The translations under genes and the position numbers were made by a program. Positions 1 to 64,000 of a stretch of DNA of 64,000 nucleotides are shown one piece after another. The first letter of the stretch is position 1. The number at the start of each line of letters is the position of its first letter. The notes beneath the pieces are model-generated. The model searched no databases. It was given only the letters and a program-made list of their open reading frames with translations, and had not been told where the DNA came from. Source of the DNA: Tsukamurella ocularis (GTDB taxonomy: Bacteria; Actinomycetota; Actinomycetes; Mycobacteriales; Mycobacteriaceae); NCBI RefSeq assembly GCF_024807615.1, contig NZ_JANUCJ010000002.1, positions 434,001-498,000 of the forward strand. The letters run 5' to 3'.

Positions 1-1205
<1,205 letters not shown>

Positions 1206-1239
1206 CGCCGCGACTCCCCTGATCGGTTGCACCCCGAGG

Positions 1240-1902
1240 CTAGACGGACCCACCGACACGCGTCGCGACGCCCGGGCCTGGGCCTGGGCCTGGAACCGAC
1301 CGCCGACTCGGTCGCGACCGAGTCCCGGCGGCGACGAGCTCCACGACCAGACCGTCGATCAGCGGCCACTCGCCGTACCCGGCCGCAGGGTTCAGGTGCC
1401 CGGCGTCGCCGAGGTCGACGAGCCTGCTTCCCCACGCCTCGGCGAGCCCGGCGGTCACCCGGTACCGCGCCAGCGGGTCAGTCCGGCTGGCGGCGACGAC
1501 CGACGGGAAGGGCAACCGCCGCCGCGGGATCGGCTCCCAGCCGGCCGCGGACAGTTCCGCGGGCCGCGGGTGCGGTTCCGGCCAGTCGACCCCGAAGTCG
1601 GGAGGCGTCGCGAGCACCGCGCCCACCACCCTGCCGAGCTCGGGCGCACCGTCGGGCAGCGAGCGGACCCAGCGCACCGCGGCGAGCACGCCGGCGCTGT
1701 GCGCCACCAGGATCACCGGGCCGTCGACGGCCGCGACGGTCTCCCCCAGCAGCCGGGTCCGCTCGTCGATCGAGTGCCAGTCCGCCTCGGCCGGGAAGGG
1801 CACCGTGACGGCGCGGTCGATCCGGGCGGCGTACAGCTCCTGCCAGTGCGACGGTGCGCTCCCGCGCAGGCCCGGCACGATGACGGGCACGGGCCCGGTC
1901 AC
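1240..1902 (-). CDS. Small alpha/beta hydrolase, RBBP9/YdeN family
   Basis: A 220-residue serine hydrolase of the RBBP9/YdeN type, whose natural substrates are mostly unknown. The catalytic triad is readable: Ser69 in AHSAG, Asp142 in SRTDP and His169 in DAGHLN. The N-terminus has the family's VPGLRGS oxyanion-loop stretch. The last 30 residues are rich in Pro, Gly and Arg and look like a disordered tail. The start ATG overlaps the stop of the upstream MFS gene by four bases (ATGA), so the two are probably translationally coupled. A second member of the family lies at 57356 in this window. Cytosolic; no signal peptide. Confidence 0.85.
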   Translation of the reverse strand: MTGPVPVIVPGLRGSAPSHWQELYAARIDRAVTVPFPAEADWHSIDERTRLLGETVAAVDGPVILVAHSAGVLAAVRWVRSLPDGAPELGRVVGAVLATPPDFGVDWPEPHPRPAELSAAGWEPIPRRRLPFPSVVAASRTDPLARYRVTAGLAEAWGSRLVDLGDAGHLNPAAGYGEWPLIDGLVVELVAAGTRSRPSRRSVPGPGPGPGVATRVGGSV

Positions 1903-3245
1903 CGTGCCGGCTCCGCGTTGAGGGCCTGCAGCTTCGCGAGCCCGCGCGGGTGTAGCCGCTTGCCGAAGACCATGAACAGCACCGCCGGGACGTAGACGAG
2001 CGGGGCGAGCTGCAGCGCGCCCAGGAGCCCCATCCAGTCAGCGAGGGCGCCGATGAGGATGGGTGCCAGCGCGAGTCCCAGCAGGTTGTTCGCCAGCGTG
2101 AGCGTGCCCATCGCGGAGGCCTGCACCGAGCGGTGCGTCAGCGACGCGACCATGGCGGCCGCCGTGCCGGAGCTGCCGGCGGCGAAGAAGGCGCCGATGC
2201 CGAGGAGGACGAGTTGCGTCGTGCACGTGGGCGTCCGGAACGCGATCATGAGGGCGACGAAGGCGATGGTGCAGTAGGCGATGCCCGCCGTCCACTTCCG
2301 CGTGCCGTCACTGAGGCTGTACCGGTCGGCAAGGAAGCCGCAGACGATCATCCCGGAGCCCACGAGCAGCACGAACATTGCGGCCGCGCCGCCCGCTTTG
2401 TCGACGGACAGGTGGTAGGCCTCCTTGAAATAGGTCGGCAGCCAGGTGAGCATGACCGCGGCCATGAACATCTGCAGGCCGCTGCCGATGTAGGCGCACA
2501 CGACCGGCGAATTCGTGAAGAGGCTCGACAGCGGGGCGCGGGCCACGCGGATGGGCTCCGCGTTCTCCCACGACGGTGCCGCGCCGGCCTCGTCGACCTG
2601 GTTCCGCTTCACGCGGGCCTCGGTGACCACGAGTTTGAACACGGCGACGAGCAGCAGGCCGAGCACGGCCATCGCGCCGAGCGACCAGCGCCAGCCGAAG
2701 TGGACGGCGATGAGGCCGCCGAGGCCGGTGCCGACCATAGTGCCGAAGGAGCCGCCGGCCATGAAGGACGCGGAGAGCGCGGCGTGCACGCGGGGCGCGA
2801 ACAGGCTGAGCACCAACGCGATACCGACGCTGCCGTACGCGGCCTCGCCGACCCCCACCATGAAGCGGGCGGCGAGGAGCTGCTCGTAGTTCTGCGCGAA
2901 CGCGCACGCCAGAGTGGCGACGGACCAGATCACGGCCATGAGGACGAGGCTGCGGACGCGGCCCCAGCGGTCGGCCAAGATCGACACGGGCAGCGTGAGC
3001 ACGCCGACCATGAGCGCCACCACGGAGATGAGCGAGCCCTGCTGGGCCTTGTCGAGGTGCAGTTCCTGCCCCAGCGGGACGAAGACGGCGGCGAGCACCT
3101 GCCGGGACATGTAGTCGGACAGGAGCAGTGCGAATGCAAGCGCGAAGACCACCCACGGGTACAGCCGCCGGCGGGACCGTGCAGGTCCCACCGGCGTACC
3201 GTCGGTGTCCTCGATGTCACCCGAGGGGGCGCTCATGAGGGCCAT
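1899..3245 (-). CDS. MFS transporter (spinster-like)
   Basis: A 448-residue major facilitator protein with about 12 hydrophobic segments. The loop after TM2 carries ADRWGR, the usual MFS loop 2-3 signature, and TM4 begins with ARFMVGVGEAAYG, which is typical of spinster and organic-anion branches. The gene starts 14 bases after the BKACE stop and its own stop overlaps the hydrolase start, so it is part of the operon read from 6263. I infer that it imports the compound degraded by the neighbouring dioxygenase and cleavage enzyme, or exports a product. The substrate is unknown. An alternative start at the ATG of MSAPS (3236) is possible, as neither has a clear ribosome site. Confidence 0.85.
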   Translation of the reverse strand: MALMSAPSGDIEDTDGTPVGPARSRRRLYPWVVFALAFALLLSDYMSRQVLAAVFVPLGQELHLDKAQQGSLISVVALMVGVLTLPVSILADRWGRVRSLVLMAVIWSVATLACAFAQNYEQLLAARFMVGVGEAAYGSVGIALVLSLFAPRVHAALSASFMAGGSFGTMVGTGLGGLIAVHFGWRWSLGAMAVLGLLLVAVFKLVVTEARVKRNQVDEAGAAPSWENAEPIRVARAPLSSLFTNSPVVCAYIGSGLQMFMAAVMLTWLPTYFKEAYHLSVDKAGGAAAMFVLLVGSGMIVCGFLADRYSLSDGTRKWTAGIAYCTIAFVALMIAFRTPTCTTQLVLLGIGAFFAAGSSGTAAAMVASLTHRSVQASAMGTLTLANNLLGLALAPILIGALADWMGLLGALQLAPLVYVPAVLFMVFGKRLHPRGLAKLQALNAEPAR

Positions 3246-3259
3246 TGTCGTTCAACCGT

Positions 3260-4312
3260 TCACGCGTGCTGGGTGAATCCGAGCTGACCGAGCTGCCGGT
3301 TCGGCGCGTAGCCCAGCTTGGCGAGGGTCTCGTCGACGGAGCCGTACTGCTCGCCGATGTGGTAGATGTCGCGAGCCTCCTTGCCGGTGGCGACGTCGCG
3401 GCCGAGCTCGTGGCTGATCCGCACGAGCTGCTTGACCTGGTCCACGGACTTGATCTTCTCGCCCGGGCGGCCCCAGATGGTGTCCTCGTTGCCGCACCGG
3501 GTGTGCAGGCCCATCGCGATGGCCAGGGTGTTCACGGGGAGCACGGAGCGCATCAGGGTCTCGAGGGTGAGGATCGCGCCGTCGGGGACGCGTCCCACGA
3601 AGTTCATGATGTTGTACGGGTTCGGGCCGTCGAAGCCGCCGCCGATGCCGACCCAGGTGAGGTTGAGCGGGCCCATGTACTTGCCGCGGCGGATCAGCCG
3701 CTCCACGGTCTCCAGCTGCGGGATCGAGCTGAGCTGGAAGTGCGGCTGAATGCCGTTGGCGGTCAAGCGGCGCAGGTGCTCCTCGACCCACTCGGGTCCG
3801 GCGGGCACCGTCATCTCGCGGTACGTGTCGTACAGCTCGGGGCGCTGCATGGACGTGCCCTCGATGTCGCCCTCGGTCATCAGCTCCATGATGTTCATCT
3901 GGCTGGTGTTGATGGCGATGGTGACCTGGTCGGGCTTCGGGTCGAGCTCGGCCAGCATGTGCCGGGTGTCGTCGGAGAGCCACTTGGCGTCGGCGCCCTC
4001 GCCCTCGGGGGCGAAGGAGATGGAGCCGCCGACCTGCAGGATCATGTCGGGCACGGCCTCGCGCAGGCCGGAGAGCAGCTCGTTGAACTTGGACAGCCGC
4101 TTGGAGCCGTGGCCGTCCTCCTCCCGGACGTGGATGTGCAGGACGGTGGCGCCGGCCTCGTAGCAATCGACGGCCTGCTGGACGTGCTGCTCCATGGTGA
4201 GCGGCAGGTCCTCGCGGAAGTCGTCGAGCTCCCACTCGGGGCCGTACGGCGCGACGGTGATGACCTGCTTCTCCTGAACCTCGGGGAACAGGGCGTCGTC
4301 GTGGAAATGCAT
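3260..4312 (-). CDS. Beta-keto acid cleavage enzyme (BKACE family)
   Basis: BKACE proteins (founder: 3-keto-5-aminohexanoate cleavage enzyme, Kce) use acetyl-CoA to cleave beta-keto acids to acetoacetate and a CoA ester; several act on dehydrocarnitine or similar compounds. The 350-residue protein has HIHVRE at 59-64, supplying two zinc-binding histidines (59 and 61), and CGNED at 273-277, where Glu276 is the likely third zinc ligand. The start ATG at 4312 (MHFHDD) is chosen. Much longer readings upstream in the same frame run through the dioxygenase gene out of frame and are not real. It lies in an operon with the TauD-type dioxygenase, quinone oxidoreductase and MFS genes. The substrate is not determinable. 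Confidence 0.87.
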   Translation of the reverse strand: MHFHDDALFPEVQEKQVITVAPYGPEWELDDFREDLPLTMEQHVQQAVDCYEAGATVLHIHVREEDGHGSKRLSKFNELLSGLREAVPDMILQVGGSISFAPEGEGADAKWLSDDTRHMLAELDPKPDQVTIAINTSQMNIMELMTEGDIEGTSMQRPELYDTYREMTVPAGPEWVEEHLRRLTANGIQPHFQLSSIPQLETVERLIRRGKYMGPLNLTWVGIGGGFDGPNPYNIMNFVGRVPDGAILTLETLMRSVLPVNTLAIAMGLHTRCGNEDTIWGRPGEKIKSVDQVKQLVRISHELGRDVATGKEARDIYHIGEQYGSVDETLAKLGYAPNRQLGQLGFTQHA

Positions 4313-4362
4313 GATGGTTCTCCTCGTGCGTGGTTGTGGGGCTGGGTGTCTCGGTGTGGGGG

Positions 4363-5247
4363 TCAGTACGGGCGGTCGCCGACGATGCCGGCGCGCTCCA
4401 TCCGGCGCACGGCCGGCCAGTAGTCCTGGACGGCGTAGTGCTGGGTGCAGCGGTTGTCCCAGATCGCGAAGCTGTCCGGGGTCCAGCGCCAGCGAACCTG
4501 GAACTCGGGCACGGCGGCCTGGCGCTGCAGGTACTGCAGGAGCTCGCCGGCGCCGGGCGCGTAGTCGAAGCCGAAGCGGACGTTCGCGTCGTTGTGGAAG
4601 TTCGTGAAGTGGGTCGCGAAGGAGTTGACGAACAGGATCTTCTCGCCGGTCTCCGGGTGCGTGCGCACGACGGGGTGCTCGGCGTCCGGGAACTTCGCGT
4701 GCAGGGCGTGTCGCTGCTCGATCGGCATGCGCGCCCCGAAGCTGGATTCGAGTGAATGCCGTGCGCGCAGGCCGCCGATCCGCTCCTTGACCTCGGCCGG
4801 GAGGGCGTTGTAAGCGGCCACCATGTCGACCCAGATGGTGTCGCCGCCCACGTCGGGACCCTCGACGCAGCGCAGAACGGACCCGAAGGGCGGGCACTCG
4901 CGCCAGGTGGCGTCGCAATGGAAGGAGTTCTCGTACGCCTCGCGGTCGCTGTCGAGGTCCTTGTAGATGCGGACCAGTCCGGGATGTTCGGGGTCGCTGC
5001 CCAGCACGGGGTGATCCTCGAGGTCGCCGAAGCGGCGGGCGAGGGCGACGTGATCGGCGCGGCTGATCGGCTGATCGCGGAAGAACAGGACCTTGTGCTC
5101 GATGAGCAGGGCGCGCAGCTCGGCGAACCGGGCTTCGTCCTGCGCCACCTCGGCGAGGTCGACGTCGGTGACTTCGGCGCCGATGTGGGCGGTGAGGCGC
5201 TGGGCGCGCATGGTTCCGGTGGTCTGGGGGTCGGAGGTGACGGTCAT
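4363..5247 (-). CDS. TauD/TfdA-family Fe(II)/2-oxoglutarate dioxygenase
   Basis: A 294-residue non-heme iron dioxygenase that hydroxylates a substrate while converting 2-oxoglutarate to succinate. The iron-binding facial triad is visible: His110 and Asp112 in FHCDATW and His270 in NRCTQHY. Arginines 281 and 282, shortly after, are well placed to bind 2-oxoglutarate. Length and layout match TauD and TfdA. The family acts on sulfonates, aryloxyacids, betaines and others, so the substrate is open. The pairing with a BKACE enzyme suggests that oxidation of an aliphatic or betaine-like acid precedes cleavage, but that is inference from context. Confidence 0.9.
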   Translation of the reverse strand: MTVTSDPQTTGTMRAQRLTAHIGAEVTDVDLAEVAQDEARFAELRALLIEHKVLFFRDQPISRADHVALARRFGDLEDHPVLGSDPEHPGLVRIYKDLDSDREAYENSFHCDATWRECPPFGSVLRCVEGPDVGGDTIWVDMVAAYNALPAEVKERIGGLRARHSLESSFGARMPIEQRHALHAKFPDAEHPVVRTHPETGEKILFVNSFATHFTNFHNDANVRFGFDYAPGAGELLQYLQRQAAVPEFQVRWRWTPDSFAIWDNRCTQHYAVQDYWPAVRRMERAGIVGDRPY

Positions 5248-5282
5248 GGTGCTGCCTGGCCTCTCGTTCTCGGAGTTCGGTT

Positions 5283-6263
5283 TCAGGGGAGGAGGATCGA
5301 GGATCCGGTGAGAGCTCCGGACTCGAGCTCCTTGTGCGCGCGGGCGGCGTCGGCCAGCGGGTAGGTCCGCCCCACCTGGATCGCGATGCGGCCGGCCGCA
5401 ATGTGGCCGAACAGCTCGCCCGCGAGGTCGGCCCGCTCGGCGGGGTCGGCGATGTAGTCGGCGAGTCCCGGCCGCGTGACGAACAGCGAGCCCTTGATGG
5501 CGAGCTGCATCGGGTCGATCGGCGGGATCGGCCCGGACGACGTCCCGAAGCAGACGAGCAGGCCGCGCTTGGCGAGGCTGTTCAGGGACGCTTCGACGGT
5601 GGCCGCGCCGATGCTGTCCAGCACGACGGGGACGCCCGCCCCGCCGGTCAGCTCGCGGACGCGCTGCGCGGTGTCCTCGCGGCGGTAGTAGATGATGTGG
5701 TCCACGCCGTTCACGCGGGCGACCTCGGCCTTCTCCTCAGTGGAGACGGTGCCGATCACGGTCAGGCCCAGCAGCTTCGCCCACTGCGCGACGATCAGCC
5801 CGACGCCGCCGGCAGCCGCGTGCAACAGGATCGTGTCGCCCTCGCGGTACGGGTGGATGCGCCGCATCAGGTACGCCGCGGTGAGGCCGCGCATCGTGCA
5901 GGCGGCGGCGGTGGTGAAGTCCACCCCCTCGGGCAGGTGGATCATGTGCCGCGCCGGGAGCACGAACTCGGTGCTGTACGCGCCGAGCGGGTTTCCGGTG
6001 TAGGTGTAGGTCACGCGGTCGCCGGGAGCGAAACCCTCGACGCCAGGGCCCACCTCTTCGATCACGCCCGACGCCTCGACGCCCATGCCGTTGGGCAGGG
6101 GCACCGGGTACAGGCCGGTGCGGTAGTAGATGTCAGCGAAGTTCAGGCCGATGGCGTGGTGCCGCACGCGCACCTCGCCGGCACCGGGCGCGCCCACCTC
6201 GATGTCTTCGAGCTGCAGCACGTCGGGTCCGCCGGTCTCGTGGAAGCGGATCGCGTTCGCCAT
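5283..6263 (-). CDS. NADPH:quinone oxidoreductase family protein (zinc-independent MDR)
   Basis: A 326-residue medium-chain reductase of the quinone-oxidoreductase branch. It has the GroES-like N-terminal lobe with GMGVEASG, a Rossmann fold with HAAAGGVG, and lacks the Cys and His zinc ligands of alcohol dehydrogenases. It is the first gene of the left-hand operon and is divergent from the AraC-type regulator across about 120 bases. It probably reduces or oxidises an intermediate in the same pathway as the dioxygenase and BKACE enzyme. Cytosolic. The C-terminal KELESGALTGSSILLP is typical of the family end, so the gene is intact. Confidence 0.88.
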   Translation of the reverse strand: MANAIRFHETGGPDVLQLEDIEVGAPGAGEVRVRHHAIGLNFADIYYRTGLYPVPLPNGMGVEASGVIEEVGPGVEGFAPGDRVTYTYTGNPLGAYSTEFVLPARHMIHLPEGVDFTTAAACTMRGLTAAYLMRRIHPYREGDTILLHAAAGGVGLIVAQWAKLLGLTVIGTVSTEEKAEVARVNGVDHIIYYRREDTAQRVRELTGGAGVPVVLDSIGAATVEASLNSLAKRGLLVCFGTSSGPIPPIDPMQLAIKGSLFVTRPGLADYIADPAERADLAGELFGHIAAGRIAIQVGRTYPLADAARAHKELESGALTGSSILLP

Positions 6264-6381
6264 GTCGTGGGTTCCTCTCGCCGGAGCGGTTCTCGGGATG
6301 TGATGCAGATGACGGTACGAGCGGCTGTCGGCGTAATCTGTTCCTTACGGGACGGGTGACTATTCACATCGGGACAGTGAG
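6264..6381. promoter_or_regulatory. Divergent intergenic region between the catabolic operon and its AraC regulator
   Basis: About 118 bases separate the starts of the oxidoreductase operon (minus strand) and the AraC-type regulator (plus strand). Promoters in both directions and the regulator's operator must lie here. The right half is AT-richer than its surroundings (around 6330-6370). No convincing palindrome was found by eye. Confidence 0.45.
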
Positions 6382-7413
6382 GTGACGATGGTCACAGCGA
6401 AGCGGCCCCTGGCGCGCTACGCGTCACTGGCCAACTTCTCCGAGCTCACGCGCACCCTGGGCGCCGACCCGCGCCTACTGCTCCGCGCGAGCGGGTTGGA
6501 CCCGAGCGGCGTCACGATCCAGGACCGGTGGGTGCCGGCGGACGCGGTGAACGACCTGCTCGAACGCACCGCGGCGGCCACCGGCCGCGACGACCTGGGC
6601 CTGCGTCTCGCGGAGCTGCGGCGCCTGTCGCATCTCGGCCCGCTCAGCCTGGTGCTGCGGGAGGAGCCGGACGTGCGCAGCGCGTTGCAGGTCCTGATCC
6701 GGCACGAACGGATGTACAACGAGGCACTGCACACCAGGTTGTCGGTCGCCGATGGGATCGCCACCGTGCGGGTCGATCTCGCGCTCGAGCGCCCCGCACC
6801 CGACCGGCAGGCCGTCGACCTCGCCGTCGGCGTGGTCTACGGCGTGCTGCGCGAGCTGCTCGGCCGCGACTGGACGCCGCTGTCGGTGTCCTTCGGCCAT
6901 CCCCCGCCGGTGCGGGTCGAGACCGCGCGACGGATGTTCGGCGGCGCTCTGCACTTCGACGCCGACCACAACGGGATCCGGCTTCCCGCGGGCGATCTCG
7001 ACCGCGCGACCGCGACCTCGGACCCGCAGCTGCGCGAGTACACCCGCAAGCTCCTCGACGGCGACGGCGACGGCGACCGTGGACGGGACGCGACGGCACG
7101 TATCCGCGAGCTCGTCGACCTGCTCCTCCCCACCGGCCGGTGTTCCGCCGAGCAGGTGGCGCGCAGCCTCGGGGTGGACCGGCGCACCGTCCATCGGCGG
7201 CTCGCGGCCGAGGACACGACCTTCACCGAGGTCGTCGACGACGCCCGCGCAGCGCTGGCCCGGCACCTCGTCGCCGGGCGCACCTACTCGTTCGCCGAGA
7301 TCGCCGGGATTCTGGCCTTTTCCAGCCCGTCGAACTTCTCCCGCTGGTTCCGCGGCCGGTTCGACACCACGCCCCGGCAATGGCGCACCGCCTCGGCGGG
7401 CGGCGACCGGTGA
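6382..7413 (+). CDS. AraC-family transcriptional regulator
   Basis: A 343-residue regulator with the N-terminal ligand-binding domain of the OruR/ArgR-like AraC group (Arabinose_bd type, roughly residues 20-200) and a C-terminal double helix-turn-helix at about 235-335. The latter shows the conserved AEIAGILAFSSPSNFSRWF stretch and the preceding ARHLVAGRTYSF. It is divergent from the operon ending at 1240 and so is the likely activator of the dioxygenase/BKACE pathway, responding to the substrate or an intermediate. The ATG at 6382 is preceded by GTGAGGTG, a fair ribosome site. Confidence 0.9.
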   Translation: MTMVTAKRPLARYASLANFSELTRTLGADPRLLLRASGLDPSGVTIQDRWVPADAVNDLLERTAAATGRDDLGLRLAELRRLSHLGPLSLVLREEPDVRSALQVLIRHERMYNEALHTRLSVADGIATVRVDLALERPAPDRQAVDLAVGVVYGVLRELLGRDWTPLSVSFGHPPPVRVETARRMFGGALHFDADHNGIRLPAGDLDRATATSDPQLREYTRKLLDGDGDGDRGRDATARIRELVDLLLPTGRCSAEQVARSLGVDRRTVHRRLAAEDTTFTEVVDDARAALARHLVAGRTYSFAEIAGILAFSSPSNFSRWFRGRFDTTPRQWRTASAGGDR

Positions 7414-7483
7414 ACGACGTCTCCCAGCAGGTGCACAGACAGGCCGCAGGGTAGCTCCAGCGCGGCGACCGAGGGTTGCTGCC

Positions 7484-8740
7484 ATGACAACCGAGACCGC
7501 ACCCGACCGCACGGTCGAGACCGGAGCCGCGCTGCCCGGTCGCTCCGCGACCACCCCCGTCCTGGACATCGTGATCCCCGTCTACAACGAGGCGCACACG
7601 ATCGCGCACTGCGTGGAGACGCTCCGCGAGTACCTCGACGCCGAGCTGGACATCCCGGCCCGGATCACCATCGCCGACAACGCCAGCACGGACGACACCC
7701 TGCGCGTGGCGCACTCCCTGGCCGCCGCGATCGACGGTGTCCGGGTGGTGCACCTGGACGCGAAGGGCCGCGGCCGTGCCCTGCGCCGGGTGTGGGCGGA
7801 GTCCGACGCCCGCGTGCTGGTCTACATGGACGTCGACCTCTCGACCGACCTCAAGGCCCTCCACCCCCTGGTCGCGCCGCTGCTCTCGGGCCACAGCGAT
7901 CTCGCGATCGGCACCCGCCTGGGCCGCGGCGCGAACGTGGTCCGCGGGCCGAAGCGCGAGTTCATCTCGCGCGGCTACAACCTGCTGTTGCACACCGCCT
8001 TGCGGGTGCGGTTCTCCGACGCGCAGTGCGGATTCAAGGCCATCCGCACGGACGTCGCGCGGGAGCTGCTGCCGCTGGTCGAGGACGGCGAGTGGTTCTT
8101 CGACACCGAGCTGCTCGTGCTCGCCGAGCGCGCCGGGCTGCGCATCCATGAGGTGCCGGTGGACTGGACCGACGACCCCGACAGCCGCGTCGACATCGTC
8201 GACACCGTGAAGAAGGACCTCCGGGGCGTCGTCCGGGTCGGGCGGGCGCTCGGCCGGGGTGCGATCCCCCTCGACGACGTGCGCCGCGCCCTGGGCCGCG
8301 AGGAGCCGCAGCTGGCGGGGGTGCCGCGCAACATGGTCGGACAGCTCGCCCGGTTCGCCGCGGTCGGCGTGGCCAGCACCGTCGCCTACGCGCTCCTCTA
8401 CCTGATGCTGCACCCGCTGATCGGTGCGCAGGGCGCGAACTTCGCCGCCCTCCTCATCACGGCGGTCGGCAACATCGCCGCGAACCGTTCGTTCACCTTC
8501 GGCGTGCGGGGGCGCGAGGGCGCTGCCCGGCACCACCTGCAGGGACTGGTCGTCTTCCTCCTCACCTGGGCGCTCACGTCCGGCAGCCTCACAGTCCTCG
8601 CGCACGTCGCGCCGGACGCCGGTCGCGGGACCCAACTCGCGGTGCTCGTGGTGGCCAACCTAGTCGCGACGATCACGCGGTTCCTGGGGCTGCGCCTGAT
8701 CTTCCGGTCGGCGATCTCGGCGAAGGCCGGGCTCCAGTGA
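7484..8740 (+). CDS. GT2 polyprenyl-phosphate glycosyltransferase fused to GtrA membrane domain
   Basis: A 418-residue fusion. Residues about 25-260 are a GT-A glycosyltransferase of the dolichol-phosphate-mannose synthase type, with IVIPVYNEA, DNASTDDT and the metal-binding MDVDLST. Residues about 280-415 are a GtrA-type domain of four membrane helices. Such proteins load a sugar on polyprenyl phosphate at the inner membrane face, and the GtrA part may help flip it. The start ATG at 7484 (MTTETAP) is chosen; reading further upstream runs through the AraC gene. The stop overlaps the GTG of the next gene (GTGA), so this enzyme probably supplies the lipid-linked donor used by the GT39 partner. 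Confidence 0.88.
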   Translation: MTTETAPDRTVETGAALPGRSATTPVLDIVIPVYNEAHTIAHCVETLREYLDAELDIPARITIADNASTDDTLRVAHSLAAAIDGVRVVHLDAKGRGRALRRVWAESDARVLVYMDVDLSTDLKALHPLVAPLLSGHSDLAIGTRLGRGANVVRGPKREFISRGYNLLLHTALRVRFSDAQCGFKAIRTDVARELLPLVEDGEWFFDTELLVLAERAGLRIHEVPVDWTDDPDSRVDIVDTVKKDLRGVVRVGRALGRGAIPLDDVRRALGREEPQLAGVPRNMVGQLARFAAVGVASTVAYALLYLMLHPLIGAQGANFAALLITAVGNIAANRSFTFGVRGREGAARHHLQGLVVFLLTWALTSGSLTVLAHVAPDAGRGTQLAVLVVANLVATITRFLGLRLIFRSAISAKAGLQ

Positions 8741-10716
8741 CCAAGAGTCGCGAGCGCATCGCGGTCGCCGTCCTCCTGGCGGGGACGGCGATCGCCTACC
8801 TGTGGTCGCTCGGCCGCGCGGGGTGGGCCAACGCCTTCTACTCGGCCGCCGTGCAGGCCGGCACCGTCAGCTGGAAGGCCATGTTCTTCGGCAGCTCGGA
8901 CGGCGCGAACTCGATCACCGTCGACAAACCGCCCGCCTCGCTGTGGGTGATGGAGCTCTCCACGCGCCTGTTCGGCGTGAACTCCTGGGCGATGCTCATT
9001 CCGCAGGCGCTGCTCGGGGTAGCGTCGGTCGCGCTCCTCTACGCGACGGTGCGCCGCCGCTTCGGCCCCGGCGCAGGTCTCCTCGCCGGACTCCTGCTCG
9101 CCGTCACCCCGGTGGCGGCCATGATGTTCCGGTTCAACAACCCGGACGCCCTGCTCGTGCTGCTCATGATCGCCGCGACCTGGGCCATGCTGCGCGCGGT
9201 CGAGGACGGCCGGTGGCGGTGGCTCATCGCGTGCGGCGCCTTCGTGGGACTGGGCTTCCTGACCAAGCAACTCGCCGTGATGCTGATCGTGCCCGGGCTG
9301 GCGCTAACCTACCTGGTGGCAGGGCCGACGAAGCTCGGCACACGCCTCGCGCAGTTGTTCGCCGCGGGCGCCGCGATGATCGTCGCCGCCGGGTGGTGGC
9401 TGCTCACCGTCGAGCTGTGGCCCGCTTCCTCACGGCCGTGGATCGGCGGCTCACAGAACAATTCGATCCTCGAGCTGACGCTGGGCTACAACGGCCTCGG
9501 CCGGCTCAACGGCAACGAGAAGGGCAGCGTCGGGCCGGGCCGCGGTGGACTGGAAATGCCCGCGGGCTTCGAGCTCCCCGCAGGGATGGAGATGCCCGGG
9601 CGCCGCGGCGGCGGGATGTTCGGCGACGCCGGGGTCCTGCGCATGTTCCAGCCCGAGCAGGCCGGGCAGATCGCGTGGCTCCTCCCCGCGGCGTTGATCG
9701 CGATCGCCCTGGTGCTGATCCTGCGCGGACGCTCGCCTCGGACGGACGGCGATCGCGCCGCCGTGATCGCCTGGGGCGGATGGCTGCTCGTCACCGGGAT
9801 CACGTTCAGCCTGATGGCGGGCATCTTCCACGCGTACTACACCGTAGCGCTGGCACCCGCGATCGCGGCACTGGTCGCCATCGGTGTGGCCGTGGGCTGG
9901 CGGGAACGTGAGCGACCGTGGGTGCGCGCGGTCGCCGCCCTCACCGTCGCCGCCACGGGTGCGACGGCCTGGTACGTCCTGGATCAGACGCCCTACTGGA
10001 ATCCGTGGCTGCGCTGGGCGATCGCGGCGACGGCCACCGTCTCGACGATGGCTATCCTCGCGACCCTGCTCCCCGCGGTCGCACGCAGCCGGCGCCTCGT
10101 CGGAGTGATCGCCGCGACGGCGCTGTTCACCGCGATCTCCGGTCAGGTGGCCTTCACGGTCGAGACCATCGCGACTCCGCGGCAGGGCGCCATCGTCTCG
10201 GCGGGCCCGTCGAGTGGGCACGGCTTCGGTGGTGGCCCGGGTGGCGGGAAGCGGATGGATCGTGCCGGGGGCGGCGGGCCGGGCGGCACTCTGCGGTCCG
10301 ACGGTGCCCGCACGGACGCGCCGGGCGGAGACGAGCGCGGCGGCGGACCGTCGTTCCTGATGGGCAGTAAGGCGGGTCCGGAGATCACTGCGCTCCTACA
10401 GAGTGACGCGGACCGGTACACCTGGGTCGCGGCGACGGTCGGGGCGAACGCAGCGGCCGGGTACCAGCTGGCCACGGAGAAGCCGGTGATGCCGATCGGC
10501 GGCTTCAACGGCACCGACCCCTCCCCCACGCTCGCGCAGTTCCAGCAGTACGTGCGGGACGGCAAGATCCACTACTTCCTCGCCGAATCCGGCGGCGGAT
10601 TCGGCGGCTTCGGCGGATCCGGCACCGCGGCGGAGATCCGGTCGTGGATCGAAAAGACGTTCTCGTCGCGCACCGTCGACGGGGTCAGCGTCTACGACCT
10701 CACGGCGCTGAAGTAG
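8737..10716 (+). CDS. GT39-type membrane glycosyltransferase (ArnT/PMT-like)
   Basis: A 659-residue multi-span transferase of the protein-mannosyltransferase/ArnT type, which moves a sugar from a polyprenyl-phosphate carrier to an acceptor outside the membrane. Early features include the luminal loop with VDKPP at 62-66, a family hallmark, followed by about ten hydrophobic segments. The extracytoplasmic C-terminal part holds an unusually Gly-rich insert (around residues 490-545, with runs such as GGGPGG) before a folded tail. GTG start at 8737 overlaps the upstream GT2-GtrA stop. The acceptor (protein, lipid or arabinogalactan-type polymer) is unknown. Confidence 0.85.
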   Translation: MTKSRERIAVAVLLAGTAIAYLWSLGRAGWANAFYSAAVQAGTVSWKAMFFGSSDGANSITVDKPPASLWVMELSTRLFGVNSWAMLIPQALLGVASVALLYATVRRRFGPGAGLLAGLLLAVTPVAAMMFRFNNPDALLVLLMIAATWAMLRAVEDGRWRWLIACGAFVGLGFLTKQLAVMLIVPGLALTYLVAGPTKLGTRLAQLFAAGAAMIVAAGWWLLTVELWPASSRPWIGGSQNNSILELTLGYNGLGRLNGNEKGSVGPGRGGLEMPAGFELPAGMEMPGRRGGGMFGDAGVLRMFQPEQAGQIAWLLPAALIAIALVLILRGRSPRTDGDRAAVIAWGGWLLVTGITFSLMAGIFHAYYTVALAPAIAALVAIGVAVGWRERERPWVRAVAALTVAATGATAWYVLDQTPYWNPWLRWAIAATATVSTMAILATLLPAVARSRRLVGVIAATALFTAISGQVAFTVETIATPRQGAIVSAGPSSGHGFGGGPGGGKRMDRAGGGGPGGTLRSDGARTDAPGGDERGGGPSFLMGSKAGPEITALLQSDADRYTWVAATVGANAAAGYQLATEKPVMPIGGFNGTDPSPTLAQFQQYVRDGKIHYFLAESGGGFGGFGGSGTAAEIRSWIEKTFSSRTVDGVSVYDLTALK

Positions 10717-10773
10717 GCCGGTGCCGTCGGAACCGGGCGATTCGCGGCCACGACGATGTATATCGATCGTGTG

Positions 10774-10795
10774 CCGGAATCAGCCCGGTTTCCGG
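10774..10795. terminator. Weak inverted repeat between convergent genes
   Basis: CCGGAA at 10774-10779 and TTCCGG at 10790-10795 form a six-pair stem with a ten-base loop between the convergent GT39 and ruvB genes. There is no T-run, so intrinsic termination is only possible, not shown. Confidence 0.3.
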
Positions 10796-10798
10796 GTG

Positions 10799-11872
10799 TC
10801 AGAACAGCGGGTCTCCGCGCACCTCAATGCCGGCCGCGAGCGCACCCGTGGGCGGCTCGAGGCCGAGGTGATGCCAGGCGGCCATCGTCGCGACGCGGCC
10901 GCGCGGGGTGCGGGCCAGCATGCCGGCACGCACGAGGAAGGGCTCGCACACCTCCTCGACGGTGCCGGGCTCCTCACCGACGGCTACTGCCAGCGTCGAG
11001 ACACCCACTGGGCCACCCCCGAAGCTGCGGATAAGGGCGCCGAGCACGGCGCGGTCGAGCCGGTCGAGACCGAGCTCATCGACGTCGTAGACCTTGAGCG
11101 CCCCGCGCGCGACGTCTACAGTGACCGTCCCGTCGGCACGGACATCGGCGAAGTCGCGGACACGGCGCAGCAGGCGGTTGGCGATGCGGGGGGTGCCCCG
11201 ACTTCGGCTGCCGATCTCCGCAGCCGCCTCCCGATCGATGGTGATGCCGAGGATCTTGGCGCTGCGCTCGATGACCTGGACCAGATCGGCCGTCTCGTAG
11301 AAGTCCATGTGGGCGGTGAAACCGAACCGATCACGAAGCGGGCCCGTGAGCGCACCGGACCGCGTGGTGGCGCCGACCAGCGTGAACGGCGCCACGTCGA
11401 GCGGGATGGAGGTGGCGCCAGGCCCCTTACCGACCACCACGTCGACCCGGAAGTCCTCCATGGCGAGGTAGAGCATCTCCTCGGCGGGGCGGGCCATGCG
11501 GTGGATCTCGTCGATGAACAGCACGTCGCCCTCGACGAGGTTCGACAGCATCGCCGCGAGATCGCCGGCGCGTTCGAGAGCGGGGCCGGACGTGACGCGC
11601 AGGGCCGTGCCCAGCTCGCCCGCGATGATCATCGCGAGGCTGGTCTTGCCCAGGCCCGGCGGACCCGACAGCAGGATGTGATCGGGGGTGCCTCCGCGGA
11701 GTTTCGCCCCGTGTAGCACCAACTGCAGCTGCTCGCGGACCTTCGGCTGCCCGATGAACTCGTCGAGCGACTTGGGGCGCAGCGACTCGGTGTCGTCACC
11801 CGAGAGCGCCGCCGGACCCATGATGCCCTCGGCCTCGTCGAACTCGCTGCCCACCTCGTCGTCGTAGTGCAT
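10799..11872 (-). CDS. ruvB: Holliday junction branch-migration ATPase RuvB
   Basis: RuvB is the hexameric AAA+ motor that drives branch migration of Holliday junctions with RuvA. The 357-residue protein has Walker [10 protein letters not shown] at 70-78, Walker B FIDEIHR with Asp121 and Glu122, the sensor stretch GATTRSG and the C-terminal winged-helix domain with [11 protein letters not shown]. The start ATG at 11872 directly abuts the ruvA stop. It is the last gene of the ruvCAB operon, which sits behind a LexA-box candidate at 13083-13098. Confidence 0.97.
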
Positions 11873-12472
11873 CTAGCCGCGTCCCAAAGACTTCAGGGCG
11901 TCGCGCAACAGCTCGGAGACCGACTTGTCCGGCCCGGCTTCCACGGCAACCGCGACCGCCGGCTCGGCCTGCTTCGCGGTGAAGCCCAGCCCCTCCAAGG
12001 CGTCGAGGAGCTGCTGGGAGACACCGCCCGCCGGCACCGCCGACCCGGTGGCGCCGCCGCCGGCGGACGGCGCGGCCGAGACCTTGTCCTTGAGCTCGAT
12101 GTGGATACGCTCGGCGACCCGCTTGCCGATCCCGGGGATCAGGCACAGCGTCTTGAGGTCCCCCGCCGCGATCGCGGTCTGCATCTGTGCGGGATCGAGC
12201 ACCGCGATCGCCGCCATGGCCAGCCGGGGACCCACGCCCTGCACGGTCTGCACCAGGTGGAACAGCTCCTGCTGCGGGCCGTCGGTGAAGCCGTAGAGGG
12301 TCTGCGAGTCCTCGCGCACGACCATCGACGTGAGCAGGAAGCCCTCGGCGCCCCGGGTGAGCGCACCCGCGGTGTTCGGCGCCACCAGCACCTTGTAGCC
12401 CACGCCGCCGCACTCGATCACCACGTGATCCAGACCGATGTGCCGAACCTCGCCGCGCAGTGACGCGATCAT
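11873..12472 (-). CDS. ruvA: Holliday junction DNA-binding protein RuvA
   Basis: RuvA binds the four-way junction as a tetramer and loads RuvB. The 199-residue protein starts with the OB-fold stretch MIASLRGEV, contains two helix-hairpin-helix regions (VQGVGPRLA and IPGIGKRVA) and ends with the RuvB-contacting three-helix domain, separated by an Ala/Gly-rich linker around 133-150. The start ATG at 12472 overlaps the ruvC stop by four bases, supporting coupled translation. Confidence 0.97.
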
Positions 12473-13056
12473 CGCACTCCCCCCGTCACCTTCTTCGCCG
12501 CGCGGCGCTGCGCCGCGAGCCGCTGTTCGAAGACCTTCTTCTGTTCCTCCGCACGACGTTCCGCCTCTGCCATCCGCGCGATCATCGGCGCGCGCCAGCT
12601 GTGGCAGACGGCGAGGGCGAGGGCGTCCGCGGCGTCCGCGGGCTCCGGCGCCTTCTGCAGCCCGAGGATCCGGGTGATCATCGTCGTCACCTGCGCCTTG
12701 CCGGCATTGCCGTTGCCGGTGACGGCCGCCTTCACCTCCGACGGCGTGTGGAAGTGCACGTCGATGCCGCGGCGCGCGGCGGCGAGCGCGACGACGCCGC
12801 CGGCCTGCGCGGTACCCATCGCCGTGGAGACGTTGTGCTGCGCGAACACCCGCTCGACCGCGATCACGTCCGGCTCGTGGGTGTCCATCCAGAACTCTGC
12901 CGCGGTCCATACCGCCAGCAGCCGCTCCGCCAACGGCATCGTCGCGGGCGTGCGGACCACGTCCACGTCGAGCGCCGTGACCTTGCGACCCACCCCCGTC
13001 TCGACCACCGACAGGCCGCAGCGCGTGAGCCCGGGGTCCACCCCCATCACCCGCAT
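12469..13056 (-). CDS. ruvC: Crossover junction endodeoxyribonuclease RuvC
   Basis: RuvC resolves Holliday junctions by paired nicks. All four metal-binding acids are present: Asp7 (GVDPGLT), Glu68 (AVERVF), Asp141 and Asp144 (ADAADA). The start ATG at 13056 is chosen because GGAGG (13064-13068, minus strand) stands seven bases upstream and the family begins with RV-GVDPG; the frame is open to 13143 but that extension has no ribosome site. The 195-residue protein has a longer C-terminal tail (about 20 residues, Arg/Lys-rich) than E. coli RuvC. A LexA-like box lies 27 bases upstream. Confidence 0.96.
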
Positions 13057-13082
13057 CGCCGTACCTCCACACCGTCGAACAG

Positions 13083-13098
13083 TCAAACCTTTGTTCGA
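13083..13098. promoter_or_regulatory. LexA (SOS) box candidate for ruvCAB
   Basis: On the minus strand the site reads TCGAAC-AAAG-GTTTGA. It matches the actinobacterial SOS palindrome TCGAAC-N4-GTTCGA at all but one of the twelve defined positions. It lies 27 bases upstream of the ruvC start, where a repressor would block transcription. A further TCGAAC half-site is at 13075-13080 on the plus strand. SOS control of ruvC is known in mycobacteria. Confidence 0.7.
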
Positions 13099-13143
13099 GA
13101 GCATACCCGCACCGCGCATCCCCGGATGCAACGACGCGCCCAC

Positions 13144-14847
13144 CTACTCGCAGATGACGGTGGGCACCGGGTCGTACTTGACGGTACGGGTGTGACGGGA
13201 GAGAACGTTGCCGCTCCGGGCATCGGTGATCGTCCGGGTGTTACTCGTGGTGAAGCCGGGCTGCCCGGTGCTGGCGACGCAGTGCGGCCCCTTCGGGAGC
13301 CGGATGGTCGACGGCTGCGTCGGCAGGCTGCGGGATCCGGTACTCGACGACACCTCGCGGGTCTTCGTGCTCCACATCCGCACCGTCACCGACGACGAGC
13401 CCGCACTGGACTCGATCACGATGCCGTAGGGCGTGTCATTGCGGAACTGCAAGTCGATCGCGCCCTCGAAGACGGTGGCCTCACGTGCCTCGGGGTACCG
13501 CGAGATGTAGTAGCTGTGCTCGGTGTGGCCCGCGTCCTCGAGGCCGGCGAAGTAGGCGGCGTTGTACAGCGTGGTGGCGAACTGCGAGATACCGCCGCCG
13601 ACGGCCTTGTCCGGGCGGCCGTTGTTGATGATGCCGGATTCCACGTAGCCCTGCGCGGTGCCGCGGGGGCCGGTGTAGCCGTTGAGGGAGAAGGTCTCGC
13701 CGGGCAGCACCACGGCGCCGTTCACCTGCTGAGCGACGCGGCGGATATTGACGCCCGAGGCGTCGCTGAACCCTCCGGTGGAGAACTCGCTGACTACCTC
13801 GCGCACGCCGAGTTCCTTGGCCTTCGCGGTCGAGACCTTGGGCTCGACGGCCTTGAACTGCGCGGTCGCGGTGCGGCCCTGCGTGGACTGCTCGGTGACG
13901 GCCTTGGTGACCGCGTCGATCGTCGGGTCCCAGACGACCTCGCGGCCGGGAACGGCCTCGGTCACCGTCGGGGTGCCGCCCGAGAGGTCGAAGCTCGCGT
14001 CCTTGGGCTTGGCCACAGCTGATTCGAGCCGCGTACCGAGGACCTTTTTCGCGGCCTCTCGATCCACCTTCGGAGCGAGGTTGCCGGCACCGTCGGGCTG
14101 GAAGGAGAGGAAGGTGCCGATATCAGCCCCGGACACCCGGCCGACGGTGCCCGCGGCCACCTGTCCCGCGGCGTCGCGCCGCAGGACGACATCCGAGGCG
14201 ACCGCCTGTGCGGCGGCCCCGGTGGTCACTGCGCGCACCACGTCCGCGGAGACCGTGGGCGTCACGGCCTCCGTGGGGACAATGATATCGGTGGAGTCGG
14301 GCCAGGCGGCGGCGACCACCGCGGCCGCCTTGCCCAGGTCGATCGTGTCGCCGGCCTTCGGCTCGACGGCCACCGGCTTGCCACCGCGGTAGATCACGGC
14401 GCCCTCGCCGGCCTCCGACGTCAGGGCGCCGGCGGCCTTCGTGATCGCGGCGTCGAAGGCCTGCCTGTTCAACGTGGACGCGGGGTGCACGTTCCGGTCA
14501 CTGACCAGACCGATCAGGTCCCGCAGCGGCGAGCGCTCGTCGATCGCGCGCTGCACGGTGCCAGGCACGTCCATGGACAGACCCAATTGCGCGGGCTGGA
14601 GCCGGACCTCACCCTTGGCGGTACGGATCGTGATCGGCTCAGCATCCACCCGCTTCGCGGCATCGTCGAGGCGATGCGTCGCATCGTCGCGCCCCAGCGC
14701 CCCGAACTCCACGCCCACCGCGGTGGCGCCGTGGACGGTCTCGGCGCGCCCCGACTCCCAGACCGCCGCACCGCCCGCCCCGAGCAGCAGGGCCGCCACC
14801 AGAGCCAGGACCGGGGCGCGCCGCAGCGCTGATCGGTTGGAAGTCAC
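13144..14847 (-). CDS. Membrane-anchored VanW-domain protein (YoaR-like)
   Basis: A 567-residue protein with one N-terminal membrane anchor (about 10-30, LALVAALLLGAGGAAV), a repeated peptidoglycan-binding-like region of the YoaR type (about 40-330) and a C-terminal VanW domain (about 350-480) with PGETFSLN and GGGISQFATTLYNAA. VanW proteins occur in vancomycin-resistance loci and widely in Gram-positive cells; the biochemical role is not established. The GTG at 14847 is chosen because a TATTCT -10 element ends six bases before it, fitting a leaderless message. GTG at 14883 is the alternative. It interrupts the common yebC-ruvC adjacency. Confidence 0.85.
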   Translation of the reverse strand: MTSNRSALRRAPVLALVAALLLGAGGAAVWESGRAETVHGATAVGVEFGALGRDDATHRLDDAAKRVDAEPITIRTAKGEVRLQPAQLGLSMDVPGTVQRAIDERSPLRDLIGLVSDRNVHPASTLNRQAFDAAITKAAGALTSEAGEGAVIYRGGKPVAVEPKAGDTIDLGKAAAVVAAAWPDSTDIIVPTEAVTPTVSADVVRAVTTGAAAQAVASDVVLRRDAAGQVAAGTVGRVSGADIGTFLSFQPDGAGNLAPKVDREAAKKVLGTRLESAVAKPKDASFDLSGGTPTVTEAVPGREVVWDPTIDAVTKAVTEQSTQGRTATAQFKAVEPKVSTAKAKELGVREVVSEFSTGGFSDASGVNIRRVAQQVNGAVVLPGETFSLNGYTGPRGTAQGYVESGIINNGRPDKAVGGGISQFATTLYNAAYFAGLEDAGHTEHSYYISRYPEAREATVFEGAIDLQFRNDTPYGIVIESSAGSSSVTVRMWSTKTREVSSSTGSRSLPTQPSTIRLPKGPHCVASTGQPGFTTSNTRTITDARSGNVLSRHTRTVKYDPVPTVICE

Positions 14848-14853
14848 AACCTG

Positions 14854-14859
14854 AGAATA
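14854..14859 (-). promoter_or_regulatory. -10 element for leaderless VanW gene
   Basis: TATTCT on the minus strand fits the actinobacterial TAnnnT -10 consensus. Six bases separate it from the GTG start at 14847, which is the spacing expected when transcription begins at the start codon. No Shine-Dalgarno sequence precedes the GTG. Confidence 0.45.
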
Positions 14860-14916
14860 TCCTGACGCGTAGTTACCGCACACTAGGGGCGATGCGATAC
14901 CGCAATCTCAGGCCAC

Positions 14917-15672
14917 TCAGTCCTCGTCGAGCTCTGCGAGGACCTCGTCGGAGATGTCGACGTTGGTGTACACGTTCTGCACGTCGTCGCTGTCCTCCAG
15001 CGCGTCCACCAGCTTGAACACCTTGCGCGCACCGTCGGCGTCGACGGGAACCTCGACCGACGCGCGGAACCCGGACTCCGCGGACTCGTAGTCGATGCCC
15101 GCCTCCTGCAGGGCGCTGCGCACCGCCACGAGATCGGTGGGCTCGGAGACGATCTCGAACTGATCGCCCAGGTCGCTGATCTCCTCGGCACCCGCGTCGA
15201 GCACGGCCATGAGCACGTCGTCCTCGGCCTGGTCGTTCTTGTCCAGCGTGACGATGCCCTTGCGGGTGAACAGATACGACACCGAGCCCGGGTCGGCCAT
15301 GTTACCGCCGTTGCGGGTCATCGCCACGCGGACCTCGCCGGCGGCACGGTTGCGGTTGTCGGTGAGGCACTCGATCAGCACCGCCACGCCATTGGGGCCG
15401 TAGCCCTCGTACATGATGGTCTGCCAGTCGGCGCCGCCGGCCTCTTCGCCACCGCCGCGCTTGCGGGCCCGCTCGATGTTGTCATTGGGGACCGAGGTCT
15501 TCTTCGCCTTCTGAATGGCGTCGTAAAGCGTGGGGTTGCCGTCAGGGTCGCTGCCACCCGTGCGCGCCGCGACCTCGATGTTCTTGATCAGCTTGGCGAA
15601 CAGCTTGCCGCGCTTGGCGTCGATCGCCGCCTTCTTGTGCTTGGTGGTGGCCCATTTGGAATGGCCGCTCAT
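14917..15672 (-). CDS. YebC/PmpR-family regulator or translation factor
   Basis: A 251-residue member of the TACO1/YebC family, recognised by the N-terminus [15 protein letters not shown] and the stretch GYGPNGVA around residues 88-95. The acidic C-terminus is typical. YebC proteins have been described both as DNA-binding regulators and as factors that help ribosomes through proline-rich stretches. In mycobacteria yebC lies between pdxT and ruvC, as it does here apart from inserted WS/DGAT and VanW genes. Confidence 0.93.
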
Positions 15673-15717
15673 CGATCCCTCGATTCCGTTCGGGTGCGCT
15701 GCATCAACCCTGCGAGT

Positions 15718-17109
15718 TTACGTGAAAGCCTTCTCCAGCTCCGTCAACGCGTCCTCCAGGTGGTGGATCAGGCGCTGCACGTGCGGGACCGACGTCCGGC
15801 ACGCGGTGATCCCGAACTCCAGATTCCGGTTGTTCGTGCAGATGGTGATGTTCACCGCCTGGCCCTCCCACGGGATCGACGCCGGGTACACGCCGTCGAG
15901 GTGCGCGCCGTTCCAGTACATCGCCTCGCGCGGCCCCGGGACGTTCGAGATGACAAGGTTGAACGGCGGGCGCGCGACGCCCCGGTACCCGGGCAGCATG
16001 CCCGGCGCGAGGCCCGCGATGTTCGCCGCGCTGAGCGCCAGCACCTGCAGCGGGGACAACTCCCCCATCACCTTGCGGGCGGCGCGCACGGAGTCCTGGA
16101 TCGCCGTGACCCGGGCCGCCGGATCGGTGAGGTCGGTCGCCAGCGTCGAGATCACCGCGCCGACCGCGTTCGACGACGACTCGGCGCCCTCCTTGTGCAG
16201 CGAGACCGGCACCATGGCCGTCAGCGAGCGATCCGGCAGCTCGTTCAGCTCCAGCAGGTACGCGCGGAGTGCGGCGCCGCACATGGCGAGGACGATGTCG
16301 TTGACCGTGGCACCGGCCTTCTTCCGGACCGTGTCGATCCGATCGAGGGAATACGACTGCGCGACGAACCGCCGCGCTCCGCCGATCGGCACGTTGAAGA
16401 TGGTGTGCGGGGCCTGGAAGGGCGCCTTGTAGTCGTGATCGCGGATCGACGTGCCCGCGACCTTCATCGAGGCGGGCAGCATGCCCAGCACCTCGCCGGT
16501 GAGGCCACCTATCTGCTTCACCGCGCCGAGCGGGCTGAAGGGCAGGCCCCCCTTCGACGGTGGCGGCGCCGTCTCCGGCTTCCGGCGGCGCCCGAGACCG
16601 GGCTGCCAGACGACGCGGCCCTCGCGGTCGTCGGGATCGGGCGAGAGCGCGAGGGTCATGTACCGCAGCGCGGAGACACCGTCGACCAGGGAGTGGTGCA
16701 CCTTGGAGTAGACGGCGAAGCGCCCGTCCTCCAGCCCCTCGATGACGTGCACCTCCCACATCGGACGGTGCCGGTCGAGCAGCGTCTCGTGCCACAGCGA
16801 GACCTGCTGGAAGAGCTCGCGGATGCGGCCCGGCTGGGGCAGGGCCGAGTGCCGGACGTGGTACTCGAGGTCGATGGAGTCGACCTCGGACCACCAGGTG
16901 TTGCCGAGGATCCCGACGGGGTCGGCGGGCCGGCGCCCGAACTTCTCACTGACGGCGAGGTGCGAGCGCATCGTCTCGACCACAGAGCGCACGAAGTCGG
17001 GTCCCGCGCCCTTGGGCGGGGTGAACAGCTGCAGGCCGCCGACGTGCATCGGGTGCTCGCGCGACTCCGCCATCAGGAACATCGAATCGGTCACCGGCAT
17101 GTAGCTCAC
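15718..17109 (-). CDS. WS/DGAT wax ester synthase / diacylglycerol acyltransferase
   Basis: WS/DGAT enzymes esterify fatty alcohols or diacylglycerol with acyl-CoA, making storage lipids in mycolate bacteria. The 463-residue protein has the catalytic HHxxxDG at 138-144 (VHHSLVDG) and typical family stretches such as NDIVLAMC and NLVISNVPGP. The GTG at 17109 is chosen since AGGGGGAG stands seven bases before it; the internal ATG three codons later (MPVTDS) is possible but lacks that spacing. It sits between pdxT and yebC, where mycobacteria have no such gene, so I take it as a lineage-specific insertion. Confidence 0.92.
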   Translation of the reverse strand: MSYMPVTDSMFLMAESREHPMHVGGLQLFTPPKGAGPDFVRSVVETMRSHLAVSEKFGRRPADPVGILGNTWWSEVDSIDLEYHVRHSALPQPGRIRELFQQVSLWHETLLDRHRPMWEVHVIEGLEDGRFAVYSKVHHSLVDGVSALRYMTLALSPDPDDREGRVVWQPGLGRRRKPETAPPPSKGGLPFSPLGAVKQIGGLTGEVLGMLPASMKVAGTSIRDHDYKAPFQAPHTIFNVPIGGARRFVAQSYSLDRIDTVRKKAGATVNDIVLAMCGAALRAYLLELNELPDRSLTAMVPVSLHKEGAESSSNAVGAVISTLATDLTDPAARVTAIQDSVRAARKVMGELSPLQVLALSAANIAGLAPGMLPGYRGVARPPFNLVISNVPGPREAMYWNGAHLDGVYPASIPWEGQAVNITICTNNRNLEFGITACRTSVPHVQRLIHHLEDALTELEKAFT

Positions 17110-17138
17110 GTCGCCACTCCCCCTCTGCGGCGGCGGTG

Positions 17139-17744
17139 TTATCGCCGCCGGACGATGTCCACGAAGCGACGGTGGATCCGCAGATCGCCCGTGACCTCGG
17201 GATGGAAGGATGTGGCCATCGTCACACCCTGTCGAACAGCGACAACCGTACCCGCCGTCGGACCGGCCTCCGCAGGCACCCTCGCCAGCACCTCGACGCC
17301 CTCGCCGACCCGCTCCACCCACGGTGCGCGGATGAACACGGCACGCACGGGATCGCCGTCGACCCCCTTGACCGCGAGGTCGGTCTCGAAGGAGTCCACC
17401 TGCCTGCCGAAGGCGTTCCGTCGCACGGTCATGTCGATGGCGCCGAGACACCGGGCATCTGGGCGGGTGTCGAGCACCTCCGAGGCGAGCAGGATCATGC
17501 CCGCGCAGGAGCCGTAGGCCGGGAGCCCGCGTGCGAGCGCCTCGCGGAGCGGGTCGAACAGATCGAAAACGCCGAGCAGCCGGCTGATGGTGGTCGACTC
17601 CCCGCCGGGGATGACGATGCCGTCGACAGCGGCGAGATCCTCTGCGGTTCGCACCGTCGTGGTGGCGGCGCCGGCCGCCTCGAGCGCGTGGCGGTGCTCG
17701 CGCACGTCACCCTGGAGAGCGAGGACTCCGATCCGTACGGTCAC
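17139..17744 (-). CDS. pdxT: Pyridoxal 5'-phosphate synthase glutaminase subunit PdxT
   Basis: PdxT releases ammonia from glutamine and passes it to PdxS for vitamin B6 synthesis. The 201-residue class I-like glutaminase has PGGEST at 46-51, the nucleophile Cys80 in YGSCAG and the His181/Glu183 pair in SFHPEVTGD. Its partner pdxS lies about 3 kb upstream on the same strand, separated by tesB, PP2C and FHA genes. The start ATG at 17744 follows tesB by 27 bases. Confidence 0.96.
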
Positions 17745-17771
17745 GGAGAGCCAGCCTAAACCGCGCCGCGT

Positions 17772-18596
17772 TCACGCCCGGAAGCGGTGCAGGCCCTCCT
17801 GAATGACCACGGCCACGAGCGTGCCGTCCTGAGCGAAGATCCTCCCGGCCGTGAGGGCGCGCCCACCGCCCGCGGACGGGGACGTCTGGTCGTACAGCAG
17901 CCACTCGTCGGCACGGAAGGGGCGCAGGAACCACATGGCGTGGTCGAGGGAGGCGACCTGAGTGTCGACGCCCGGGTGGGCCACCCGGGCCGAGCCGAGC
18001 AACGTCATGTCGCTCATGTACGCGAGCGCGCTGACGTGGATGTTCAGATCGTCGGGCAGCCGCTTGATGTGACGGAACCAGACCTGCTGGTGCACCGCCC
18101 GGCCGACATACGGGGCCGTCTCGTCCTGAGGCACGATCCGGATGTCCCAATCGCTCCACTCCTCGAACAGCCCGAGGCTCTCGCGGGTGGCGTTGGGGTC
18201 CTCCCGCGGGCTGGGTACCGACTCAGGGACCTGCGTCGGCGGCATCTCGTCGGCATGCTCGATGCCCTCCTGTCCCGGCAGCTGGAAGGAGGCCGACATG
18301 GAGAAGATCGCCTCGCCGTTCTGGACGCCGTTGACGCGGCGCGTGCAGAAGGACCGGCCTTCGCGAATGCGATCCACGAGGAACACTGTGTCGGCATCCG
18401 GGTTGCCGGGGCGCAGGAAGTAGCCGTGCAACGAGTGCACCTGCATGGTGTCCGGGACGGTCTCGATCGCCGACCGCAGGGCCTGGCCGGCCACCTGGCC
18501 GCCGAACGTCCGGACCAACACTGACGGTGCGTGAATGCCGCGGAAGATGTCGCGGTCGATCTGTTCGAGACTCAGTAGCGCTTCGATGTCAGCCAC
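17772..18596 (-). CDS. tesB: Acyl-CoA thioesterase II (TesB)
   Basis: A 274-residue double-hotdog thioesterase that hydrolyses acyl-CoA to free acid and CoA. Recognisable family stretches are FGGQVAGQAL around 31-40, LHGYFLRPG around 56-64 and SLDHAMWFLRPFRADEWLLY near the C-terminus. The GTG at 18596 is used; a TAGAGT -10-like hexamer (18605-18610, minus strand) lies eight bases upstream. Position between pdxS and pdxT matches tesB2 of Mycobacterium tuberculosis. Confidence 0.93.
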   Translation of the reverse strand: MADIEALLSLEQIDRDIFRGIHAPSVLVRTFGGQVAGQALRSAIETVPDTMQVHSLHGYFLRPGNPDADTVFLVDRIREGRSFCTRRVNGVQNGEAIFSMSASFQLPGQEGIEHADEMPPTQVPESVPSPREDPNATRESLGLFEEWSDWDIRIVPQDETAPYVGRAVHQQVWFRHIKRLPDDLNIHVSALAYMSDMTLLGSARVAHPGVDTQVASLDHAMWFLRPFRADEWLLYDQTSPSAGGGRALTAGRIFAQDGTLVAVVIQEGLHRFRA

Positions 18597-18616
18597 GAGG
18601 AATGACTCTACTCAGG

Positions 18617-19420
18617 TCACCAGTCCGGATCGGTGTCTTCCGTCGTGGCGTCCACCACGATGACCGTCACGTTATCGCGGCCGCCGGCGTTGAGCGCCGC
18701 GGCGACGAGCTGATCGGCGCACTCGTCGATCGGCACGTCGCTCTCGAGGATCTGCCGGATCTCGTCGTCGGTGAGTTCGCCGTTGAGGCCGTCGGAGCAG
18801 ACCAGCAGCTTCTCGCGCGGCTGCGCCGGAACGATCCAGAAGTCGGCGTCGGGCTCCATCCCGGCGCCGAGGGCGCGAGTGATGACGTTGCGACGCGGGT
18901 CGACGCGAGCCTGCTCGGGGCTGAGGAAGCCGCCGTTGATGAGCTCCTGCACCTGCGAGTGGTCGACAGTGAGCTGCTCGAAGTAGCCCTCCGCGAGCCG
19001 GTACGTGCGCGAGTCGCCGATGTTGACCACCAGCCAGTGCGGCACGCCCTCGTAGGTGGTGAGCAGGACCCCGGTCACCGTGGTGCCGGCGCGCTTACCC
19101 GTCTCCGAGTCGATGGCCTCGATCGCGGCGTGCGCGTCGCGCAGCCGGTCGACGACCTGCTCCATCACGACCTGAGCGTCCGCCGGCTCGGGGCCAAAGA
19201 CCTCGGCCAACGCCTCGAGGGCCGCCGCTGAGGCCACCTCGCCGGCGTCGTGGCCACCCATGCCGTCGGCGAGCAGGAACATGCCGGGGCCGGTGAGGGC
19301 ACCGTCCTCGTTGGTCATGCGTACCCGACCAGGATTGCTGATGGCGACCCATTTCATGGACACGCCGCCCTGCACTCCGTAGACGATCTCGGAGCGCGCC
19401 TCCCCCGCTTCTGCCGTCAT
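18617..19420 (-). CDS. PP2C-family serine/threonine protein phosphatase
   Basis: A metal-dependent phosphatase of 267 residues. The metal-binding motifs are visible: RMTNEDG around 34-40, ADGMGGHDAGE at 51-61 and SDGLNGEL plus GGRDNVTVI further on. It is cytosolic, without a transmembrane segment, unlike PstP. The start ATG overlaps the stop of the FHA gene (ATGA); a later in-frame ATG (MKWVAIS, residue 22) is the usual family N-terminus and could be the true start. With the FHA protein and the kinase gene at 23822 it makes a phospho-signalling set embedded in the vitamin B6/PIM locus. Confidence 0.9.
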   Translation of the reverse strand: MTAEAGEARSEIVYGVQGGVSMKWVAISNPGRVRMTNEDGALTGPGMFLLADGMGGHDAGEVASAAALEALAEVFGPEPADAQVVMEQVVDRLRDAHAAIEAIDSETGKRAGTTVTGVLLTTYEGVPHWLVVNIGDSRTYRLAEGYFEQLTVDHSQVQELINGGFLSPEQARVDPRRNVITRALGAGMEPDADFWIVPAQPREKLLVCSDGLNGELTDDEIRQILESDVPIDECADQLVAAALNAGGRDNVTVIVVDATTEDTDPDW

Positions 19421-20745
19421 CCGCCGAACACCTTAAAACTGCGCTGCCCCATGTGCACGACGCTGCCCTTCTCCACGGCGTACCTGACTCCCTTGGTGAG
19501 CTCGGTCCACGAGTCGCCGAGGGCGATCGCGGAACCGTTCGTCGAGCCCACGTCCTCCACCCACAGTTCACCGCGGGTGATGCCGAACAGCAAGTGGGTC
19601 TTCGACACCGACGCTGTGTCATCGACCAGCACATGCTTGGTGACCTTCGACGGATCCGCGCTCTGCGGCACAACCGGCTCGCGCCCGATGATGCCGTCGC
19701 CGCGGACATCGACCGAGTGCCCGTCGTCGAAGCGCAGGACGATCGGCGCGCCGCCCGCCGGACCGGGCGCCGCCGGACGCGGCTGCTGCGGCTGCCCCTG
19801 GGGCGGCTGACCGCCCTGCGGCGCGAGCGGCCTGCCTGCGGGCGGGCCTACGGGTGGCTGGCCCTGCACGGGTACGCGCGGCTGCCCGCTGGGGCCCGTG
19901 GGTCCGCTCGGGCGCGGGGCGAACTGCTGGGGCGGCTGCGGCTGCGAGGCCTGCGCCGGCGGGGGCGCGAAGGCCGCAGCGGGCGGCAGGCCGGTCGTGG
20001 GCTCGTCACCCTCGGTGGGCGGCGGGCCGAATCGCGGCGGGATCGGCCGCAGGCCCGGCACATCGTCCGGCAGCGGCGGGAGCGACGGCGGCTGCAGCCG
20101 CTCGCGCGGCTCCCCGGTCGCCACGACCTCGGTGGCCGCACCGGCGGCGACCGCATCGACGCGGGTCTCGTCCGGCAACGGGGTTGGAATGCGCTGCAGG
20201 GTGTTGTCGGAATCGCCGGTCACCAGGCCGCCGAGCGGGCCCGACGGTGCCGGGGCCTGCGCACGCACCGGGGTCGCGACGTCGGCATCGTCGACCACGG
20301 TCGACGTGGAGGCCTTCTCGTGGACGCCGCGGCGGCCACCGTCGGCGAGGATCGACCAAGCCGGGAGGTAGACGAGCGGCGCCAGGATGTTGAAGACGAC
20401 CGATCGGATCGCGGACGACGGGAAGCCGATCGGGCGGAGAGACTGCGTGTCGACCACCTTGAGGCCCGCGAGCAGCTTGCCAGGGCTGGCGCCGTAGACG
20501 CCGTGCAGCACTACGGACGCGATGATCGCGACGGCGGCGCCGATACCGAGGAACACCCAGCCGTGCTCGAGACCGGCCACGACGTTGACGATCAGGGCGA
20601 TGGCGACCACCGCTGAAGCAACGCACAGGTCCGCGATGTACGCGAGCACGCGCAACACGTTGGGAGCCGCCTCCACTTGCGATCCACCCAGGGACGTCTG
20701 GGCCCCGTACTCCTGAGTGGCCCTGGCCGTTGCTTGGTCTGACAT
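19417..20745 (-). CDS. RDD membrane protein with C-terminal FHA domain
   Basis: A 442-residue protein with an N-terminal RDD domain of three hydrophobic helices (about 30-160, with GASPGKLLAGLKV), a long linker rich in Pro, Gln and Gly (about 170-345), and a C-terminal FHA domain (about 350-440) with IIGREPV, SVSKTHL and VEDVGSTNGS. FHA domains bind phosphothreonine, so the protein likely recruits a kinase substrate at the membrane. The ATG at 20745 follows AGGCGGAGG closely; a GTG at 20766 is an alternative. The coupled PP2C gene suggests that it acts with that phosphatase. Confidence 0.88.
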   Translation of the reverse strand: MSDQATARATQEYGAQTSLGGSQVEAAPNVLRVLAYIADLCVASAVVAIALIVNVVAGLEHGWVFLGIGAAVAIIASVVLHGVYGASPGKLLAGLKVVDTQSLRPIGFPSSAIRSVVFNILAPLVYLPAWSILADGGRRGVHEKASTSTVVDDADVATPVRAQAPAPSGPLGGLVTGDSDNTLQRIPTPLPDETRVDAVAAGAATEVVATGEPRERLQPPSLPPLPDDVPGLRPIPPRFGPPPTEGDEPTTGLPPAAAFAPPPAQASQPQPPQQFAPRPSGPTGPSGQPRVPVQGQPPVGPPAGRPLAPQGGQPPQGQPQQPRPAAPGPAGGAPIVLRFDDGHSVDVRGDGIIGREPVVPQSADPSKVTKHVLVDDTASVSKTHLLFGITRGELWVEDVGSTNGSAIALGDSWTELTKGVRYAVEKGSVVHMGQRSFKVFGG

Positions 20746-20843
20746 CCTCCGCCTCACTGCTTCCACTTCACATCCCGCGTCTGCCCGACACGCGCAGCCT
20801 CGACGCTAGCGCGAATCGTCGGACACCGGCAGGCGACATGCCG

Positions 20844-21749
20844 TTACCAGCCGCGTTCCGCCAGGCGGTGCGGCTGCGGGATGTCATCGACATTGATTCC
20901 GACCATCGCCTCACCCAGTCCACGGGAGACCTCGGCGAGCTTGCCGGGATCGTCGTAGAAGGTCGTCGCCGCGACGATCGCCTTGGCGCGCTGCTCGGGG
21001 TTGCCCGACTTGAAGATGCCGGAGCCCACGAACACACCCTCGGCGCCGAGCTGCATCATCATCGCCGCGTCCGCCGGGGTGGCGATGCCGCCCGCGGTGA
21101 ACAGGGTGACGGGCAGCTTGCCGTTCTTCGCAACCTCGACGACCAGGTCGTAGGGCGCCTGAAGCTCCTTGGCGGCGACGTACAGCTCGTCCTCGGGCAG
21201 CGAGGTCAGGCGGCGGATCTCGTCGCGGATCTTGCGCATGTGCGTGGTGGCGTTCGAGACGTCGCCGGTGCCGGCCTCGCCCTTGCTGCGGATCATCGCG
21301 GCGCCCTCGGTGATGCGACGCAGGGCCTCGCCCAGGTTGGTCGCGCCGCAGACGAAGGGCACCGTGAAGGCGAACTTGTCGATGTGGTTGCTGTAGTCGG
21401 CCGGGGTCAGGACCTCGGACTCGTCGATGTAATCCACGCCGAGGGCCTGCAGGATCTGCGCCTCGACGAAGTGGCCGATGCGGGCCTTCGCCATGACCGG
21501 GATGCTGACGGCCTCGATGATGCCGTCGATCATGTCCGGATCGGACATACGACTGACGCCGCCCTGCGCGCGGATGTCGGCGGGCACGCGCTCGAGTGCC
21601 ATGACCGCGACCGCACCGGCGTCCTCGGCGATCTTCGCCTGCTCGGGGGTCACCACGTCCATGATCACGCCGCCCTTGAGCATCTCGGCCATGCCGCGCT
21701 TGACGCGTGCGGTGCCGGTGACGGGTGCGGTCTGGGGATCAGTGGTCAC
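20844..21749 (-). CDS. pdxS: Pyridoxal 5'-phosphate synthase subunit PdxS
   Basis: PdxS condenses ribose 5-phosphate, glyceraldehyde 3-phosphate and ammonia into PLP. From the GTG at 21749 the protein has 301 residues with the catalytic residues in register: Asp31 (IMDVV), Lys88 (MAKARIGH) and Lys156 ([10 protein letters not shown]), equivalent to Asp24, Lys81 and Lys149 of Bacillus. GAGGAGA lies eight bases before this GTG, which decides the start over the upstream ATG at 21776. It heads the run of genes to ruvB. PdxT is encoded at 17139. Confidence 0.96.
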
Positions 21750-21885
21750 TGATGGGTCTCCTCGTAGCTGGGACATGTGGGGCTTCAGTATTCCCGATGA
21801 CGGTGCGCGCTTCCCCGCCCGGGTCGGGGCCTCGGGTCCGACGGTGCCGGTCCTGTCACCCTCCGGCCCTCGCCCATCTCGTATC

Positions 21886-21891
21886 TACACT
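21886..21891 (+). promoter_or_regulatory. -10 element for leaderless hypothetical gene
   Basis: TACACT fits TAnnnT and ends six bases before the ATG at 21898, with no Shine-Dalgarno sequence between. This is the geometry of a leaderless transcript and decides the start of the gene that follows. Confidence 0.45.
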
Positions 21892-21897
21892 GATCTC

Positions 21898-22623
21898 ATG
21901 GGCGGAATGATTGCGGTGTATCCCTTCGTTCCGGCTCGGGAGCTCGAAGTAGGACCTGGGTTCGACATGGATCGCATAGTGCGGTTCATCGCGAAGTGGT
22001 CGCTCGTCGCCGTCCCCGATTCTCCCGGCGAGTACCTGACCGCCGACGACATCGCGGACGGAATGCTGCCGCGCATCACCGCGGGAATCGAATGCTTCTC
22101 CATCAACCGCCCTACTGCGGGCGAGGTCGACATGGCGATCGACTGGATGTTGACGGTTGGTGGGACCTTCATAGACTTTTCCGGGGGCCTCATTTCGAAC
22201 GATGTCCGCTGGCTGGAGGTCACGACCGAACCGGACGACGGACTCCTGGTCTTCGTCGTCGATGATGCGAGCCGCGCACATGCCGCGTATCGATCACAAC
22301 GTTCGCCCACGGGCATCTGGGATGTTCGGAACGGATTCGACGGAGTGCCCGTCATCGTCCGCAGGCCGATTGCCGACTACCCACCCGAGGTCCGCTGGAA
22401 CGGGTGGCTCGTCGTCCTTCACGACGGCGAGATCGAAGTCCAAACGGTCCCGGACCACGCGTTCTGGGGCAAGCCGCCACGGGACGTCGAACCTGAGATC
22501 ACGTACTGGGCGGAGAACTGGGCCGTGCGCGACGTCGGCGGCGTACTCACCGCTGCACACCGTGACGGCCGGATCGTGTCCATAGAAGTGAGCGCGAACG
22601 GCCCGGTCGTCCTCTCCGAGTGA
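21898..22623 (+). CDS. Hypothetical protein (241 residues)
   Basis: I do not recognise the family. The protein is soluble, acidic and rich in Trp, Asp and Val, with no signal peptide or membrane segment. Notable stretches are FIDFSGGLISNDVRWLEV around 96-113 and a C-terminal half with several WxxxW spacings (TYWAENWAV near 208-216), suggesting a beta-rich fold. The reading frame is open far upstream, but the ATG at 21898 is supported by the -10 element at 21886; ATG at 21907 is the next option. It is divergent from pdxS and stands alone between two minus-strand blocks. Confidence 0.6.
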   Translation: MGGMIAVYPFVPARELEVGPGFDMDRIVRFIAKWSLVAVPDSPGEYLTADDIADGMLPRITAGIECFSINRPTAGEVDMAIDWMLTVGGTFIDFSGGLISNDVRWLEVTTEPDDGLLVFVVDDASRAHAAYRSQRSPTGIWDVRNGFDGVPVIVRRPIADYPPEVRWNGWLVVLHDGEIEVQTVPDHAFWGKPPRDVEPEITYWAENWAVRDVGGVLTAAHRDGRIVSIEVSANGPVVLSE

Positions 22624-22717
22624 CGGCGGGCGTTACGCGATTGCCTCCTGAGCGGATTTGACGCACCTACCAACGCCGAGCCGCGCTTCCCGCGGGGAAC
22701 TCTCACTCGTCACCGGG

Positions 22718-23659
22718 TTACAACCCACGCGCGGGTGAAGACGTCCCGCGGGAGGAGCTGTCGAGTAGCAGGCCGTGAGGTCGGAGAGCATCGCGAAGCC
22801 TGGTCCGGAGGCGGTCCGGCTCCGTACAGTCCTTCCACCCCCAGTGCGTAGGCCACAGACGGCGCTCCATGAGAAGGGTGTCGCGCTTCAGTCGGGCGTC
22901 GGCGTCGAAGCCCTTCTTCTGCTTGCCCGCCCCGTCGAACTCGCCGACCACGACCTCCTCGAACAGGAAGTCCACACGGGCCTCGAGCGCGCCGGCGTGA
23001 TTGAAGTACTCCCGCTGCAGGTCCGGGCGGGGAATCTCCGGCCAGGAGAGCATGAGGGCACGACTCCGCGACTCGCCGACGGACTCGGACCGCCCGTCCG
23101 CCTCCGGCATCGCCGACCGAAGCATGGCGATACCGCGCCGCCGGCCGAGCCGATCCGTCGCCGCATGCAGCTCGTCGAGGGCGACACCCATCCGCAGCGC
23201 AGCGTCCAGGGCACAGACCGCCTGCTCGAAGGTGCCTGCCAGCGCCAAATCCAGTGCGGTCCGGGCCACCGTCGTCACCGCGAGACCGTCGACGACCGTG
23301 GTGTCCTCCCCGTCGAGCCGACGAATGTGCACGCGACGTCGCCCGTCCCTGCCTTCTCCTCGCCGACCATCGCGGGTGAATTCGACGGTGCGCCAATCGA
23401 AGGTCAGAACCTCCATGCCGTGCACCGCGGCAGCCGCGGCATGGCTCAGGACCAGGCCGGCGGCGGAACGTTCCGCCGCGGACCTCCCGGACAGCGCGAG
23501 TTCCACCCAGGGCTCGAGCTTCGTCCCCTGGTGATAGCTTCCGCGCCAGACGCGCGTCATCCTTCCGTCGTCAACCCACCGGCGGATCTGGCGATCGGTC
23601 GACCCCGTCGCCAGCATCTCGAGCCTGTGTTTGCGTAGAACCGAGTCTCCATCGGACAC
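22718..23659 (-). CDS. AbiEi-like wHTH protein with restriction-type endonuclease-like C-terminus
   Basis: A 313-residue protein of a type common in actinobacteria. The N-terminus (about 1-60) is a winged-helix resembling type IV antitoxin AbiEi proteins (GSTDRQIRRWVDDGRM, then RVWRGSYH). The C-terminal part resembles Vsr/DUF559 nucleases, with VDFLFEE, then VVGEFDG and K about four residues on, a PD-(D/E)xK-like spacing (about 235-255). No AbiEii-type toxin gene lies beside it, so it is either an orphan or acts alone. The GTG at 23659 is chosen; ATG at 23701 would add 14 low-complexity residues. Confidence 0.7.
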   Translation of the reverse strand: MSDGDSVLRKHRLEMLATGSTDRQIRRWVDDGRMTRVWRGSYHQGTKLEPWVELALSGRSAAERSAAGLVLSHAAAAAVHGMEVLTFDWRTVEFTRDGRRGEGRDGRRRVHIRRLDGEDTTVVDGLAVTTVARTALDLALAGTFEQAVCALDAALRMGVALDELHAATDRLGRRRGIAMLRSAMPEADGRSESVGESRSRALMLSWPEIPRPDLQREYFNHAGALEARVDFLFEEVVVGEFDGAGKQKKGFDADARLKRDTLLMERRLWPTHWGWKDCTEPDRLRTRLRDALRPHGLLLDSSSRGTSSPARGL

Positions 23660-23821
23660 GGATGCACCCCTGCCTCGGCGCCCCCACGCCGACCTGTCCA
23701 TCGTCCCCGACGGGTGCTCCGCGCGGGCGGGTTCGACGACGCCGAGTCTCCCGCGAGGGTTGTTCGCCGGAACGGTGGTTGCAACCCGATGATCGGTGGA
23801 AGGTCCCCGCGGGAGCGCGCG

Positions 23822-25402
23822 TCAGCGCGACCAGACGGAGCGGGCGGGCTCCGACGAGACGGCGCGGCCGTCGCCCCGGGTGATCACCAGGCCGCCGGCG
23901 CTCACGGTGTAGATCGTGTCGTCCTTATCCTTGCCCTTCGCGTCGCGGTTGATAGCGCGGAAGCCACCGGAGCCGTCCCGGGTCGCAGCAAGCGTGATGC
24001 CGCTGTTGTCCCCCGAGACCTGCGCGCCGCGGTAGGTCAGCTCCCCCGCGGAACCACAGATCACGACCCGGGAGCCGCCGCCGTTCGCCTTCGAGGTGAG
24101 GAGCGCCAGTTGCAACGTCTCACCACCTGCGCACCGCGCCGGACTCCCGACGAAGCCGTAGGCGTCGGTGCCCGGGACCGTCGGCGCTGAGACGGTTTCC
24201 GAGGTCCCCGTCGGCGCCGCCGACGTGGATTGCGCGGGCGTGCCCGACGGAGCGGACGTGGCCGTCTGTTCGGCCGGTGTGGTGTCCCCGCCCCGACCGA
24301 AGGCCAGGTAGCCGACGGCCAGGAGCGCTATGAGCAACACCGCCACCAGGGCCACCAAGGCCCACACGCGGCCGTTGCGCGCCGGAGCCGACCCGGAGCC
24401 CACCCCACCGACGGCCGCCGATGGCGGCACCGGTGTGCCCGCGAGATGCTGAGCCGCTGGCGGCGGCGCAGCGTGCGTGTACGCCGGGGTCGGAATGGGC
24501 GGCGGGGTCGGCCGGATCACGGTGGGCCCGGATCCCACGCGCGGGACGGGGGGCAGCCCTGCGGCCGGGGCGGTCAGCGCGGCACGGAACGCGCGGGCGA
24601 AGGAAGCGTTGTCGGGGAACCGGTCGCGTGGCTGCTTCGCCAGCGCCCGCTCGAAGACGCGTGCCAGCCCGGGCGGAACGCCCGCCACCCGCGCAGCCGG
24701 GTCCGGAACGGGCGCCTGCAGGTGCGCCATCAGCACCGAGCTGGGCGATCCGGGGCCGTACGGCGGCGCGCCGGTGAGCAACTCGAAGGCCGCGCAGGCC
24801 AGCGAGTACTCGTCGGCCCGGTTGTCCAGTGGATTGCCCTCGATCACCTCGGGCGCGAGGTAGGCCATGGTCCCGACCGCCACACCGGTGGCGGTGAGGG
24901 AGCTCGCCTCGTCGCTGGCCTTCGCGATGCCGAAGTCCACCAACTTCACCCCGACGGGCCGTCCGGGCCGCACGGGCGCGAGCAGGATGTTGCCCGGCTT
25001 GACGTCGCGGTGCATCAGGCGGCGCTCGCTCCACGCCCAGTCCAACGCGCTCCCGACCTGCTCGATCACCTCGGCCACCATCGCGGGCGGCAGCGGCCCC
25101 CGCGTCCGCAGGTACTGGGCCGCGTCCTCGCCCTCGACGTACTCCATGGCGAGCCAGAGGCGGCCGTCGTACTCGCCGCGGTCGTGAATCGTGACGATGT
25201 TGGGGTGCCGCAGGCCGGCCAGGATGTCGGCCTCGCGAAGGAAGCGCGTGGCGAAGCTCGGGTCGTCTCCCAGCTGCGGTCCGAGCAGCTTCAGCGCGTC
25301 CTGCCGCGGCAGCCGCGGATGCTCGACGAGGAAGACCTCGCCCATGCCGCCCGCACCGAGGCGGCGTACCACCCGGTATCCGGAGATCTCCGTCGGTTGC
25401 AT
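23822..25402 (-). CDS. Transmembrane serine/threonine protein kinase (PknH/PknD-like)
   Basis: An eukaryotic-type kinase of 526 residues. The N-terminal catalytic domain (about 9-275) has GAGGMGEV at 16-23, Lys38 in DALKLL, HRDVKPGN at 131-138, DFG at 156-158 and APE near 183-185. A Pro/Ala-rich juxtamembrane stretch (280-342) precedes one membrane helix (about 347-369). The external part has a Thr/Ser/Pro stalk and a small C-terminal domain with two cysteines in similar settings (PARCAGG and VVICGSA) that may pair. It ends 10 bases before the Nudix gene and may be read with the PIM block. Confidence 0.93.
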   Translation of the reverse strand: MQPTEISGYRVVRRLGAGGMGEVFLVEHPRLPRQDALKLLGPQLGDDPSFATRFLREADILAGLRHPNIVTIHDRGEYDGRLWLAMEYVEGEDAAQYLRTRGPLPPAMVAEVIEQVGSALDWAWSERRLMHRDVKPGNILLAPVRPGRPVGVKLVDFGIAKASDEASSLTATGVAVGTMAYLAPEVIEGNPLDNRADEYSLACAAFELLTGAPPYGPGSPSSVLMAHLQAPVPDPAARVAGVPPGLARVFERALAKQPRDRFPDNASFARAFRAALTAPAAGLPPVPRVGSGPTVIRPTPPPIPTPAYTHAAPPPAAQHLAGTPVPPSAAVGGVGSGSAPARNGRVWALVALVAVLLIALLAVGYLAFGRGGDTTPAEQTATSAPSGTPAQSTSAAPTGTSETVSAPTVPGTDAYGFVGSPARCAGGETLQLALLTSKANGGGSRVVICGSAGELTYRGAQVSGDNSGITLAATRDGSGGFRAINRDAKGKDKDDTIYTVSAGGLVITRGDGRAVSSEPARSVWSR

Positions 25403-25412
25403 CCCGCCTCCC

Positions 25413-26444
25413 CTACTCGATCACGGCCGGCTCGCCCGGCGCCTCCCCGGACGCGCATGCCTTCTGCACGTCGAGGACGAGGTCGGCGAGCGCCGCAGGA
25501 TAGACGGGGTCCGCGAGCACGCGGATCTCGTCGGGGGTGCACCAGCGCATCTCGTCGAGAGTCCGGCGTTCCAGGTCCGTCCAGCCCGACGGCGCCGGGT
25601 CGAACCGTTCGCACTCCACGGCGAAGAAGTACTCGACCGAGTCGATCACCTCGCCGTCGAAGGAGAAGACCGCCTCCCGGCGGTAGAGAGGCCCGACGAA
25701 CGCCGACGGCGCGAGCATGCGGCCCGTCTCCTCCCGCAGTTCGCGGGCGGCGGCGGCGCGCAGGTCCTCTCCGCGCTCAACTCCCCCGCCCACGGTGAAC
25801 CACCAGTGGTGGGCGGGCCGCGTCCCCTCCGGGACGGGCTCGTGACCACGGACGACGAGCACGGCACCGTCGGGGTCCACGACGATGACCCGCGCCGAGA
25901 CGCGCCGCTCGTCGTTCGCGGCGAGCAGCGCCGCGGGGAGGATGCCGCCCCGGTCGACGATGTCGAAGTACTGGGGCATCGGCGCGGTGCCGCCTAGGTA
26001 CAGCCAGCGTACGAACCGGCGGCCACGCAGGGTGCGGGTGTCGCGGACGGCGTCGTTGTGAAAGCGACGCGCCATGGTCACGCGCGTATCGGCATCGGCG
26101 ATCTCCGCCACGAGCGACCGCGGCAGGGCCTCGATGTCGATCGAACCGATGGCCGCGGACAGCCGGTTCTCCATCGGCATCCGGTCCTCGGGAGCGGAGT
26201 TCTCGGCACGGTCCGCGGCGGCGCGCAGCATCTGTCCCTGCTCGGGCGGCAACGTCGCGCCGACCGCGCGCGCGACCGCGGACCGTCGGGCGAGGGCGGC
26301 GTCGAGCGCGGCGAGCGAGAGGTCCACCCGCACGTGCAGCCGGTCCAGACGGTGCGCTGTCTGGTACGCCAGGGCAGCGACGATCAGGACGGCCATCACG
26401 ATCAACCCGATGACGAGCACGGTGGTGGCGGTGAGGTTCAGCAC
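25413..26444 (-). CDS. Membrane-anchored Nudix hydrolase (Rv2609c-like)
   Basis: A 343-residue protein with one N-terminal membrane helix (about 4-28), a coiled middle part and a C-terminal Nudix domain. The Nudix box GGGVERGEDLRAAAARELRE continues to ETGRM, with the REExxEE-type core REEL replaced by RELREETG as usual. Nudix enzymes cleave nucleoside diphosphate derivatives; the substrate here is unknown. GTG at 26444 follows AAGGGGG by about six bases, and starts 11 bases after pimA. The order after pimA matches Rv2609c of Mycobacterium tuberculosis. Confidence 0.87.
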   Translation of the reverse strand: MLNLTATTVLVIGLIVMAVLIVAALAYQTAHRLDRLHVRVDLSLAALDAALARRSAVARAVGATLPPEQGQMLRAAADRAENSAPEDRMPMENRLSAAIGSIDIEALPRSLVAEIADADTRVTMARRFHNDAVRDTRTLRGRRFVRWLYLGGTAPMPQYFDIVDRGGILPAALLAANDERRVSARVIVVDPDGAVLVVRGHEPVPEGTRPAHHWWFTVGGGVERGEDLRAAAARELREETGRMLAPSAFVGPLYRREAVFSFDGEVIDSVEYFFAVECERFDPAPSGWTDLERRTLDEMRWCTPDEIRVLADPVYPAALADLVLDVQKACASGEAPGEPAVIE

Positions 26445-26455
26445 GACGGCCCCCT

Positions 26456-27580
26456 TCAGTCGTCGATCGACACGACCACGCCGGGCACGGCGACGGTCTC
26501 GTACACGCGGATGACCTGCTCGGCGACGACGGACCAGTCGTAGCGCCACACCACCTCGGAGGCGTGGGTGACCAGCTCGGTGCGGCGGAAGTCGTCGTCG
26601 AGCAGCTCGACGATCGCGCGACCGAGGGCTGCACCGTCGCCGACCGGGAACAGACGGCCGGCCTCGCCCCCGTCGAGGACGCGCTCGAAGGCGTTGAGGT
26701 CGCTCGCGACGACGGCGGTGCCGGCGGCCATGGCCTCGACGAGGACGATGCCGAAGCTCTCGCCGCCGAGGTTGGGCGCAACATAGACGTCGGCGGAACG
26801 GAGCGCGGCGGCCTTCTCCCCGTCGGTGACGGCGCCCATGAGCCGCAGATGCTTCGCGTACGGCCCGGCGTCGCGCAGGAGCTTCTCCGAGTCGCCCCGA
26901 CCGATGACGAGCACCTCGACATCGGGTTGCGCCGCCACGATGGCCGGCAGCGCCTCGAGGAAGACGGCCATGCCCTTGCGCGGCTCGTCGTACCGGCCGA
27001 GGAAGAGCACCGTCTTGCCCGGCCGGGGATAGCCGGGCAGCGGATCGCCGTCGGCGAACGCGCGCACGTCGACGCCGTTGGGGATCTCGATGGCGTCGGA
27101 GCCGAGCGACTCCATCTGCCAGCGACGAGCCAGCTCGGAGACCGCGATCTTTCCGCGGATCTTCTCGTGCGACGGTCGCAGTACGCTCTGAAAGACCGAG
27201 AGCACCAGCGACTTCTCGGTGGAGGTGTGGAAGGTCGCGACGATGGGACCGTCGGCGATCGCCAGCGCCAGCATGCCGAGGCTCGGCGCGTTCGGCTCGT
27301 GCACATGGAGCACGTCGAACTCGCCGTTGCGGATCCACTTCCGCAGCCGACCGAAGGCCTTGGGACCGAAGGAGAGCCGAGAGACGGAGCCGTTGTACGG
27401 GATCGCGACGGCCTTGCCCGAGGAGACGGCGAAGTCGGGCAGCACCGTCTCCTTCGAGGACGGGGTGAGCACCGAGACCTCGTGTCCGCGCTCGATAAGT
27501 ACGCGCGCCAGGTCCACGACGTGCGCCTGGACCCCACCCGCGACGTCGAAGGAGTACGGGCAGATCATCCCGATCCGCAT
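26456..27580 (-). CDS. pimA: Phosphatidylinositol alpha-mannosyltransferase PimA
   Basis: PimA adds the first mannose from GDP-mannose to phosphatidylinositol at the inner membrane face, the first step of PIM and lipomannan synthesis. The 374-residue GT4 enzyme has the N-terminal MRIGMICPYSFDVAGGVQ, the catalytic-region HVHEPN around 119-124, and the C-terminal donor-binding site GESFGIVLVEAMAAG (around 275-290). The ATG at 27580 is used; its A overlaps the TGA of the PatA gene (TGATG). The gene order pgsA-patA-pimA is the mycobacterial one. Confidence 0.95.
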   Translation of the reverse strand: MRIGMICPYSFDVAGGVQAHVVDLARVLIERGHEVSVLTPSSKETVLPDFAVSSGKAVAIPYNGSVSRLSFGPKAFGRLRKWIRNGEFDVLHVHEPNAPSLGMLALAIADGPIVATFHTSTEKSLVLSVFQSVLRPSHEKIRGKIAVSELARRWQMESLGSDAIEIPNGVDVRAFADGDPLPGYPRPGKTVLFLGRYDEPRKGMAVFLEALPAIVAAQPDVEVLVIGRGDSEKLLRDAGPYAKHLRLMGAVTDGEKAAALRSADVYVAPNLGGESFGIVLVEAMAAGTAVVASDLNAFERVLDGGEAGRLFPVGDGAALGRAIVELLDDDFRRTELVTHASEVVWRYDWSVVAEQVIRVYETVAVPGVVVSIDD

Positions 27581-28497
27581 CAGCGCACCTCTGGGCCCTC
27601 GCCGAGGATTCGATCGCGTCGCGCCTGCGACCAGTCGGACTCCCACAGCGGCTGCAGCATGTGCCAGTCGGCGGGATGTTCAGCGATGTTGCGCTCGAAC
27701 GCGTGCGCCAGCTGCTGGGTGGCGCTCTCGATACCGCCGGACACATCGATGGGGGCCTCGGCCCTGAACCCCCAGGCGTCGCCCTCGAACCAGCAGTGCA
27801 CCGGCAACAACGGTGCGCCGGTGTCGATCGCGAGCTTCGCCGGGCCCGCGGGCATCCGGGTGCGCTCGCCGAAAAAGGTGACGGGCACGCCGTGCCGCGC
27901 GAGGTCGCGCTCGCCGAGCAGGCAGATCGGGCGGCCCTCGCGCAGTCGTTGCGCCAAGGCCTGCATCGGCGGCTGCTCGCCACCGGAGAGAGGGAAGATC
28001 TCGAAGCCCAGCGACTCTCGGTACTCGACGAACCGCCGGAACAGCGACTCGGGCTTGAGCCGCTCGGCGACCGTGGCGAACCGCCCGTACTTCTGCGCGA
28101 GCCACACCCCGGCCATGTCCCAGTTCCCGCTGTGCGGCAGCGCCAGCACCGCGCCGGTGCCCGCGTCCATCGCCTCGTGCAGGCTGGGCACGTCCACGTA
28201 CTGATCGAGCCGCGCGCCCAGCTCCACGAGGTCCATCGACGGCAGCCGGAAGGACTCACGCCAGTACCGCGCGTAGGAGCGCGAGGACTCCTCGATCAGA
28301 CTCTGCGGCACCGCGTCCGGGGTGGTGCCGAGCACGCGCGCGAGATTCTTGCGCAGCTGCGTGTTGTCGCCCCGCGCGCCGATCCGCCCGCCCACGTCGT
28401 CGATGAGGAACTTCGCGGCGAACTCCGGCATCCGCTTGGTCACGGCCCAGCCGGTGCGGTAGGCGATATCTGCGACCTCTTCGCGCGGATCGATCAC
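27580..28497 (-). CDS. PIM acyltransferase PatA-like (phosphatidylinositol mannoside acyltransferase)
   Basis: PatA acylates the mannose that PimA attaches to phosphatidylinositol, using palmitoyl-CoA. The 305-residue protein belongs to the LpxL/HtrB acyltransferase family, with the HSGNWD motif (around residues 118-123) and the distal GERDLARHG and FFGERTRMPAG stretches. GTG start at 28497 overlaps the pgsA stop (GTGA) and the stop overlaps the pimA start, so the three genes are coupled. Peripheral inner-membrane location is expected from the family. Confidence 0.93.
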   Translation of the reverse strand: MIDPREEVADIAYRTGWAVTKRMPEFAAKFLIDDVGGRIGARGDNTQLRKNLARVLGTTPDAVPQSLIEESSRSYARYWRESFRLPSMDLVELGARLDQYVDVPSLHEAMDAGTGAVLALPHSGNWDMAGVWLAQKYGRFATVAERLKPESLFRRFVEYRESLGFEIFPLSGGEQPPMQALAQRLREGRPICLLGERDLARHGVPVTFFGERTRMPAGPAKLAIDTGAPLLPVHCWFEGDAWGFRAEAPIDVSGGIESATQQLAHAFERNIAEHPADWHMLQPLWESDWSQARRDRILGEGPEVR

Positions 28498-29150
28498 GCC
28501 TGTCCCCCTCGCTGCGCGGCTGCCTGCGGCAGCGGCAGCAGGTCGGTCGCGCCGGGCGAGCGGCGGACGGTCAGGGCCCGCTGGAGAACGGTGACGATGC
28601 TGGTCACGGCGAGCAGCCACATCGCGACGTGGATCGCCCACCAGACGCCCATACCTGTGACGCCCGCGCCCACGAGCACGATGATGAGACGCTCCGGACG
28701 CTCGATCCAGCCACCGTCGCCCTTGAGCCCGGAGGCCTCGGCCCGCGCCTTCGCGTAGCTGATCACCTGCGAGGTGACCAGGCAGATCAGGGTGGCGATC
28801 AGCAGGTTGTAGCGGTTGTCCGCAGTGTTCACGGCCCACCAGGCCAGGCCGGCGAAGATCGCGCCGTCGGCCACGCGGTCGCACGTGGCGTCGAGCCAGG
28901 CCCCGAACCGGGTGCCGCCGCCGCGGACGCGGGCCATGGCCCCGTCGAGCATGTCGAACATGACGAAGAACCAGATGATCAGCGTGCCGACGAACAGGTG
29001 GTCGGTCGGAAAGAGCCACAGTGCCGCTGTCACGGAGCACGCGGTGCCGAAGAGCGTCACCGCATCCGGCGTCAACCCGATCCGGATCAGCACCTTCGCG
29101 ATCGGGTGGGTGACCGTGGAGACCGCCTCACGACTGAAGATCGACGACAC
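28494..29150 (-). CDS. pgsA: Phosphatidylinositol phosphate synthase PgsA
   Basis: This CDP-alcohol phosphatidyltransferase joins CDP-diacylglycerol and inositol phosphate, feeding PIM synthesis. The 218-residue membrane protein carries the complete family motif: Asp66, Asp69-Gly70, Ala73-Arg74, Gly83, Asp87 and Asp91, with Asp91 the presumed catalytic base. About six hydrophobic segments are visible. GTG start at 29150 lies two bases after the HIT gene stop. Assignment as the inositol-phosphate enzyme rests on the PatA/PimA neighbours. Confidence 0.94.
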   Translation of the reverse strand: MSSIFSREAVSTVTHPIAKVLIRIGLTPDAVTLFGTACSVTAALWLFPTDHLFVGTLIIWFFVMFDMLDGAMARVRGGGTRFGAWLDATCDRVADGAIFAGLAWWAVNTADNRYNLLIATLICLVTSQVISYAKARAEASGLKGDGGWIERPERLIIVLVGAGVTGMGVWWAIHVAMWLLAVTSIVTVLQRALTVRRSPGATDLLPLPQAAAQRGGQA

Positions 29151-29152
29151 TG

Positions 29153-29713
29153 CTAGACCTCCTCCCAGGCCTTCGCCATCAGCGCCCGGGTCTGTCCGAG
29201 GAGCTGCGGCATCACCTTAGTGCCCGAGAGCACCGTGATGTAGTTCGCGTCACCGGGCCAGCGCGGCACGATGTGCTGGTGCAGGTGCTCGGCGATCGAA
29301 CCGCCGCCCGACCGGCCCAGGTTGAAGCCCACGTTGAACGCCGCCGGCCGCGAGATCCGCTTGATCACGCGGATGGTCTTCTGGGTGAGCTTGATCAGCT
29401 CGAAAGCCTCGTCATCGGTGAGGTCCTCCAGCTCCGCGACCTGCCGGTACGGCACCACCATGCAGTGGCCCGGGTTGTACGGGAACAGGTTGAGCACCAC
29501 GTAGCAGTGCTCGCCGCGGGCCACGATCAGCCCGTCCTCGTCGGCCAGCTTGGGGATCTCGAGGAAGGCGGTGCTGCCCTCCGGGACGGGAGGGGAATCG
29601 ACGAGGTACCGCATCCGGTACGGCGTCCAGAGCCGCTCGATGCTCTCGTCACCGTCGCCGACCCCGAAGTCGGTGTGCGCGCCGCGCGCGTCGCCGTCCG
29701 TGGCGTCCGTCAT
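29153..29713 (-). CDS. HIT-family diadenosine tetraphosphate phosphorylase (Rv2613c-like)
   Basis: A 186-residue HIT protein. The catalytic triad HxHxH is His143, His145 and His147 in AEHLHQHIVPRW. Its position between thrS and pgsA is that of Rv2613c, which phosphorolyses Ap4A. Ap4A is a by-product of aminoacyl-tRNA synthetases, so a place next to thrS makes sense. The ATG at 29713 is preceded by AGGGGAGAGG about seven bases upstream. Confidence 0.92.
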   Translation of the reverse strand: MTDATDGDARGAHTDFGVGDGDESIERLWTPYRMRYLVDSPPVPEGSTAFLEIPKLADEDGLIVARGEHCYVVLNLFPYNPGHCMVVPYRQVAELEDLTDDEAFELIKLTQKTIRVIKRISRPAAFNVGFNLGRSGGGSIAEHLHQHIVPRWPGDANYITVLSGTKVMPQLLGQTRALMAKAWEEV

Positions 29714-29747
29714 CGATTCCTCTCCCCTGTCGTCCCTGCGGCCCCGG

Positions 29748-31793
29748 TCAGGCGATGCCGACGGTGGCCTCCGCCGGGCCCAGCAGCTCGGCGGTCGGGG
29801 ACTCGTTGCGGCGCGAGTGGACCCAGTGGACGATCCGCTGCACGGCGTCGTCGACGGGTACCTGGTTGACCTGGGTGCCGTCGCGGAACCGGAAGCTGAC
29901 CGCGCCGGCGTCGCGGTCGGTCTCGCCCGCGAGCAGCATGAACGGCACCTTCTGCGTGGTGTGATTGCGGATCTTCTTCTGCATCCGGTCATCGCTGTGG
30001 TCGACCTCGGCGCGGATCCCGTGCTTCTTGAGTTCGCGGATCACCGTCTCCAGGTGATCCCCGAACTGCTCGGCGACGGGGATGCCGACCACCTGCTGGG
30101 GCGCCAGCCACGCGGGGAAGGCGCCGGCGTAGTGCTCGGTGAGGACGCCGAAGAAGCGCTCGATCGAACCGAACAGCGCGCGGTGGATCATCACCGGGCG
30201 TTGCTTGGTGCCGTCGGGCGCGGTGTACTCGAGCTCGAACCGCTCGGGCAGGTTGAAGTCCAGCTGGATGGTGGACATCTGCCAGGTGCGGCCGAGCGCG
30301 TCCTTCGCCTGGACGGAGATCTTCGGGCCGTAGAAGGCGGCGCCGCCCGGATCCGGCACCAGGTCGAGGCCCGAGGCCTCGGCGACCTGCTGGAGCGTCT
30401 TGGTGGCCTCCTCCCACACGTCGTCGGCGCCGACATACTTCTGCGGATCCTTCGTGGACAGCTCGAGGTAGAAGTCGTCGAGGCCGTAGTCCTTGAGCAG
30501 CGAGAGCACGAACTCGAGGGTCGTGGTCAGCTCCTCGTGCATCTGCTCCTTGGTGCAGTAGATATGGGCATCGTCCTGCGTCATGCCGCGCACGCGGGTC
30601 AGGCCGTGGATCACACCGGACTTCTCGTACCGGTACACGGAGCCGAACTCGAAGAGCCGCAACGGAAGCTCCCGGTACGAGCGGCCACGGGCGTCGAAGA
30701 TCAGATTGTGCATCGGGCAGTTCATCGGCTTGACGTAGTAGTCCTGACCGGGCTTGGTGACGTTGCCCTCGTCGTCGTACTCCGCGTCGAGGTGCATGGC
30801 CGGGAACATCCCGTCCTTGTACCAATCCAGGTGCCCCGACACCTCGTAGAGCGTGCTCTTGGTGAGGTGCGGGGTGTTGACGAAGTCGTAGCCGGCGTCG
30901 ATGTGTCGCTGACGGGAGTACTCCTCCAGCTCCTTGCGGATGATGCCGCCCTTGGGATGGAAGACCGGCAGGCCGGAGCCGAGCTCGTCCGGGAAGCTGA
31001 AGAGGTCCAGCTCGGCGCCGAGCTTGCGGTGGTCGCGCTTCTCCGCCTCGGCGAGGAGCTCCAAGTACTCGTCCATCGCCTCGGGCGATTCCCAGGCGGT
31101 GCCGTAGACGCGCTGCAGGTCAGCGTTGTTCTGGTCGCCGCGCCAGTACGCGGCGGAGCTGCGGGTCAGTTTGACCGCGGGGATGTACTTGGTGGTGGGC
31201 ACGTGCGGGCCGCGGCACAGGTCGCCCCAGATCAGCTCGCCGGTGCGGGGATTGAGGTTGTCGTAGGCGGTGAGCTCGGCGCCGCCGACCTCCATGACCT
31301 CGCTGTCGTCGGCCGCGCCCTTGTCGTCGATGAGCTCGAGCTTGTAGGGCTCCCCCGCCAGCTCGGCGCGGGCCTCGTCCTTGCTCGCGTAAACGCGGCG
31401 ACTGAACTTCTGCCCCGCTTTGATGATCTGCTTCATCTTCTTCTCGAGGCTCTTGAGATCCTCGGGCGTGAAGGGCTCGGCGACGTCGAAGTCGTAGTAG
31501 AAGCCGTCCTTGATCGGCGGGCCGATGCCCAGCTTGGTGCCGGGGAAACCATCCTGCACGGCCTGCGCGAGGACGTGCGCCGCCGAGTGGCGGATCACGC
31601 TGCGCCCGTCCTCCGTGTTCGCCGCGACGGCCTCGACCTCGGTGTCGGTCTCGGGGATCCAGCTCAGGTCCTTGAGGGTGCCGTCCGTGGTCTTGACGAC
31701 GACGACGGCCTCGGGGCCCTTGTTCGGCAGGTCCAGATCGCGCATGGCGGCCCCGGCGGCGATTCCTGCCGGGACGACGAAGGTGGTGCTCAC
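29748..31793 (-). CDS. thrS: Threonyl-tRNA synthetase
   Basis: ThrS charges tRNA-Thr and edits mischarged Ser. The 681-residue protein shows a TGS domain (about 1-60), the editing domain with [11 protein letters not shown] and the SRRV region, the class II core with the zinc-binding KPMNCPMHN and motif 2 stretch [11 protein letters not shown], and the C-terminal anticodon-binding domain (about 575-681). The GTG at 31793 is preferred over ATG at 31808 because AGGAG stands four bases before it while the ATG has no ribosome site. No T-box leader is seen upstream. Confidence 0.95.
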
Positions 31794-31895
31794 AGTGCTC
31801 CTAGTCATGTAGCGGGCGGCATACCTGGCCGCACGCGGTTGTCAGTGGATCCGATCCTATCGGTCACCGCGCGTGCCGCTCGCCGGAGGCGATGC

Positions 31896-32408
31896 TCAGG
31901 CGAGCCGCGTCCGCCGCTCGTCCGGCGTCTGCCGGGGGCAGCTGAGGCACTTCGCCATGCCGGGGCACAGGTAGAGCAGGCAGCACGAGCCCCGTCGGAC
32001 GACGGTGCCGCGCCCGGGCACCTCCTCGAACCGCGCCGGCGGCGCCGCGGGACCGCACGCGCGCAGCAGATCGTCGGCAACGGTCCGCGGTTCGGCGGTC
32101 TCGAGCGCGGCCGACGCGATCGAGTCGGTCGCGATGGCCCAGAGGGAGCGCCGCGAGGCACCCGACTCGGCCGCGAGAGCGGGGACGAGGCGGTGGCAGG
32201 CGCGGGCGAGGTCGAGGCCGGGGTCGTCCGACGGCGCCGTCTCCCCCACCTCGGGCCAGCCTCCCGCGCCGGACCGGACGACCGCCGACGCGGCGTCCCG
32301 CCCGGCGGCGGCCACGCGGGCGAGCGCTCCCGACAGGGCGTACCAGTACAGGACTCCGGCGACGCGGTCGTCGGGAGCCGCCACCGAACGACGGAGTTCC
32401 GCGATCAC
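31896..32408 (-). CDS. (2Fe-2S)-binding protein with FhuF-like C-terminus
   Basis: A 170-residue protein whose C-terminus has the FhuF-type iron-sulfur signature CC-x10-C-x2-C: Cys142, Cys143, Cys154 and Cys157, with an extra Cys148 between them. FhuF proteins reduce ferric siderophores. The N-terminal part is helical and lacks most of the full-length FhuF fold, so this may be a shortened relative. The GTG at 32408 overlaps the stop of the PGPGW gene (GTGA), which decides the start. Confidence 0.75.
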   Translation of the reverse strand: MIAELRRSVAAPDDRVAGVLYWYALSGALARVAAAGRDAASAVVRSGAGGWPEVGETAPSDDPGLDLARACHRLVPALAAESGASRRSLWAIATDSIASAALETAEPRTVADDLLRACGPAAPPARFEEVPGRGTVVRRGSCCLLYLCPGMAKCLSCPRQTPDERRTRLA

Positions 32409-32827
32409 CCGAAGAGCGGGCTGGCTAGCCAGGGCCACTGGATGTCGAACCACCCGCCGATCATCGCGGCCGCGCCCAGCAGCCAGACGGTGGCCAGCAC
32501 GATGAGGCAGGTCCCGACGCCGAATGCGCCCTTGACGAGGATGTTCTGGCGGGATAGCCACGCGGCGAAGCGGTCGTAGCGTTCGCGGGCGAAGTGCAGA
32601 AGTCGGTGCGCCCACTCGAATTCCGTGGCGAGGATACCGAGACCGGCGAAGACGATCAGCCAGCCCGGCCCCGGGTACGGGATCGCGATGATGCCGGCGA
32701 TGAGCACGATTCCGCCGATGACGCCGACGCAGATGCGCCAAGCGAGCGTGCCGTGCCGGGACGCTTTGATCCGTGCGCGCCACGCGCGCGGACCGCTCCG
32801 CGGCAACTCCTTCTGCTGGTCATGCAT
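32405..32827 (-). CDS. PGPGW-family transmembrane protein (TIGR02611-like)
   Basis: A 140-residue membrane protein found across actinobacteria and of unknown function. The family hallmark PYPGPGWLIVFAGLGILATEFEWA begins near residue 50; I give it here only as a core, PGPGW, with the conserved LGILATEFEWA shortly after. There are three hydrophobic segments (about 30-48, 55-70 and 98-120), and the N-terminus is basic. It is coupled to the following iron-sulfur protein. Confidence 0.82.
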   Translation of the reverse strand: MHDQQKELPRSGPRAWRARIKASRHGTLAWRICVGVIGGIVLIAGIIAIPYPGPGWLIVFAGLGILATEFEWAHRLLHFARERYDRFAAWLSRQNILVKGAFGVGTCLIVLATVWLLGAAAMIGGWFDIQWPWLASPLFG

Positions 32828-32845
32828 GATTCCACGGTACCGGCG

Positions 32846-33568
32846 TCAGCCGGCGACCTCTTCGAGCAGCGGGAGTGCAACGGCGTCCGCGATCGCGGGC
32901 GCGACGGCCTGCAGCTCGGCGTCGAGGATCTGCACCGCCACGCCGAATGCCTTGGCCACAGCGCCCGCGTCGCGGGATGCGGTCTCGGTGGCGCGGATCC
33001 GATCGCGGTCTGCGGGCTCCAGGTACCCGGGCGGAGCGCCGGTGCGGGCGCCCGCGAGGGCAATGAGTGCGTCGCGGAGTTCGTCGAGCGCGAGGGCCGC
33101 GGACGGCCCGTTGCCGCGGTGTAGCTCGGCGCGAGTGCGGAGCGCGGCGAGCCACGCGGGTCCGACCAGATCTGGGTAGCCCGACGGTGCCGCCGCCTGC
33201 GGTCCGGTGGGACCGAAGACCTGGCGGAAGGGCTCGCCCGGCCGCGGCCCGAACCGGGCCGCGGGCACGATCGCGATTCGCGCGGTGAGCAGGTCCGAGA
33301 GCAGGAAGACGATGCCGGTCGCGTCCACGGTGTGGTGGATCGCACCGAAGTCGCGATACATCCGCTCGGTCCACCGATCCCGGAGATCACCGATCGCGAG
33401 ATCCGGTGCGACAGCGAGCATCAGGTCGATGCCGGCGAACGCGTCGAGCATCCCCGCCGCCGCAGCGCCGACCACGGCCCCTGCCGGAACGCCCTCCGTC
33501 GCTTCGGCGGCGGCGATCAATCGGTTGCCGACGTCCTGTCGTTGCATCGCAGTGAACATGCCGTTCAC
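32846..33568 (-). CDS. Hypothetical protein, possible degenerate nucleotidyltransferase fold
   Basis: A 240-residue soluble protein. The N-terminal part has an Ala/Gly-rich strand followed by GIDLMLAVAP (around 46-55) and a WTERMY stretch. This vaguely recalls nucleotidyltransferases, which use a GS-x-D-x-D core, but the serine is absent and only one Asp is clear. I would not assign activity. The rest is helical. GTG start at 33568. It is the first gene of the three-gene minus-strand set and borders the AT-rich region upstream of the secreted protein. Confidence 0.6.
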   Translation of the reverse strand: MNGMFTAMQRQDVGNRLIAAAEATEGVPAGAVVGAAAAGMLDAFAGIDLMLAVAPDLAIGDLRDRWTERMYRDFGAIHHTVDATGIVFLLSDLLTARIAIVPAARFGPRPGEPFRQVFGPTGPQAAAPSGYPDLVGPAWLAALRTRAELHRGNGPSAALALDELRDALIALAGARTGAPPGYLEPADRDRIRATETASRDAGAVAKAFGVAVQILDAELQAVAPAIADAVALPLLEEVAG

Positions 33569-34001
33569 GATAACGGGCCGGGCGGGGCGACGCGGAGCAG
33601 CGGCCCGAGTGCACGCACATCCGCTTGTTCGAATTAGATCTTTAGCATGTCTATACGGCCATTGATTGCGCTTGCGATCGCCATTCCCTCACTCTCAAAC
33701 GGTTACGAATACGCCGATTGGCCAGCGCGGTTAGATCGCAAACAACTGTAACGGGTTCTGTTAGATCTCTTAGGATTTCGCTACTGGTCAGTAGCTCAAA
33801 TCGGTTTGAGTGAATAGCTTCGAAAGCTATTGGGAAACCGTGGAAATACTGATAACTTCAGAACTCCCAGGAGATGCACAGGCGCCGCTTTAGGCACTCG
33901 CACCGAGCGCAGACGCCTCTATTTTCTGCTGGGTCCACATCCCTACCGACCGGCACACTCGATCGAGCGTGCCGAACCTTCATGAACCGGAGGTCCTCCC
34001 C
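33569..34001. promoter_or_regulatory. AT-rich intergenic region with repeated motifs
   Basis: This 430-base stretch is clearly richer in A and T than its neighbours, mostly between 33630 and 33900. It holds three copies of TTAGATC (33634-33640, 33731-33737, 33761-33767). The last two sit in GTTAGATC repeats exactly 30 bases apart. Next come three consecutive inverted repeats (33780-33831). No gene is seen in it. It must contain the promoter of the secreted-protein gene and probably a structured leader. Confidence 0.6.
33780..33831 (+). repeat. Three consecutive perfect inverted repeats
   Basis: GCTACTG-GT-CAGTAGC (33780-33795), CTCAAA-TCGG-TTTGAG (33795-33810) and AATAGCTT-CGA-AAGCTATT (33813-33831) follow one another almost without gaps. 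Each has perfect arms of six to eight bases. As RNA they would form three adjacent hairpins; as DNA they could be operators. They end about 170 bases before the secreted-protein start. Confidence 0.65.
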
Positions 34002-35417
34002 ATGTCCCCTTCGTCACCCAAGCACGCTCGGAAGACGGTGCGCCGCAGCGCTGTTGCTGCCACTGCCGTCGCGGCAGCTGCAACGCTTACCGTCGCAACT
34101 CCGGCGACCGCGAACGCCGCACCCACTGGTATTCCGCAGGTCGATGCCATCCTCGCTGCCGCCCCGCTCCTCCCCGGCGGCATTCCGCTGGCGACGATTC
34201 CGATCATCGCGCCGCAGATCAACCAGGGCGTCGCGGCCTGGAACCAGATTCCCGTTCTCGGCGGCCTCATCCCGGTGAGCAACACGTCGGGCGCGATCGT
34301 TTCTTCGGGTCAGGTGCCGGGCGCACCGGCCGGTTGGCTCGGCGTCGGCCAGCAGGACACCTTCGCGGCCGGTGCTCCGCTGGGCCTCGGCGGTCTCTCC
34401 AGCACCACCTACGGTCTGGTCGGTGTCGGTCCGGGGCTCGGCGTCGGCAGCGTCGGCGGCAACGTCACCACCATCAACGGCCCGTTGGGGAGTGCGCTGG
34501 GCCTGAACACCTCCCTCAGCGCGATCACTGCAGGCGGCCTCACCACGTGGACGCCGTCCCTCGGACTCAATGCGACCGCGCCGCTGGGCCTCGGCGGTGC
34601 GACCGCGACGATCGTGCCGGTGACGGTGACGTACGGCGCCAACACGTTCATCGTGGGCCTCCCCGCCATCAACCTGGGCCTCACCACTCCGCTGGGCGGC
34701 GGCAACCTCGTTCTGAACCTCGGCAGCATCGGGTTCCAGAACGGCCAGCTGGTCCTCGTCACGCCGAGCCTGAGCGGCACCGTCACCACCCCGCTCGGCG
34801 GCGGAACCGTCGGCGTGACGCCCGGGACGATCACCGTCGGGACCGGCGGCCTCACCGTCGACGCTCCGGACGTGACGGCCGGCGTGAACGTCGGCAATGT
34901 CGTCACCGCAGGGCTCAACGTCAACGGTGGCGGCGGCAGCGTCACCCCGGCCGGCGTCTCGGTCACCGGACCGTCCGGGACCGGCACCGTCTCGACACCG
35001 GTAGGTACGGGCACCGTCACGGCCAGCACGGGCAGCGCCTCCGCGGGCTCGAACGGCGTCTCGGTGACCGGCCCCGCCGCCAGCGGCACGGTCACCACCC
35101 CGGTCGGCGTCAGCGGCGGCGCCGCGGTATCGACGGGTTCGGCGACCGTCGCGACCAACGGCGATACCACGGTGACCGGCCCGACGGCCACGGGCAACGT
35201 CAGCACGCCGGCCGGCAGCGCAAGCGGCCACGTGGAGACCGGCAGCGCGTCGGTCAGCCCGAGCACCGGCACGGCGTCGGTGACCGGCCCGTCGGCCGGT
35301 GCCGAGGTGACCACGCCGGCCACCGGCAGCCACGGCGTCGAGGCCGACACCGGTTCGGCCACGGCCAGCTCCAGCGGCGTCAGCGTCACCGACACTCCCT
35401 CGGTGGACGTGCACTGA
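34002..35417 (+). CDS. Secreted Gly/Ser/Thr/Val-rich repeat protein
   Basis: A 471-residue exported protein of unknown function. It has a Sec-type signal peptide (basic start, Ala-rich core, likely cleavage after Ala39 in ANA). Residues about 45-310 are rich in Gly, Leu, Thr and Asn with short repeats such as TTPLGGG. Residues about 310-465 form four or five imperfect repeats of roughly 35 residues built on VTGP and STP or TTP followed by TGSA. No LPXTG, membrane anchor or cysteine is seen. GGAGG nine bases before the ATG at 34002 decides the start over the ATG at 33969-frame positions. Probably a surface or matrix protein. Confidence 0.8.
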   Translation: MSPSSPKHARKTVRRSAVAATAVAAAATLTVATPATANAAPTGIPQVDAILAAAPLLPGGIPLATIPIIAPQINQGVAAWNQIPVLGGLIPVSNTSGAIVSSGQVPGAPAGWLGVGQQDTFAAGAPLGLGGLSSTTYGLVGVGPGLGVGSVGGNVTTINGPLGSALGLNTSLSAITAGGLTTWTPSLGLNATAPLGLGGATATIVPVTVTYGANTFIVGLPAINLGLTTPLGGGNLVLNLGSIGFQNGQLVLVTPSLSGTVTTPLGGGTVGVTPGTITVGTGGLTVDAPDVTAGVNVGNVVTAGLNVNGGGGSVTPAGVSVTGPSGTGTVSTPVGTGTVTASTGSASAGSNGVSVTGPAASGTVTTPVGVSGGAAVSTGSATVATNGDTTVTGPTATGNVSTPAGSASGHVETGSASVSPSTGTASVTGPSAGAEVTTPATGSHGVEADTGSATASSSGVSVTDTPSVDVH

Positions 35418-35488
35418 TACCCGCTGTGACCGACCGAGCGGCGGCCGGGGTGTTCACACCCCGGCCGCCATCGGCGTATCTTTCGACG

Positions 35489-35830
35489 ATGAGCACCGAC
35501 TGGCGAGAGCACACCGTCGAGCAGATCCGCGGCCTGATCCTGGAGACCGAGCCGGATGCCGTCGAAGAAGTGAAGTGGCGCAAGCCCTCCAATCCTGACG
35601 GCGTGCCGACGTTCTCGCTCGGCGGCCTGCTCTGCACCGTCGAGACCTACAAGGACAAGGTCAAGGTGACTTTCGCCAAGGGGGCCTCGATCGAGGATCC
35701 CGCGGGGCTGTTCAACGCGAGCCTCACGGCCGGCACCCGCCGAGCCATCGACATCACGGAGTCCGACGCGCTCGACGAACCAGCCTTCCGTGATCTGATC
35801 ACTCGCGCAGCGGCGCTGAATCGGTCCTGA
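35489..35830 (+). CDS. DUF1801 domain protein
   Basis: A 113-residue protein of the DUF1801 (YdhG-like) family, recognisable by the N-terminal dimension EQIRGLILETEPDAVEEVKW and the following TFSLGGLLCTVETYKDKVKVTF. The fold resembles frataxin-like or iron-chaperone proteins in some reports, but the function is unknown. ATG at 35489 is used; the upstream open frame runs through the secreted-protein gene in another frame. It stands 71 bases after that gene on the same strand. Confidence 0.8.
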   Translation: MSTDWREHTVEQIRGLILETEPDAVEEVKWRKPSNPDGVPTFSLGGLLCTVETYKDKVKVTFAKGASIEDPAGLFNASLTAGTRRAIDITESDALDEPAFRDLITRAAALNRS

Positions 35831-35849
35831 CCCGAGGATCGGCGCACCG

Positions 35850-36287
35850 CTACTTCTTCTGGATCTCCTCGGCGAGCATGACGATGATGCCGCTGGGTCC
35901 GCGGACATAGGTGAGCTTGTAGATGTCCTCGTAGACGCCGACTCCGCGCAGCGGGTGACAGCCGTGCTTCGCCGCGATCGCCAGTGCCTCGTCGAGATCG
36001 TCGACCGAGAACGCGACACGATGCATGCCGATCTCGTTGGGGAGCGTCGGCTCCGTCTCGATCGCGTCGGGGTGGATGTACTCGAACAGCTCGATCCGCC
36101 CCTGGCCGTCCGGGGTCTGCAGCATGGCGATCTTGGCGTGGTTGCCGTCGAGGCCGACGGCGGTGTCCGTCCACCCTCCGCTGACCGTCTGGCGACCGAT
36201 CACCGTGAGTCCCAGATCGGTGAAGAACGCGATCGTCGCTTCCACATCGCGCACCGCGATCGCGACGTTCTCCAGTTTGATGGCCAT
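35850..36287 (-). CDS. VOC-family protein (glyoxalase/bleomycin resistance type)
   Basis: A 145-residue vicinal-oxygen-chelate fold protein of two beta-alpha-beta-beta-beta units. It begins KLENVAIAVRDVEATIAFF and contains HRVAFSVDDLDEAL in the second half, with Glu residues near the usual metal positions (RIELFEY and IVMLAEE). Members include glyoxalase I, dioxygenases and drug-binding proteins; nothing here fixes the substrate. ATG at 36287 (MAIKLENV) is chosen. It is convergent with the DUF1801 gene. Confidence 0.82.
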   Translation of the reverse strand: MAIKLENVAIAVRDVEATIAFFTDLGLTVIGRQTVSGGWTDTAVGLDGNHAKIAMLQTPDGQGRIELFEYIHPDAIETEPTLPNEIGMHRVAFSVDDLDEALAIAAKHGCHPLRGVGVYEDIYKLTYVRGPSGIIVMLAEEIQKK

Positions 36288-36400
36288 GATTCCGAGACTA
36301 TCGATCGTGTGCCGCCACCGCAGCTCGCCTGGAAAGGTCACGGCGATGGACGCCGTCTTCGTCCGAGGGCCGGCCCGACACCTCGTCGAACATCGCGACA

Positions 36401-37408
36401 TCAATCGCGATCGAGGTGTGGAGCGCCGGAGTTCCGCCCGGCCTGGCCCGATGCGCGCGACGCGATGAGCAGGCAGACGACGGTGGGCCCGTGCCCGATC
36501 ATCCGGTCCAGCTGCACGTGCACCGTCTCCCAGCCGTCGCGCAGGTGGAGACTCACCTCGGTCGATACCGGGCGTCCTGCCGCGACATCGGCACGGATTC
36601 GTTCGACGTCGACGGGATGAAGGAGCGGCTCGATTCCGCTGGCCACGGCACGTGGGACCTCGGGAGAACCGCTGCCGATCCAGGTCATCACGCCGCCGTG
36701 GCGAAGATCCAGCATCGCTGCATAGCGGTCCGACCGATCGAGGCTGAGCCGCAGGGCGTCGTGATCGACCGCGGCGTAGGTGGCCTCCCATGGATCCAGA
36801 CGCGCAGTCACGTCCTGGTCGACGCCCCTGATCAAGGTGCGACCCTCGACCGTGATGATGCGACGAACGGACCTGATGAGGTGATCGGAGCCGTCGTCGT
36901 GGCGGGCCAAGAACTCGTTGACGAACGAGTCGCCGGGCGTCGGGTCGTAGACGCCGCGCATCGCCTTGGTCACTTCGGCGAGCCCGGGAACGCGCTGGAA
37001 GACATCGGCCAACCCGAAGGGAGTGGCGATGCTCCGGCGCTGTTCCACGCCGTACATCCGCTGGAAGTCATCGGTCCAGAAGGACCGCAATGGCCTCCCG
37101 GGCTCACCCACGATCCATTCGTAGGCTGCGGCGAACGGTCTCGTCGCGAGGTCCGGTTCACCGATGCCCAGCTGAACGGCGTGCACCCTCTTCGACGGAC
37201 CGAAAACCGGAACCGCGCGGACCGCATCGCCGTCGGCGATCGCCACGTCAACCGGCCGCCCGGATCGCTGCACCGCGGCGACCGCCTTCAGCGCAGCGAC
37301 GCGGACGCCGGTCCGCAGGTACGTTCCCAACGGCCGGAAGTTCCGCGCACGGTCGTCCTCGGACACGACCGTCGGAACCTCCGACAGAGTCTCGACCAGG
37401 AGCCACAT
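36401..37408 (-). CDS. GAF/PAS-like signalling protein (DUF5593-type)
   Basis: A 335-residue soluble protein resembling mycobacterial proteins annotated as DUF5593/GAF. The N-terminal half (about 1-90) starts MWLLVETL and contains VPVFGPSKRVHAVQLGIG. The middle holds a PAS-like stretch with WTDDFQRMYGV (about 113-123), and the C-terminal half another with AYAAVDHDALR and GVMTWIGSG. There is no kinase, DNA-binding or membrane part. A sensor or ligand-binding role is plausible but unproven. The last 15 residues look unstructured. Confidence 0.6.
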   Translation of the reverse strand: MWLLVETLSEVPTVVSEDDRARNFRPLGTYLRTGVRVAALKAVAAVQRSGRPVDVAIADGDAVRAVPVFGPSKRVHAVQLGIGEPDLATRPFAAAYEWIVGEPGRPLRSFWTDDFQRMYGVEQRRSIATPFGLADVFQRVPGLAEVTKAMRGVYDPTPGDSFVNEFLARHDDGSDHLIRSVRRIITVEGRTLIRGVDQDVTARLDPWEATYAAVDHDALRLSLDRSDRYAAMLDLRHGGVMTWIGSGSPEVPRAVASGIEPLLHPVDVERIRADVAAGRPVSTEVSLHLRDGWETVHVQLDRMIGHGPTVVCLLIASRASGQAGRNSGAPHLDRD

Positions 37409-37478
37409 GGATGGAGGATAGCCATCACGGTCCCGTCGCTCTCGGTACGAACGACGGGGCGGAGGGGCTTAGGTCTCG

Positions 37479-38246
37479 CTACTCGAGGAAGTCGCTCACC
37501 AATGAGAGAACCTTCTCCGGCTGCTCGACCAGCAGCATATGACCGCTGTCGACCTCCGCGTAGGTGCTCCCGACGACCAGCTGTGCGAGCTCCTGCACCT
37601 TTTCAACCGGCACGATCGCATCCGCCGTTCCCGCCACGAGCAATGTGGGCGCGGTGATCCGAGGCGCCAGGTCACGGATGTCGATCGTGACGTTCAGGTC
37701 GATCTGTCGCGAGGTCCCGACGTGTGGGACGGTGCCGCGCACGGCCTCGTCGACCCCGTCACCGAGCGCCGCGAGGAACTGGGGGCTGAACAGGGACAGC
37801 ACGAGGAACTCGCCGTACGCCCGATCGTCGAGGTCGGCCAGGCGGCGCCACAGGCCCATGAACAGCTCGTGCCGCGGGTCGGGTCCCGCCCACCCCGCCA
37901 GCAGGACCAATCGGCGCACCCGATCCGGGTACCGGCCCGCGTACGCCGCCGCGAGCACGGCCCCCAACGAGAAGCCGAGAAGGTCGACGGGACCGTCGTG
38001 GGTCCGGTCGTGGAGCGCCGCGATCCGATCGAGGATGACGTCCAGGTCGACGCCCTCCAGATCCGGCTCATCCCCCGTTCCAGGGAGATTCGGACGGAGG
38101 ACACGGTGACGTGCTGACAGCGCCGGAAGCAGATGCCCGAAATTGAGATCGCCGTCGGCGCCGGTGCCGTGGATCAGGAGAAGTGGGGTTCCGTCCCCGT
38201 CGTCGAAGTAGTCGAGCTCGGAGGCAGGAGTGGCGTGAAAAGTCAT
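37479..38246 (-). CDS. Alpha/beta hydrolase
   Basis: A 255-residue hydrolase with the oxyanion loop LLIHGTGADG (about 23-32), nucleophile Ser in GFSLGA, acid in GTADAIVP and His in DSGHMLLVEQPE. These are typical of esterases, lactonases and C-C hydrolases. ATG at 38246 overlaps the stop of the upstream acyltransferase gene (ATGA), which decides the start. It is the last gene of the minus-strand acyltransferase operon and could hydrolyse an acyl ester made by its neighbours. Confidence 0.87.
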   Translation of the reverse strand: MTFHATPASELDYFDDGDGTPLLLIHGTGADGDLNFGHLLPALSARHRVLRPNLPGTGDEPDLEGVDLDVILDRIAALHDRTHDGPVDLLGFSLGAVLAAAYAGRYPDRVRRLVLLAGWAGPDPRHELFMGLWRRLADLDDRAYGEFLVLSLFSPQFLAALGDGVDEAVRGTVPHVGTSRQIDLNVTIDIRDLAPRITAPTLLVAGTADAIVPVEKVQELAQLVVGSTYAEVDSGHMLLVEQPEKVLSLVSDFLE

Positions 38247-39421
38247 AGTGCGCCTTTCTGGGGTTGGGAGGAGCGGCGGAACAGACGAGGAGCCTCGCGA
38301 GCGCCGAAGCGGCGCATGGCCGGGCGTTCGACGAGGGTGTGCAGGGCCCATCCCGCGAGCACGGTCGCGAGGAAGAACCCGAGGAGGACGAGAACGGCGA
38401 CGGGTGTGGAGTACAGGCGCCCGTCCATGACCTTGGTCCGCACCGAGTACATGAGGACGTACTGCGCCATGTAGAAACCGAAGGAGATATCGCCGAGCCA
38501 CTGGAAAGCGGGAGTCGCCATCAATCCCGTCCGTCCCGACAGGTCGGCCACGGCGAACGACCCGACCACCAGCAGCAGCGGCACGACCAGAACCACCGTC
38601 AGGCTGAACAGGAACGGCGCACGCAGGTCGATCAGGTACGCCGCGACGAGCAGACTCACCGCCGCCGCCGGTCGCACCGCGGGCCACCGTCCGGCGACGA
38701 CGATCCGCGCGACGACCATGCCGAGGACGAACTCGAAGAGCCGCATCGGGGGGAAGTTGTAGCCGAGCCAGAACTGCAGCGACGAGATGGGAAACCCCTC
38801 CGGGGTGCGCGGCAGGCTCGGGACCGCCACCTGCACGACCAGTTCGGCGATCACCATTCCGAGGACCAGCGCGCCGACCACCGGCCACAGGTGCGCCTCC
38901 CGCAGGCGCTGGATCCACGGGATGAGGAACGGGAACAGGAAGTAGAAGAGCAGTTCACTACAGAGGGACCAGCTGGGCGGGTTCACGCTGATGTACGTGG
39001 CGTGATCCGGACTCCACGAGTGGAGCAGGAACAGATTGAGCAGCGCGGCGGGCCACGGCGTGGTCCACGCCGCGTAGAGCACCATGGCGAGCAGCCACAT
39101 CACGACGTGGGTCGGGAAGATCTTCGCAGCCCGTCGCCGCCAAAAGGTGGTTCGGGGTTGCGGCCGCCAGGTCCACGTGAGGATGAATCCGCTGAGCACG
39201 AAGAAGAAGGACACACCCATCCAGCCGGCCTTACTGAAGGCCGCCTGGTAGGCGTCGCCGATTCCCCGGTCCGCGAACGGGTTCTGGGGCGGATCCCAGA
39301 ACGAGGCGTGGAAGAAGAAGACGAGCGTCGCCGCGACGAAGCGCAGCCCGGTGAGGGACGGAAGGGCGGGCCGGCGGGCGGGCGCGGTCGCGACCACGCG
39401 CGCGTCCGGTGCGGCGGTCAC
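38243..39421 (-). CDS. O-acyltransferase, OafA/YrhL type (acyltransferase 3 family)
   Basis: An integral-membrane acyltransferase of 392 residues with about ten hydrophobic helices. The catalytic R-x10-H motif is present near the N-terminus (LRFVAATLVFFFHASF), as is the loop motif VSFFFVLSGF. The family transfers acyl groups to sugars, macrolides or polymers. ATG at 39421 overlaps the MFS stop. A second, clearly related copy lies at 40632; the two share the layout but differ enough to have distinct acceptors or acyl groups. Confidence 0.9.
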   Translation of the reverse strand: MTAAPDARVVATAPARRPALPSLTGLRFVAATLVFFFHASFWDPPQNPFADRGIGDAYQAAFSKAGWMGVSFFFVLSGFILTWTWRPQPRTTFWRRRAAKIFPTHVVMWLLAMVLYAAWTTPWPAALLNLFLLHSWSPDHATYISVNPPSWSLCSELLFYFLFPFLIPWIQRLREAHLWPVVGALVLGMVIAELVVQVAVPSLPRTPEGFPISSLQFWLGYNFPPMRLFEFVLGMVVARIVVAGRWPAVRPAAAVSLLVAAYLIDLRAPFLFSLTVVLVVPLLLVVGSFAVADLSGRTGLMATPAFQWLGDISFGFYMAQYVLMYSVRTKVMDGRLYSTPVAVLVLLGFFLATVLAGWALHTLVERPAMRRFGAREAPRLFRRSSQPQKGAL

Positions 39422-40635
39422 GACGCCTCCGCCCGGTCGACGGTGTTCACGGCGCCCGGTCCGGCAGCATCCGTCGCCGGGGAGCCGTCCGGCCGCAGCC
39501 GGGCGTTGAGGACCGTGACGAAGACCCAGCTCGCCAACGCCAGCCCGGCGGCCGCGAAGGCGATCGACGCGGCACTGCCTGTTGCCTCGAGGACCCGGCC
39601 CCCGAGCAGTGATCCACCGGCCGCTCCCACGCCGAAGGCCGACATGTTGGCGGTCAACGCCACGTTCGGGGCGGCAGCCGCCGCGGTGAGCACCCGGGTC
39701 TGCAGCAGCGGGATGAGGGCGAAGGTCGCGACACCGAAGAGCACCAGCGCCGCGACGGTCAACGGGACTCCGCGTACGAGGCCGACCAACGCGCAGCTCG
39801 CCGCGAAGGCGATCCCCGTGGCGAGAAGGCGCGGCGGGAGGTTGCCGTTCGCGAGGCGGCCACCGAGGACGTTGCCTCCCAGCGAGGCGATGCCGTAACC
39901 GAACAGCGCGAGGGAGAACCCGAGTCCGGTGATCCCGGCCGCCTCGTCGAGGGTGGGCTGCAGGTAGGTGATGATCGCGAACATCGCGGCCGAATAGAGC
40001 GCGGTCGCCGCCACCATGCCGCTCACCTGCGGTGCACGGAGCACGGCGAGTTCATCGGCGAGCGTGGCTCCGTCGCCGTCGGCGTGGGGCTCGGGCGGCC
40101 AGACGGTCAGGGCGATCAGTACACTCGCGACGGCCCCGAGCAGGCCGATCACCGCGAACGTCCAGCGCCATCCGGCGAGGCCGCTGAACCAGGTTCCGAG
40201 CGGGACGCCCACGACCGTCGCGAGGTTGATCCCGAATTGCATGGCCGCGACCGCGGAACCGGACTTGCCCGCCGGGGCCGAGCGCTCGGCCAGAATCACG
40301 ACGACCGCCATCAGCGTGCCGTGGATCGACGCCGTCAGCACCCGACCGAGCAGGAGCACTGGGAAGGTGGGGGCCAGGGCGACGACGGCGGTACCCGCGG
40401 CGAACACCAGCAGCAGTGCGACGGCGATCGTGCTCCGTCGGTACCGCAGTGTCACCGCGGTCACCACCGGGCCGAGGAAGGCCATGGTCAGCGCGTACAC
40501 GGTCACCGTCAGCCCGACGGTCGCGAGCGAGACACCGAACCGGGTGGCGAGTCCTTGCAGGATCCCGCTCGGGATCAACTCGGACGTACCGACCGCGAAG
40601 ATCGCGAGGATGAGGGGAAGCGCTCTGCGGCTCAT
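39418..40635 (-). CDS. MFS transporter, DHA1-type exporter
   Basis: A 405-residue major facilitator protein with 12 hydrophobic segments. It has the AraJ/sugar-efflux type N-terminus (FAVGTSELIPSGILQGLA) and the drug-exporter motif GVPLGTW in TM5. It lies between two OafA-type acyltransferase genes with four-base overlaps at both ends, so the export of an acylated product is the natural inference. ATG at 40635 is chosen because it overlaps the stop of the upstream acyltransferase. Confidence 0.88.
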   Translation of the reverse strand: MSRRALPLILAIFAVGTSELIPSGILQGLATRFGVSLATVGLTVTVYALTMAFLGPVVTAVTLRYRRSTIAVALLLVFAAGTAVVALAPTFPVLLLGRVLTASIHGTLMAVVVILAERSAPAGKSGSAVAAMQFGINLATVVGVPLGTWFSGLAGWRWTFAVIGLLGAVASVLIALTVWPPEPHADGDGATLADELAVLRAPQVSGMVAATALYSAAMFAIITYLQPTLDEAAGITGLGFSLALFGYGIASLGGNVLGGRLANGNLPPRLLATGIAFAASCALVGLVRGVPLTVAALVLFGVATFALIPLLQTRVLTAAAAAPNVALTANMSAFGVGAAGGSLLGGRVLEATGSAASIAFAAAGLALASWVFVTVLNARLRPDGSPATDAAGPGAVNTVDRAEAS

Positions 40636-41822
40636 GCCACGGTCTCCGATCTCGCGCCGGGCGCGGGCAGGTGCGGGGCTGACGAAGACGGTGGTTCCAC
40701 GGTCTCGGGGCGGGTCCGTCGCCGCGACCATCGTGCGTAGGCGGGCTTCTCGACGAACGTGTACAGGGCTGCGCCGGCGGCGATGCTCACCGCGAGGTAC
40801 AGCAGTTCGATGCCGATGGCAGCGGGGGCCTCGAAGCTCCTCGTCCCGAGGAGTTTCCGTCCTTCGACCAGGACCAGGGCATGCGCGAGGTAGAAGCCGA
40901 ACGAGATCTCCCCCAACCACTGCATGCGTCGGCCGCGCAGGACGCTCGAGCGGCCCGTGAGGTCACCGTGCGCGACGGTGCCGATCAGCAGCACGACCGG
41001 AACGAGCATGGTGAGTCGGACGCCGACCAAGTACGGGGTCGCGTACGAGAGCGCGTAGAACGCCGGGAAGGACGCGAGGACCACTGCGATCGGTACCTGC
41101 CGCCACAGGCCCCTGACGAGGATCGTCCCCAGCACCAGACCGGCGACGAAGTCGAACAGTCGCGACGGAGGGAAGACGTAACCGAACCAGTACTGCAGTT
41201 CGGACAGCGGCAGATCGTCGGGTGTGTGCGGCGACGAGGAGAACAGGAAATAGGCCAACGCGACGCTCACCCCGACCGCCGCGACCGCTGCTGCCAGTGC
41301 CGGCCACAGCGCACGGTCGGGAAGCCGGCGGATCAGCACGTAGACGAACGGGCAGCAGAGGTAGAAGAACAGCTCCGTCGACAACGACCAACTGGGCGGG
41401 TTGACACTCAGGAAGGTGGCGTAGTCGGGGACCCAGGTCTGCAGGAGCGTGACGTTCACGCCCGCCTGGGCGACGGTCGTGGTCGCGGCGGCGAACAGGA
41501 CGAGGGCGATCGCCCAGGTCACGATGTGATTCGGGAAGATCTTGACGAGCCGGCGCCGCCAGAACGCGCCCTTCGGCTCGCCCGGGCGGTCGATGTACGC
41601 CATGACGACGCCGGAGAGCACGAAGAAGAAGGTCACCCCGAGACCGCCCGCATAGCGAGCCGCCGTCGTGAAGGCATCGGCGATGCCTCCCGTCTCGAAG
41701 ACGGAGTTGGCGGGCTTCTGTAGCGAGGCGTGGAACAGGAACACCGACAGCGCGGCGAAGAAGCGCAGACCGGTCAGCGAATCGAGCCGAGGACGCGAGG
41801 CACTCGGCGCTGGCGCGGTCAC
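40632..41822 (-). CDS. O-acyltransferase, OafA/YrhL type (second copy)
   Basis: A 396-residue acyltransferase 3 family membrane protein with about ten helices and the catalytic R-x10-H stretch (LRFFAALSVFLFHASL). It shares VTFFFVLSG, RLVKIFPNHI and VNPPSWSLSTELFFYL-type stretches with the copy at 38243, showing a common origin. GTG at 41822 overlaps the stop of the oxidoreductase gene (GTGA). Two such enzymes in one operon suggest that two positions of a product, or two products, are acylated. Confidence 0.9.
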   Translation of the reverse strand: MTAPAPSASRPRLDSLTGLRFFAALSVFLFHASLQKPANSVFETGGIADAFTTAARYAGGLGVTFFFVLSGVVMAYIDRPGEPKGAFWRRRLVKIFPNHIVTWAIALVLFAAATTTVAQAGVNVTLLQTWVPDYATFLSVNPPSWSLSTELFFYLCCPFVYVLIRRLPDRALWPALAAAVAAVGVSVALAYFLFSSSPHTPDDLPLSELQYWFGYVFPPSRLFDFVAGLVLGTILVRGLWRQVPIAVVLASFPAFYALSYATPYLVGVRLTMLVPVVLLIGTVAHGDLTGRSSVLRGRRMQWLGEISFGFYLAHALVLVEGRKLLGTRSFEAPAAIGIELLYLAVSIAAGAALYTFVEKPAYARWSRRRTRPETVEPPSSSAPHLPAPGARSETVA

Positions 41823-42727
41823 GAGGTCGCCCCCGGATCGGGCACGAGGAGCACCTTGCCCCGGCTCCCCTGTTCGACCCGACGGTGCGCTGCCGCCGCC
41901 TCGCCGAACGGGTATACGGCCGCGACCGGCTGCACGAAGACCTCGCCCGCGTCCACCGCGCGGACGACCTCGCGCAGATCCGCGGCGTCGACCTCGACCC
42001 CGAGGTGATGCAGTGTGAAGTCACCGGGGTCGGGCAGCGCGAAGGTCGTGATCGACACGTAGGTGCCGCCTGCGACGACGTGTCGCACCGTCTCGGGCCG
42101 ACCGGCGCAGTCGATGATCACATCGAACCGCTGATCCTTCAGATCGACGTCGGTGAGCACCTCCGCTCCGTACCCGAAGTCCTCCACCGCTCCGCGCCAC
42201 GTCGCGACGTCGGTGGCGCGGACCAGCAGCGACAGGTGCGCCCCCGACCGGGCGGCGAACCCGGCGGCGAACTGCCCGACCGCGCCTTGGGCTCCGATGA
42301 CGAGTGCGCGAAGGCCGGGTGCGAGTGCGGCGGCCCGGACCGCCTGTAAGCCCGTCAGCCCGGCCAGGGGAAGTGCGGCGGCGTCACGCAAGGGCACCGA
42401 CGCCGGTGCCTGAGCGAGGAATCCACCGTCGATCGCCACGACCTCCGCCGTGCTCCCGATACCGGTGCCGAGCTGGGCGGTGGTTCCGATCACGCGATCG
42501 CCCGGTACGAAACCGGTGGCCCGCTGCGCCGACCGGACGACACCTGCGAGGTCCCATCCGATCACCGCCGGAGTCCGAGTCGGGATGAGACCGGACCGGG
42601 TGGCGACGTCGACCGGGTTGACCGCCGCGGCGACAACGTCGACGACGACGGCCCCTTCAGGAGTGGGCACGTCGACGACGTGCAGCACGTCGGGCGGGCC
42701 GGGCCGGGCGAACACGACCGCCCTCAT
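41819..42727 (-). CDS. NADPH:quinone oxidoreductase-like MDR protein
   Basis: A 302-residue zinc-independent medium-chain reductase. The N-terminal lobe has VVAAAVNPVDVATRSG and VIGWDLAG, and the Rossmann part has VIGAQGAVGQ. Zinc ligands are missing. It is the first full-size gene of the minus-strand acyltransferase operon. Its ATG overlaps the TGA of a 27-codon leader ORF, so translation may depend on that ORF. The substrate is unknown; reduction of an enone or quinone-like intermediate is typical of the family. Confidence 0.86.
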   Translation of the reverse strand: MRAVVFARPGPPDVLHVVDVPTPEGAVVVDVVAAAVNPVDVATRSGLIPTRTPAVIGWDLAGVVRSAQRATGFVPGDRVIGTTAQLGTGIGSTAEVVAIDGGFLAQAPASVPLRDAAALPLAGLTGLQAVRAAALAPGLRALVIGAQGAVGQFAAGFAARSGAHLSLLVRATDVATWRGAVEDFGYGAEVLTDVDLKDQRFDVIIDCAGRPETVRHVVAGGTYVSITTFALPDPGDFTLHHLGVEVDAADLREVVRAVDAGEVFVQPVAAVYPFGEAAAAHRRVEQGSRGKVLLVPDPGATS

Positions 42728-42807
42728 AGGTTCACCCGCGGGGTACGGACGGCGGCGCACGGACGGGCCGGTGCGACCGATCGGGTGCAGAAGGCGACTG
42801 TCGACAT
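42724..42807 (-). CDS. Short leader ORF (27 codons) coupled to the oxidoreductase gene
   Basis: ATG at 42807 is preceded by AGGAG at good spacing (nine bases), and the frame ends with TGA that overlaps the next ATG (ATGA). The predicted peptide begins MSTVAFCTRS and has two cysteines, six arginines and three prolines. Actinobacteria often place short Cys- and Arg-containing leader ORFs before stress or sulfur genes, where ribosome stalling controls the downstream gene. Whether this one is regulatory or simply a coupling device is open. The ribosome site is better than any for the oxidoreductase itself. Confidence 0.55.
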   Translation of the reverse strand: MSTVAFCTRSVAPARPCAAVRTPRVNL

Positions 42808-43235
42808 GGGGAGACTCCTGAACGGATAGGACGGCGATCGCCGTCGTTCGTTGCGGTGCAACCGCACTCGTCTCCCGTCCGCAACGGAACCACACCGGCC
42901 ACGGAGCCGCAATCCCACACATCGTGATGCCGCTCACATTGACAGTCGCAATGGTCGTGGAGGACTCTCTTAGCAGCGGCAATAGTCGCACCGCCCACGA
43001 GTCCCGCCCGACTCTGGAGCCCATCAGGACCGCGCCATCGGACATTCAGCCGTCCGGCCGTTCCTTCTCCCGCGCGACGTCTCCCACCAGCACGGCGCGT
43101 GAACACCACACTGCTCGAACCAGCTTGCTCCGCCGGCGCTCGGCGCTGGCAGGCGATACCGCGCGTCCCCGCTCACCGTCGAGCGGGGCCCCGGCATCCC
43201 CTCGAACCGAACTCCGTCACCGATGGGACTTCGCG
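42808..43235. promoter_or_regulatory. Divergent promoter region between acyltransferase and cyclitol operons
   Basis: About 430 bases without a supported gene apart from the leader ORF at its left edge. TTGACA occurs at 42939-42944 on the plus strand. GCAATGGTCG (42948-42957) and GCAATAGTCG (42979-42988) are near-identical direct repeats 31 bases apart, three helical turns, and could bind a regulator such as the GntR protein at 51158. No clear -10 was identified in either direction. Confidence 0.45.
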
Positions 43236-44462
43236 ATGCGAAACGGCACCAGATTCCAGCAAGGGCTCCACCACACCGTCATCGACCAGACCACCTGGAC
43301 CGTCGAGGCAGTCAAACAGGTCCGATACCAGGTCGTCGAGGCCAACGGCCTGTTCCGGCCCGAGAACGACCGACTCCTCACAGCCTGCCCCGAAGCGCAG
43401 ATCCATCGGGGAGACCGTCGGCTCGTCGTGGTCGACCACTCCGTCGACCTGCTCCACGGCGACACGATCCGGTCCTACTTCGCGCACCACGGCATCGCGG
43501 CGACCGTCATCCCGCTGCAGGCGCACGAGGCCGCCAAACAATGGGACAGCGTCACCCGCGTCGTCGACGTGATGAATGCCTTCGGGATCGACCGTCGCCG
43601 CGAGCCCGTGCTCGCGATCGGTGGCGGCGTCCTCACCGACGTCGTCGGGTTCGCGGCCAGCCTGTACCGCCGCGGTACCCCGTACATCCGTATCCCGACC
43701 ACGCTCGTCGGGATCGTCGACGCCGGGGTCGGCGTGAAGACCGGCGTCAACTACGGGACCGGGAAGAACCGCCTGGGCACGTACGCCCCCGCAACGGCGA
43801 CCTTCCTCGATCGGACGTTCCTGCGCACCGTCGACGCGCGGCATCTGAGCAATGGTCTCGCGGAGATCCTCAAGGTCGCCCTGGTGAAATCCGCGGAACT
43901 CTTCGAGGTCCTCGAAACAGCGGGCCGCGCTGTGCGAGACGACCACTTCCAGGGCAGCACAGCCGAACTCGATTCCGCCGCAACGGCGATCATCGCCGAG
44001 GCGATCCACCTCATGCTCGAGGAACTTCAGCCGAACCTGTGGGAGTCCACTCTGGAACGCTGCGTCGACTACGGTCACACGTTCAGCCCGACCGTGGAAA
44101 TGCACGCCCTGCCCGCACTCCTCCACGGCGAAGCGGTCAACGTCGACATGGCGCTGACCACCGCAATCGGTCGACTCCGGGGCGACGTCACCGAGACCGA
44201 CGCGGAGCGGATCTACCGGGTGATGGAGCACCTCGATCTCCCCCTGTGGGACCCCTCGCTCGACGAACCCGATCTCCTCGTGGACGCACTCGCCGATACG
44301 GTCCGCCACCGCGACGGTCAACAGCGGCTCCCCCTCCCGGTGGGTATCGGGCAACACCGATTCGTCAACGACGTCACGCCCGAGGAGATCCGGCGAGCAC
44401 TGTTCGCTCTGCGCCAGCGCGCCGGCGTTCCCGAAGCCAGCACCACCAAGGAGAGCGCATGA
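43236..44462 (+). CDS. Sugar phosphate cyclase, 2-epi-5-epi-valiolone synthase (EEVS) type
   Basis: These enzymes cyclise C7 sugar phosphates by the dehydroquinate-synthase mechanism, starting cyclitol pathways (AcbC of acarbose, ValA of validamycin). In the 408-residue protein GGGVLTDVVGF (129-139) binds NAD. DAGVGVKTGVNYG (162-174) and KNRLGTYAP have the EEVS-type sequence where dehydroquinate synthases read S-x-D-S-S-x-GGKTG. Metal ligands Glu210 (NGLAE), His281 (YGHTFS) and His297 (HGEAV) are intact. It heads the overlapping operon. EEVS, 2-epi-valiolone synthase and desmethyl-deoxygadusol synthase cannot be separated by eye. The ATG at 43236 has only a weak ribosome site. Confidence 0.87.
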   Translation: MRNGTRFQQGLHHTVIDQTTWTVEAVKQVRYQVVEANGLFRPENDRLLTACPEAQIHRGDRRLVVVDHSVDLLHGDTIRSYFAHHGIAATVIPLQAHEAAKQWDSVTRVVDVMNAFGIDRRREPVLAIGGGVLTDVVGFAASLYRRGTPYIRIPTTLVGIVDAGVGVKTGVNYGTGKNRLGTYAPATATFLDRTFLRTVDARHLSNGLAEILKVALVKSAELFEVLETAGRAVRDDHFQGSTAELDSAATAIIAEAIHLMLEELQPNLWESTLERCVDYGHTFSPTVEMHALPALLHGEAVNVDMALTTAIGRLRGDVTETDAERIYRVMEHLDLPLWDPSLDEPDLLVDALADTVRHRDGQQRLPLPVGIGQHRFVNDVTPEEIRRALFALRQRAGVPEASTTKESA

Positions 44463-45211
44463 GCGAGCAACAGACCGCCGTCGTCGTCGGCGGATCGACC
44501 GGCATCGGCCGCGGTATCGCCGACTCCTGGGCCGCATCGGGATTCGAGACCCACGTCTTCAGCCGGTCACGCCCCACCGGAGACGGCAGCGAGCTCCTGC
44601 AGTGGCACCGACTCGACTTCCGCGACCTCGTCGCAGCTCAGGCGGTGCTCGCTGCCGAACTGCCCGATCGGATCGACGTCGCGTGCTACTCGTCGATCTA
44701 CTTCACGTTGCGGCGCGAGAACTTCGTCGACGTCGTACAGACCGATTGGCTCGACCAGTTCGACATCAACGTCCACGGCCTGTTCCTCACGCTCCGGGCG
44801 ACGCTCCCCGCACTCCGGCGCGCGGCGCCCGGACTGTTCCTGCACGTCTCGTCCGAAGTGGTCTACAACGCGGGTCCCGGCAGGGCGGGCTACACCGCCA
44901 CCAAAGCCGCGGCAAGCGCCCTCATCGACTCCGTCGCCGAGGAGATCGATCCCGCTGAGGTCAACTTCGTGCAGACGTTGCCGGTCGGGATGGTCGACTC
45001 GCCGGGCATCCGCGCCCGGCGACCCGCTGACTTCGACTACAGCGACTACATGATTCCCGCCGACTTCGGACCGCTCGCCGCCCATCTCGCGGCGACCCGC
45101 GGGCGGGACCACGCCTCGGATGTCCTCGTGGTTCACGAGGACCGGACCTGGGCCTCCGTCACCGACGGGGTGCCCGTCTCGCAGTCACGTCCGCTGACCA
45201 CACAGGGCTGA
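44459..45211 (+). CDS. Short-chain dehydrogenase/reductase in cyclitol operon
   Basis: A 250-residue classical SDR with the cofactor motif GGSTGIGRG at 11-19, Ser131/Ser132 and the catalytic Tyr145-x3-Lys149 (YTATK). Arg/Ser residues after the second strand (FSRSRP) favour NADP. ATG overlaps the cyclase stop (ATGA). By analogy with AcbN of the acarbose cluster it may oxidise or reduce a ring position of the cyclitol, but this rests on context only. Confidence 0.88.
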   Translation: MSEQQTAVVVGGSTGIGRGIADSWAASGFETHVFSRSRPTGDGSELLQWHRLDFRDLVAAQAVLAAELPDRIDVACYSSIYFTLRRENFVDVVQTDWLDQFDINVHGLFLTLRATLPALRRAAPGLFLHVSSEVVYNAGPGRAGYTATKAAASALIDSVAEEIDPAEVNFVQTLPVGMVDSPGIRARRPADFDYSDYMIPADFGPLAAHLAATRGRDHASDVLVVHEDRTWASVTDGVPVSQSRPLTTQG

Positions 45212-45220
45212 GGAGACACG

Positions 45221-45871
45221 ATGACGGACCTCAGAACCCCCACGGCACTGCTGTTCGACATGGACGGGACCCTCGTCGACTCGACCGCGCTCGTCGAAAA
45301 CACCTGGGGCGACTTCGCCGAGACGCACGGCCTCGACCTCGCGGACGTGCTCGCCTTCGCGCACGGGCGGCCGACGGCGGCGACGGTGCACCACTTCTTG
45401 CCCGACCCCGACGTTGCCGCCCGGGAGACCGCGCGACTCGTCGCGTACGAGGAGTCGACGACGGACGGCGTCCGCGAGATCCCCGGCGCCCGTTCCGTCC
45501 TCACGGCACTCCCGGCGCATTCCTGGGCGATCGTGACCTCGGCGAGTAGGACCCTCGCCCGGAACCGTATGCGCGCCGCGGGACTTCCCCTTCCTGGAAT
45601 CCTCGTGAGCGCGGACGATATCGTGCGCGGCAAACCGGATCCGGAGGGTTACCTCCTCGCGGCCGCGGCGCTCGGCGCCGACATCACCGCGGCGACCGTA
45701 TTCGAGGACTCCCCGGCCGGGGTGCGCGCGGGCCGAGCGAGCGGCGCGCGCACCGTCGTCATCGGCGCGCTCACTGATTTCGACGCCGAGTTGGAGAGAT
45801 TTCCGGACTTCACGGCGCCCGCGCTGGTAGCCGCGCTCCTCGGCGCGCCCGCGCAGGCGGGTCGCCCATGA
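45221..45871 (+). CDS. HAD-family phosphatase / phosphoglucomutase-like
   Basis: A 216-residue HAD hydrolase with DMDGTLVDS (nucleophile Asp13, acid Asp15), Thr/Ser in IVTSAS, Lys in RGKPDPEGY and the Asp of FEDSPAG. The helical cap type is that of beta-phosphoglucomutase and sugar phosphatases such as DOG. In this operon it probably removes or moves a phosphate on a cyclitol phosphate. It starts nine bases after the SDR stop, with GAGGAG before the ATG. Confidence 0.88.
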   Translation: MTDLRTPTALLFDMDGTLVDSTALVENTWGDFAETHGLDLADVLAFAHGRPTAATVHHFLPDPDVAARETARLVAYEESTTDGVREIPGARSVLTALPAHSWAIVTSASRTLARNRMRAAGLPLPGILVSADDIVRGKPDPEGYLLAAAALGADITAATVFEDSPAGVRAGRASGARTVVIGALTDFDAELERFPDFTAPALVAALLGAPAQAGRP

Positions 45872-46875
45872 CCGCGCCCGTGTCCGTCACCGCACCCAGG
45901 TCCCCTTCCCCCGAGGTGGCACGATTCGCCGCCGATCTCGGAGGGACCTGGCTGCGTGTGCGGAAATGGAAGGGCAGCACCGTCGAACACACGGCGGCGC
46001 CGAGCCTGCTGAACTTCCCCGGTACTCCCGTCAGGGAGCTGCAGGACCGTCTGGTGGAAGTCCTCGCGACCGCGGCCCCGCTGGGTGCCGACGCCGTGAT
46101 TTCGTGCGGGGCCGCCCTCGACCACACCTCGGGAATCCTCTACGGCTCCGGGCCCCTCTGGGGCGCGACGGACGAACCCTACGACCTCGTGGGAGCCCTC
46201 CGTGGCGCCCGCCCGGACGTCACGTGGACACTCGTGAACGATCTCACAGCCGGCCTGGCCGATTTCGTCAGCCGGCGTGCCGGATCCGGCACGCGTCGCG
46301 CCGCGTACCTGACCGTCAGCAGCGGAATCGCACTCCGCACGGCCGACCTGCGCGACCGGACGATTCCCGTCGACGAGAACGGGCTCCAGGGCGAGGTCGG
46401 CCACTTGCCGACCGGTGTCACGTTCGACGGCGGTGACCCGCTCGTCTGCGACTGCGGAGTCGCCGGTCATGTCGCGGCGTACTCGTCCGGCCCGGGGATC
46501 GAACGACGCGCCCGTCGCGCCGGCGTCCAGCCGGAGGTGACCCACTGGCTCCCCGCCGCGCTGGAGGCGAACGACCCACTCGCGCAACGAATCTTGGGTA
46601 CGGCCATCGCCCCGATCGCGGGCCTGCTGCGCACCGCGTGGTGCCTCGATCCGCACCTCGACCTCGTCGGAGTCGGAGGCGGGGTCGTTGCAGGCATCGG
46701 CGCGCCGTACCGCACGGAGCTGCTCACACAGCTCGGTGTGGCCACCGGGTACGCCGACCGGGGGTTCAGCCGGGAATGGCTGGAGAGCCGGCTCGTGTTC
46801 TGTGCGGCAGGCGACGTCGACTGCCTCCGCGGCGCAGAGCTGATGCGCGACGGCTTCCTGACAGCGGCGATGTGA
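45868..46875 (+). CDS. ROK-family sugar/cyclitol kinase with altered zinc site
   Basis: A 335-residue kinase with the phosphate motif ADLGGTWLR at 22-30, the catalytic Asp125 in VNDLTAG, and GEVGH at 175-179. The ROK zinc finger is changed: Cys194 and Cys196 (CDCG) are present, but the third cysteine position has His201 (GVAGH). AcbM and ValC, which phosphorylate C7-cyclitols, belong to the same ROK/glucokinase group, so a cyclitol 7-kinase role is an attractive inference. ATG overlaps the HAD stop. There is no helix-turn-helix domain, so it is not a ROK repressor. Confidence 0.82.
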   Translation: MTAPVSVTAPRSPSPEVARFAADLGGTWLRVRKWKGSTVEHTAAPSLLNFPGTPVRELQDRLVEVLATAAPLGADAVISCGAALDHTSGILYGSGPLWGATDEPYDLVGALRGARPDVTWTLVNDLTAGLADFVSRRAGSGTRRAAYLTVSSGIALRTADLRDRTIPVDENGLQGEVGHLPTGVTFDGGDPLVCDCGVAGHVAAYSSGPGIERRARRAGVQPEVTHWLPAALEANDPLAQRILGTAIAPIAGLLRTAWCLDPHLDLVGVGGGVVAGIGAPYRTELLTQLGVATGYADRGFSREWLESRLVFCAAGDVDCLRGAELMRDGFLTAAM

Positions 46876-47951
46876 CCGCGACGCACCGCGCCCTCGTCCG
46901 TCGCGCACCGGATCACACGGGCAGGACCCTCGTCGACGTCGCGCAGGTCCCGACCCCCACCCTCGCCGACGGCGACCTCCTCGTCGCACCGGTGGTCGCC
47001 GGAATCTGTGGAACCGACTGGCAGATCCTGCGGGGCGAGAGGCCCGACCCCAGCAGGATCCTGGGACACGAGGGCGTGGCCCGGGTCGTCGCCGGGGACG
47101 GCACACTCCAGGTCGGCGGACTCGTGACGGTCAATCCGACGCACCCGACGGATCCCGGTTTCCTCCTCGGCCACAACGTTCCCGGCATGTGGTCGGAGCG
47201 CACCGTCGTCCCCGCCGCGGCGGTGAACGCCGGGCTCGTGCTGCCCGTACCGGAACCGCTCGCCGACCCGACACTCGTCGGCTCGCTGGCGGAACCGCTG
47301 GCGTCCACGATGTACGGGCTCGAGATCGCGCGGTCCATCGCGCGCCCCCGTTCACTCGTGGTGTGGGGTGACGGCATCGTCGGGCGCCTCGCCGCGATGC
47401 TCTGGACGCGGGAGCTGCCCGGCCTGCGGGTGCTGCGTGTGTCGCGGACCGACGCCTCGGATCCCGTCCTGCCCGCGCGACTTCGGGACCTGCCCGGCCC
47501 GGTGGCGGCCGTCCTCGCCACCCCCCGATCCGGCACCGCCGACGCGCTCACCCTGATCGACCGGCACGTCGACACCGAGCTGCTCGTGGACGTGCACGGC
47601 GGCATCCGCGCAGGCCTACTCCCGCTCCGGTCCGGAGCCGTCGACGCCGCAGTGATCCGCGCCGCGAACTGCTCCGGCATGCCTCACATCCCCGTGCACG
47701 TGTCGCTCCCGCGGCCCAACTGTGCGCCGCTCCACCTCTACGGCCATCGCGGCGTCGCCGACCGGCATCTGCTCGCGGCCGTCGACCTGCTCGTCGGAGC
47801 CCCGTCGGAGTTCGCTCCTGTCCTCACGCACGTCGTCGACCTCGACGGCGCCGCGGACCTCATTAACGCCGTCCTCGAGCGGGGCACGCGCACGCACGGG
47901 GAACGCCGTGTCCTGAAGTCCGCAATCATCGTCGACGGGATCTCGCCGTGA
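46872..47951 (+). CDS. Zinc-dependent MDR dehydrogenase lacking the structural zinc lobe
   Basis: A 359-residue threonine-dehydrogenase-like enzyme. Catalytic zinc ligands Cys46 (ICGTD) and His66-Glu67 (GHEG) are present, but the four-cysteine structural-zinc loop is replaced by NPTHPTDPGFLLGHN. The Rossmann part has VVWGDGIVGRL. GTG at 46872 overlaps the kinase stop (GTGA). Similar cyclitol dehydrogenases include AcbL. Probably oxidises a hydroxyl of the cyclitol or its phosphate. Confidence 0.83.
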   Translation: MTATHRALVRRAPDHTGRTLVDVAQVPTPTLADGDLLVAPVVAGICGTDWQILRGERPDPSRILGHEGVARVVAGDGTLQVGGLVTVNPTHPTDPGFLLGHNVPGMWSERTVVPAAAVNAGLVLPVPEPLADPTLVGSLAEPLASTMYGLEIARSIARPRSLVVWGDGIVGRLAAMLWTRELPGLRVLRVSRTDASDPVLPARLRDLPGPVAAVLATPRSGTADALTLIDRHVDTELLVDVHGGIRAGLLPLRSGAVDAAVIRAANCSGMPHIPVHVSLPRPNCAPLHLYGHRGVADRHLLAAVDLLVGAPSEFAPVLTHVVDLDGAADLINAVLERGTRTHGERRVLKSAIIVDGISP

Positions 47952-48745
47952 CGGGCGCCCGATCGACCTCGATCACCGTCGACGTACCGCAGTGGCGGAT
48001 CGGCGACGACCTCGCCGCAGCCGCTGCGGCAGCCCGGTCCGTCGCAGCGGACGGTCTACAGATCGATTTCGGCGGAGCGCATCGCGGTCCGCGCCTCGAT
48101 CAGGGGTACCGGCTCGACGAGGCTCGCCAACTGGCCTCGTCGCTCCCTGTCACCGCGTTGGCCGTCAACCACGCCAACGACCTCGGTCTCGTCACGGACG
48201 ACGGACGCCCCAATCCCGCGGCGACCGCGCTCTTGCGGACAGCGCTCCGCTGCGCCGTGACGATCGGCATCCCGGTCCTGCACGTTCCGGGGTTCCGGCG
48301 AAGCGCTCCGTCATCGCCCGCCCGTGTCGCCGGCACGGCCGCCGTATTGCGGGAAGCCGTCGACGACGCTGCGGTGCACGGAATCACGGTCGCCTACGAG
48401 TCCGCCCTCGACGGCCACGCAAGCATCGCGCTCGCCGAGACCGTCGGGCGGGGTGCGCTCGGACTCGTCCTGGACGTCGGGAACCTCGTCGACGCCGGGA
48501 ACGCACCCGCGGACTTCGCCACGGCCGTCGGCGGTCGCCTGCATGCTTGTGCCCACGTCAAGGCCTCCGTGCGCGCGCCGTCTGTCGAACCCGTGGCCTT
48601 ACTCCCCCAGAGTCCCGCCATCCGCTCGGTGCTCGTCGAGAACGACTACCGCGCCGTGCCCGCACGACTCGCTGCGGATGTAACCGCAGCCCGGAACCGC
48701 TTGTCGCAGAATCCCGAAGGAGCACAATGCGCGCGATCACACTGA
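47948..48745 (+). CDS. TIM-barrel sugar phosphate isomerase/epimerase
   Basis: A 265-residue xylose-isomerase-like barrel (AP endonuclease 2 family). Likely metal ligands are Glu151 (AYES), Asp176 (LDVGN), His203 (AHVK) and Glu231 (VEND), in the order expected of tagatose epimerase and inosose isomerase relatives. These enzymes move protons next to a carbonyl, so in this operon it may epimerise a ketocyclitol, the job done by AcbO/ValD in known pathways. GTG start overlaps the upstream stop; the end overlaps the next gene by 19 bases. Confidence 0.8.
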   Translation: MTGARSTSITVDVPQWRIGDDLAAAAAAARSVAADGLQIDFGGAHRGPRLDQGYRLDEARQLASSLPVTALAVNHANDLGLVTDDGRPNPAATALLRTALRCAVTIGIPVLHVPGFRRSAPSSPARVAGTAAVLREAVDDAAVHGITVAYESALDGHASIALAETVGRGALGLVLDVGNLVDAGNAPADFATAVGGRLHACAHVKASVRAPSVEPVALLPQSPAIRSVLVENDYRAVPARLAADVTAARNRLSQNPEGAQCARSH

Positions 48746-49767
48746 CCGCACCCCACACCGTGACCCTCGCGGAGGTGCCTCCCCCGTCGGCCGGTCCGGG
48801 CGAAGTGGTCGTCCGGGTAGCACTCCTGGGGTTGTGCGGGACGGACCTCGGATTCTTCGACGGCAGCAGCAACTACCTGCGGGACGGGCTCAAGGCGTAC
48901 CCGTTCGTTCCAGGGCACGAGTGGGTGGGCCGGGTCACCGAGGTCGGGGCGGGCGTGCCGGACGACCTTCTCGGCACCCGGGTCGCCGGCCACAACTTCC
49001 GGCCGTGCGGCCGGTGTGCCGAGTGCTCGCGGGGCCGGATCAAGTACTGCCCCGAGCGCAGCGAGATCGGGGTTCTCGGACCGCACCAGGGCGCGGGGGC
49101 CGAGTGGATCGCCGTCCCCGTCGAGACCCTTCGCCGGATTCCCGACTCCATGTCGGATGCCGCCGCGACGCTCCTCGAGCCCACATCCGCGGGAATGCAC
49201 GCGGTGGTACGTCTCGCCATCGGCGCTACGGACCGGGTCGCTGTTCTGGGCGCAGGGACGCTCGGGCTCGCCGCGGCACAGATCGTCCGCTCCCGCGGTG
49301 CTGATCTCGTGCTCTTCGATCCGAATCCCGTTGCCCGGGCACTCGCTGCGGAGCTCGGGATCATCGCCATTGATGTTCCTCGCGAGGCTGACCCGGGCGC
49401 CTTCGACGCGGTGATCGAAGCGTCAGGAAGCGAGGCCGCAGCGCGTGCGGCGGTGGATCTGGTCGCGCCGGGCGGCCGCGTGGCGCAGTTGGGGACGCCC
49501 CATCACGACGTGAATGGATACCCGGCTGCGACCCTTGTGATCCAGGACGCGACGCTCCACGGCGTGCTGTCGGGCGTCGGCTACTGGGACCCGCTCATCG
49601 AACTCGTCGAATCGGGTGTGGTGGACCTGGATTCCCTGGTCGACACCGTGTATCCGCTCGCCGCTGTCGACCGGGCTTTCGCGCACCTGGCCTCCGGGGC
49701 GCGGGCGCGTCCCAAGGTGCTCCTCTCTCTCGGTCCGGAGACGACCGGCCCGGCGCCGGGGGCCTAG
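48727..49767 (+). CDS. Zinc-binding alcohol dehydrogenase (MDR), full zinc set
   Basis: A 346-residue sorbitol/threonine dehydrogenase-like protein. Catalytic ligands Cys37 (LCGTD) and His64-Glu65 (GHEWVG) and all four structural-zinc cysteines (94, 97, 100, 108) are present. Rossmann motif GAGTLGL. A strong AAGGAG precedes the ATG at 48727, which lies inside the end of the isomerase gene. The operon therefore has two MDR dehydrogenases that differ in their zinc sites, plus an SDR. Confidence 0.88.
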   Translation: MRAITLTAPHTVTLAEVPPPSAGPGEVVVRVALLGLCGTDLGFFDGSSNYLRDGLKAYPFVPGHEWVGRVTEVGAGVPDDLLGTRVAGHNFRPCGRCAECSRGRIKYCPERSEIGVLGPHQGAGAEWIAVPVETLRRIPDSMSDAAATLLEPTSAGMHAVVRLAIGATDRVAVLGAGTLGLAAAQIVRSRGADLVLFDPNPVARALAAELGIIAIDVPREADPGAFDAVIEASGSEAAARAAVDLVAPGGRVAQLGTPHHDVNGYPAATLVIQDATLHGVLSGVGYWDPLIELVESGVVDLDSLVDTVYPLAAVDRAFAHLASGARARPKVLLSLGPETTGPAPGA

Positions 49768-49770
49768 CCC

Positions 49771-50979
49771 GTGTCGTCCATCGAGACCCGGGAAGAACTG
49801 GACGCAGCGACACTGATCCGCCTCGCGATCCTCGCCTGCGCGACCTTCATCTACGTCACCTTCGAGGTCTTCCCGGTCGGGCTGATCTCCGAGATCGCGC
49901 GCGATCTCGGGCAGCCGGAGAGTCGGATCGGGCTCCTGGTCAGCGGCTACGCCGTGGTGGCCGCGATCGTGACGATTCCGTCGGTGGCGTTCGCCGCCCG
50001 GATCTCGCGGGGCACGGCCCTCGTGGCGTCGCTGGTGGTCCTTGTGATCGCCGAGTTGTTGACGTCCGTCGCGGTGAACTACCCGATGATGGTCACTAGC
50101 CGCGTGGTCGCGGCCCTGACCCACGGCGTCCTGTGGTCGCTGGTTGCGCCTGCGGCCGCGGCCCTTGTGCCACCGAAGAAGGTCGGAGTGGCGACGGCGA
50201 TCGTCTTCGGCGGGCCGGCGCTGGCCGCGATCCTGGGCAGCCCCGGAACAGCTCTGACCGGCGGCCTGGTCGGTTGGCGGAACACGGCGCTAATCCTGGC
50301 GATCGCGACCATCGCGATCACCGTCGGTGTCGCGTGGGCGGTGCGCCCCCGTCCGGCGGCATCGGCGCCGTCAGTCCGCGTCGCCGGCACGGGCGCTCCG
50401 GCTGCGTCGATCGCCCAGTGGAACGTGGTCGCCGTCCTCTGCGTTCTCACTCTGGTTCTCGTCAGTGCGCATTTCGTGAGCTTCACCTACTTCGCCCTGA
50501 TCGTCGACCAGGTGACGCGCTCCGGCGGCACGGTGCTCTTCCTCGCGGTGTTCGGCGTTGCGGGGGCGATCGGCACCGTCCTCGTCGGTCGATACACGGA
50601 CCGGTCACCGCGCGGCACCGCGATCACCGCCTTCGCCGTCTTCCTCACCGGTGCCGTGCTCCTCGTCGTCGGCCAGGCCGGCGGCCCGACCACCGTGCGG
50701 TACGCGGTCCTCGTCTGCGCGGTCGTCGCGTGGGGTGCCGCCTACGCGGCGATCGGACCGGTCCTGCAGTCCGGTGTCATCCGCGCGTCGGCGGCGGACG
50801 CGGACCGCGCCTCGTCGGTCTACGTCACCTGCTATCAGGTGGGTATCGCAGGCGGTTCCGCGGTCGGGGCAGCGATCCTCGACCGCTCCATCACTGCTCT
50901 GCCCTGGATCACGGCGGGGCTCGCCACCGCGGCTCTCGCGTACGCCCTGTCGTCGCGCGCACGTTCGACGTTCCCGTAG
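49771..50979 (+). CDS. MFS transporter, DHA1-type exporter, in cyclitol operon
   Basis: A 402-residue major facilitator protein with 12 hydrophobic segments, beginning FIYVTFEVFPVGLISEIARDLG as in AraJ/YdhP-like sugar exporters. GTG start three bases after the dehydrogenase stop. It is the last gene before the regulator. I infer export of the finished cyclitol or of a self-toxic intermediate. The divergent operon has its own related MFS exporter at 39418. Confidence 0.87.
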   Translation: MSSIETREELDAATLIRLAILACATFIYVTFEVFPVGLISEIARDLGQPESRIGLLVSGYAVVAAIVTIPSVAFAARISRGTALVASLVVLVIAELLTSVAVNYPMMVTSRVVAALTHGVLWSLVAPAAAALVPPKKVGVATAIVFGGPALAAILGSPGTALTGGLVGWRNTALILAIATIAITVGVAWAVRPRPAASAPSVRVAGTGAPAASIAQWNVVAVLCVLTLVLVSAHFVSFTYFALIVDQVTRSGGTVLFLAVFGVAGAIGTVLVGRYTDRSPRGTAITAFAVFLTGAVLLVVGQAGGPTTVRYAVLVCAVVAWGAAYAAIGPVLQSGVIRASAADADRASSVYVTCYQVGIAGGSAVGAAILDRSITALPWITAGLATAALAYALSSRARSTFP

Positions 50980-51110
50980 CAGGTCGTCACGCCCGATGCC
51001 CGGCGTCGAGCCGGCCCGGCCCGCGTGCCCAGTGATACCACCGCGCCGCAGCGGGGATGGTGGCCACACCACCTCGCGCACTCCGTCCACTATCTGGACC
51101 GCCTGCGCGA

Positions 51111-51116
51111 TATTAT
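51111..51116 (+). promoter_or_regulatory. -10 element for GntR-type regulator gene
   Basis: TATTAT stands 41 bases before the GTG at 51158 in an otherwise GC-rich stretch and fits the TAnnnT consensus. The -35 region is not clear. It suggests that the regulator has its own promoter apart from the cyclitol operon. Confidence 0.4.
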
Positions 51117-51157
51117 CTTTGAAGTTTCACGGTCAAGGGCGACGGTAGGAAGCGGGT

Positions 51158-51859
51158 GTGGTCACGATGAACGACGTCCCCACGCGTGGGCGTCCGAAGC
51201 GGCGCCAGCTACCCGACGAGGTGGCTATCTACGTGCGCGAGCAGATCATGTCCGGCATCATGCGCCCCGGCGACTTCCTCCGGATGGAGCCGATCGCCGA
51301 GGCCGTCGGGGTATCCATCACACCAGTACGCGAGGGGTTGCTGACGCTGCGCAGCGAGGGATTCGTCACTCTGGTTCCGCGCCGCGGCTTCCAGGTGGCG
51401 AAGTTCACCCGGCAGGACGTTCGCGATCTGCTGTGGACACAGGGACGGCTCGCAGGAGAACTCGCTGCCCGCACCGCGAAGAAGGCTACCCCTGAGCTCG
51501 TCGAAAGGCTCAGAGCGATCAACGCCGCGACGATGGATGCCGCAGCAGCCGGTAACACTGAGCGGATGGCTGATCTGGGCCACTCCTTCCACCGGGAGAT
51601 CAACGTGGCAGCCGACTCCGACCGACTCGCGCGAGTCCTCGCCGGAGTAGTCAATCATCTGCCGACCCAGTTTTACGCCTCCATCGAGACGCACGTCGAG
51701 GCGACCCGTCTGCAACACTGCGAAATACTCGACGCTGTGGAGGCTCGGGACGCGAAGAACGCACGCAAGATCATGGAGACGCACCTCGTGGACAGCGCCG
51801 ACCACGTGATCGCGATGCTCGAAGAAGCAGGGCTCTGGGCGGAAGAAACCACCGCCTGA
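51158..51859 (+). CDS. GntR-family (FadR/FCD type) transcriptional regulator
   Basis: A 233-residue regulator with an N-terminal winged helix (about 15-80, with GDFLRMEPIAEAVGVSITPVREGL) and a helical FCD ligand domain (about 90-220). In the FCD domain the metal-binding Asp/His pattern appears as HSFHREIN and RLQHCEIL. AGGAAG five bases before the GTG at 51158 decides the start over the ATG at 51167. It follows the cyclitol operon and is the best candidate for its control, sensing an acid or sugar-like ligand. Confidence 0.88.
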   Translation: MVTMNDVPTRGRPKRRQLPDEVAIYVREQIMSGIMRPGDFLRMEPIAEAVGVSITPVREGLLTLRSEGFVTLVPRRGFQVAKFTRQDVRDLLWTQGRLAGELAARTAKKATPELVERLRAINAATMDAAAAGNTERMADLGHSFHREINVAADSDRLARVLAGVVNHLPTQFYASIETHVEATRLQHCEILDAVEARDAKNARKIMETHLVDSADHVIAMLEEAGLWAEETTA

Positions 51860-52022
51860 CCCGCCCCCAGCGGCCCATGTCGGCTGCACTCCGCACAGCG
51901 CCTCTCTCCCACCTGATCGTGTTCTCGAAGATGGGTTGGCGGCCCGCTCGACAGGGGCATGCGACGCGGCGGATCATCCGGCGCGCACTCGACGTGAGCG
52001 CTACCGTTCAAAGGACATGCAT

Positions 52023-52919
52023 ATGCCCGAGATCGGAGACGTCGTCGCCGAGTACACCATCCTTCGGCGGCTCGGCCGCGGTGGCACCGCGGACGTGTTC
52101 CTCGCCCGGAGGCCCGGCGAGCAGGCCGTCGCGCTGAAGCTGGCTCGTAGGGCAGACGACGGCCAGAGGATCAGTCAGCGCTTCCAGCGGGAGTTCGACG
52201 CCGCTCGACGAGTCCACAGTCCGCACGTCGTCACCGCCATCGATGTCGGCGAGGCTCCCTTCGCGCGCGAGGGCCGCGCTGCCGTTAGCGTCGATCGCCC
52301 GTGGATCGCCCTGCAGTACGTGGACGGACACACGGCCTCCGACCTCGTGCCGCGCGGCACTGTCGAGCCCGACCTCGCGGTCACGCTTCCCGTACTGGTC
52401 GATATCGGCCGCGCCCTCGACGACTGTCACCGAGCAGGTGTCCTGCATCGGGATGTCAAGCCCGGCAACATCCTCGTCGAGGAAGTCGCCGAACACAGCG
52501 CCTGCGGGTACCTGTCCGACTTCGGAGCGGCGCAACCCCTGGCGCCGCCGGCGACGGTCCGTTACGACGGCGACCTGCTCCTTTCGGTCCCGTACGCCGC
52601 GCCCGAACTGCTGCGAGCGCAAGATCTGTGCCCGCAGACCGATGGATACGCCTTCGCGGCAACAGCGTTCGAGCTGCTCACCGGGCAGCCGCCCTTCCGT
52701 CGCAATACTGCCATCGCAATCAGGTACGCGCAGCTCCACGAGTCCGTCCCGTCCCCGGACTCACTCCGGCGGTGGCTCCCCTCCGGCCTCACGGCGGTGT
52801 TCCGCAAGGCGCTGGCTAAGCGACCCGAGGACCGCTACGCCACCTGTTCGCGACTCGCGGAGATCCTCCACCGCGCACTCCGCGATGTGCAGCCGCCACC
52901 TCCTCACCGGGCTAAGTAG
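52023..52919 (+). CDS. Soluble serine/threonine protein kinase
   Basis: A 298-residue eukaryotic-type kinase consisting of the catalytic domain only. It has GRGGTADV at 18-25, Lys39 in VALKLA, HRDVKPGN at 142-149, DFG at 166-168 and APE at 193-195. No membrane helix or extra domain follows, unlike most mycobacterial Pkn proteins. AAGGA lies seven bases before the ATG at 52023; the ATG at 52017 is too close to it. The unusual insert between strands 4 and 5 (around 78-95) is Arg/Ala-rich. Its partner proteins are unknown. Confidence 0.88.
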   Translation: MPEIGDVVAEYTILRRLGRGGTADVFLARRPGEQAVALKLARRADDGQRISQRFQREFDAARRVHSPHVVTAIDVGEAPFAREGRAAVSVDRPWIALQYVDGHTASDLVPRGTVEPDLAVTLPVLVDIGRALDDCHRAGVLHRDVKPGNILVEEVAEHSACGYLSDFGAAQPLAPPATVRYDGDLLLSVPYAAPELLRAQDLCPQTDGYAFAATAFELLTGQPPFRRNTAIAIRYAQLHESVPSPDSLRRWLPSGLTAVFRKALAKRPEDRYATCSRLAEILHRALRDVQPPPPHRAK

Positions 52920-52978
52920 CGCGGCCGTAACAGAAACGGCACCGTTCTCGTCACGAGCCGCACCTACCGTTCCCGGGC

Positions 52979-54460
52979 ATGACGTCACCAACGGACTACG
53001 ACAACTCCGTCCTCGCACACGAGGAGGAGGGGTACCACAAGACCCTGAAGCCACGGCAGATCCAGATGATCGCGATCGGCGGCGCGATCGGAACCGGCCT
53101 GTTCATGGGCGCGGGCAGCCGACTGCACGATGCCGGGCCCGGCCTGTTCCTCGTCTACGCGGTGTGCGGCCTCGTGGTCTTCTTCATCCTCCGCGCTCTC
53201 GGCGAGCTGGTGCTGCATCGCCCGTCCTCCGGGTCGTTCGTCTCGTACGCGCGCGAATTCTTCGGGGAGAAGACGGCGTTCGTCACCGGGTGGCTGTACT
53301 TCTTCAACTGGGCGGCGACCGCGATCGTGGACGTGACCGCGATCGCACTGTACGTCCACTACTGGGGCGCCTTCGAGGCGATACCCCAGTGGACGATCGC
53401 CCTGATCGCGTTGGCGATCGTGATGGCTATGAACATCATTTCCGTCAAGCTCTTCGGCGAGATGGAGTTCTGGGCGGCGATCATCAAGGTCGTCGCACTG
53501 GTCGGATTCCTCATCGTCGGCATCGTCATACTCGCCTCGCGCATGAAGGTCGGCGGACACACGACCGGCCCCTCCCTCATCGCCGACAATGGGGGCCTGC
53601 TACCGGTCGGCGCCCTGCCGTTGGTCGTCGTCGTCTCGGGCGTCGTCTTCGCCTATGCCGCAGTCGAGCTTGTCGGCATCGCGGCAGGCGAGACCGCTGA
53701 GCCTGCCAAGGTGATGCCGCGCGCCATCAACTCCGTGATCGTGCGCATCGCCGTCTTCTACGTGGGCTCGCTCATCCTGCTCGCACTGCTCGTGCCTTAC
53801 ACCGAATTCGCCAAGGGCACCAGCCCGTTCGTCACCTTCTTCTCCAAGATCGGCGTACCGTACGCCGGCGATGTCATGAACCTCGTCGTTCTCACGGCGG
53901 CACTGTCGAGCCTCAACGCCGGCCTGTACTCCACAGGCCGGATCCTGCGGTCGATGGCACTCAACGGCAGCGGCCCGGCGTTCACCGGCAAGATGAACCG
54001 CAACGGCGTCCCCTTCGGCGGCATCGCCCTCACCGGTGCGCTCACCCTGCTCGGAGTGGTACTCAACATGTTCGTCCCGGAGGAGGCCTTCAACATCGCG
54101 CTCGACCTGTCCGCGCTAGGCATCATCTCGACGTGGGCGATGATCCTGCTGTGCCAGATCCAGTTGCACCGATGGGCCGACAAGGGCATCGTCACCCGGC
54201 CGACGTTCCGACAGCTCCTGTCCCCCTGGAGCAGCTACGCGTCCCTCATCTTCCTCGCGGCCGTCGTCGTCCTGATGTGTTACGAGAACATCTGGAACCT
54301 GTACGCGATCATCGCTCTGGTACCCATGCTCATCGGCGGTTGGTACGCAGTGCGCGGCAAGGTAATGGCCGTGGCGGCCGAGCGCGTCGGCTACACCGGC
54401 CGATACCCCGTACTCCCCGAGCCACCCATCCCCACCGACCACAGCCGCGACCACGAGTGA
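52979..54460 (+). CDS. Amino acid permease (APC family, AnsP/GabP-like)
   Basis: A 493-residue APC-superfamily transporter with 12 hydrophobic segments. The first helix has the [13 protein letters not shown] substrate-binding stretch. [16 protein letters not shown] marks TM6, typical of the asparagine, GABA and aromatic amino acid group. The closest pattern is the L-asparagine permease AnsP, but this is not certain. Proton symport is typical. It follows the soluble kinase gene by 60 bases on the same strand. Confidence 0.9.
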
Positions 54461-54926
54461 GCTTTCGAGCCCGACCCGCACCGGCCGGTCGAGGTAGGCC
54501 GCGCCTTGTGCCGGCGAGGCATGCCCGTGATCGGAGTGCGCACGTCACCGTCGGGGATGGCGGCCGCGCGCATGAACCGCGTACTCGCGAACGCCACCCC
54601 TCACATCTACGGCGAGGCATGTCCCCCAGGCCTGGCGACCGGTCTGAACGGTGGACCGCGGCACGGCAGTGGAGGGGTGCGGCGCCGCATGTCGCTGCCA
54701 TCACGAATCACCTGCGGTTGCGCCGGTAGGCGCATGAGTAGTTCTCCCTGCAATGGACACGGGTTGATACTGAGTCATCAGCAACCCGGCCGCGGCAGAC
54801 TGTGCTCATGCCGCTCAGGGGATCACTCGTTGGCGCCAGCTCGAAGTGCTGTTGGATTCATGACGTTGTGGTGCACTGCCTCCGGCAACAATGGCGTATG
54901 CAATCGAGGCAGGCTGGGAGGTCGGA
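54461..54926. other. Intergenic stretch without a supported gene
   Basis: About 465 bases between the permease and lipoprotein genes. Open frames exist on both strands, but none has a ribosome site, family resemblance or natural codon pattern. A block near 54730-54900 is AT-richer than the rest and may hold the promoter of the lipoprotein gene. It could be a decayed gene. Confidence 0.4.
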
Positions 54927-55937
54927 ATGAGGCGCGGTGCCGCCGCAACCAGAGTGAGACGATCGGCCGCGGCCTTTGTGTGTGCGGTCGTGGCGGCGGG
55001 TGGCGTGTCCGGTTGCATTCCTGGCGAGGGTTCAGCTGAGGGCAAGGCGCTTGAGTCCACGCTGCGAGCGCTTCCGTCGGTCGAGGCAGTGTCAGTGACC
55101 AATTACGTCCGGCATTCGACCTATCGTCTGTTGGAGGTGCAGGTCCGAATCCGCGATGCAACGACCACTGGAGAGCTGCGTGCGATCCAGGACGTGTACT
55201 CCGAGCGGGTGGCGGGGCGTGCGGGATCGGGGCAGGCGGTGGCTCCGTTGTCGATCGAGTGGTGCGAGCCCCGCTCAGCAAGTCCGGGTTCCACCTGTGG
55301 TTGCCCGTCGGGGGCGGATGTGGATCCGTTTCGGGCGCCTGGCAATTGCAGTTCGCTTCGGTCTGAACCGGGCGTGCAGGTGCCGAACGAGCAGTGGCTC
55401 CGGCTCAGGCGCACCGATCCGATCGATCATGTGCAGATGGCTGTGTCGCAGTCGACGCGGACCATCGAAGTGGAGGCCGCACCCTACAAGCTCAGGCAGA
55501 CGGTGCAGCTGGTTCGATCCTCGTTTTCCGACCTCGTCGATGCGGGGTGGACGTTCCGTTCTGTGTCCTCGACGATCCAAGCCCCGGATGGGATCCCCGA
55601 TGACACTGTCCTTGCGGTGTGGGATCACTTGGGAGAGCGGTCAGCGGCGACGATCACTCGATTCCGGTTCCGGCAATCACCATCGATCTCTGACACTGAC
55701 CTGGTTGCCGTCGACATGCACGCACTGTCCATCGAGGAGGTGCGTGCCCAGGCTCTCCGGCATCTCACAGTTCTGCAGAAGCTCGGTCGCCCGGTGATCT
55801 ACCAAGCGACCATCGCCGGCAACGTCACCATCGACGTCTTCGTCAACGGCTGCAAGCGGCGAAACACCGGGACAGTGCCCACCGCGCCACCGCCACCAGT
55901 GCAAGAGGGGCTTCGCAGCCAGTACGAGCGATGCTGA
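54927..55937 (+). CDS. Lipoprotein of unknown function
   Basis: A 336-residue exported lipoprotein. Basic N-terminus, hydrophobic core and lipobox VSGC with Cys30 as the acylation site. The mature part is soluble, mixed alpha/beta, with four further cysteines near 115-140 (WCEPRS, TCGCPSG, GNCSSL) that may form disulfides, and NGCKRRN and YERC near the end. No family recognised. GGGAGG five bases before the ATG at 54927 decides the start. Base use is less GC-rich than the genes to its left, so it may be acquired. Confidence 0.7.
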   Translation: MRRGAAATRVRRSAAAFVCAVVAAGGVSGCIPGEGSAEGKALESTLRALPSVEAVSVTNYVRHSTYRLLEVQVRIRDATTTGELRAIQDVYSERVAGRAGSGQAVAPLSIEWCEPRSASPGSTCGCPSGADVDPFRAPGNCSSLRSEPGVQVPNEQWLRLRRTDPIDHVQMAVSQSTRTIEVEAAPYKLRQTVQLVRSSFSDLVDAGWTFRSVSSTIQAPDGIPDDTVLAVWDHLGERSAATITRFRFRQSPSISDTDLVAVDMHALSIEEVRAQALRHLTVLQKLGRPVIYQATIAGNVTIDVFVNGCKRRNTGTVPTAPPPPVQEGLRSQYERC

Positions 55938-56065
55938 CCGAATCGTCCGGCACCGCACTGGACACCCGGCAGCGCTTCGGAAGACGGTGGTGATCAACAA
56001 GCCGAACGTTGGAGGCGGGCGGCACGCTCTGAAAGACGAACCCGCGCCCGGATGTAAGGAACGAG

Positions 56066-56728
56066 ATGTCACAGAGCACTGAACTCAATCAACTGTTTGA
56101 CGAGGTTCTCTCGCAGGGCGTACGGCCGCTGCTCAGGGAGCATGGTTTCGTCAAGTCGGGCCGGTCGTTTACCCGCCGACGCGGCCCGATCTACGACCGG
56201 ATTCACTTCCAGGGATCGAGTGTGAACTCCTACGCCCCGCCGCACCGGTTCTACGTCAACGTCGACGTCGGGTCGACCGATATCGATGATGCCTACCTGG
56301 GCTGGAACAACGACCGCCGCCTCAAGACCGAACCGATTCTCACAGGCCGGTGGGAACAGTTCGTCGACGGCGCACCCGACCGGGTCGAGTGGGACCTCGA
56401 CACCGACCAAGCCGCGCTCATCGAGATGATCCGCCAGAACGTACTTGAGGCGCTCGCGGTGATCGATCCCTTGTCGACTACCGCAAAGCTTGTCGACTGG
56501 GGTGTCGCCGAGGGAGGCGCGAACCATCTTGCAAAGCTATCCGCTTACCTTGTGACGATCGGCGACCTGGACACGCTCACGATCTACATCAGCCGGCTGT
56601 ATTCCCGCTGGAGTGAGGACTCGCGGTGGCCGATGTTCAGCGGTTTCCTCCGTGGCGCTATCGGCGAAGCTGCAGAGCCTTACATCGCTCGGGGCCTCCT
56701 CGACGACGGCAGTGGTCTTCGGCCCTAA
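56066..56728 (+). CDS. DUF4304 domain protein
   Basis: A 220-residue protein whose N-terminal half matches DUF4304: PLLREHGFVKSGRSFTRRRG, then IHFQGSS, and FYVNVDVGS. This domain is found in cytosolic proteins of accessory regions, often near toxin or immunity genes, but its function is unknown. The C-terminal half has tetratricopeptide-like helices. ATG at 56066 has AAGGAACGAG before it. The gene ends close to the convergent Lrp-type regulator. Confidence 0.75.
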   Translation: MSQSTELNQLFDEVLSQGVRPLLREHGFVKSGRSFTRRRGPIYDRIHFQGSSVNSYAPPHRFYVNVDVGSTDIDDAYLGWNNDRRLKTEPILTGRWEQFVDGAPDRVEWDLDTDQAALIEMIRQNVLEALAVIDPLSTTAKLVDWGVAEGGANHLAKLSAYLVTIGDLDTLTIYISRLYSRWSEDSRWPMFSGFLRGAIGEAAEPYIARGLLDDGSGLRP

Positions 56729-56773
56729 CGCTCTGGCTGTCTTCCCGAATGTGAGCGTCACTGGTGATGCGGT

Positions 56774-57244
56774 TCAGAGTGCCAGCGACGTATCCCTGCC
56801 GAGCGGTTTGGGTGAGTATGCTCTCAGGACCAGTGCGGTGGTGACGGGTCCGAAGCGCGCGATGGAGTCCACGATCTGTTCGAGCCGGGCTGCGTCGATG
56901 CAGTGGGTGTCGAAGATGAGGCAGTCTTCGCCGGTGACGCGCAGTGTCGAGATGATCTCGTTGGTCGTGGCCGCCAGTTTCAGAGCGGGTGCCAGTTGCG
57001 CATGAGTGGTGCGGAGACGGATCACGGCGTGGATGTTGAGGCCAAGTGCTGCCGGGTCGACGACAGCTCGGTAGCCGGTTATGACGCCGAGCTTCTCTAG
57101 GCGCTGGATGCGTGCGCTCGCCGCTGGTTGGGAGAGTCCGACCCGTCGGCCGACTTCCGCTCCGGTGAGGCGGCCTTGGCGTTGCAGAAGTTCGAGGATG
57201 CTCTGGTCGATCCGATCGAGTGCTTCCATTGAGTTCGACACCAT
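56774..57244 (-). CDS. Lrp/AsnC-family transcriptional regulator
   Basis: A 156-residue regulator with an N-terminal helix-turn-helix (about 10-65: LDRIDQSILELLQRQGRL, then VGLSQPAASARIQRLE) and a C-terminal RAM ligand-binding domain (about 75-145). Lrp proteins respond to amino acids and form octamers. ATG at 57244 (MVSNSMEALD) is used; GTG at 57241 has better spacing to AGGA and ATG at 57229 is also possible. A perfect palindrome at 57261-57274 upstream is a candidate operator. It is divergent from the hydrolase at 57356. Confidence 0.88.
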   Translation of the reverse strand: MVSNSMEALDRIDQSILELLQRQGRLTGAEVGRRVGLSQPAASARIQRLEKLGVITGYRAVVDPAALGLNIHAVIRLRTTHAQLAPALKLAATTNEIISTLRVTGEDCLIFDTHCIDAARLEQIVDSIARFGPVTTALVLRAYSPKPLGRDTSLAL

Positions 57245-57260
57245 CTTCCTCGCGATCACT

Positions 57261-57274
57261 TGCAGTGCACTGCA
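57261..57274. promoter_or_regulatory. Perfect 14-base palindrome, candidate Lrp operator
   Basis: TGCAGTG-CACTGCA lies 17 bases upstream of the Lrp-type regulator and about 80 bases upstream of the divergent hydrolase. Size and place fit autoregulation by a dimeric regulator. Confidence 0.55.
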
Positions 57275-57355
57275 GTCACGTTGGATTCCATCACACTTGG
57301 ACCACAGCGATCGGCCCACATGGCTGTTCAACGAGTGATTCGGTGGTGATGCAGC

Positions 57356-57904
57356 ATGGTGTCGTATGTGATCGTTCCGGGTATCGACGGGTCGGATGAT
57401 CAGCACTGGCAGACGTTCTGGGAGAAGGAGTGGGGCGACCTCGGCGTACGCATTGCGCCGCGTTCCTGGTCGGAGCCAGACTTGGCGAACTGGGTCGACT
57501 CCGTACAGGACGCGTTCGACGAAGCTTCAGTACGGGACCGCGAGGTGGTGCTGGTAGCGCACAGCCTGGGTTGTTGGGCCGTCTCTGAGTGGCTGGCGAG
57601 GAACCCGGCTGCCCGGGTCAAGGCAGCCTTTCTGGCTGCACCCCCTGACCCGCTGGGCAGCGCCTTCCCGCGGGATGCGGCGTCAACGTTCGTGAACGTC
57701 GAAGCCCGGACTCTCTCGTGCCCGAGCATCGTTGTGGCCAGCTCGAACGATCCCTATTGCGATCTCCACACGGCAGCGCGGATTGCGGGTGCGTGGGGAT
57801 CGGACGTCCAGCAGGTCGGCGCGGTCGGGCACATCAACTCAGCAAGCGGATTAGGGGCGTGGCCGCTCGGACGAGGGATTCTGGCGACCTTGGCCAATGC
57901 CTGA
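57356..57904 (+). CDS. Small alpha/beta hydrolase, RBBP9/YdeN family
   Basis: A 182-residue serine hydrolase of the same family as the one at 1240. Triad residues are visible: Ser in VAHSLGCWA (about 70), Asp in SSNDPYCD and His in VGHINSASG. The oxyanion stretch VPGIDGSDDQHW is at the N-terminus. The divergent Lrp regulator probably controls it. Both ATG (57356) and GTG (57359) are possible starts. Substrate unknown. Confidence 0.85.
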   Translation: MVSYVIVPGIDGSDDQHWQTFWEKEWGDLGVRIAPRSWSEPDLANWVDSVQDAFDEASVRDREVVLVAHSLGCWAVSEWLARNPAARVKAAFLAAPPDPLGSAFPRDAASTFVNVEARTLSCPSIVVASSNDPYCDLHTAARIAGAWGSDVQQVGAVGHINSASGLGAWPLGRGILATLANA

Positions 57905-57979
57905 CGCTCATCGGAGATCTCTGATGCCCGGCCAGCACGGGGCGGCGCGTTGTTCGCCGAGCAAGGGCCGGGCCGCGAG

Positions 57980-58714
57980 CTAGCGATCTACTGGAGCGCC
58001 CCGACTAGGAGCCGATTGCCGCCCCGGGGGGGTGACCTGGTCGGCGACTGCCCGCGCCAGTGCGGCATGATCCAACGGTGCCATCGCGTCATCGATGGTC
58101 ACCGGCTCGGGCACCAGCACAGGCTCCGCTGCGCTATCCGTGTCGTGCACACCGAGACCTGCCGTGGGGATTAGCACGGTTCCGTCCAAGGTCGGCGACC
58201 CGAGCAGTCGGTCAGCACCACGCGCGTGGGCGTCGCTGAACGGCCGCAACCAGCCCGGAAAAAGTTCCTCGTGATCAGCAATGAGCGAACCGTCGTCCAA
58301 CCTCGCTATCGCGGTCACCGACACAATGATCACGCGCGATCCTGCCGGCAACAACGCCACCAGTTGCTCCACGATCCCTACATAAAATGTCCCGTCGAAG
58401 CCATCGAAAGACTCTGGTGGTGATGTGAATGGCGTGACCGCCACGACAACCGCCCGGGCATCGACACCGCTCAGTGCAGCCCCTAAATCATCACCCTCAT
58501 CCACTCCGCGCGCACCTGGGCCGCCACACACCACCCTGAACCCGAAGCCAAATAGTCCCGGGCGGGCCTTGTCCAGCGGCATCACAACCAGCTCGATCGG
58601 TCTTCGCCCCGCTCTCGGGAGCGCTACTGAAGCATCCGTCCACAACAGGAGGTTGCGCTGCCCGATGGGAACTTCCGCTGGCGCACCGTGGCAATCCTTG
58701 ACCGCAAGGTCCAT
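57980..58714 (-). CDS. Hypothetical protein, possible NAD(P)-binding fold remnant
   Basis: A 244-residue reading frame with natural-looking protein composition. The second half resembles NmrA/SDR-type NAD(P)-binding proteins (VVVAVTPFTSP, then SRVIIVSVTAIARLDDG and an EELFPGWLRPF stretch). However, the N-terminal glycine motif is not where it should be: GGPGARG is near residue 64 after an unrelated 60-residue lead. It may be a rearranged or truncated gene. It lies between the hydrolase and tRNA-Val, in a stretch that may be accessory. Confidence 0.45.
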   Translation of the reverse strand: MDLAVKDCHGAPAEVPIGQRNLLLWTDASVALPRAGRRPIELVVMPLDKARPGLFGFGFRVVCGGPGARGVDEGDDLGAALSGVDARAVVVAVTPFTSPPESFDGFDGTFYVGIVEQLVALLPAGSRVIIVSVTAIARLDDGSLIADHEELFPGWLRPFSDAHARGADRLLGSPTLDGTVLIPTAGLGVHDTDSAAEPVLVPEPVTIDDAMAPLDHAALARAVADQVTPPGRQSAPSRGAPVDR

Positions 58715-58880
58715 GTTCAGACCACGCGGTCTAGAGACACGGTCACCTCCGAGCAGCGGCGCGCCCAGCTCGCCGACGCCGCCCGCTCAAGTACGCCCGC
58801 GATCTCGCCCGGGCGCCGATGGACCAGCCGAACAGGAACAGATCCACGTCGGTCACGTAAGGGTCACACGGTCCACAACG
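58715..58880. other. Intergenic stretch before tRNA-Val terminator
   Basis: About 165 bases with no supported gene. Short coding-like pieces in shifting frames on the plus strand hint at decayed coding DNA, but no family can be named. Confidence 0.3.
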
Positions 58881-58883
58881 AAA

Positions 58884-58907
58884 AAACCGCCCGTTACCAG
58901 GCGGTTT
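58884..58907 (-). terminator. Terminator after tRNA-Val(CAC)
   Basis: AAACCGCC (58884-58891) pairs with GGCGGTTT (58900-58907). Read on the minus strand, the stem ends in a run of six T (58881-58886), a classic intrinsic terminator just downstream of the tRNA. Confidence 0.75.
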
Positions 58908-58912
58908 CTCTG

Positions 58913-58984
58913 TGGTCCTAGCTGGGATCGAACCAGCGACCTTCCCCGTGTGAAGGGGACGCTCTCCCACTGAGCCATAGGACC
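58913..58984 (-). tRNA. tRNA-Val(CAC)
   Basis: A 72-base cloverleaf on the minus strand. Acceptor stem GGTCCTA/TAGGACC, discriminator A, D-arm GGCTCAGTGGGAGAGC, anticodon stem CCCC/GGGG with loop TTCACAC (anticodon CAC), T-arm with GGTTCGATCCC. No CCA is encoded. It points away from the tRNA-Gly cluster. Confidence 0.95.
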
Positions 58985-59022
58985 GAACTCGTTCGCGTCT
59001 CGGTGATACCAGCGAGGCGAAC

Positions 59023-59036
59023 GAGAGAGAACACTA
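59023..59036 (-). promoter_or_regulatory. tRNA-Val(CAC) promoter core
   Basis: On the minus strand this reads TAGTGTTCTCTCTC: a TAnnnT -10 followed by a pyrimidine-rich discriminator, 38 bases before the tRNA 5' end. The same 14 bases occur before tRNA-Gly at 59191 in the other direction. Confidence 0.6.
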
Positions 59037-59166
59037 ACACGACGGCTGAGCGAAAGGGTAATCGGGTACCCCACCTGGGACTACAGTCCGAACCTGTAAG
59101 TCGACGCTGTTCAGGGCTGCGCCCCACCACGCCGACTGCGCACGAAACACAGGGTGACCAGGCGAT

Positions 59167-59204
59167 TTGGCAGAGCGCTCGATGTTCACGTAGTGTTCTC
59201 TCTC
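59167..59204 (+). promoter_or_regulatory. Promoter of the Gly-Cys-Val tRNA cluster
   Basis: TTGGCA (59167-59172) is followed 18 bases later by TAGTGT (59191-59196) and the pyrimidine tract TCTCTCTC, a good -35/-10 pair. Transcription would begin near 59203, 40 bases before tRNA-Gly. A UUCG hairpin GGCGCT-TTCG-AGCGCC (59215-59230) lies in the leader. Confidence 0.65.
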
Positions 59205-59243
59205 GCACCGGAAAGGCGCTTTCGAGCGCCGGTCCGGACGAAT

Positions 59244-59316
59244 GCGGATGTAGCGCAGTTGGTAGCGCATCACCTTGCCAAGGTGAGGGTCGCGGGTTCG
59301 AATCCCGTCATCCGCT
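59244..59316 (+). tRNA. tRNA-Gly(GCC), first copy
   Basis: A 73-base cloverleaf with acceptor GCGGATG/CATCCGC, anticodon stem CACC/GGTG with loop TTGCCAA (anticodon GCC), T-arm GGTTCGAATCC and discriminator T. It is identical over its whole length to the copy at 60835. First of the Gly-Cys-Val cluster, an order also seen in mycobacteria. Confidence 0.95.
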
Positions 59317-59333
59317 CGAAGTGGGCTTACCGT

Positions 59334-59404
59334 GGCGGTGTGGCCGAGTGGTGAGGCAACGGCCTGCAAAGCCGTGCACACGGGTTCGATTCCCGTCGCC
59401 GCCT
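59334..59404 (+). tRNA. tRNA-Cys(GCA)
   Basis: A 71-base tRNA with acceptor GGCGGTG/CGCCGCC (one T-G pair), anticodon loop CTGCAAA (anticodon GCA), T-arm GGTTCGATTCC and discriminator T. It starts 17 bases after tRNA-Gly, so the two are co-transcribed. Confidence 0.94.
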
Positions 59405-59410
59405 CCAACA

Positions 59411-59443
59411 CGCTCAGCCACTCCGCAACGGAGCGGCTGAGCG
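59411..59443 (+). other. Long hairpin between tRNA-Cys and tRNA-Val
   Basis: CGCTCAGCC (59411-59419) pairs with GGCTGAGCG (59435-59443), and CTCCG pairs with CGGAG inside it, leaving a CAA loop and one A/C mismatch. There is no T-run, so it is more likely a processing structure for the tRNA precursor than a terminator. Confidence 0.5.
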
Positions 59444-59456
59444 CCACTTCACGTAA

Positions 59457-59531
59457 GCGCGATTAGCTCAGTGGGAGAGCGCTTCCCTGACACGGAAGAG
59501 GTCACTGGTTCAATCCCAGTATCGCGCACCA
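59457..59531 (+). tRNA. tRNA-Val(GAC), CCA encoded
   Basis: Acceptor GCGCGAT/ATCGCGC, D-arm TAGCTCAGTGGGAGAGC, anticodon stem TTCC/GGAA with loop CTGACAC (anticodon GAC), T-arm GGTTCAATCCC, discriminator A and encoded CCA at 59529-59531. Last tRNA of the cluster. Confidence 0.95.
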
Positions 59532-59539
59532 CCAAGAAG

Positions 59540-59564
59540 ACCCCCTGTTCGCAGGGGGTTTTCT
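59540..59564 (+). terminator. Terminator of the Gly-Cys-Val tRNA cluster
   Basis: ACCCCCTG-TTCG-CAGGGGGT (59540-59559) followed by TTT is a strong stem with a UUCG loop nine bases after the tRNA-Val CCA. Confidence 0.75.
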
Positions 59565-59602
59565 TGTATTGTTCGGACCTCTCGCGAGCGCCTATCACCG
59601 GG

Positions 59603-60124
<522 letters not shown>

Positions 60125-60496
60125 CGGTCACTCAGTGCACGACGGGCCGAGCTGCTTCAGCCCCTGGAACGACGTTCGATCTGTTCGACACCACCACGGC
60201 CGGACGTGGTGCGCACCGCCATGATAGACGGTCAGATCTGCCATCCGGCCTGAGTACGCAGCATCTGAGAACGAATACAAATGCGCCGCAACACCATCGA
60301 GAGCGCACCTCACTCGACCACGTTCGGCACGTCTTGGTGATTGCACGCGAGCGCTGAGCACCCTGCGCTGCAACCACACGTGACCGCCGGACGGTGCGCA
60401 CCTCCTCGACGGGATGTAATCCCGGGCGACCCCGGACAGCGCCCCACCGCCGGTCGCGCACGCACGAGCGGCGCACCGCCAGCTCGGGGGGCGCGG
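60125..60496. other. Intergenic stretch without a supported gene
   Basis: About 370 bases, AT-richer than average around 60230-60370. Open frames on both strands look like shadows. The right end may be the decayed 5' part of the oxidoreductase pseudogene that follows. Confidence 0.4.
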
Positions 60497-60770
60497 GTGG
60501 CCGTCACCGTCGACTCGGAGGGAAAGGCGCAACGCTGCCGCGAGCTCGCCGCCGACATCGCGATCACCTACCGCGAACAGGTCTTTGCAGCCGAGCTCGC
60601 CGTCCAGGCCGATGTGATCCTCGACATCATGGTCGGCACTACCTCCCGCGGAACATCGACGCGCTGAGGATCGGCGGGCGCCTCCCCTCGCCGATGCCGA
60701 GCAGGGCCAGGCCCTCCTCCAGTCGAAGGACTCCGTCGGCAAGGTCCTGCTCCTGCCGCGGGAAGCCTGA
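60497..60770 (+). pseudogene. Decayed NADPH:quinone oxidoreductase gene fragment
   Basis: Three frames together read like the C-terminal part of a quinone oxidoreductase. Frame one gives KAQRCRELAADIAITYREQ and ADVILDIM, then stops after a frameshift. The next frame gives YLPRNIDALRIGGRL. The third gives QALLQSKDSVGKVLLLPREA with a natural stop at 60768. In intact relatives the last two pieces are separated by roughly 90 residues, so there is also an internal deletion. The N-terminal half is missing. It lies just left of the second tRNA-Gly. Confidence 0.75.
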
Positions 60771-60834
60771 CGCCACCAGCCGATTCGCGCCCGGGCGCAA
60801 CCTTCGTGTAACTTGTTGCTCGCCCGACGGGCAC

Positions 60835-60907
60835 GCGGATGTAGCGCAGTTGGTAGCGCATCACCTTGCCAAGGTGAGGGTCGCGGGTTCGAATCCCGTC
60901 ATCCGCT
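60835..60907 (+). tRNA. tRNA-Gly(GCC), second copy
   Basis: Identical to the tRNA-Gly at 59244 in all 73 bases (acceptor GCGGATG/CATCCGC, anticodon GCC). The flanks differ. It stands alone, with a TAACTT -10-like hexamer at 60809-60814. The duplicate lies 1,591 bases from the first copy in the same direction. Confidence 0.95.
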
Positions 60908-60910
60908 CAA

Positions 60911-60942
60911 GAAGCCCCGGCCACGTACGTGGCCGGGGCTTC
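60911..60942 (+). terminator. Perfect 32-base palindrome after tRNA-Gly
   Basis: GAAGCCCCGGCCACGT is followed at once by its exact reverse complement. It starts four bases after the tRNA and would make a 14- to 16-pair stem. There is no T-run; T and C residues are few after it. The place suggests termination or 3'-end processing of the tRNA. Confidence 0.6.
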
Positions 60943-61091
60943 AGCCATTCCTCACGTACCGGGCTGGTGTGATCGCCGAACTCCTCTGGAGGAGACCTGC
61001 CGGGTTGACGATCGTGGCTCTCGGACCGGCGGGAATGGACGGAACAAGGCCAGCTGTCCACCGGGCCGTGGACACCTGCTAGCTTCCGACT

Positions 61092-62654
61092 GTGAGTGAA
61101 CCCACGCCGGAACAGGCCCTGAACGACCGCGTGCGAGCCGCCTACGGGGCGGTCACCGACGAGGCGCGCGCAGAGAAGGTCGCCAAACAGCACGCCCGCG
61201 GCAAGATGACCGCCCGCGAGCGGGTCGCACTGCTCACGAATGGCGGATTCCACGAGTTCGGCGCGCTCGCCGGCCCGGGCCCCGCGCAGCAGGGCGCCGC
61301 TCCCCTCGTCGCGCCGGGCGACGGCGTGGTGACCGGCGTCGGGTACATCGACGGCCGGCCGGCGGCGATCGCGGCGTTCGACTTCACCGTCCTCGGCGGC
61401 AGCAACGGCGCCACCGGCATGGCGAAGCTGGACCGGTGCGCCGAGCGCGCGCTGCTCGACGGGATCCCGCTGATCATGCTCATGGACGGCGGCGGCCACC
61501 GGATGCAGGAGGCCCTGGACTCGCGCCTCGCCGCCCCGGGATCGCGGCTTCTGCTGCGCCTGGCAGACCTCTCCGGCCACGTGCCGCTGGTCGCGGCGAT
61601 GATGGGCCCCGGATTCGGTGCGCCCGCGAACATCTCGGCGTGCTGCGATTTCGTCACGATCGTGCGGGGCATGGGCACCATCGGCATCTCCTCGGCGCCG
61701 CTCGTGCAGGCGGCGACGGGCGAGAATCTCACCAACGACGAGATCGGCGGCGCCGACCTCCAGGCGGAGCGCGGCGTGGTCGATGTGGTCACCGACACCG
61801 AACAGGAGTCGGTCGACGCGATCCGCGCCTTCCTCAGCTACCTCCCCGCCTCCGCCACCGACGAGCCGCTCGTCGCGCCCGGCCCGTACGAGCCCGGCGA
61901 CACGGCCGACGGACTGGACACGCTGGTCCCGTCGTCGATGCGGCAGGCCTACGACGTGGTGGACGTGATCGAGGCGATCGCGGATATCGACACCGTCTTC
62001 GAGCTCAAGCGGCTGCACGCGCCGAACATCGTCACCGCCTTCGCCCGGATCGACGGCCGCCCGGTGGGCGTGGTCGCGAACCAGCCGCGCTTCCATGCGG
62101 GCGCGCTCGATGCCAACGCCTGCGAGAAGGCGGCGCACTTCATCGCGGTGTGCGACACCTTCGGGCTGCCGCTGCTGATCCTCATCGACCTCCCCGGCTT
62201 CCTCGTCGGCGCGGGCGCCGAGGAGACGAACCTAGTGCGGCGCAGCGCACGGCTCGGCTACGAACTGGCCGCGGCGACGGTGCCGCGCTTCGTGATCGTG
62301 ACCCGCAAGGCCTACGGCGCCGCGTACATCGCGATGGGCGGCGGCCGCAGCATCGAAGCCGATCTCTCGCTCGCCTGGCCGACCGCGGAGATCTGCGCGA
62401 TCCCCATCGAGAGCGCCGTCGACCTCGCCTTCCGCTCGCAGTACGAGGCCGCGCCCGACCCGGCGAAGGCGCGCGGCGACCTCATCACCCTGTTCCAGGC
62501 GAACGTCGACCCGCTGCTCGCGGCCGACGGCTTCGGCATCGACGACGTGGTGCTCCCGTCCGCGACGCGGTCGATGCTCGCGGAGGCGCTGGGGCGGGTG
62601 CGCCGCCGACCGCCGCGGGTGCCGCAGAAGCGGCGGTCGATCTCCCCCATCTAG
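61092..62654 (+). CDS. Acyl-CoA carboxylase carboxyltransferase (beta) subunit
   Basis: A 520-residue carboxyltransferase that moves CO2 from biotin to an acyl-CoA such as acetyl-, propionyl- or methylcrotonyl-CoA. N-terminal half has ARGKMTARERVALL and GGSNGATGMAKLDR; the second half has LPGFLVGAGAEETN and AYGAAYIAMGG, where oxyanion-forming glycines lie. GTG start. No biotin carboxylase subunit is beside it, so the partner is elsewhere, as for many AccD proteins of mycolate bacteria. Short for the family's longest members; the Arg-rich C-terminal tail is unusual. Confidence 0.88.
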   Translation: MSEPTPEQALNDRVRAAYGAVTDEARAEKVAKQHARGKMTARERVALLTNGGFHEFGALAGPGPAQQGAAPLVAPGDGVVTGVGYIDGRPAAIAAFDFTVLGGSNGATGMAKLDRCAERALLDGIPLIMLMDGGGHRMQEALDSRLAAPGSRLLLRLADLSGHVPLVAAMMGPGFGAPANISACCDFVTIVRGMGTIGISSAPLVQAATGENLTNDEIGGADLQAERGVVDVVTDTEQESVDAIRAFLSYLPASATDEPLVAPGPYEPGDTADGLDTLVPSSMRQAYDVVDVIEAIADIDTVFELKRLHAPNIVTAFARIDGRPVGVVANQPRFHAGALDANACEKAAHFIAVCDTFGLPLLILIDLPGFLVGAGAEETNLVRRSARLGYELAAATVPRFVIVTRKAYGAAYIAMGGGRSIEADLSLAWPTAEICAIPIESAVDLAFRSQYEAAPDPAKARGDLITLFQANVDPLLAADGFGIDDVVLPSATRSMLAEALGRVRRRPPRVPQKRRSISPI

Positions 62655-62661
62655 CGATCGA

Positions 62662-63180
62662 CTAGGCCCCACGGTGCCGGCGCACCGCGTCGGTGTTGGC
62701 GCAGCGCGGCGAGCAGTACGACTGCCGACCGCCACGGCTGGTGTCGGCGAACACCTTCGGGCAGCCCGCGCGGGCGCAGGCGCCCAGCCGCGCCCCCTCC
62801 GCCTCGGCGGTGAAGACGGCGAGCCCGCCCGCGGTGACCGCCTTGACGCGGCTCAGCAGGGACTCGGTCTCCGGGGTGAAGTGCAGGTGCGGCCGCCAGT
62901 CGTCGTGGGCGGTGAGGTAGATCCCGGCGGTCCCGTCGTCCAGGAGCCGGTTCACCGCGGTGCAGCGGTCGTCGACGGTCGCGGTCAGGAAGGGCGCCCG
63001 CAGCAGTTCGGCCCAGTCGTGGAGGCCGCGCACCGCGCCGTCGTCCAGGTCGATCCGGCGGATCTCGTGGTCGCGCAGCACGGCGGCGACGGCGTCCTGG
63101 GTCCACTCGCCGTCGGCCCGGAGATTCACCAGGTCGACGGCGAGCCGGACTCCGGTCATGTTGTCGTGGTCGAACTGCAC
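62662..63180 (-). CDS. CGNR-type zinc-finger protein
   Basis: A 172-residue protein with an N-terminal ABATE-like stress domain (about 8-120) and a C-terminal treble-clef zinc finger: GACARAGCPKVFAD, then SYCSPRCANTDAVRRHR (Cys pairs about 20 residues apart). The usual CGNR is CANT here. Such proteins are thought to be regulators in actinobacteria. It is convergent with the carboxyltransferase gene, with only seven bases between the stops. Confidence 0.85.
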   Translation of the reverse strand: MQFDHDNMTGVRLAVDLVNLRADGEWTQDAVAAVLRDHEIRRIDLDDGAVRGLHDWAELLRAPFLTATVDDRCTAVNRLLDDGTAGIYLTAHDDWRPHLHFTPETESLLSRVKAVTAGGLAVFTAEAEGARLGACARAGCPKVFADTSRGGRQSYCSPRCANTDAVRRHRGA

Positions 63181-63187
63181 CCCTCGA

Positions 63188-63361
63188 TCATCCCGCCCGG
63201 GCGGTGATCTCGGGCTGCGACACAGACACCTCGGCGGTCCGGCCGACCAGTTTGATCCGCCACGCGCCGCAGGCGCAGCGCTGGTACATCACGACCCCCT
63301 CGCTGGTCGGGTGGTGGGATTCGGTCTCCCAAGCGTGGATCTGCGTCTCGTTCTCGTTCAT
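63188..63361 (-). CDS. Small hypothetical protein with CxC motif
   Basis: A 57-residue protein (from ATG 63361, MNENETQ) with HAWETESHHPTSEG, YQRCACGAWR and a C-terminal strand. Similar short His/Cys proteins with a CxCG core occur in actinobacteria and may bind a metal. Upstream starts at 63385 and 63397 are possible, and no start has a convincing ribosome site. It lies seven bases before the CGNR gene on the same strand and is divergent from the copper operon. Confidence 0.6.
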   Translation of the reverse strand: MNENETQIHAWETESHHPTSEGVVMYQRCACGAWRIKLVGRTAEVSVSQPEITARAG

Positions 63362-63434
63362 GTCGTCAGCGTGCGACCGGCTCATTCGACGTTTCAACCA
63401 TTACATCGCCGGCGCCCGCACCACCACGCCGCTC

Positions 63435-63454
63435 GTACCCTAGGGGGGTATAGT
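63435..63454 (+). promoter_or_regulatory. CsoR-type operator overlapping a -10 element of the copper operon
   Basis: TACCC (63436-63440), TAGGG and GGGTA (63446-63450) make a GC-rich palindrome of the kind bound by CsoR. TATAGT (63449-63454) is a good -10 hexamer that overlaps its right arm, so bound repressor would block RNA polymerase. Transcription would begin near 63461. Confidence 0.55.
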
Positions 63455-63486
63455 AGGGTGTACCGATGCGAAAGGCGGGCGAGACG

Positions 63487-63645
63487 ATGAATCCCCTGGT
63501 GACGATAGGTGCGTTCGCGGCCGGCCTGGCCGTCGTCTTCGGCGCCGCGTTCGCCGTGGGAGCCGCCGTCGGACCGCCGGCCGAGGGGCCCGGGCCGCAC
63601 GCCGGCGCACCGTCGACGGCGGAGGGGGGCCACGGTGGCCACTGA
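63487..63645 (+). CDS. Small membrane protein with His-rich tail, copper operon
   Basis: A 52-residue protein (MNPLVTIGAFAAG) with one hydrophobic helix (about 4-28) and a Gly/Pro/His tail ending GGHGGH, which could bind metal. GGCGGGCGAG stands before the ATG at 63487; the in-frame ATG at 63466 would add seven residues and would be nearly leaderless. The stop lies inside the start of the P-type ATPase gene, so the two are translationally coupled. Similar small proteins precede copper ATPases in other actinobacteria. Confidence 0.6.
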   Translation: MNPLVTIGAFAAGLAVVFGAAFAVGAAVGPPAEGPGPHAGAPSTAEGGHGGH

Positions 63646-64000
63646 GGCCCGACCGTCCGAGACCGCGGTCGACCTCGCGATCGACGGCATGACCTGCGCG
63701 TCGTGCGCGAACCGCATCGAACGCAAGCTGAACAAGCTCGTCGGGGTCACCGCCACGGTCAACTTCGCCACGGAGAAGGCGCACGTCATCGCCCCGGCGG
63801 GCACCGATGCCGCCGTCCTCATCGACACCGTCGAGCAGGCGGGGTACGCCGCGCACGTGCCCGCTCCCCCGGGCGGCGACGCGGAGGACGAACCCGCCGG
63901 GCGTACCCATGAGCCCGCCGACGCGCTGCGCCGGCGCCTGCTGATCAGCGTCGCGCTCACCGTACCGGTGATCGCCATGGCGATGATCCCGGCGCTGCAG
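63635..64000 (+). CDS. Copper-translocating P-type ATPase (3' part outside window)
   Basis: The first 122 codons of a heavy-metal P1B ATPase. The N-terminal metal-binding domain has GMTCASCANRIERKL (metal Cys pair CxxC at about 21-24), and a first membrane helix begins near residue 104 (RLLISVALTVPVIAMAMIP). GTG at 63635 follows GGAGGGGGG by five bases. The rest, including the CPC motif that would confirm copper, is outside the window. The CsoR-like operator upstream supports copper export. Confidence 0.85.
   Translation, partial: MATEARPSETAVDLAIDGMTCASCANRIERKLNKLVGVTATVNFATEKAHVIAPAGTDAAVLIDTVEQAGYAAHVPAPPGGDAEDEPAGRTHEPADALRRRLLISVALTVPVIAMAMIPALQ

Follow-up and report, generated by a model that had tools for sequence, protein, structure and literature searches.

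A two-armed cluster of 12 genes in Tsukamurella ocularis probably directs the making and export of an acylated C7 carbasugar, as judged from the enzyme families encoded, with the tailoring, acylation and product being the conditional parts of this reading. The cluster spans positions 38243–50979 of the window, by which we mean the whole 64,000-nt stretch analysed (GCF_024807615.1, NZ_JANUCJ010000002.1, 434,001–498,000, forward strand). Eight genes lie on the + strand and four on the divergent minus strand:

38243–39421, minus: AT3b, membrane acyltransferase-3 (PF01757; Pfam E 2.6e-24), 95% identical to the T. conjunctivitidis copy
39418–40635, minus: MFS2, second efflux-type MFS transporter (Pfam MFS_1, E 2.3e-36)
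40632–41822, minus: AT3a, membrane acyltransferase-3 (PF01757; Pfam E 2.3e-28), 91% identical to the T. conjunctivitidis copy
41819–42727, minus: QOR, MDR of the quinone/enone reductase type, at the head of the divergent arm (Pfam; NCBIfam below cut-offs)
42728–43235, no strand: intergenic region of 508 bases between the arms (from gene boundaries)
43236–44462, +: EEVS-type sedoheptulose-7-phosphate cyclase, AcbC homologue (Pfam, PDB search, alignment, tree)
44459–45211, +: SDR, AcbN homologue (59% identity, 97% coverage, E 9e-96; alignment)
45221–45871, +: HAD-IA phosphatase (Pfam family)
45868–46875, +: ROK kinase (cyclitol 7-kinase), AcbM homologue (44% identity, 88% coverage, E 5e-65)
46872–47951, +: MDR1, AcbL homologue (46% identity, 98% coverage, E 2e-73)
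47948–48745, +: TIM-barrel epimerase, AcbO homologue (37% identity, 93% coverage, E 3e-25)
48727–49767, +: MDR2, zinc-type dehydrogenase (Pfam family), 87% identical to the T. conjunctivitidis copy
49771–50979, +: MFS1, efflux-type transporter (Pfam family)

Architecture and recurrence of the cluster

The initial annotation described the + arm (43236–50979) as an eight-gene operon. All eight genes are present and intact on that strand, with ATG or GTG starts, and Pfam backs each family that had been assigned to them; neighbouring genes either share 4 to 19 bases or are separated by 3 to 9 bases. The extent given was right for these eight genes but missed the divergent arm (38243–42727), in which three consecutive 4-base overlaps join the four genes. 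From the gene boundaries, the region between the arms is presumed to be a two-way promoter region.

A locus scan retained 80 EEVS loci of 189 confirmed. All five core families are present at 26 of these 80, in the order EEVS-SDR-ROK-MDR1-TIM in 16 of the 26, and the gene set recurs in Tsukamurella, Streptomyces, Kitasatospora, Kribbella, Streptacidiphilus, Nocardia and a Propionibacteriales MAG. The set is therefore kept together in related genomes of several genera, a check that the initial annotation had proposed, and since the same run is found again in other genera it is not a product of chance. One locus (L090) has the five core genes and no HAD, MDR2 or AT3 match. Within Tsukamurella the cyclase occurs in 2 of 16 genomes and is missing from 14; the divergent arm of T. 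conjunctivitidis has the same arrangement at 89–96% identity.

By GC content (70.0% for the cluster, 69.4% for the window) the cluster is not marked out as foreign. A GntR gene at 51158–51859 was considered as a regulator and left out of the cluster because it has no match beside the T. conjunctivitidis copy; a GntR match (28%) occurs at one type-1 locus, L083. The regulatory trio flanking the Streptomyces type-1 clusters has no match in the window at 1e-3.

Predicted route to valienol

Passages of PMC7081202 and PMC9200736 report that AcbC, AcbM, AcbO, AcbL and AcbN lead from sedoheptulose 7-phosphate to valienol 7-phosphate. In the acarbose pathway AcbL converts 5-epi-valiolone-7-phosphate to valienone-7-phosphate and AcbN is the valienone-7-phosphate reductase. 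Homologues of all five occur together in the window, at the identities listed above and 57% for the cyclase, over 88–98% coverage. Each of the five Acb proteins picks the expected protein as its best match among the 12, and ROK, MDR1, SDR, TIM and EEVS correspond to the five consecutive genes acbM-L-N-O-C. The early acarbose steps proposed by the initial annotation are in this way matched gene by gene for five enzymes, by homology.

On these homologies the cyclase would convert sedoheptulose 7-phosphate to 2-epi-5-epi-valiolone, the ROK kinase would add the 7-phosphate, the TIM-barrel protein would epimerise C-2, MDR1 would eliminate water to give valienone 7-phosphate and the SDR would take this to valienol 7-phosphate. 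The epimerase carries E151, D176, H203 and E231, residues shared by all 24 aligned sequences, and its profile search matches UlaE, IolI and D-tagatose 3-epimerase; as a single-sequence PDB query it gave no match at 0.001. The Asp of an HxKD motif after the metal-binding His is present in AcbO, in T. conjunctivitidis and in one Streptomyces homologue, and is Ala in the window protein. We rejected the idea of AcbO as a VOC protein, the gene at the acbO position of the fetched acarbose cluster being a TIM-barrel homologue.

The later steps are proposed from the remaining families. The HAD-IA protein may remove the 7-phosphate to release free valienol; the acbJ frame has no match in the window at 1e-8, and this protein, which is not AcbJ-like, occupies the phosphatase position instead. 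MDR2, a candidate for a tailoring oxidation, and QOR (a QOR-like gene occurs at 7 of 15 type-1 loci) could tune oxidation or saturation, one or both AT3 membrane proteins may acylate hydroxyls, and both MFS proteins would export the product.

Acylated, free or coupled product

The initial annotation had guessed at an acylated product, a guess that gains two AT3 genes, which score 99.6 and 86.3 bits against the PF01757 cut-off of 31 and may carry out the acylation. Acyltransferase-3 proteins also modify cell-envelope glycans, and AT3 genes occur throughout all 8 genomes searched. There is thus a minor but real chance that AT3 acts elsewhere, for example on such glycans, and that the operon makes a free carbasugar of the valienol, streptol or gabosine kind, for which the five core enzymes and a phosphatase would be enough. 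HAD and AcbL-like genes (SLCG_5038, SLCG_5041) are also present in a C7-cyclitol cluster predicted in S. lincolnensis, according to passages of PMC10717218; four carbasugars are cited from this species. Against a free product, the AT3 genes sit within the divergent operon, tied in by 4-base overlaps, and are found near 14 of 15 type-1 loci (at L107, classed as type 1 on its genes, AT3 has no match) and 36 of the 80 EEVS loci, with 47 matches in 1.57 Mb where the AT3 density of the 8 genomes predicts about 2. In 6 type-1 genomes of the 8, moreover, 2 or 3 of the 7–15 AT3 matches in each are no more than about 15 kb away from the cyclase. An MFS2 homologue is present at 13 of the 15 type-1 loci.

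Since acarbose is fed by the same five enzyme families, the cassette might instead feed the synthesis of an aminocyclitol or pseudo-oligosaccharide, assembled by genes at another place in the genome. We consider this improbable: ten acarbose assembly frames have no match at 1e-8 in the 64-kb window or at 14 of 15 type-1 loci. The nucleotidyltransferase, pseudoglycosyltransferase and aminosugar frames tested are among those without a match in the window, which agrees with the initial annotation that no nucleotidyltransferase or glycosyltransferase is nearby and sets the locus apart from pseudo-oligosaccharide clusters. With acyl-transfer and export genes in place of sugar-coupling genes, the product is therefore probably a small acylated pseudosugar.

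Cyclase identity and related systems

The solved structure nearest to the cyclase is the validamycin cyclase ValA (PDB 4p53; E 5e-121), ahead of DDGS (E 1e-79) and DHQS (E 4e-39 and weaker). Its D278 and H358 are the same in ValA and AcbC and are Ala and Thr in DDGS; we take these to be the two diagnostic sites separating EEVS from DDGS. A figure legend in PMC4426668 states that two such sites exist, without naming the residues. In the tree, five DDGS rows share one 100/100 branch apart from the window cyclase, and AcbC falls among type-3 rows; the type-1 cyclases are split rather than a single clade, with starred branches still compatible with one origin. A second, presumed aroB, gene lies on another contig and is far from the cyclase in sequence. 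The cyclase therefore groups with the EEVS enzymes, as the initial annotation had held, and the choice of EEVS over EVS is based on its nearness to ValA and AcbC, the references compared being of the EEVS, DDGS and DHQS kinds. A role as an additional dehydroquinate synthase, or as a DDGS in sunscreen synthesis of the mycosporine-cluster kind, has the Pfam label (DHQ_synthase) in its favour and is rejected on scores, residues and tree, which all place the cyclase with EEVS, and on the separate presumed aroB.

Genes for an acylated-carbasugar product class were not found described in the open-access literature, and nor was an acyl-valienol cluster. Among the open-access passages returned, C7-cyclitol with acyltransferase gave only the acarbose genome paper, whose acyltransferase passage concerns a PKS; those on gabosine name no such cluster; Tsukamurella with cyclitol gave only a NAT-gene paper, and rancinamycin only a fungal-compound paper. 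Gabosine, COTC and rancinamycin are the compound classes to which the proposed acylated carbasugars are likened. It is conceivable, and we put it forward tentatively, that these loci form an unassigned actinobacterial system for acylated carbasugars, in which a shared kinase-dehydratase-cyclase core is combined with two unrelated acylating machineries, AT3 for type 1 and a KAS III homologue for type 2, and with either a TIM-barrel or a VOC protein as candidate epimerase, these two likewise being unrelated. The system would then have passed by lateral transfer among actinomycetes of the soil and reached opportunists, Tsukamurella, Nocardia and Rhodococcus among them.

The cluster separates the valienol module of acarbose, a diabetes drug, from the sugar-coupling machinery, and shows that several actinobacterial families carry this module as a portable unit. 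As a short, testable gene set it is a possible enzyme source for valienol and valienol esters; carbasugars, whether free or acylated, are candidates for glycosidase inhibitors and for allelochemicals, as for streptol in passages of PMC8599487.

Among known systems, the acarbose cluster pairs its early enzymes one to one with window proteins, whereas the window gains another HAD, MDR2, QOR, two acyltransferases and two MFS proteins, and gene order differs. Validamycin biosynthesis has the cyclase family in common; at L161, where the cyclase shares 68% identity with ValA, there is a VOC match and, by eye, an NTP-transferase-like start, whereas the window carries a TIM-barrel protein and gives no match to acbR. 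(+)-Streptol, a free C7 cyclitol of Candidatus Burkholderia kirkii, a symbiont with an EEVS gene (passages of PMC8599487), shows that a pathway can end at a small cyclitol in free form, there from a betaproteobacterial plasmid. The closest described relative, by description and gene numbers, is the S. lincolnensis cluster, whose numbering leaves two genes between SLCG_5038 and SLCG_5041, the same spacing as at L110, a type-3 cassette in S. cyaneochromogenes; the latter differs from the window in gene order and cyclase branch and has no AT3 match.

Extent and gene content of the cluster

Contig C2 of the 4.3-Mb genome contains the window, and the host, a Tsukamurella, is a mycolate actinobacterium, as first noted. 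The initial annotation placed eight plus-strand genes in one operon. All eight are intact and belong to the families named, and they stand as one arm of the cluster, but a divergent four-gene arm on the minus strand was overlooked. It lies upstream of the plus-strand genes and consists of four consecutive genes with three 4-base overlaps:

41819-42727, minus strand, QOR, first gene of the arm
40632-41822, minus strand, acyltransferase-3 (AT3)
39418-40635, minus strand, MFS transporter
38243-39421, minus strand, second AT3

In the nearest carrier of the cluster, the congeneric Tsukamurella conjunctivitidis HKU72, this arm occupies the equivalent position with 89-96% identity. As delimited here, the cluster runs from 38243 to 50979 and holds 12 genes. 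An Rv3651-like gene (36401-37408) adjoins it in both Tsukamurella carriers and may or may not be part of it.

Class and spread of the cyclase

Among solved structures the window cyclase is matched best by ValA, the validamycin EEVS (E 5e-121), with the DDGS structure 5tpr behind it (1e-79) and all DHQS structures at 4e-39 or weaker. Elsewhere in the genome, on a different contig, a second gene of the family, presumed to be aroB, is 30% identical to it. In a tree of 48 proteins, which includes ValA, AcbC, five DDGS rows and the presumed aroB and holds no EVS reference, the DDGS rows form one 100/100 branch and the presumed aroB is remote from the window protein. The latter groups with the EEVS sequences, ValA and AcbC included, and the tree does not fix its place more finely. 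Since long branches meet in this tree (aroB with the cyclase of locus L046), its deep joins are not trusted. Residues D278 and H358, which we take to be the published fingerprint residues of the cyclase class, are the same in ValA and AcbC and are Ala and Thr in DDGS. A legend in PMC4426668 gives the number of such sites as two.

Eight other loci (L044, L045, L073-L075 and L078-L080), belonging to Mycobacteriaceae and to one further family of the class, have cyclases 40-44% identical to that of the window. Their 62-65% identity to 5tpr marks these as sunscreen-type, unlike those of L046-L049. At L070 (8947-10611) a cyclase frame of 554 aa extends into a tail that is cupin-like by eye. The plasmid matches (H1-H20) include cyclases annotated as sedoheptulose 7-phosphate cyclase from Streptomyces clavuligerus, Agrobacterium vitis and Rhizobium rhizogenes.

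Within Tsukamurella, two of 16 genomes have the cyclase. Both carry a serine/threonine-kinase and amino-acid-permease pair near it, but the side differs: in the window the pair follows the cluster on the right, in T. conjunctivitidis it stands on the left. In four other genomes of the genus examined the pair has no cluster genes nearby. Outside the genus, the nearest relatives in the cyclase tree are Streptomycetaceae sequences. This sparse carriage, the differing or solitary placement of the pair and the Streptomycetaceae affinity fit a lateral gain of the cluster; GC content gave it no support.

Conserved modules beside the cyclase

A scan of genome contigs confirmed 189 relatives, and all locus counts cover the best 80 of these 189. 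The five families of the putative valienol module occur together in 26 of the 80 loci, 16 of them in the order EEVS-SDR-ROK-MDR1-TIM, seven in the acarbose order ROK-MDR1-SDR-TIM-EEVS and three in other orders. Fifteen of the 80 (type 1) have HAD and MDR2 as well; their hosts are T. conjunctivitidis, nine Streptomyces, Kitasatospora, Kribbella, Streptacidiphilus, a Propionibacteriales MAG and Nocardia abscessus. Type-1 loci also have an AT3 match (14/15), a second MFS (13/15) and a QOR-like gene (7/15). In type-1 clusters of Streptomycetaceae, Kribbella and Propionibacteriales (L082, L086, L089, L100, L104) the cyclase is adjoined by a conserved HTH-like gene together with two companion genes; none of these has a match in the window or in the T. 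conjunctivitidis locus, L081.

Eleven further loci (type 2: L093-L099, L102, L103, L105, L108), from Rhodococcus, Nocardia, Streptomyces and Nesterenkonia, show another layout beside the EEVS. With family names taken from L042, every one of them encodes a VOC protein alongside a KAS III homologue, and all except L108 also have a luciferase-like enzyme; searches of the 11 for SDR, TIM and AT3 gave no match. A divergent TetR gene is also seen at type-2 loci.

A profile built from the TIM-barrel proteins matches Art22, UlaE, IolI and D-tagatose 3-epimerase among solved structures. E151, D176, H203 and E231 are invariant in all 24 aligned proteins (one from the window and 23 drawn from the 28 loci where TIM was matched; four were not included, and L107 was dropped for its stop). 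That stop codon lies inside the TIM match of L107 (14740-15522, N. abscessus). AcbO, T. conjunctivitidis and one Streptomyces homologue read H(L/V)KD where the window protein has HVKA. TIM is found in 28 of the 80 loci, VOC in 40, both in none and neither in 12 (Fisher p 4e-12, with relatedness ignored and some loci cut short by contig ends), as if the two were unrelated epimerases replacing each other beside EEVS.

In the 80 loci, which span 1.57 Mb, 47 AT3 matches occur, spread over 36 loci, against about 2 expected from genome density. That density, ~1.4 per Mb, comes from 86 matches across ~61 Mb, the sum of eight whole genomes that each carry a cyclase of the window's family; the counts differ in method (tblastn with the window's two proteins for loci, a Pfam HMM for genomes). 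The six type-1 genomes among these eight have two or three AT3 matches within ~15 kb of the cyclase. This enrichment supports a functional link between AT3 genes and EEVS loci, with a putative acyl product.

Comparison with acarbose and other known systems

Among 67 Actinoplanes genomes searched, nine gave a cyclase match, and the acarbose comparison rests on one of them (9,240,166-base contig). Judged by gene content and order, which match the operon acbVUSRPIJQKMLNOC as given in PMC7682106, this genome carries an acarbose cluster. The last five genes of the operon, acbM-L-N-O-C, are homologues of the window ROK (44% identity), MDR1 (46%), SDR (59%), TIM (37%) and cyclase (57%), at 88-98% coverage, each Acb protein finding its expected partner as best match among the 12 proteins of the window cluster. 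As described in PMC7081202 and PMC9200736, AcbC is the cyclase, AcbM the 7-kinase and AcbO the 2-epimerase, while AcbL converts 5-epi-valiolone 7-phosphate to valienone 7-phosphate, which AcbN reduces to valienol 7-phosphate. The window HAD phosphatase is not AcbJ-like. The same Actinoplanes genome has a second EEVS-like locus (L183, 7905-11014), with the cyclase match in two stretches flanked by ROK-like and MDR1-like genes.

Ten acarbose-cluster frames from our own gene calls were searched at 1e-8 against the window and 14 type-1 loci, all of the 15 but L107, and none gave a match within these stretches. Nine of the frames are labelled V, U, R, I/S, J, Q, K, B and A, the labels V, U and I/S being tentative, and the tenth is unlabelled.

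We found no report of the 12-gene layout in the open-access literature. A mass peak matched to gabosine B in a Nocardia strain (PMC7285244) is a weak chemical lead. Of the systems already described, a predicted C7-cyclitol cluster in S. lincolnensis comes nearest; PMC10717218 describes its SLCG_5041 as similar to SalM and AcbL and its SLCG_5038 as a HAD protein, and cites four carbasugars from the species. The early pathway is already known; its deployment apart from sugar coupling and together with acyltransferases appears to be undescribed.
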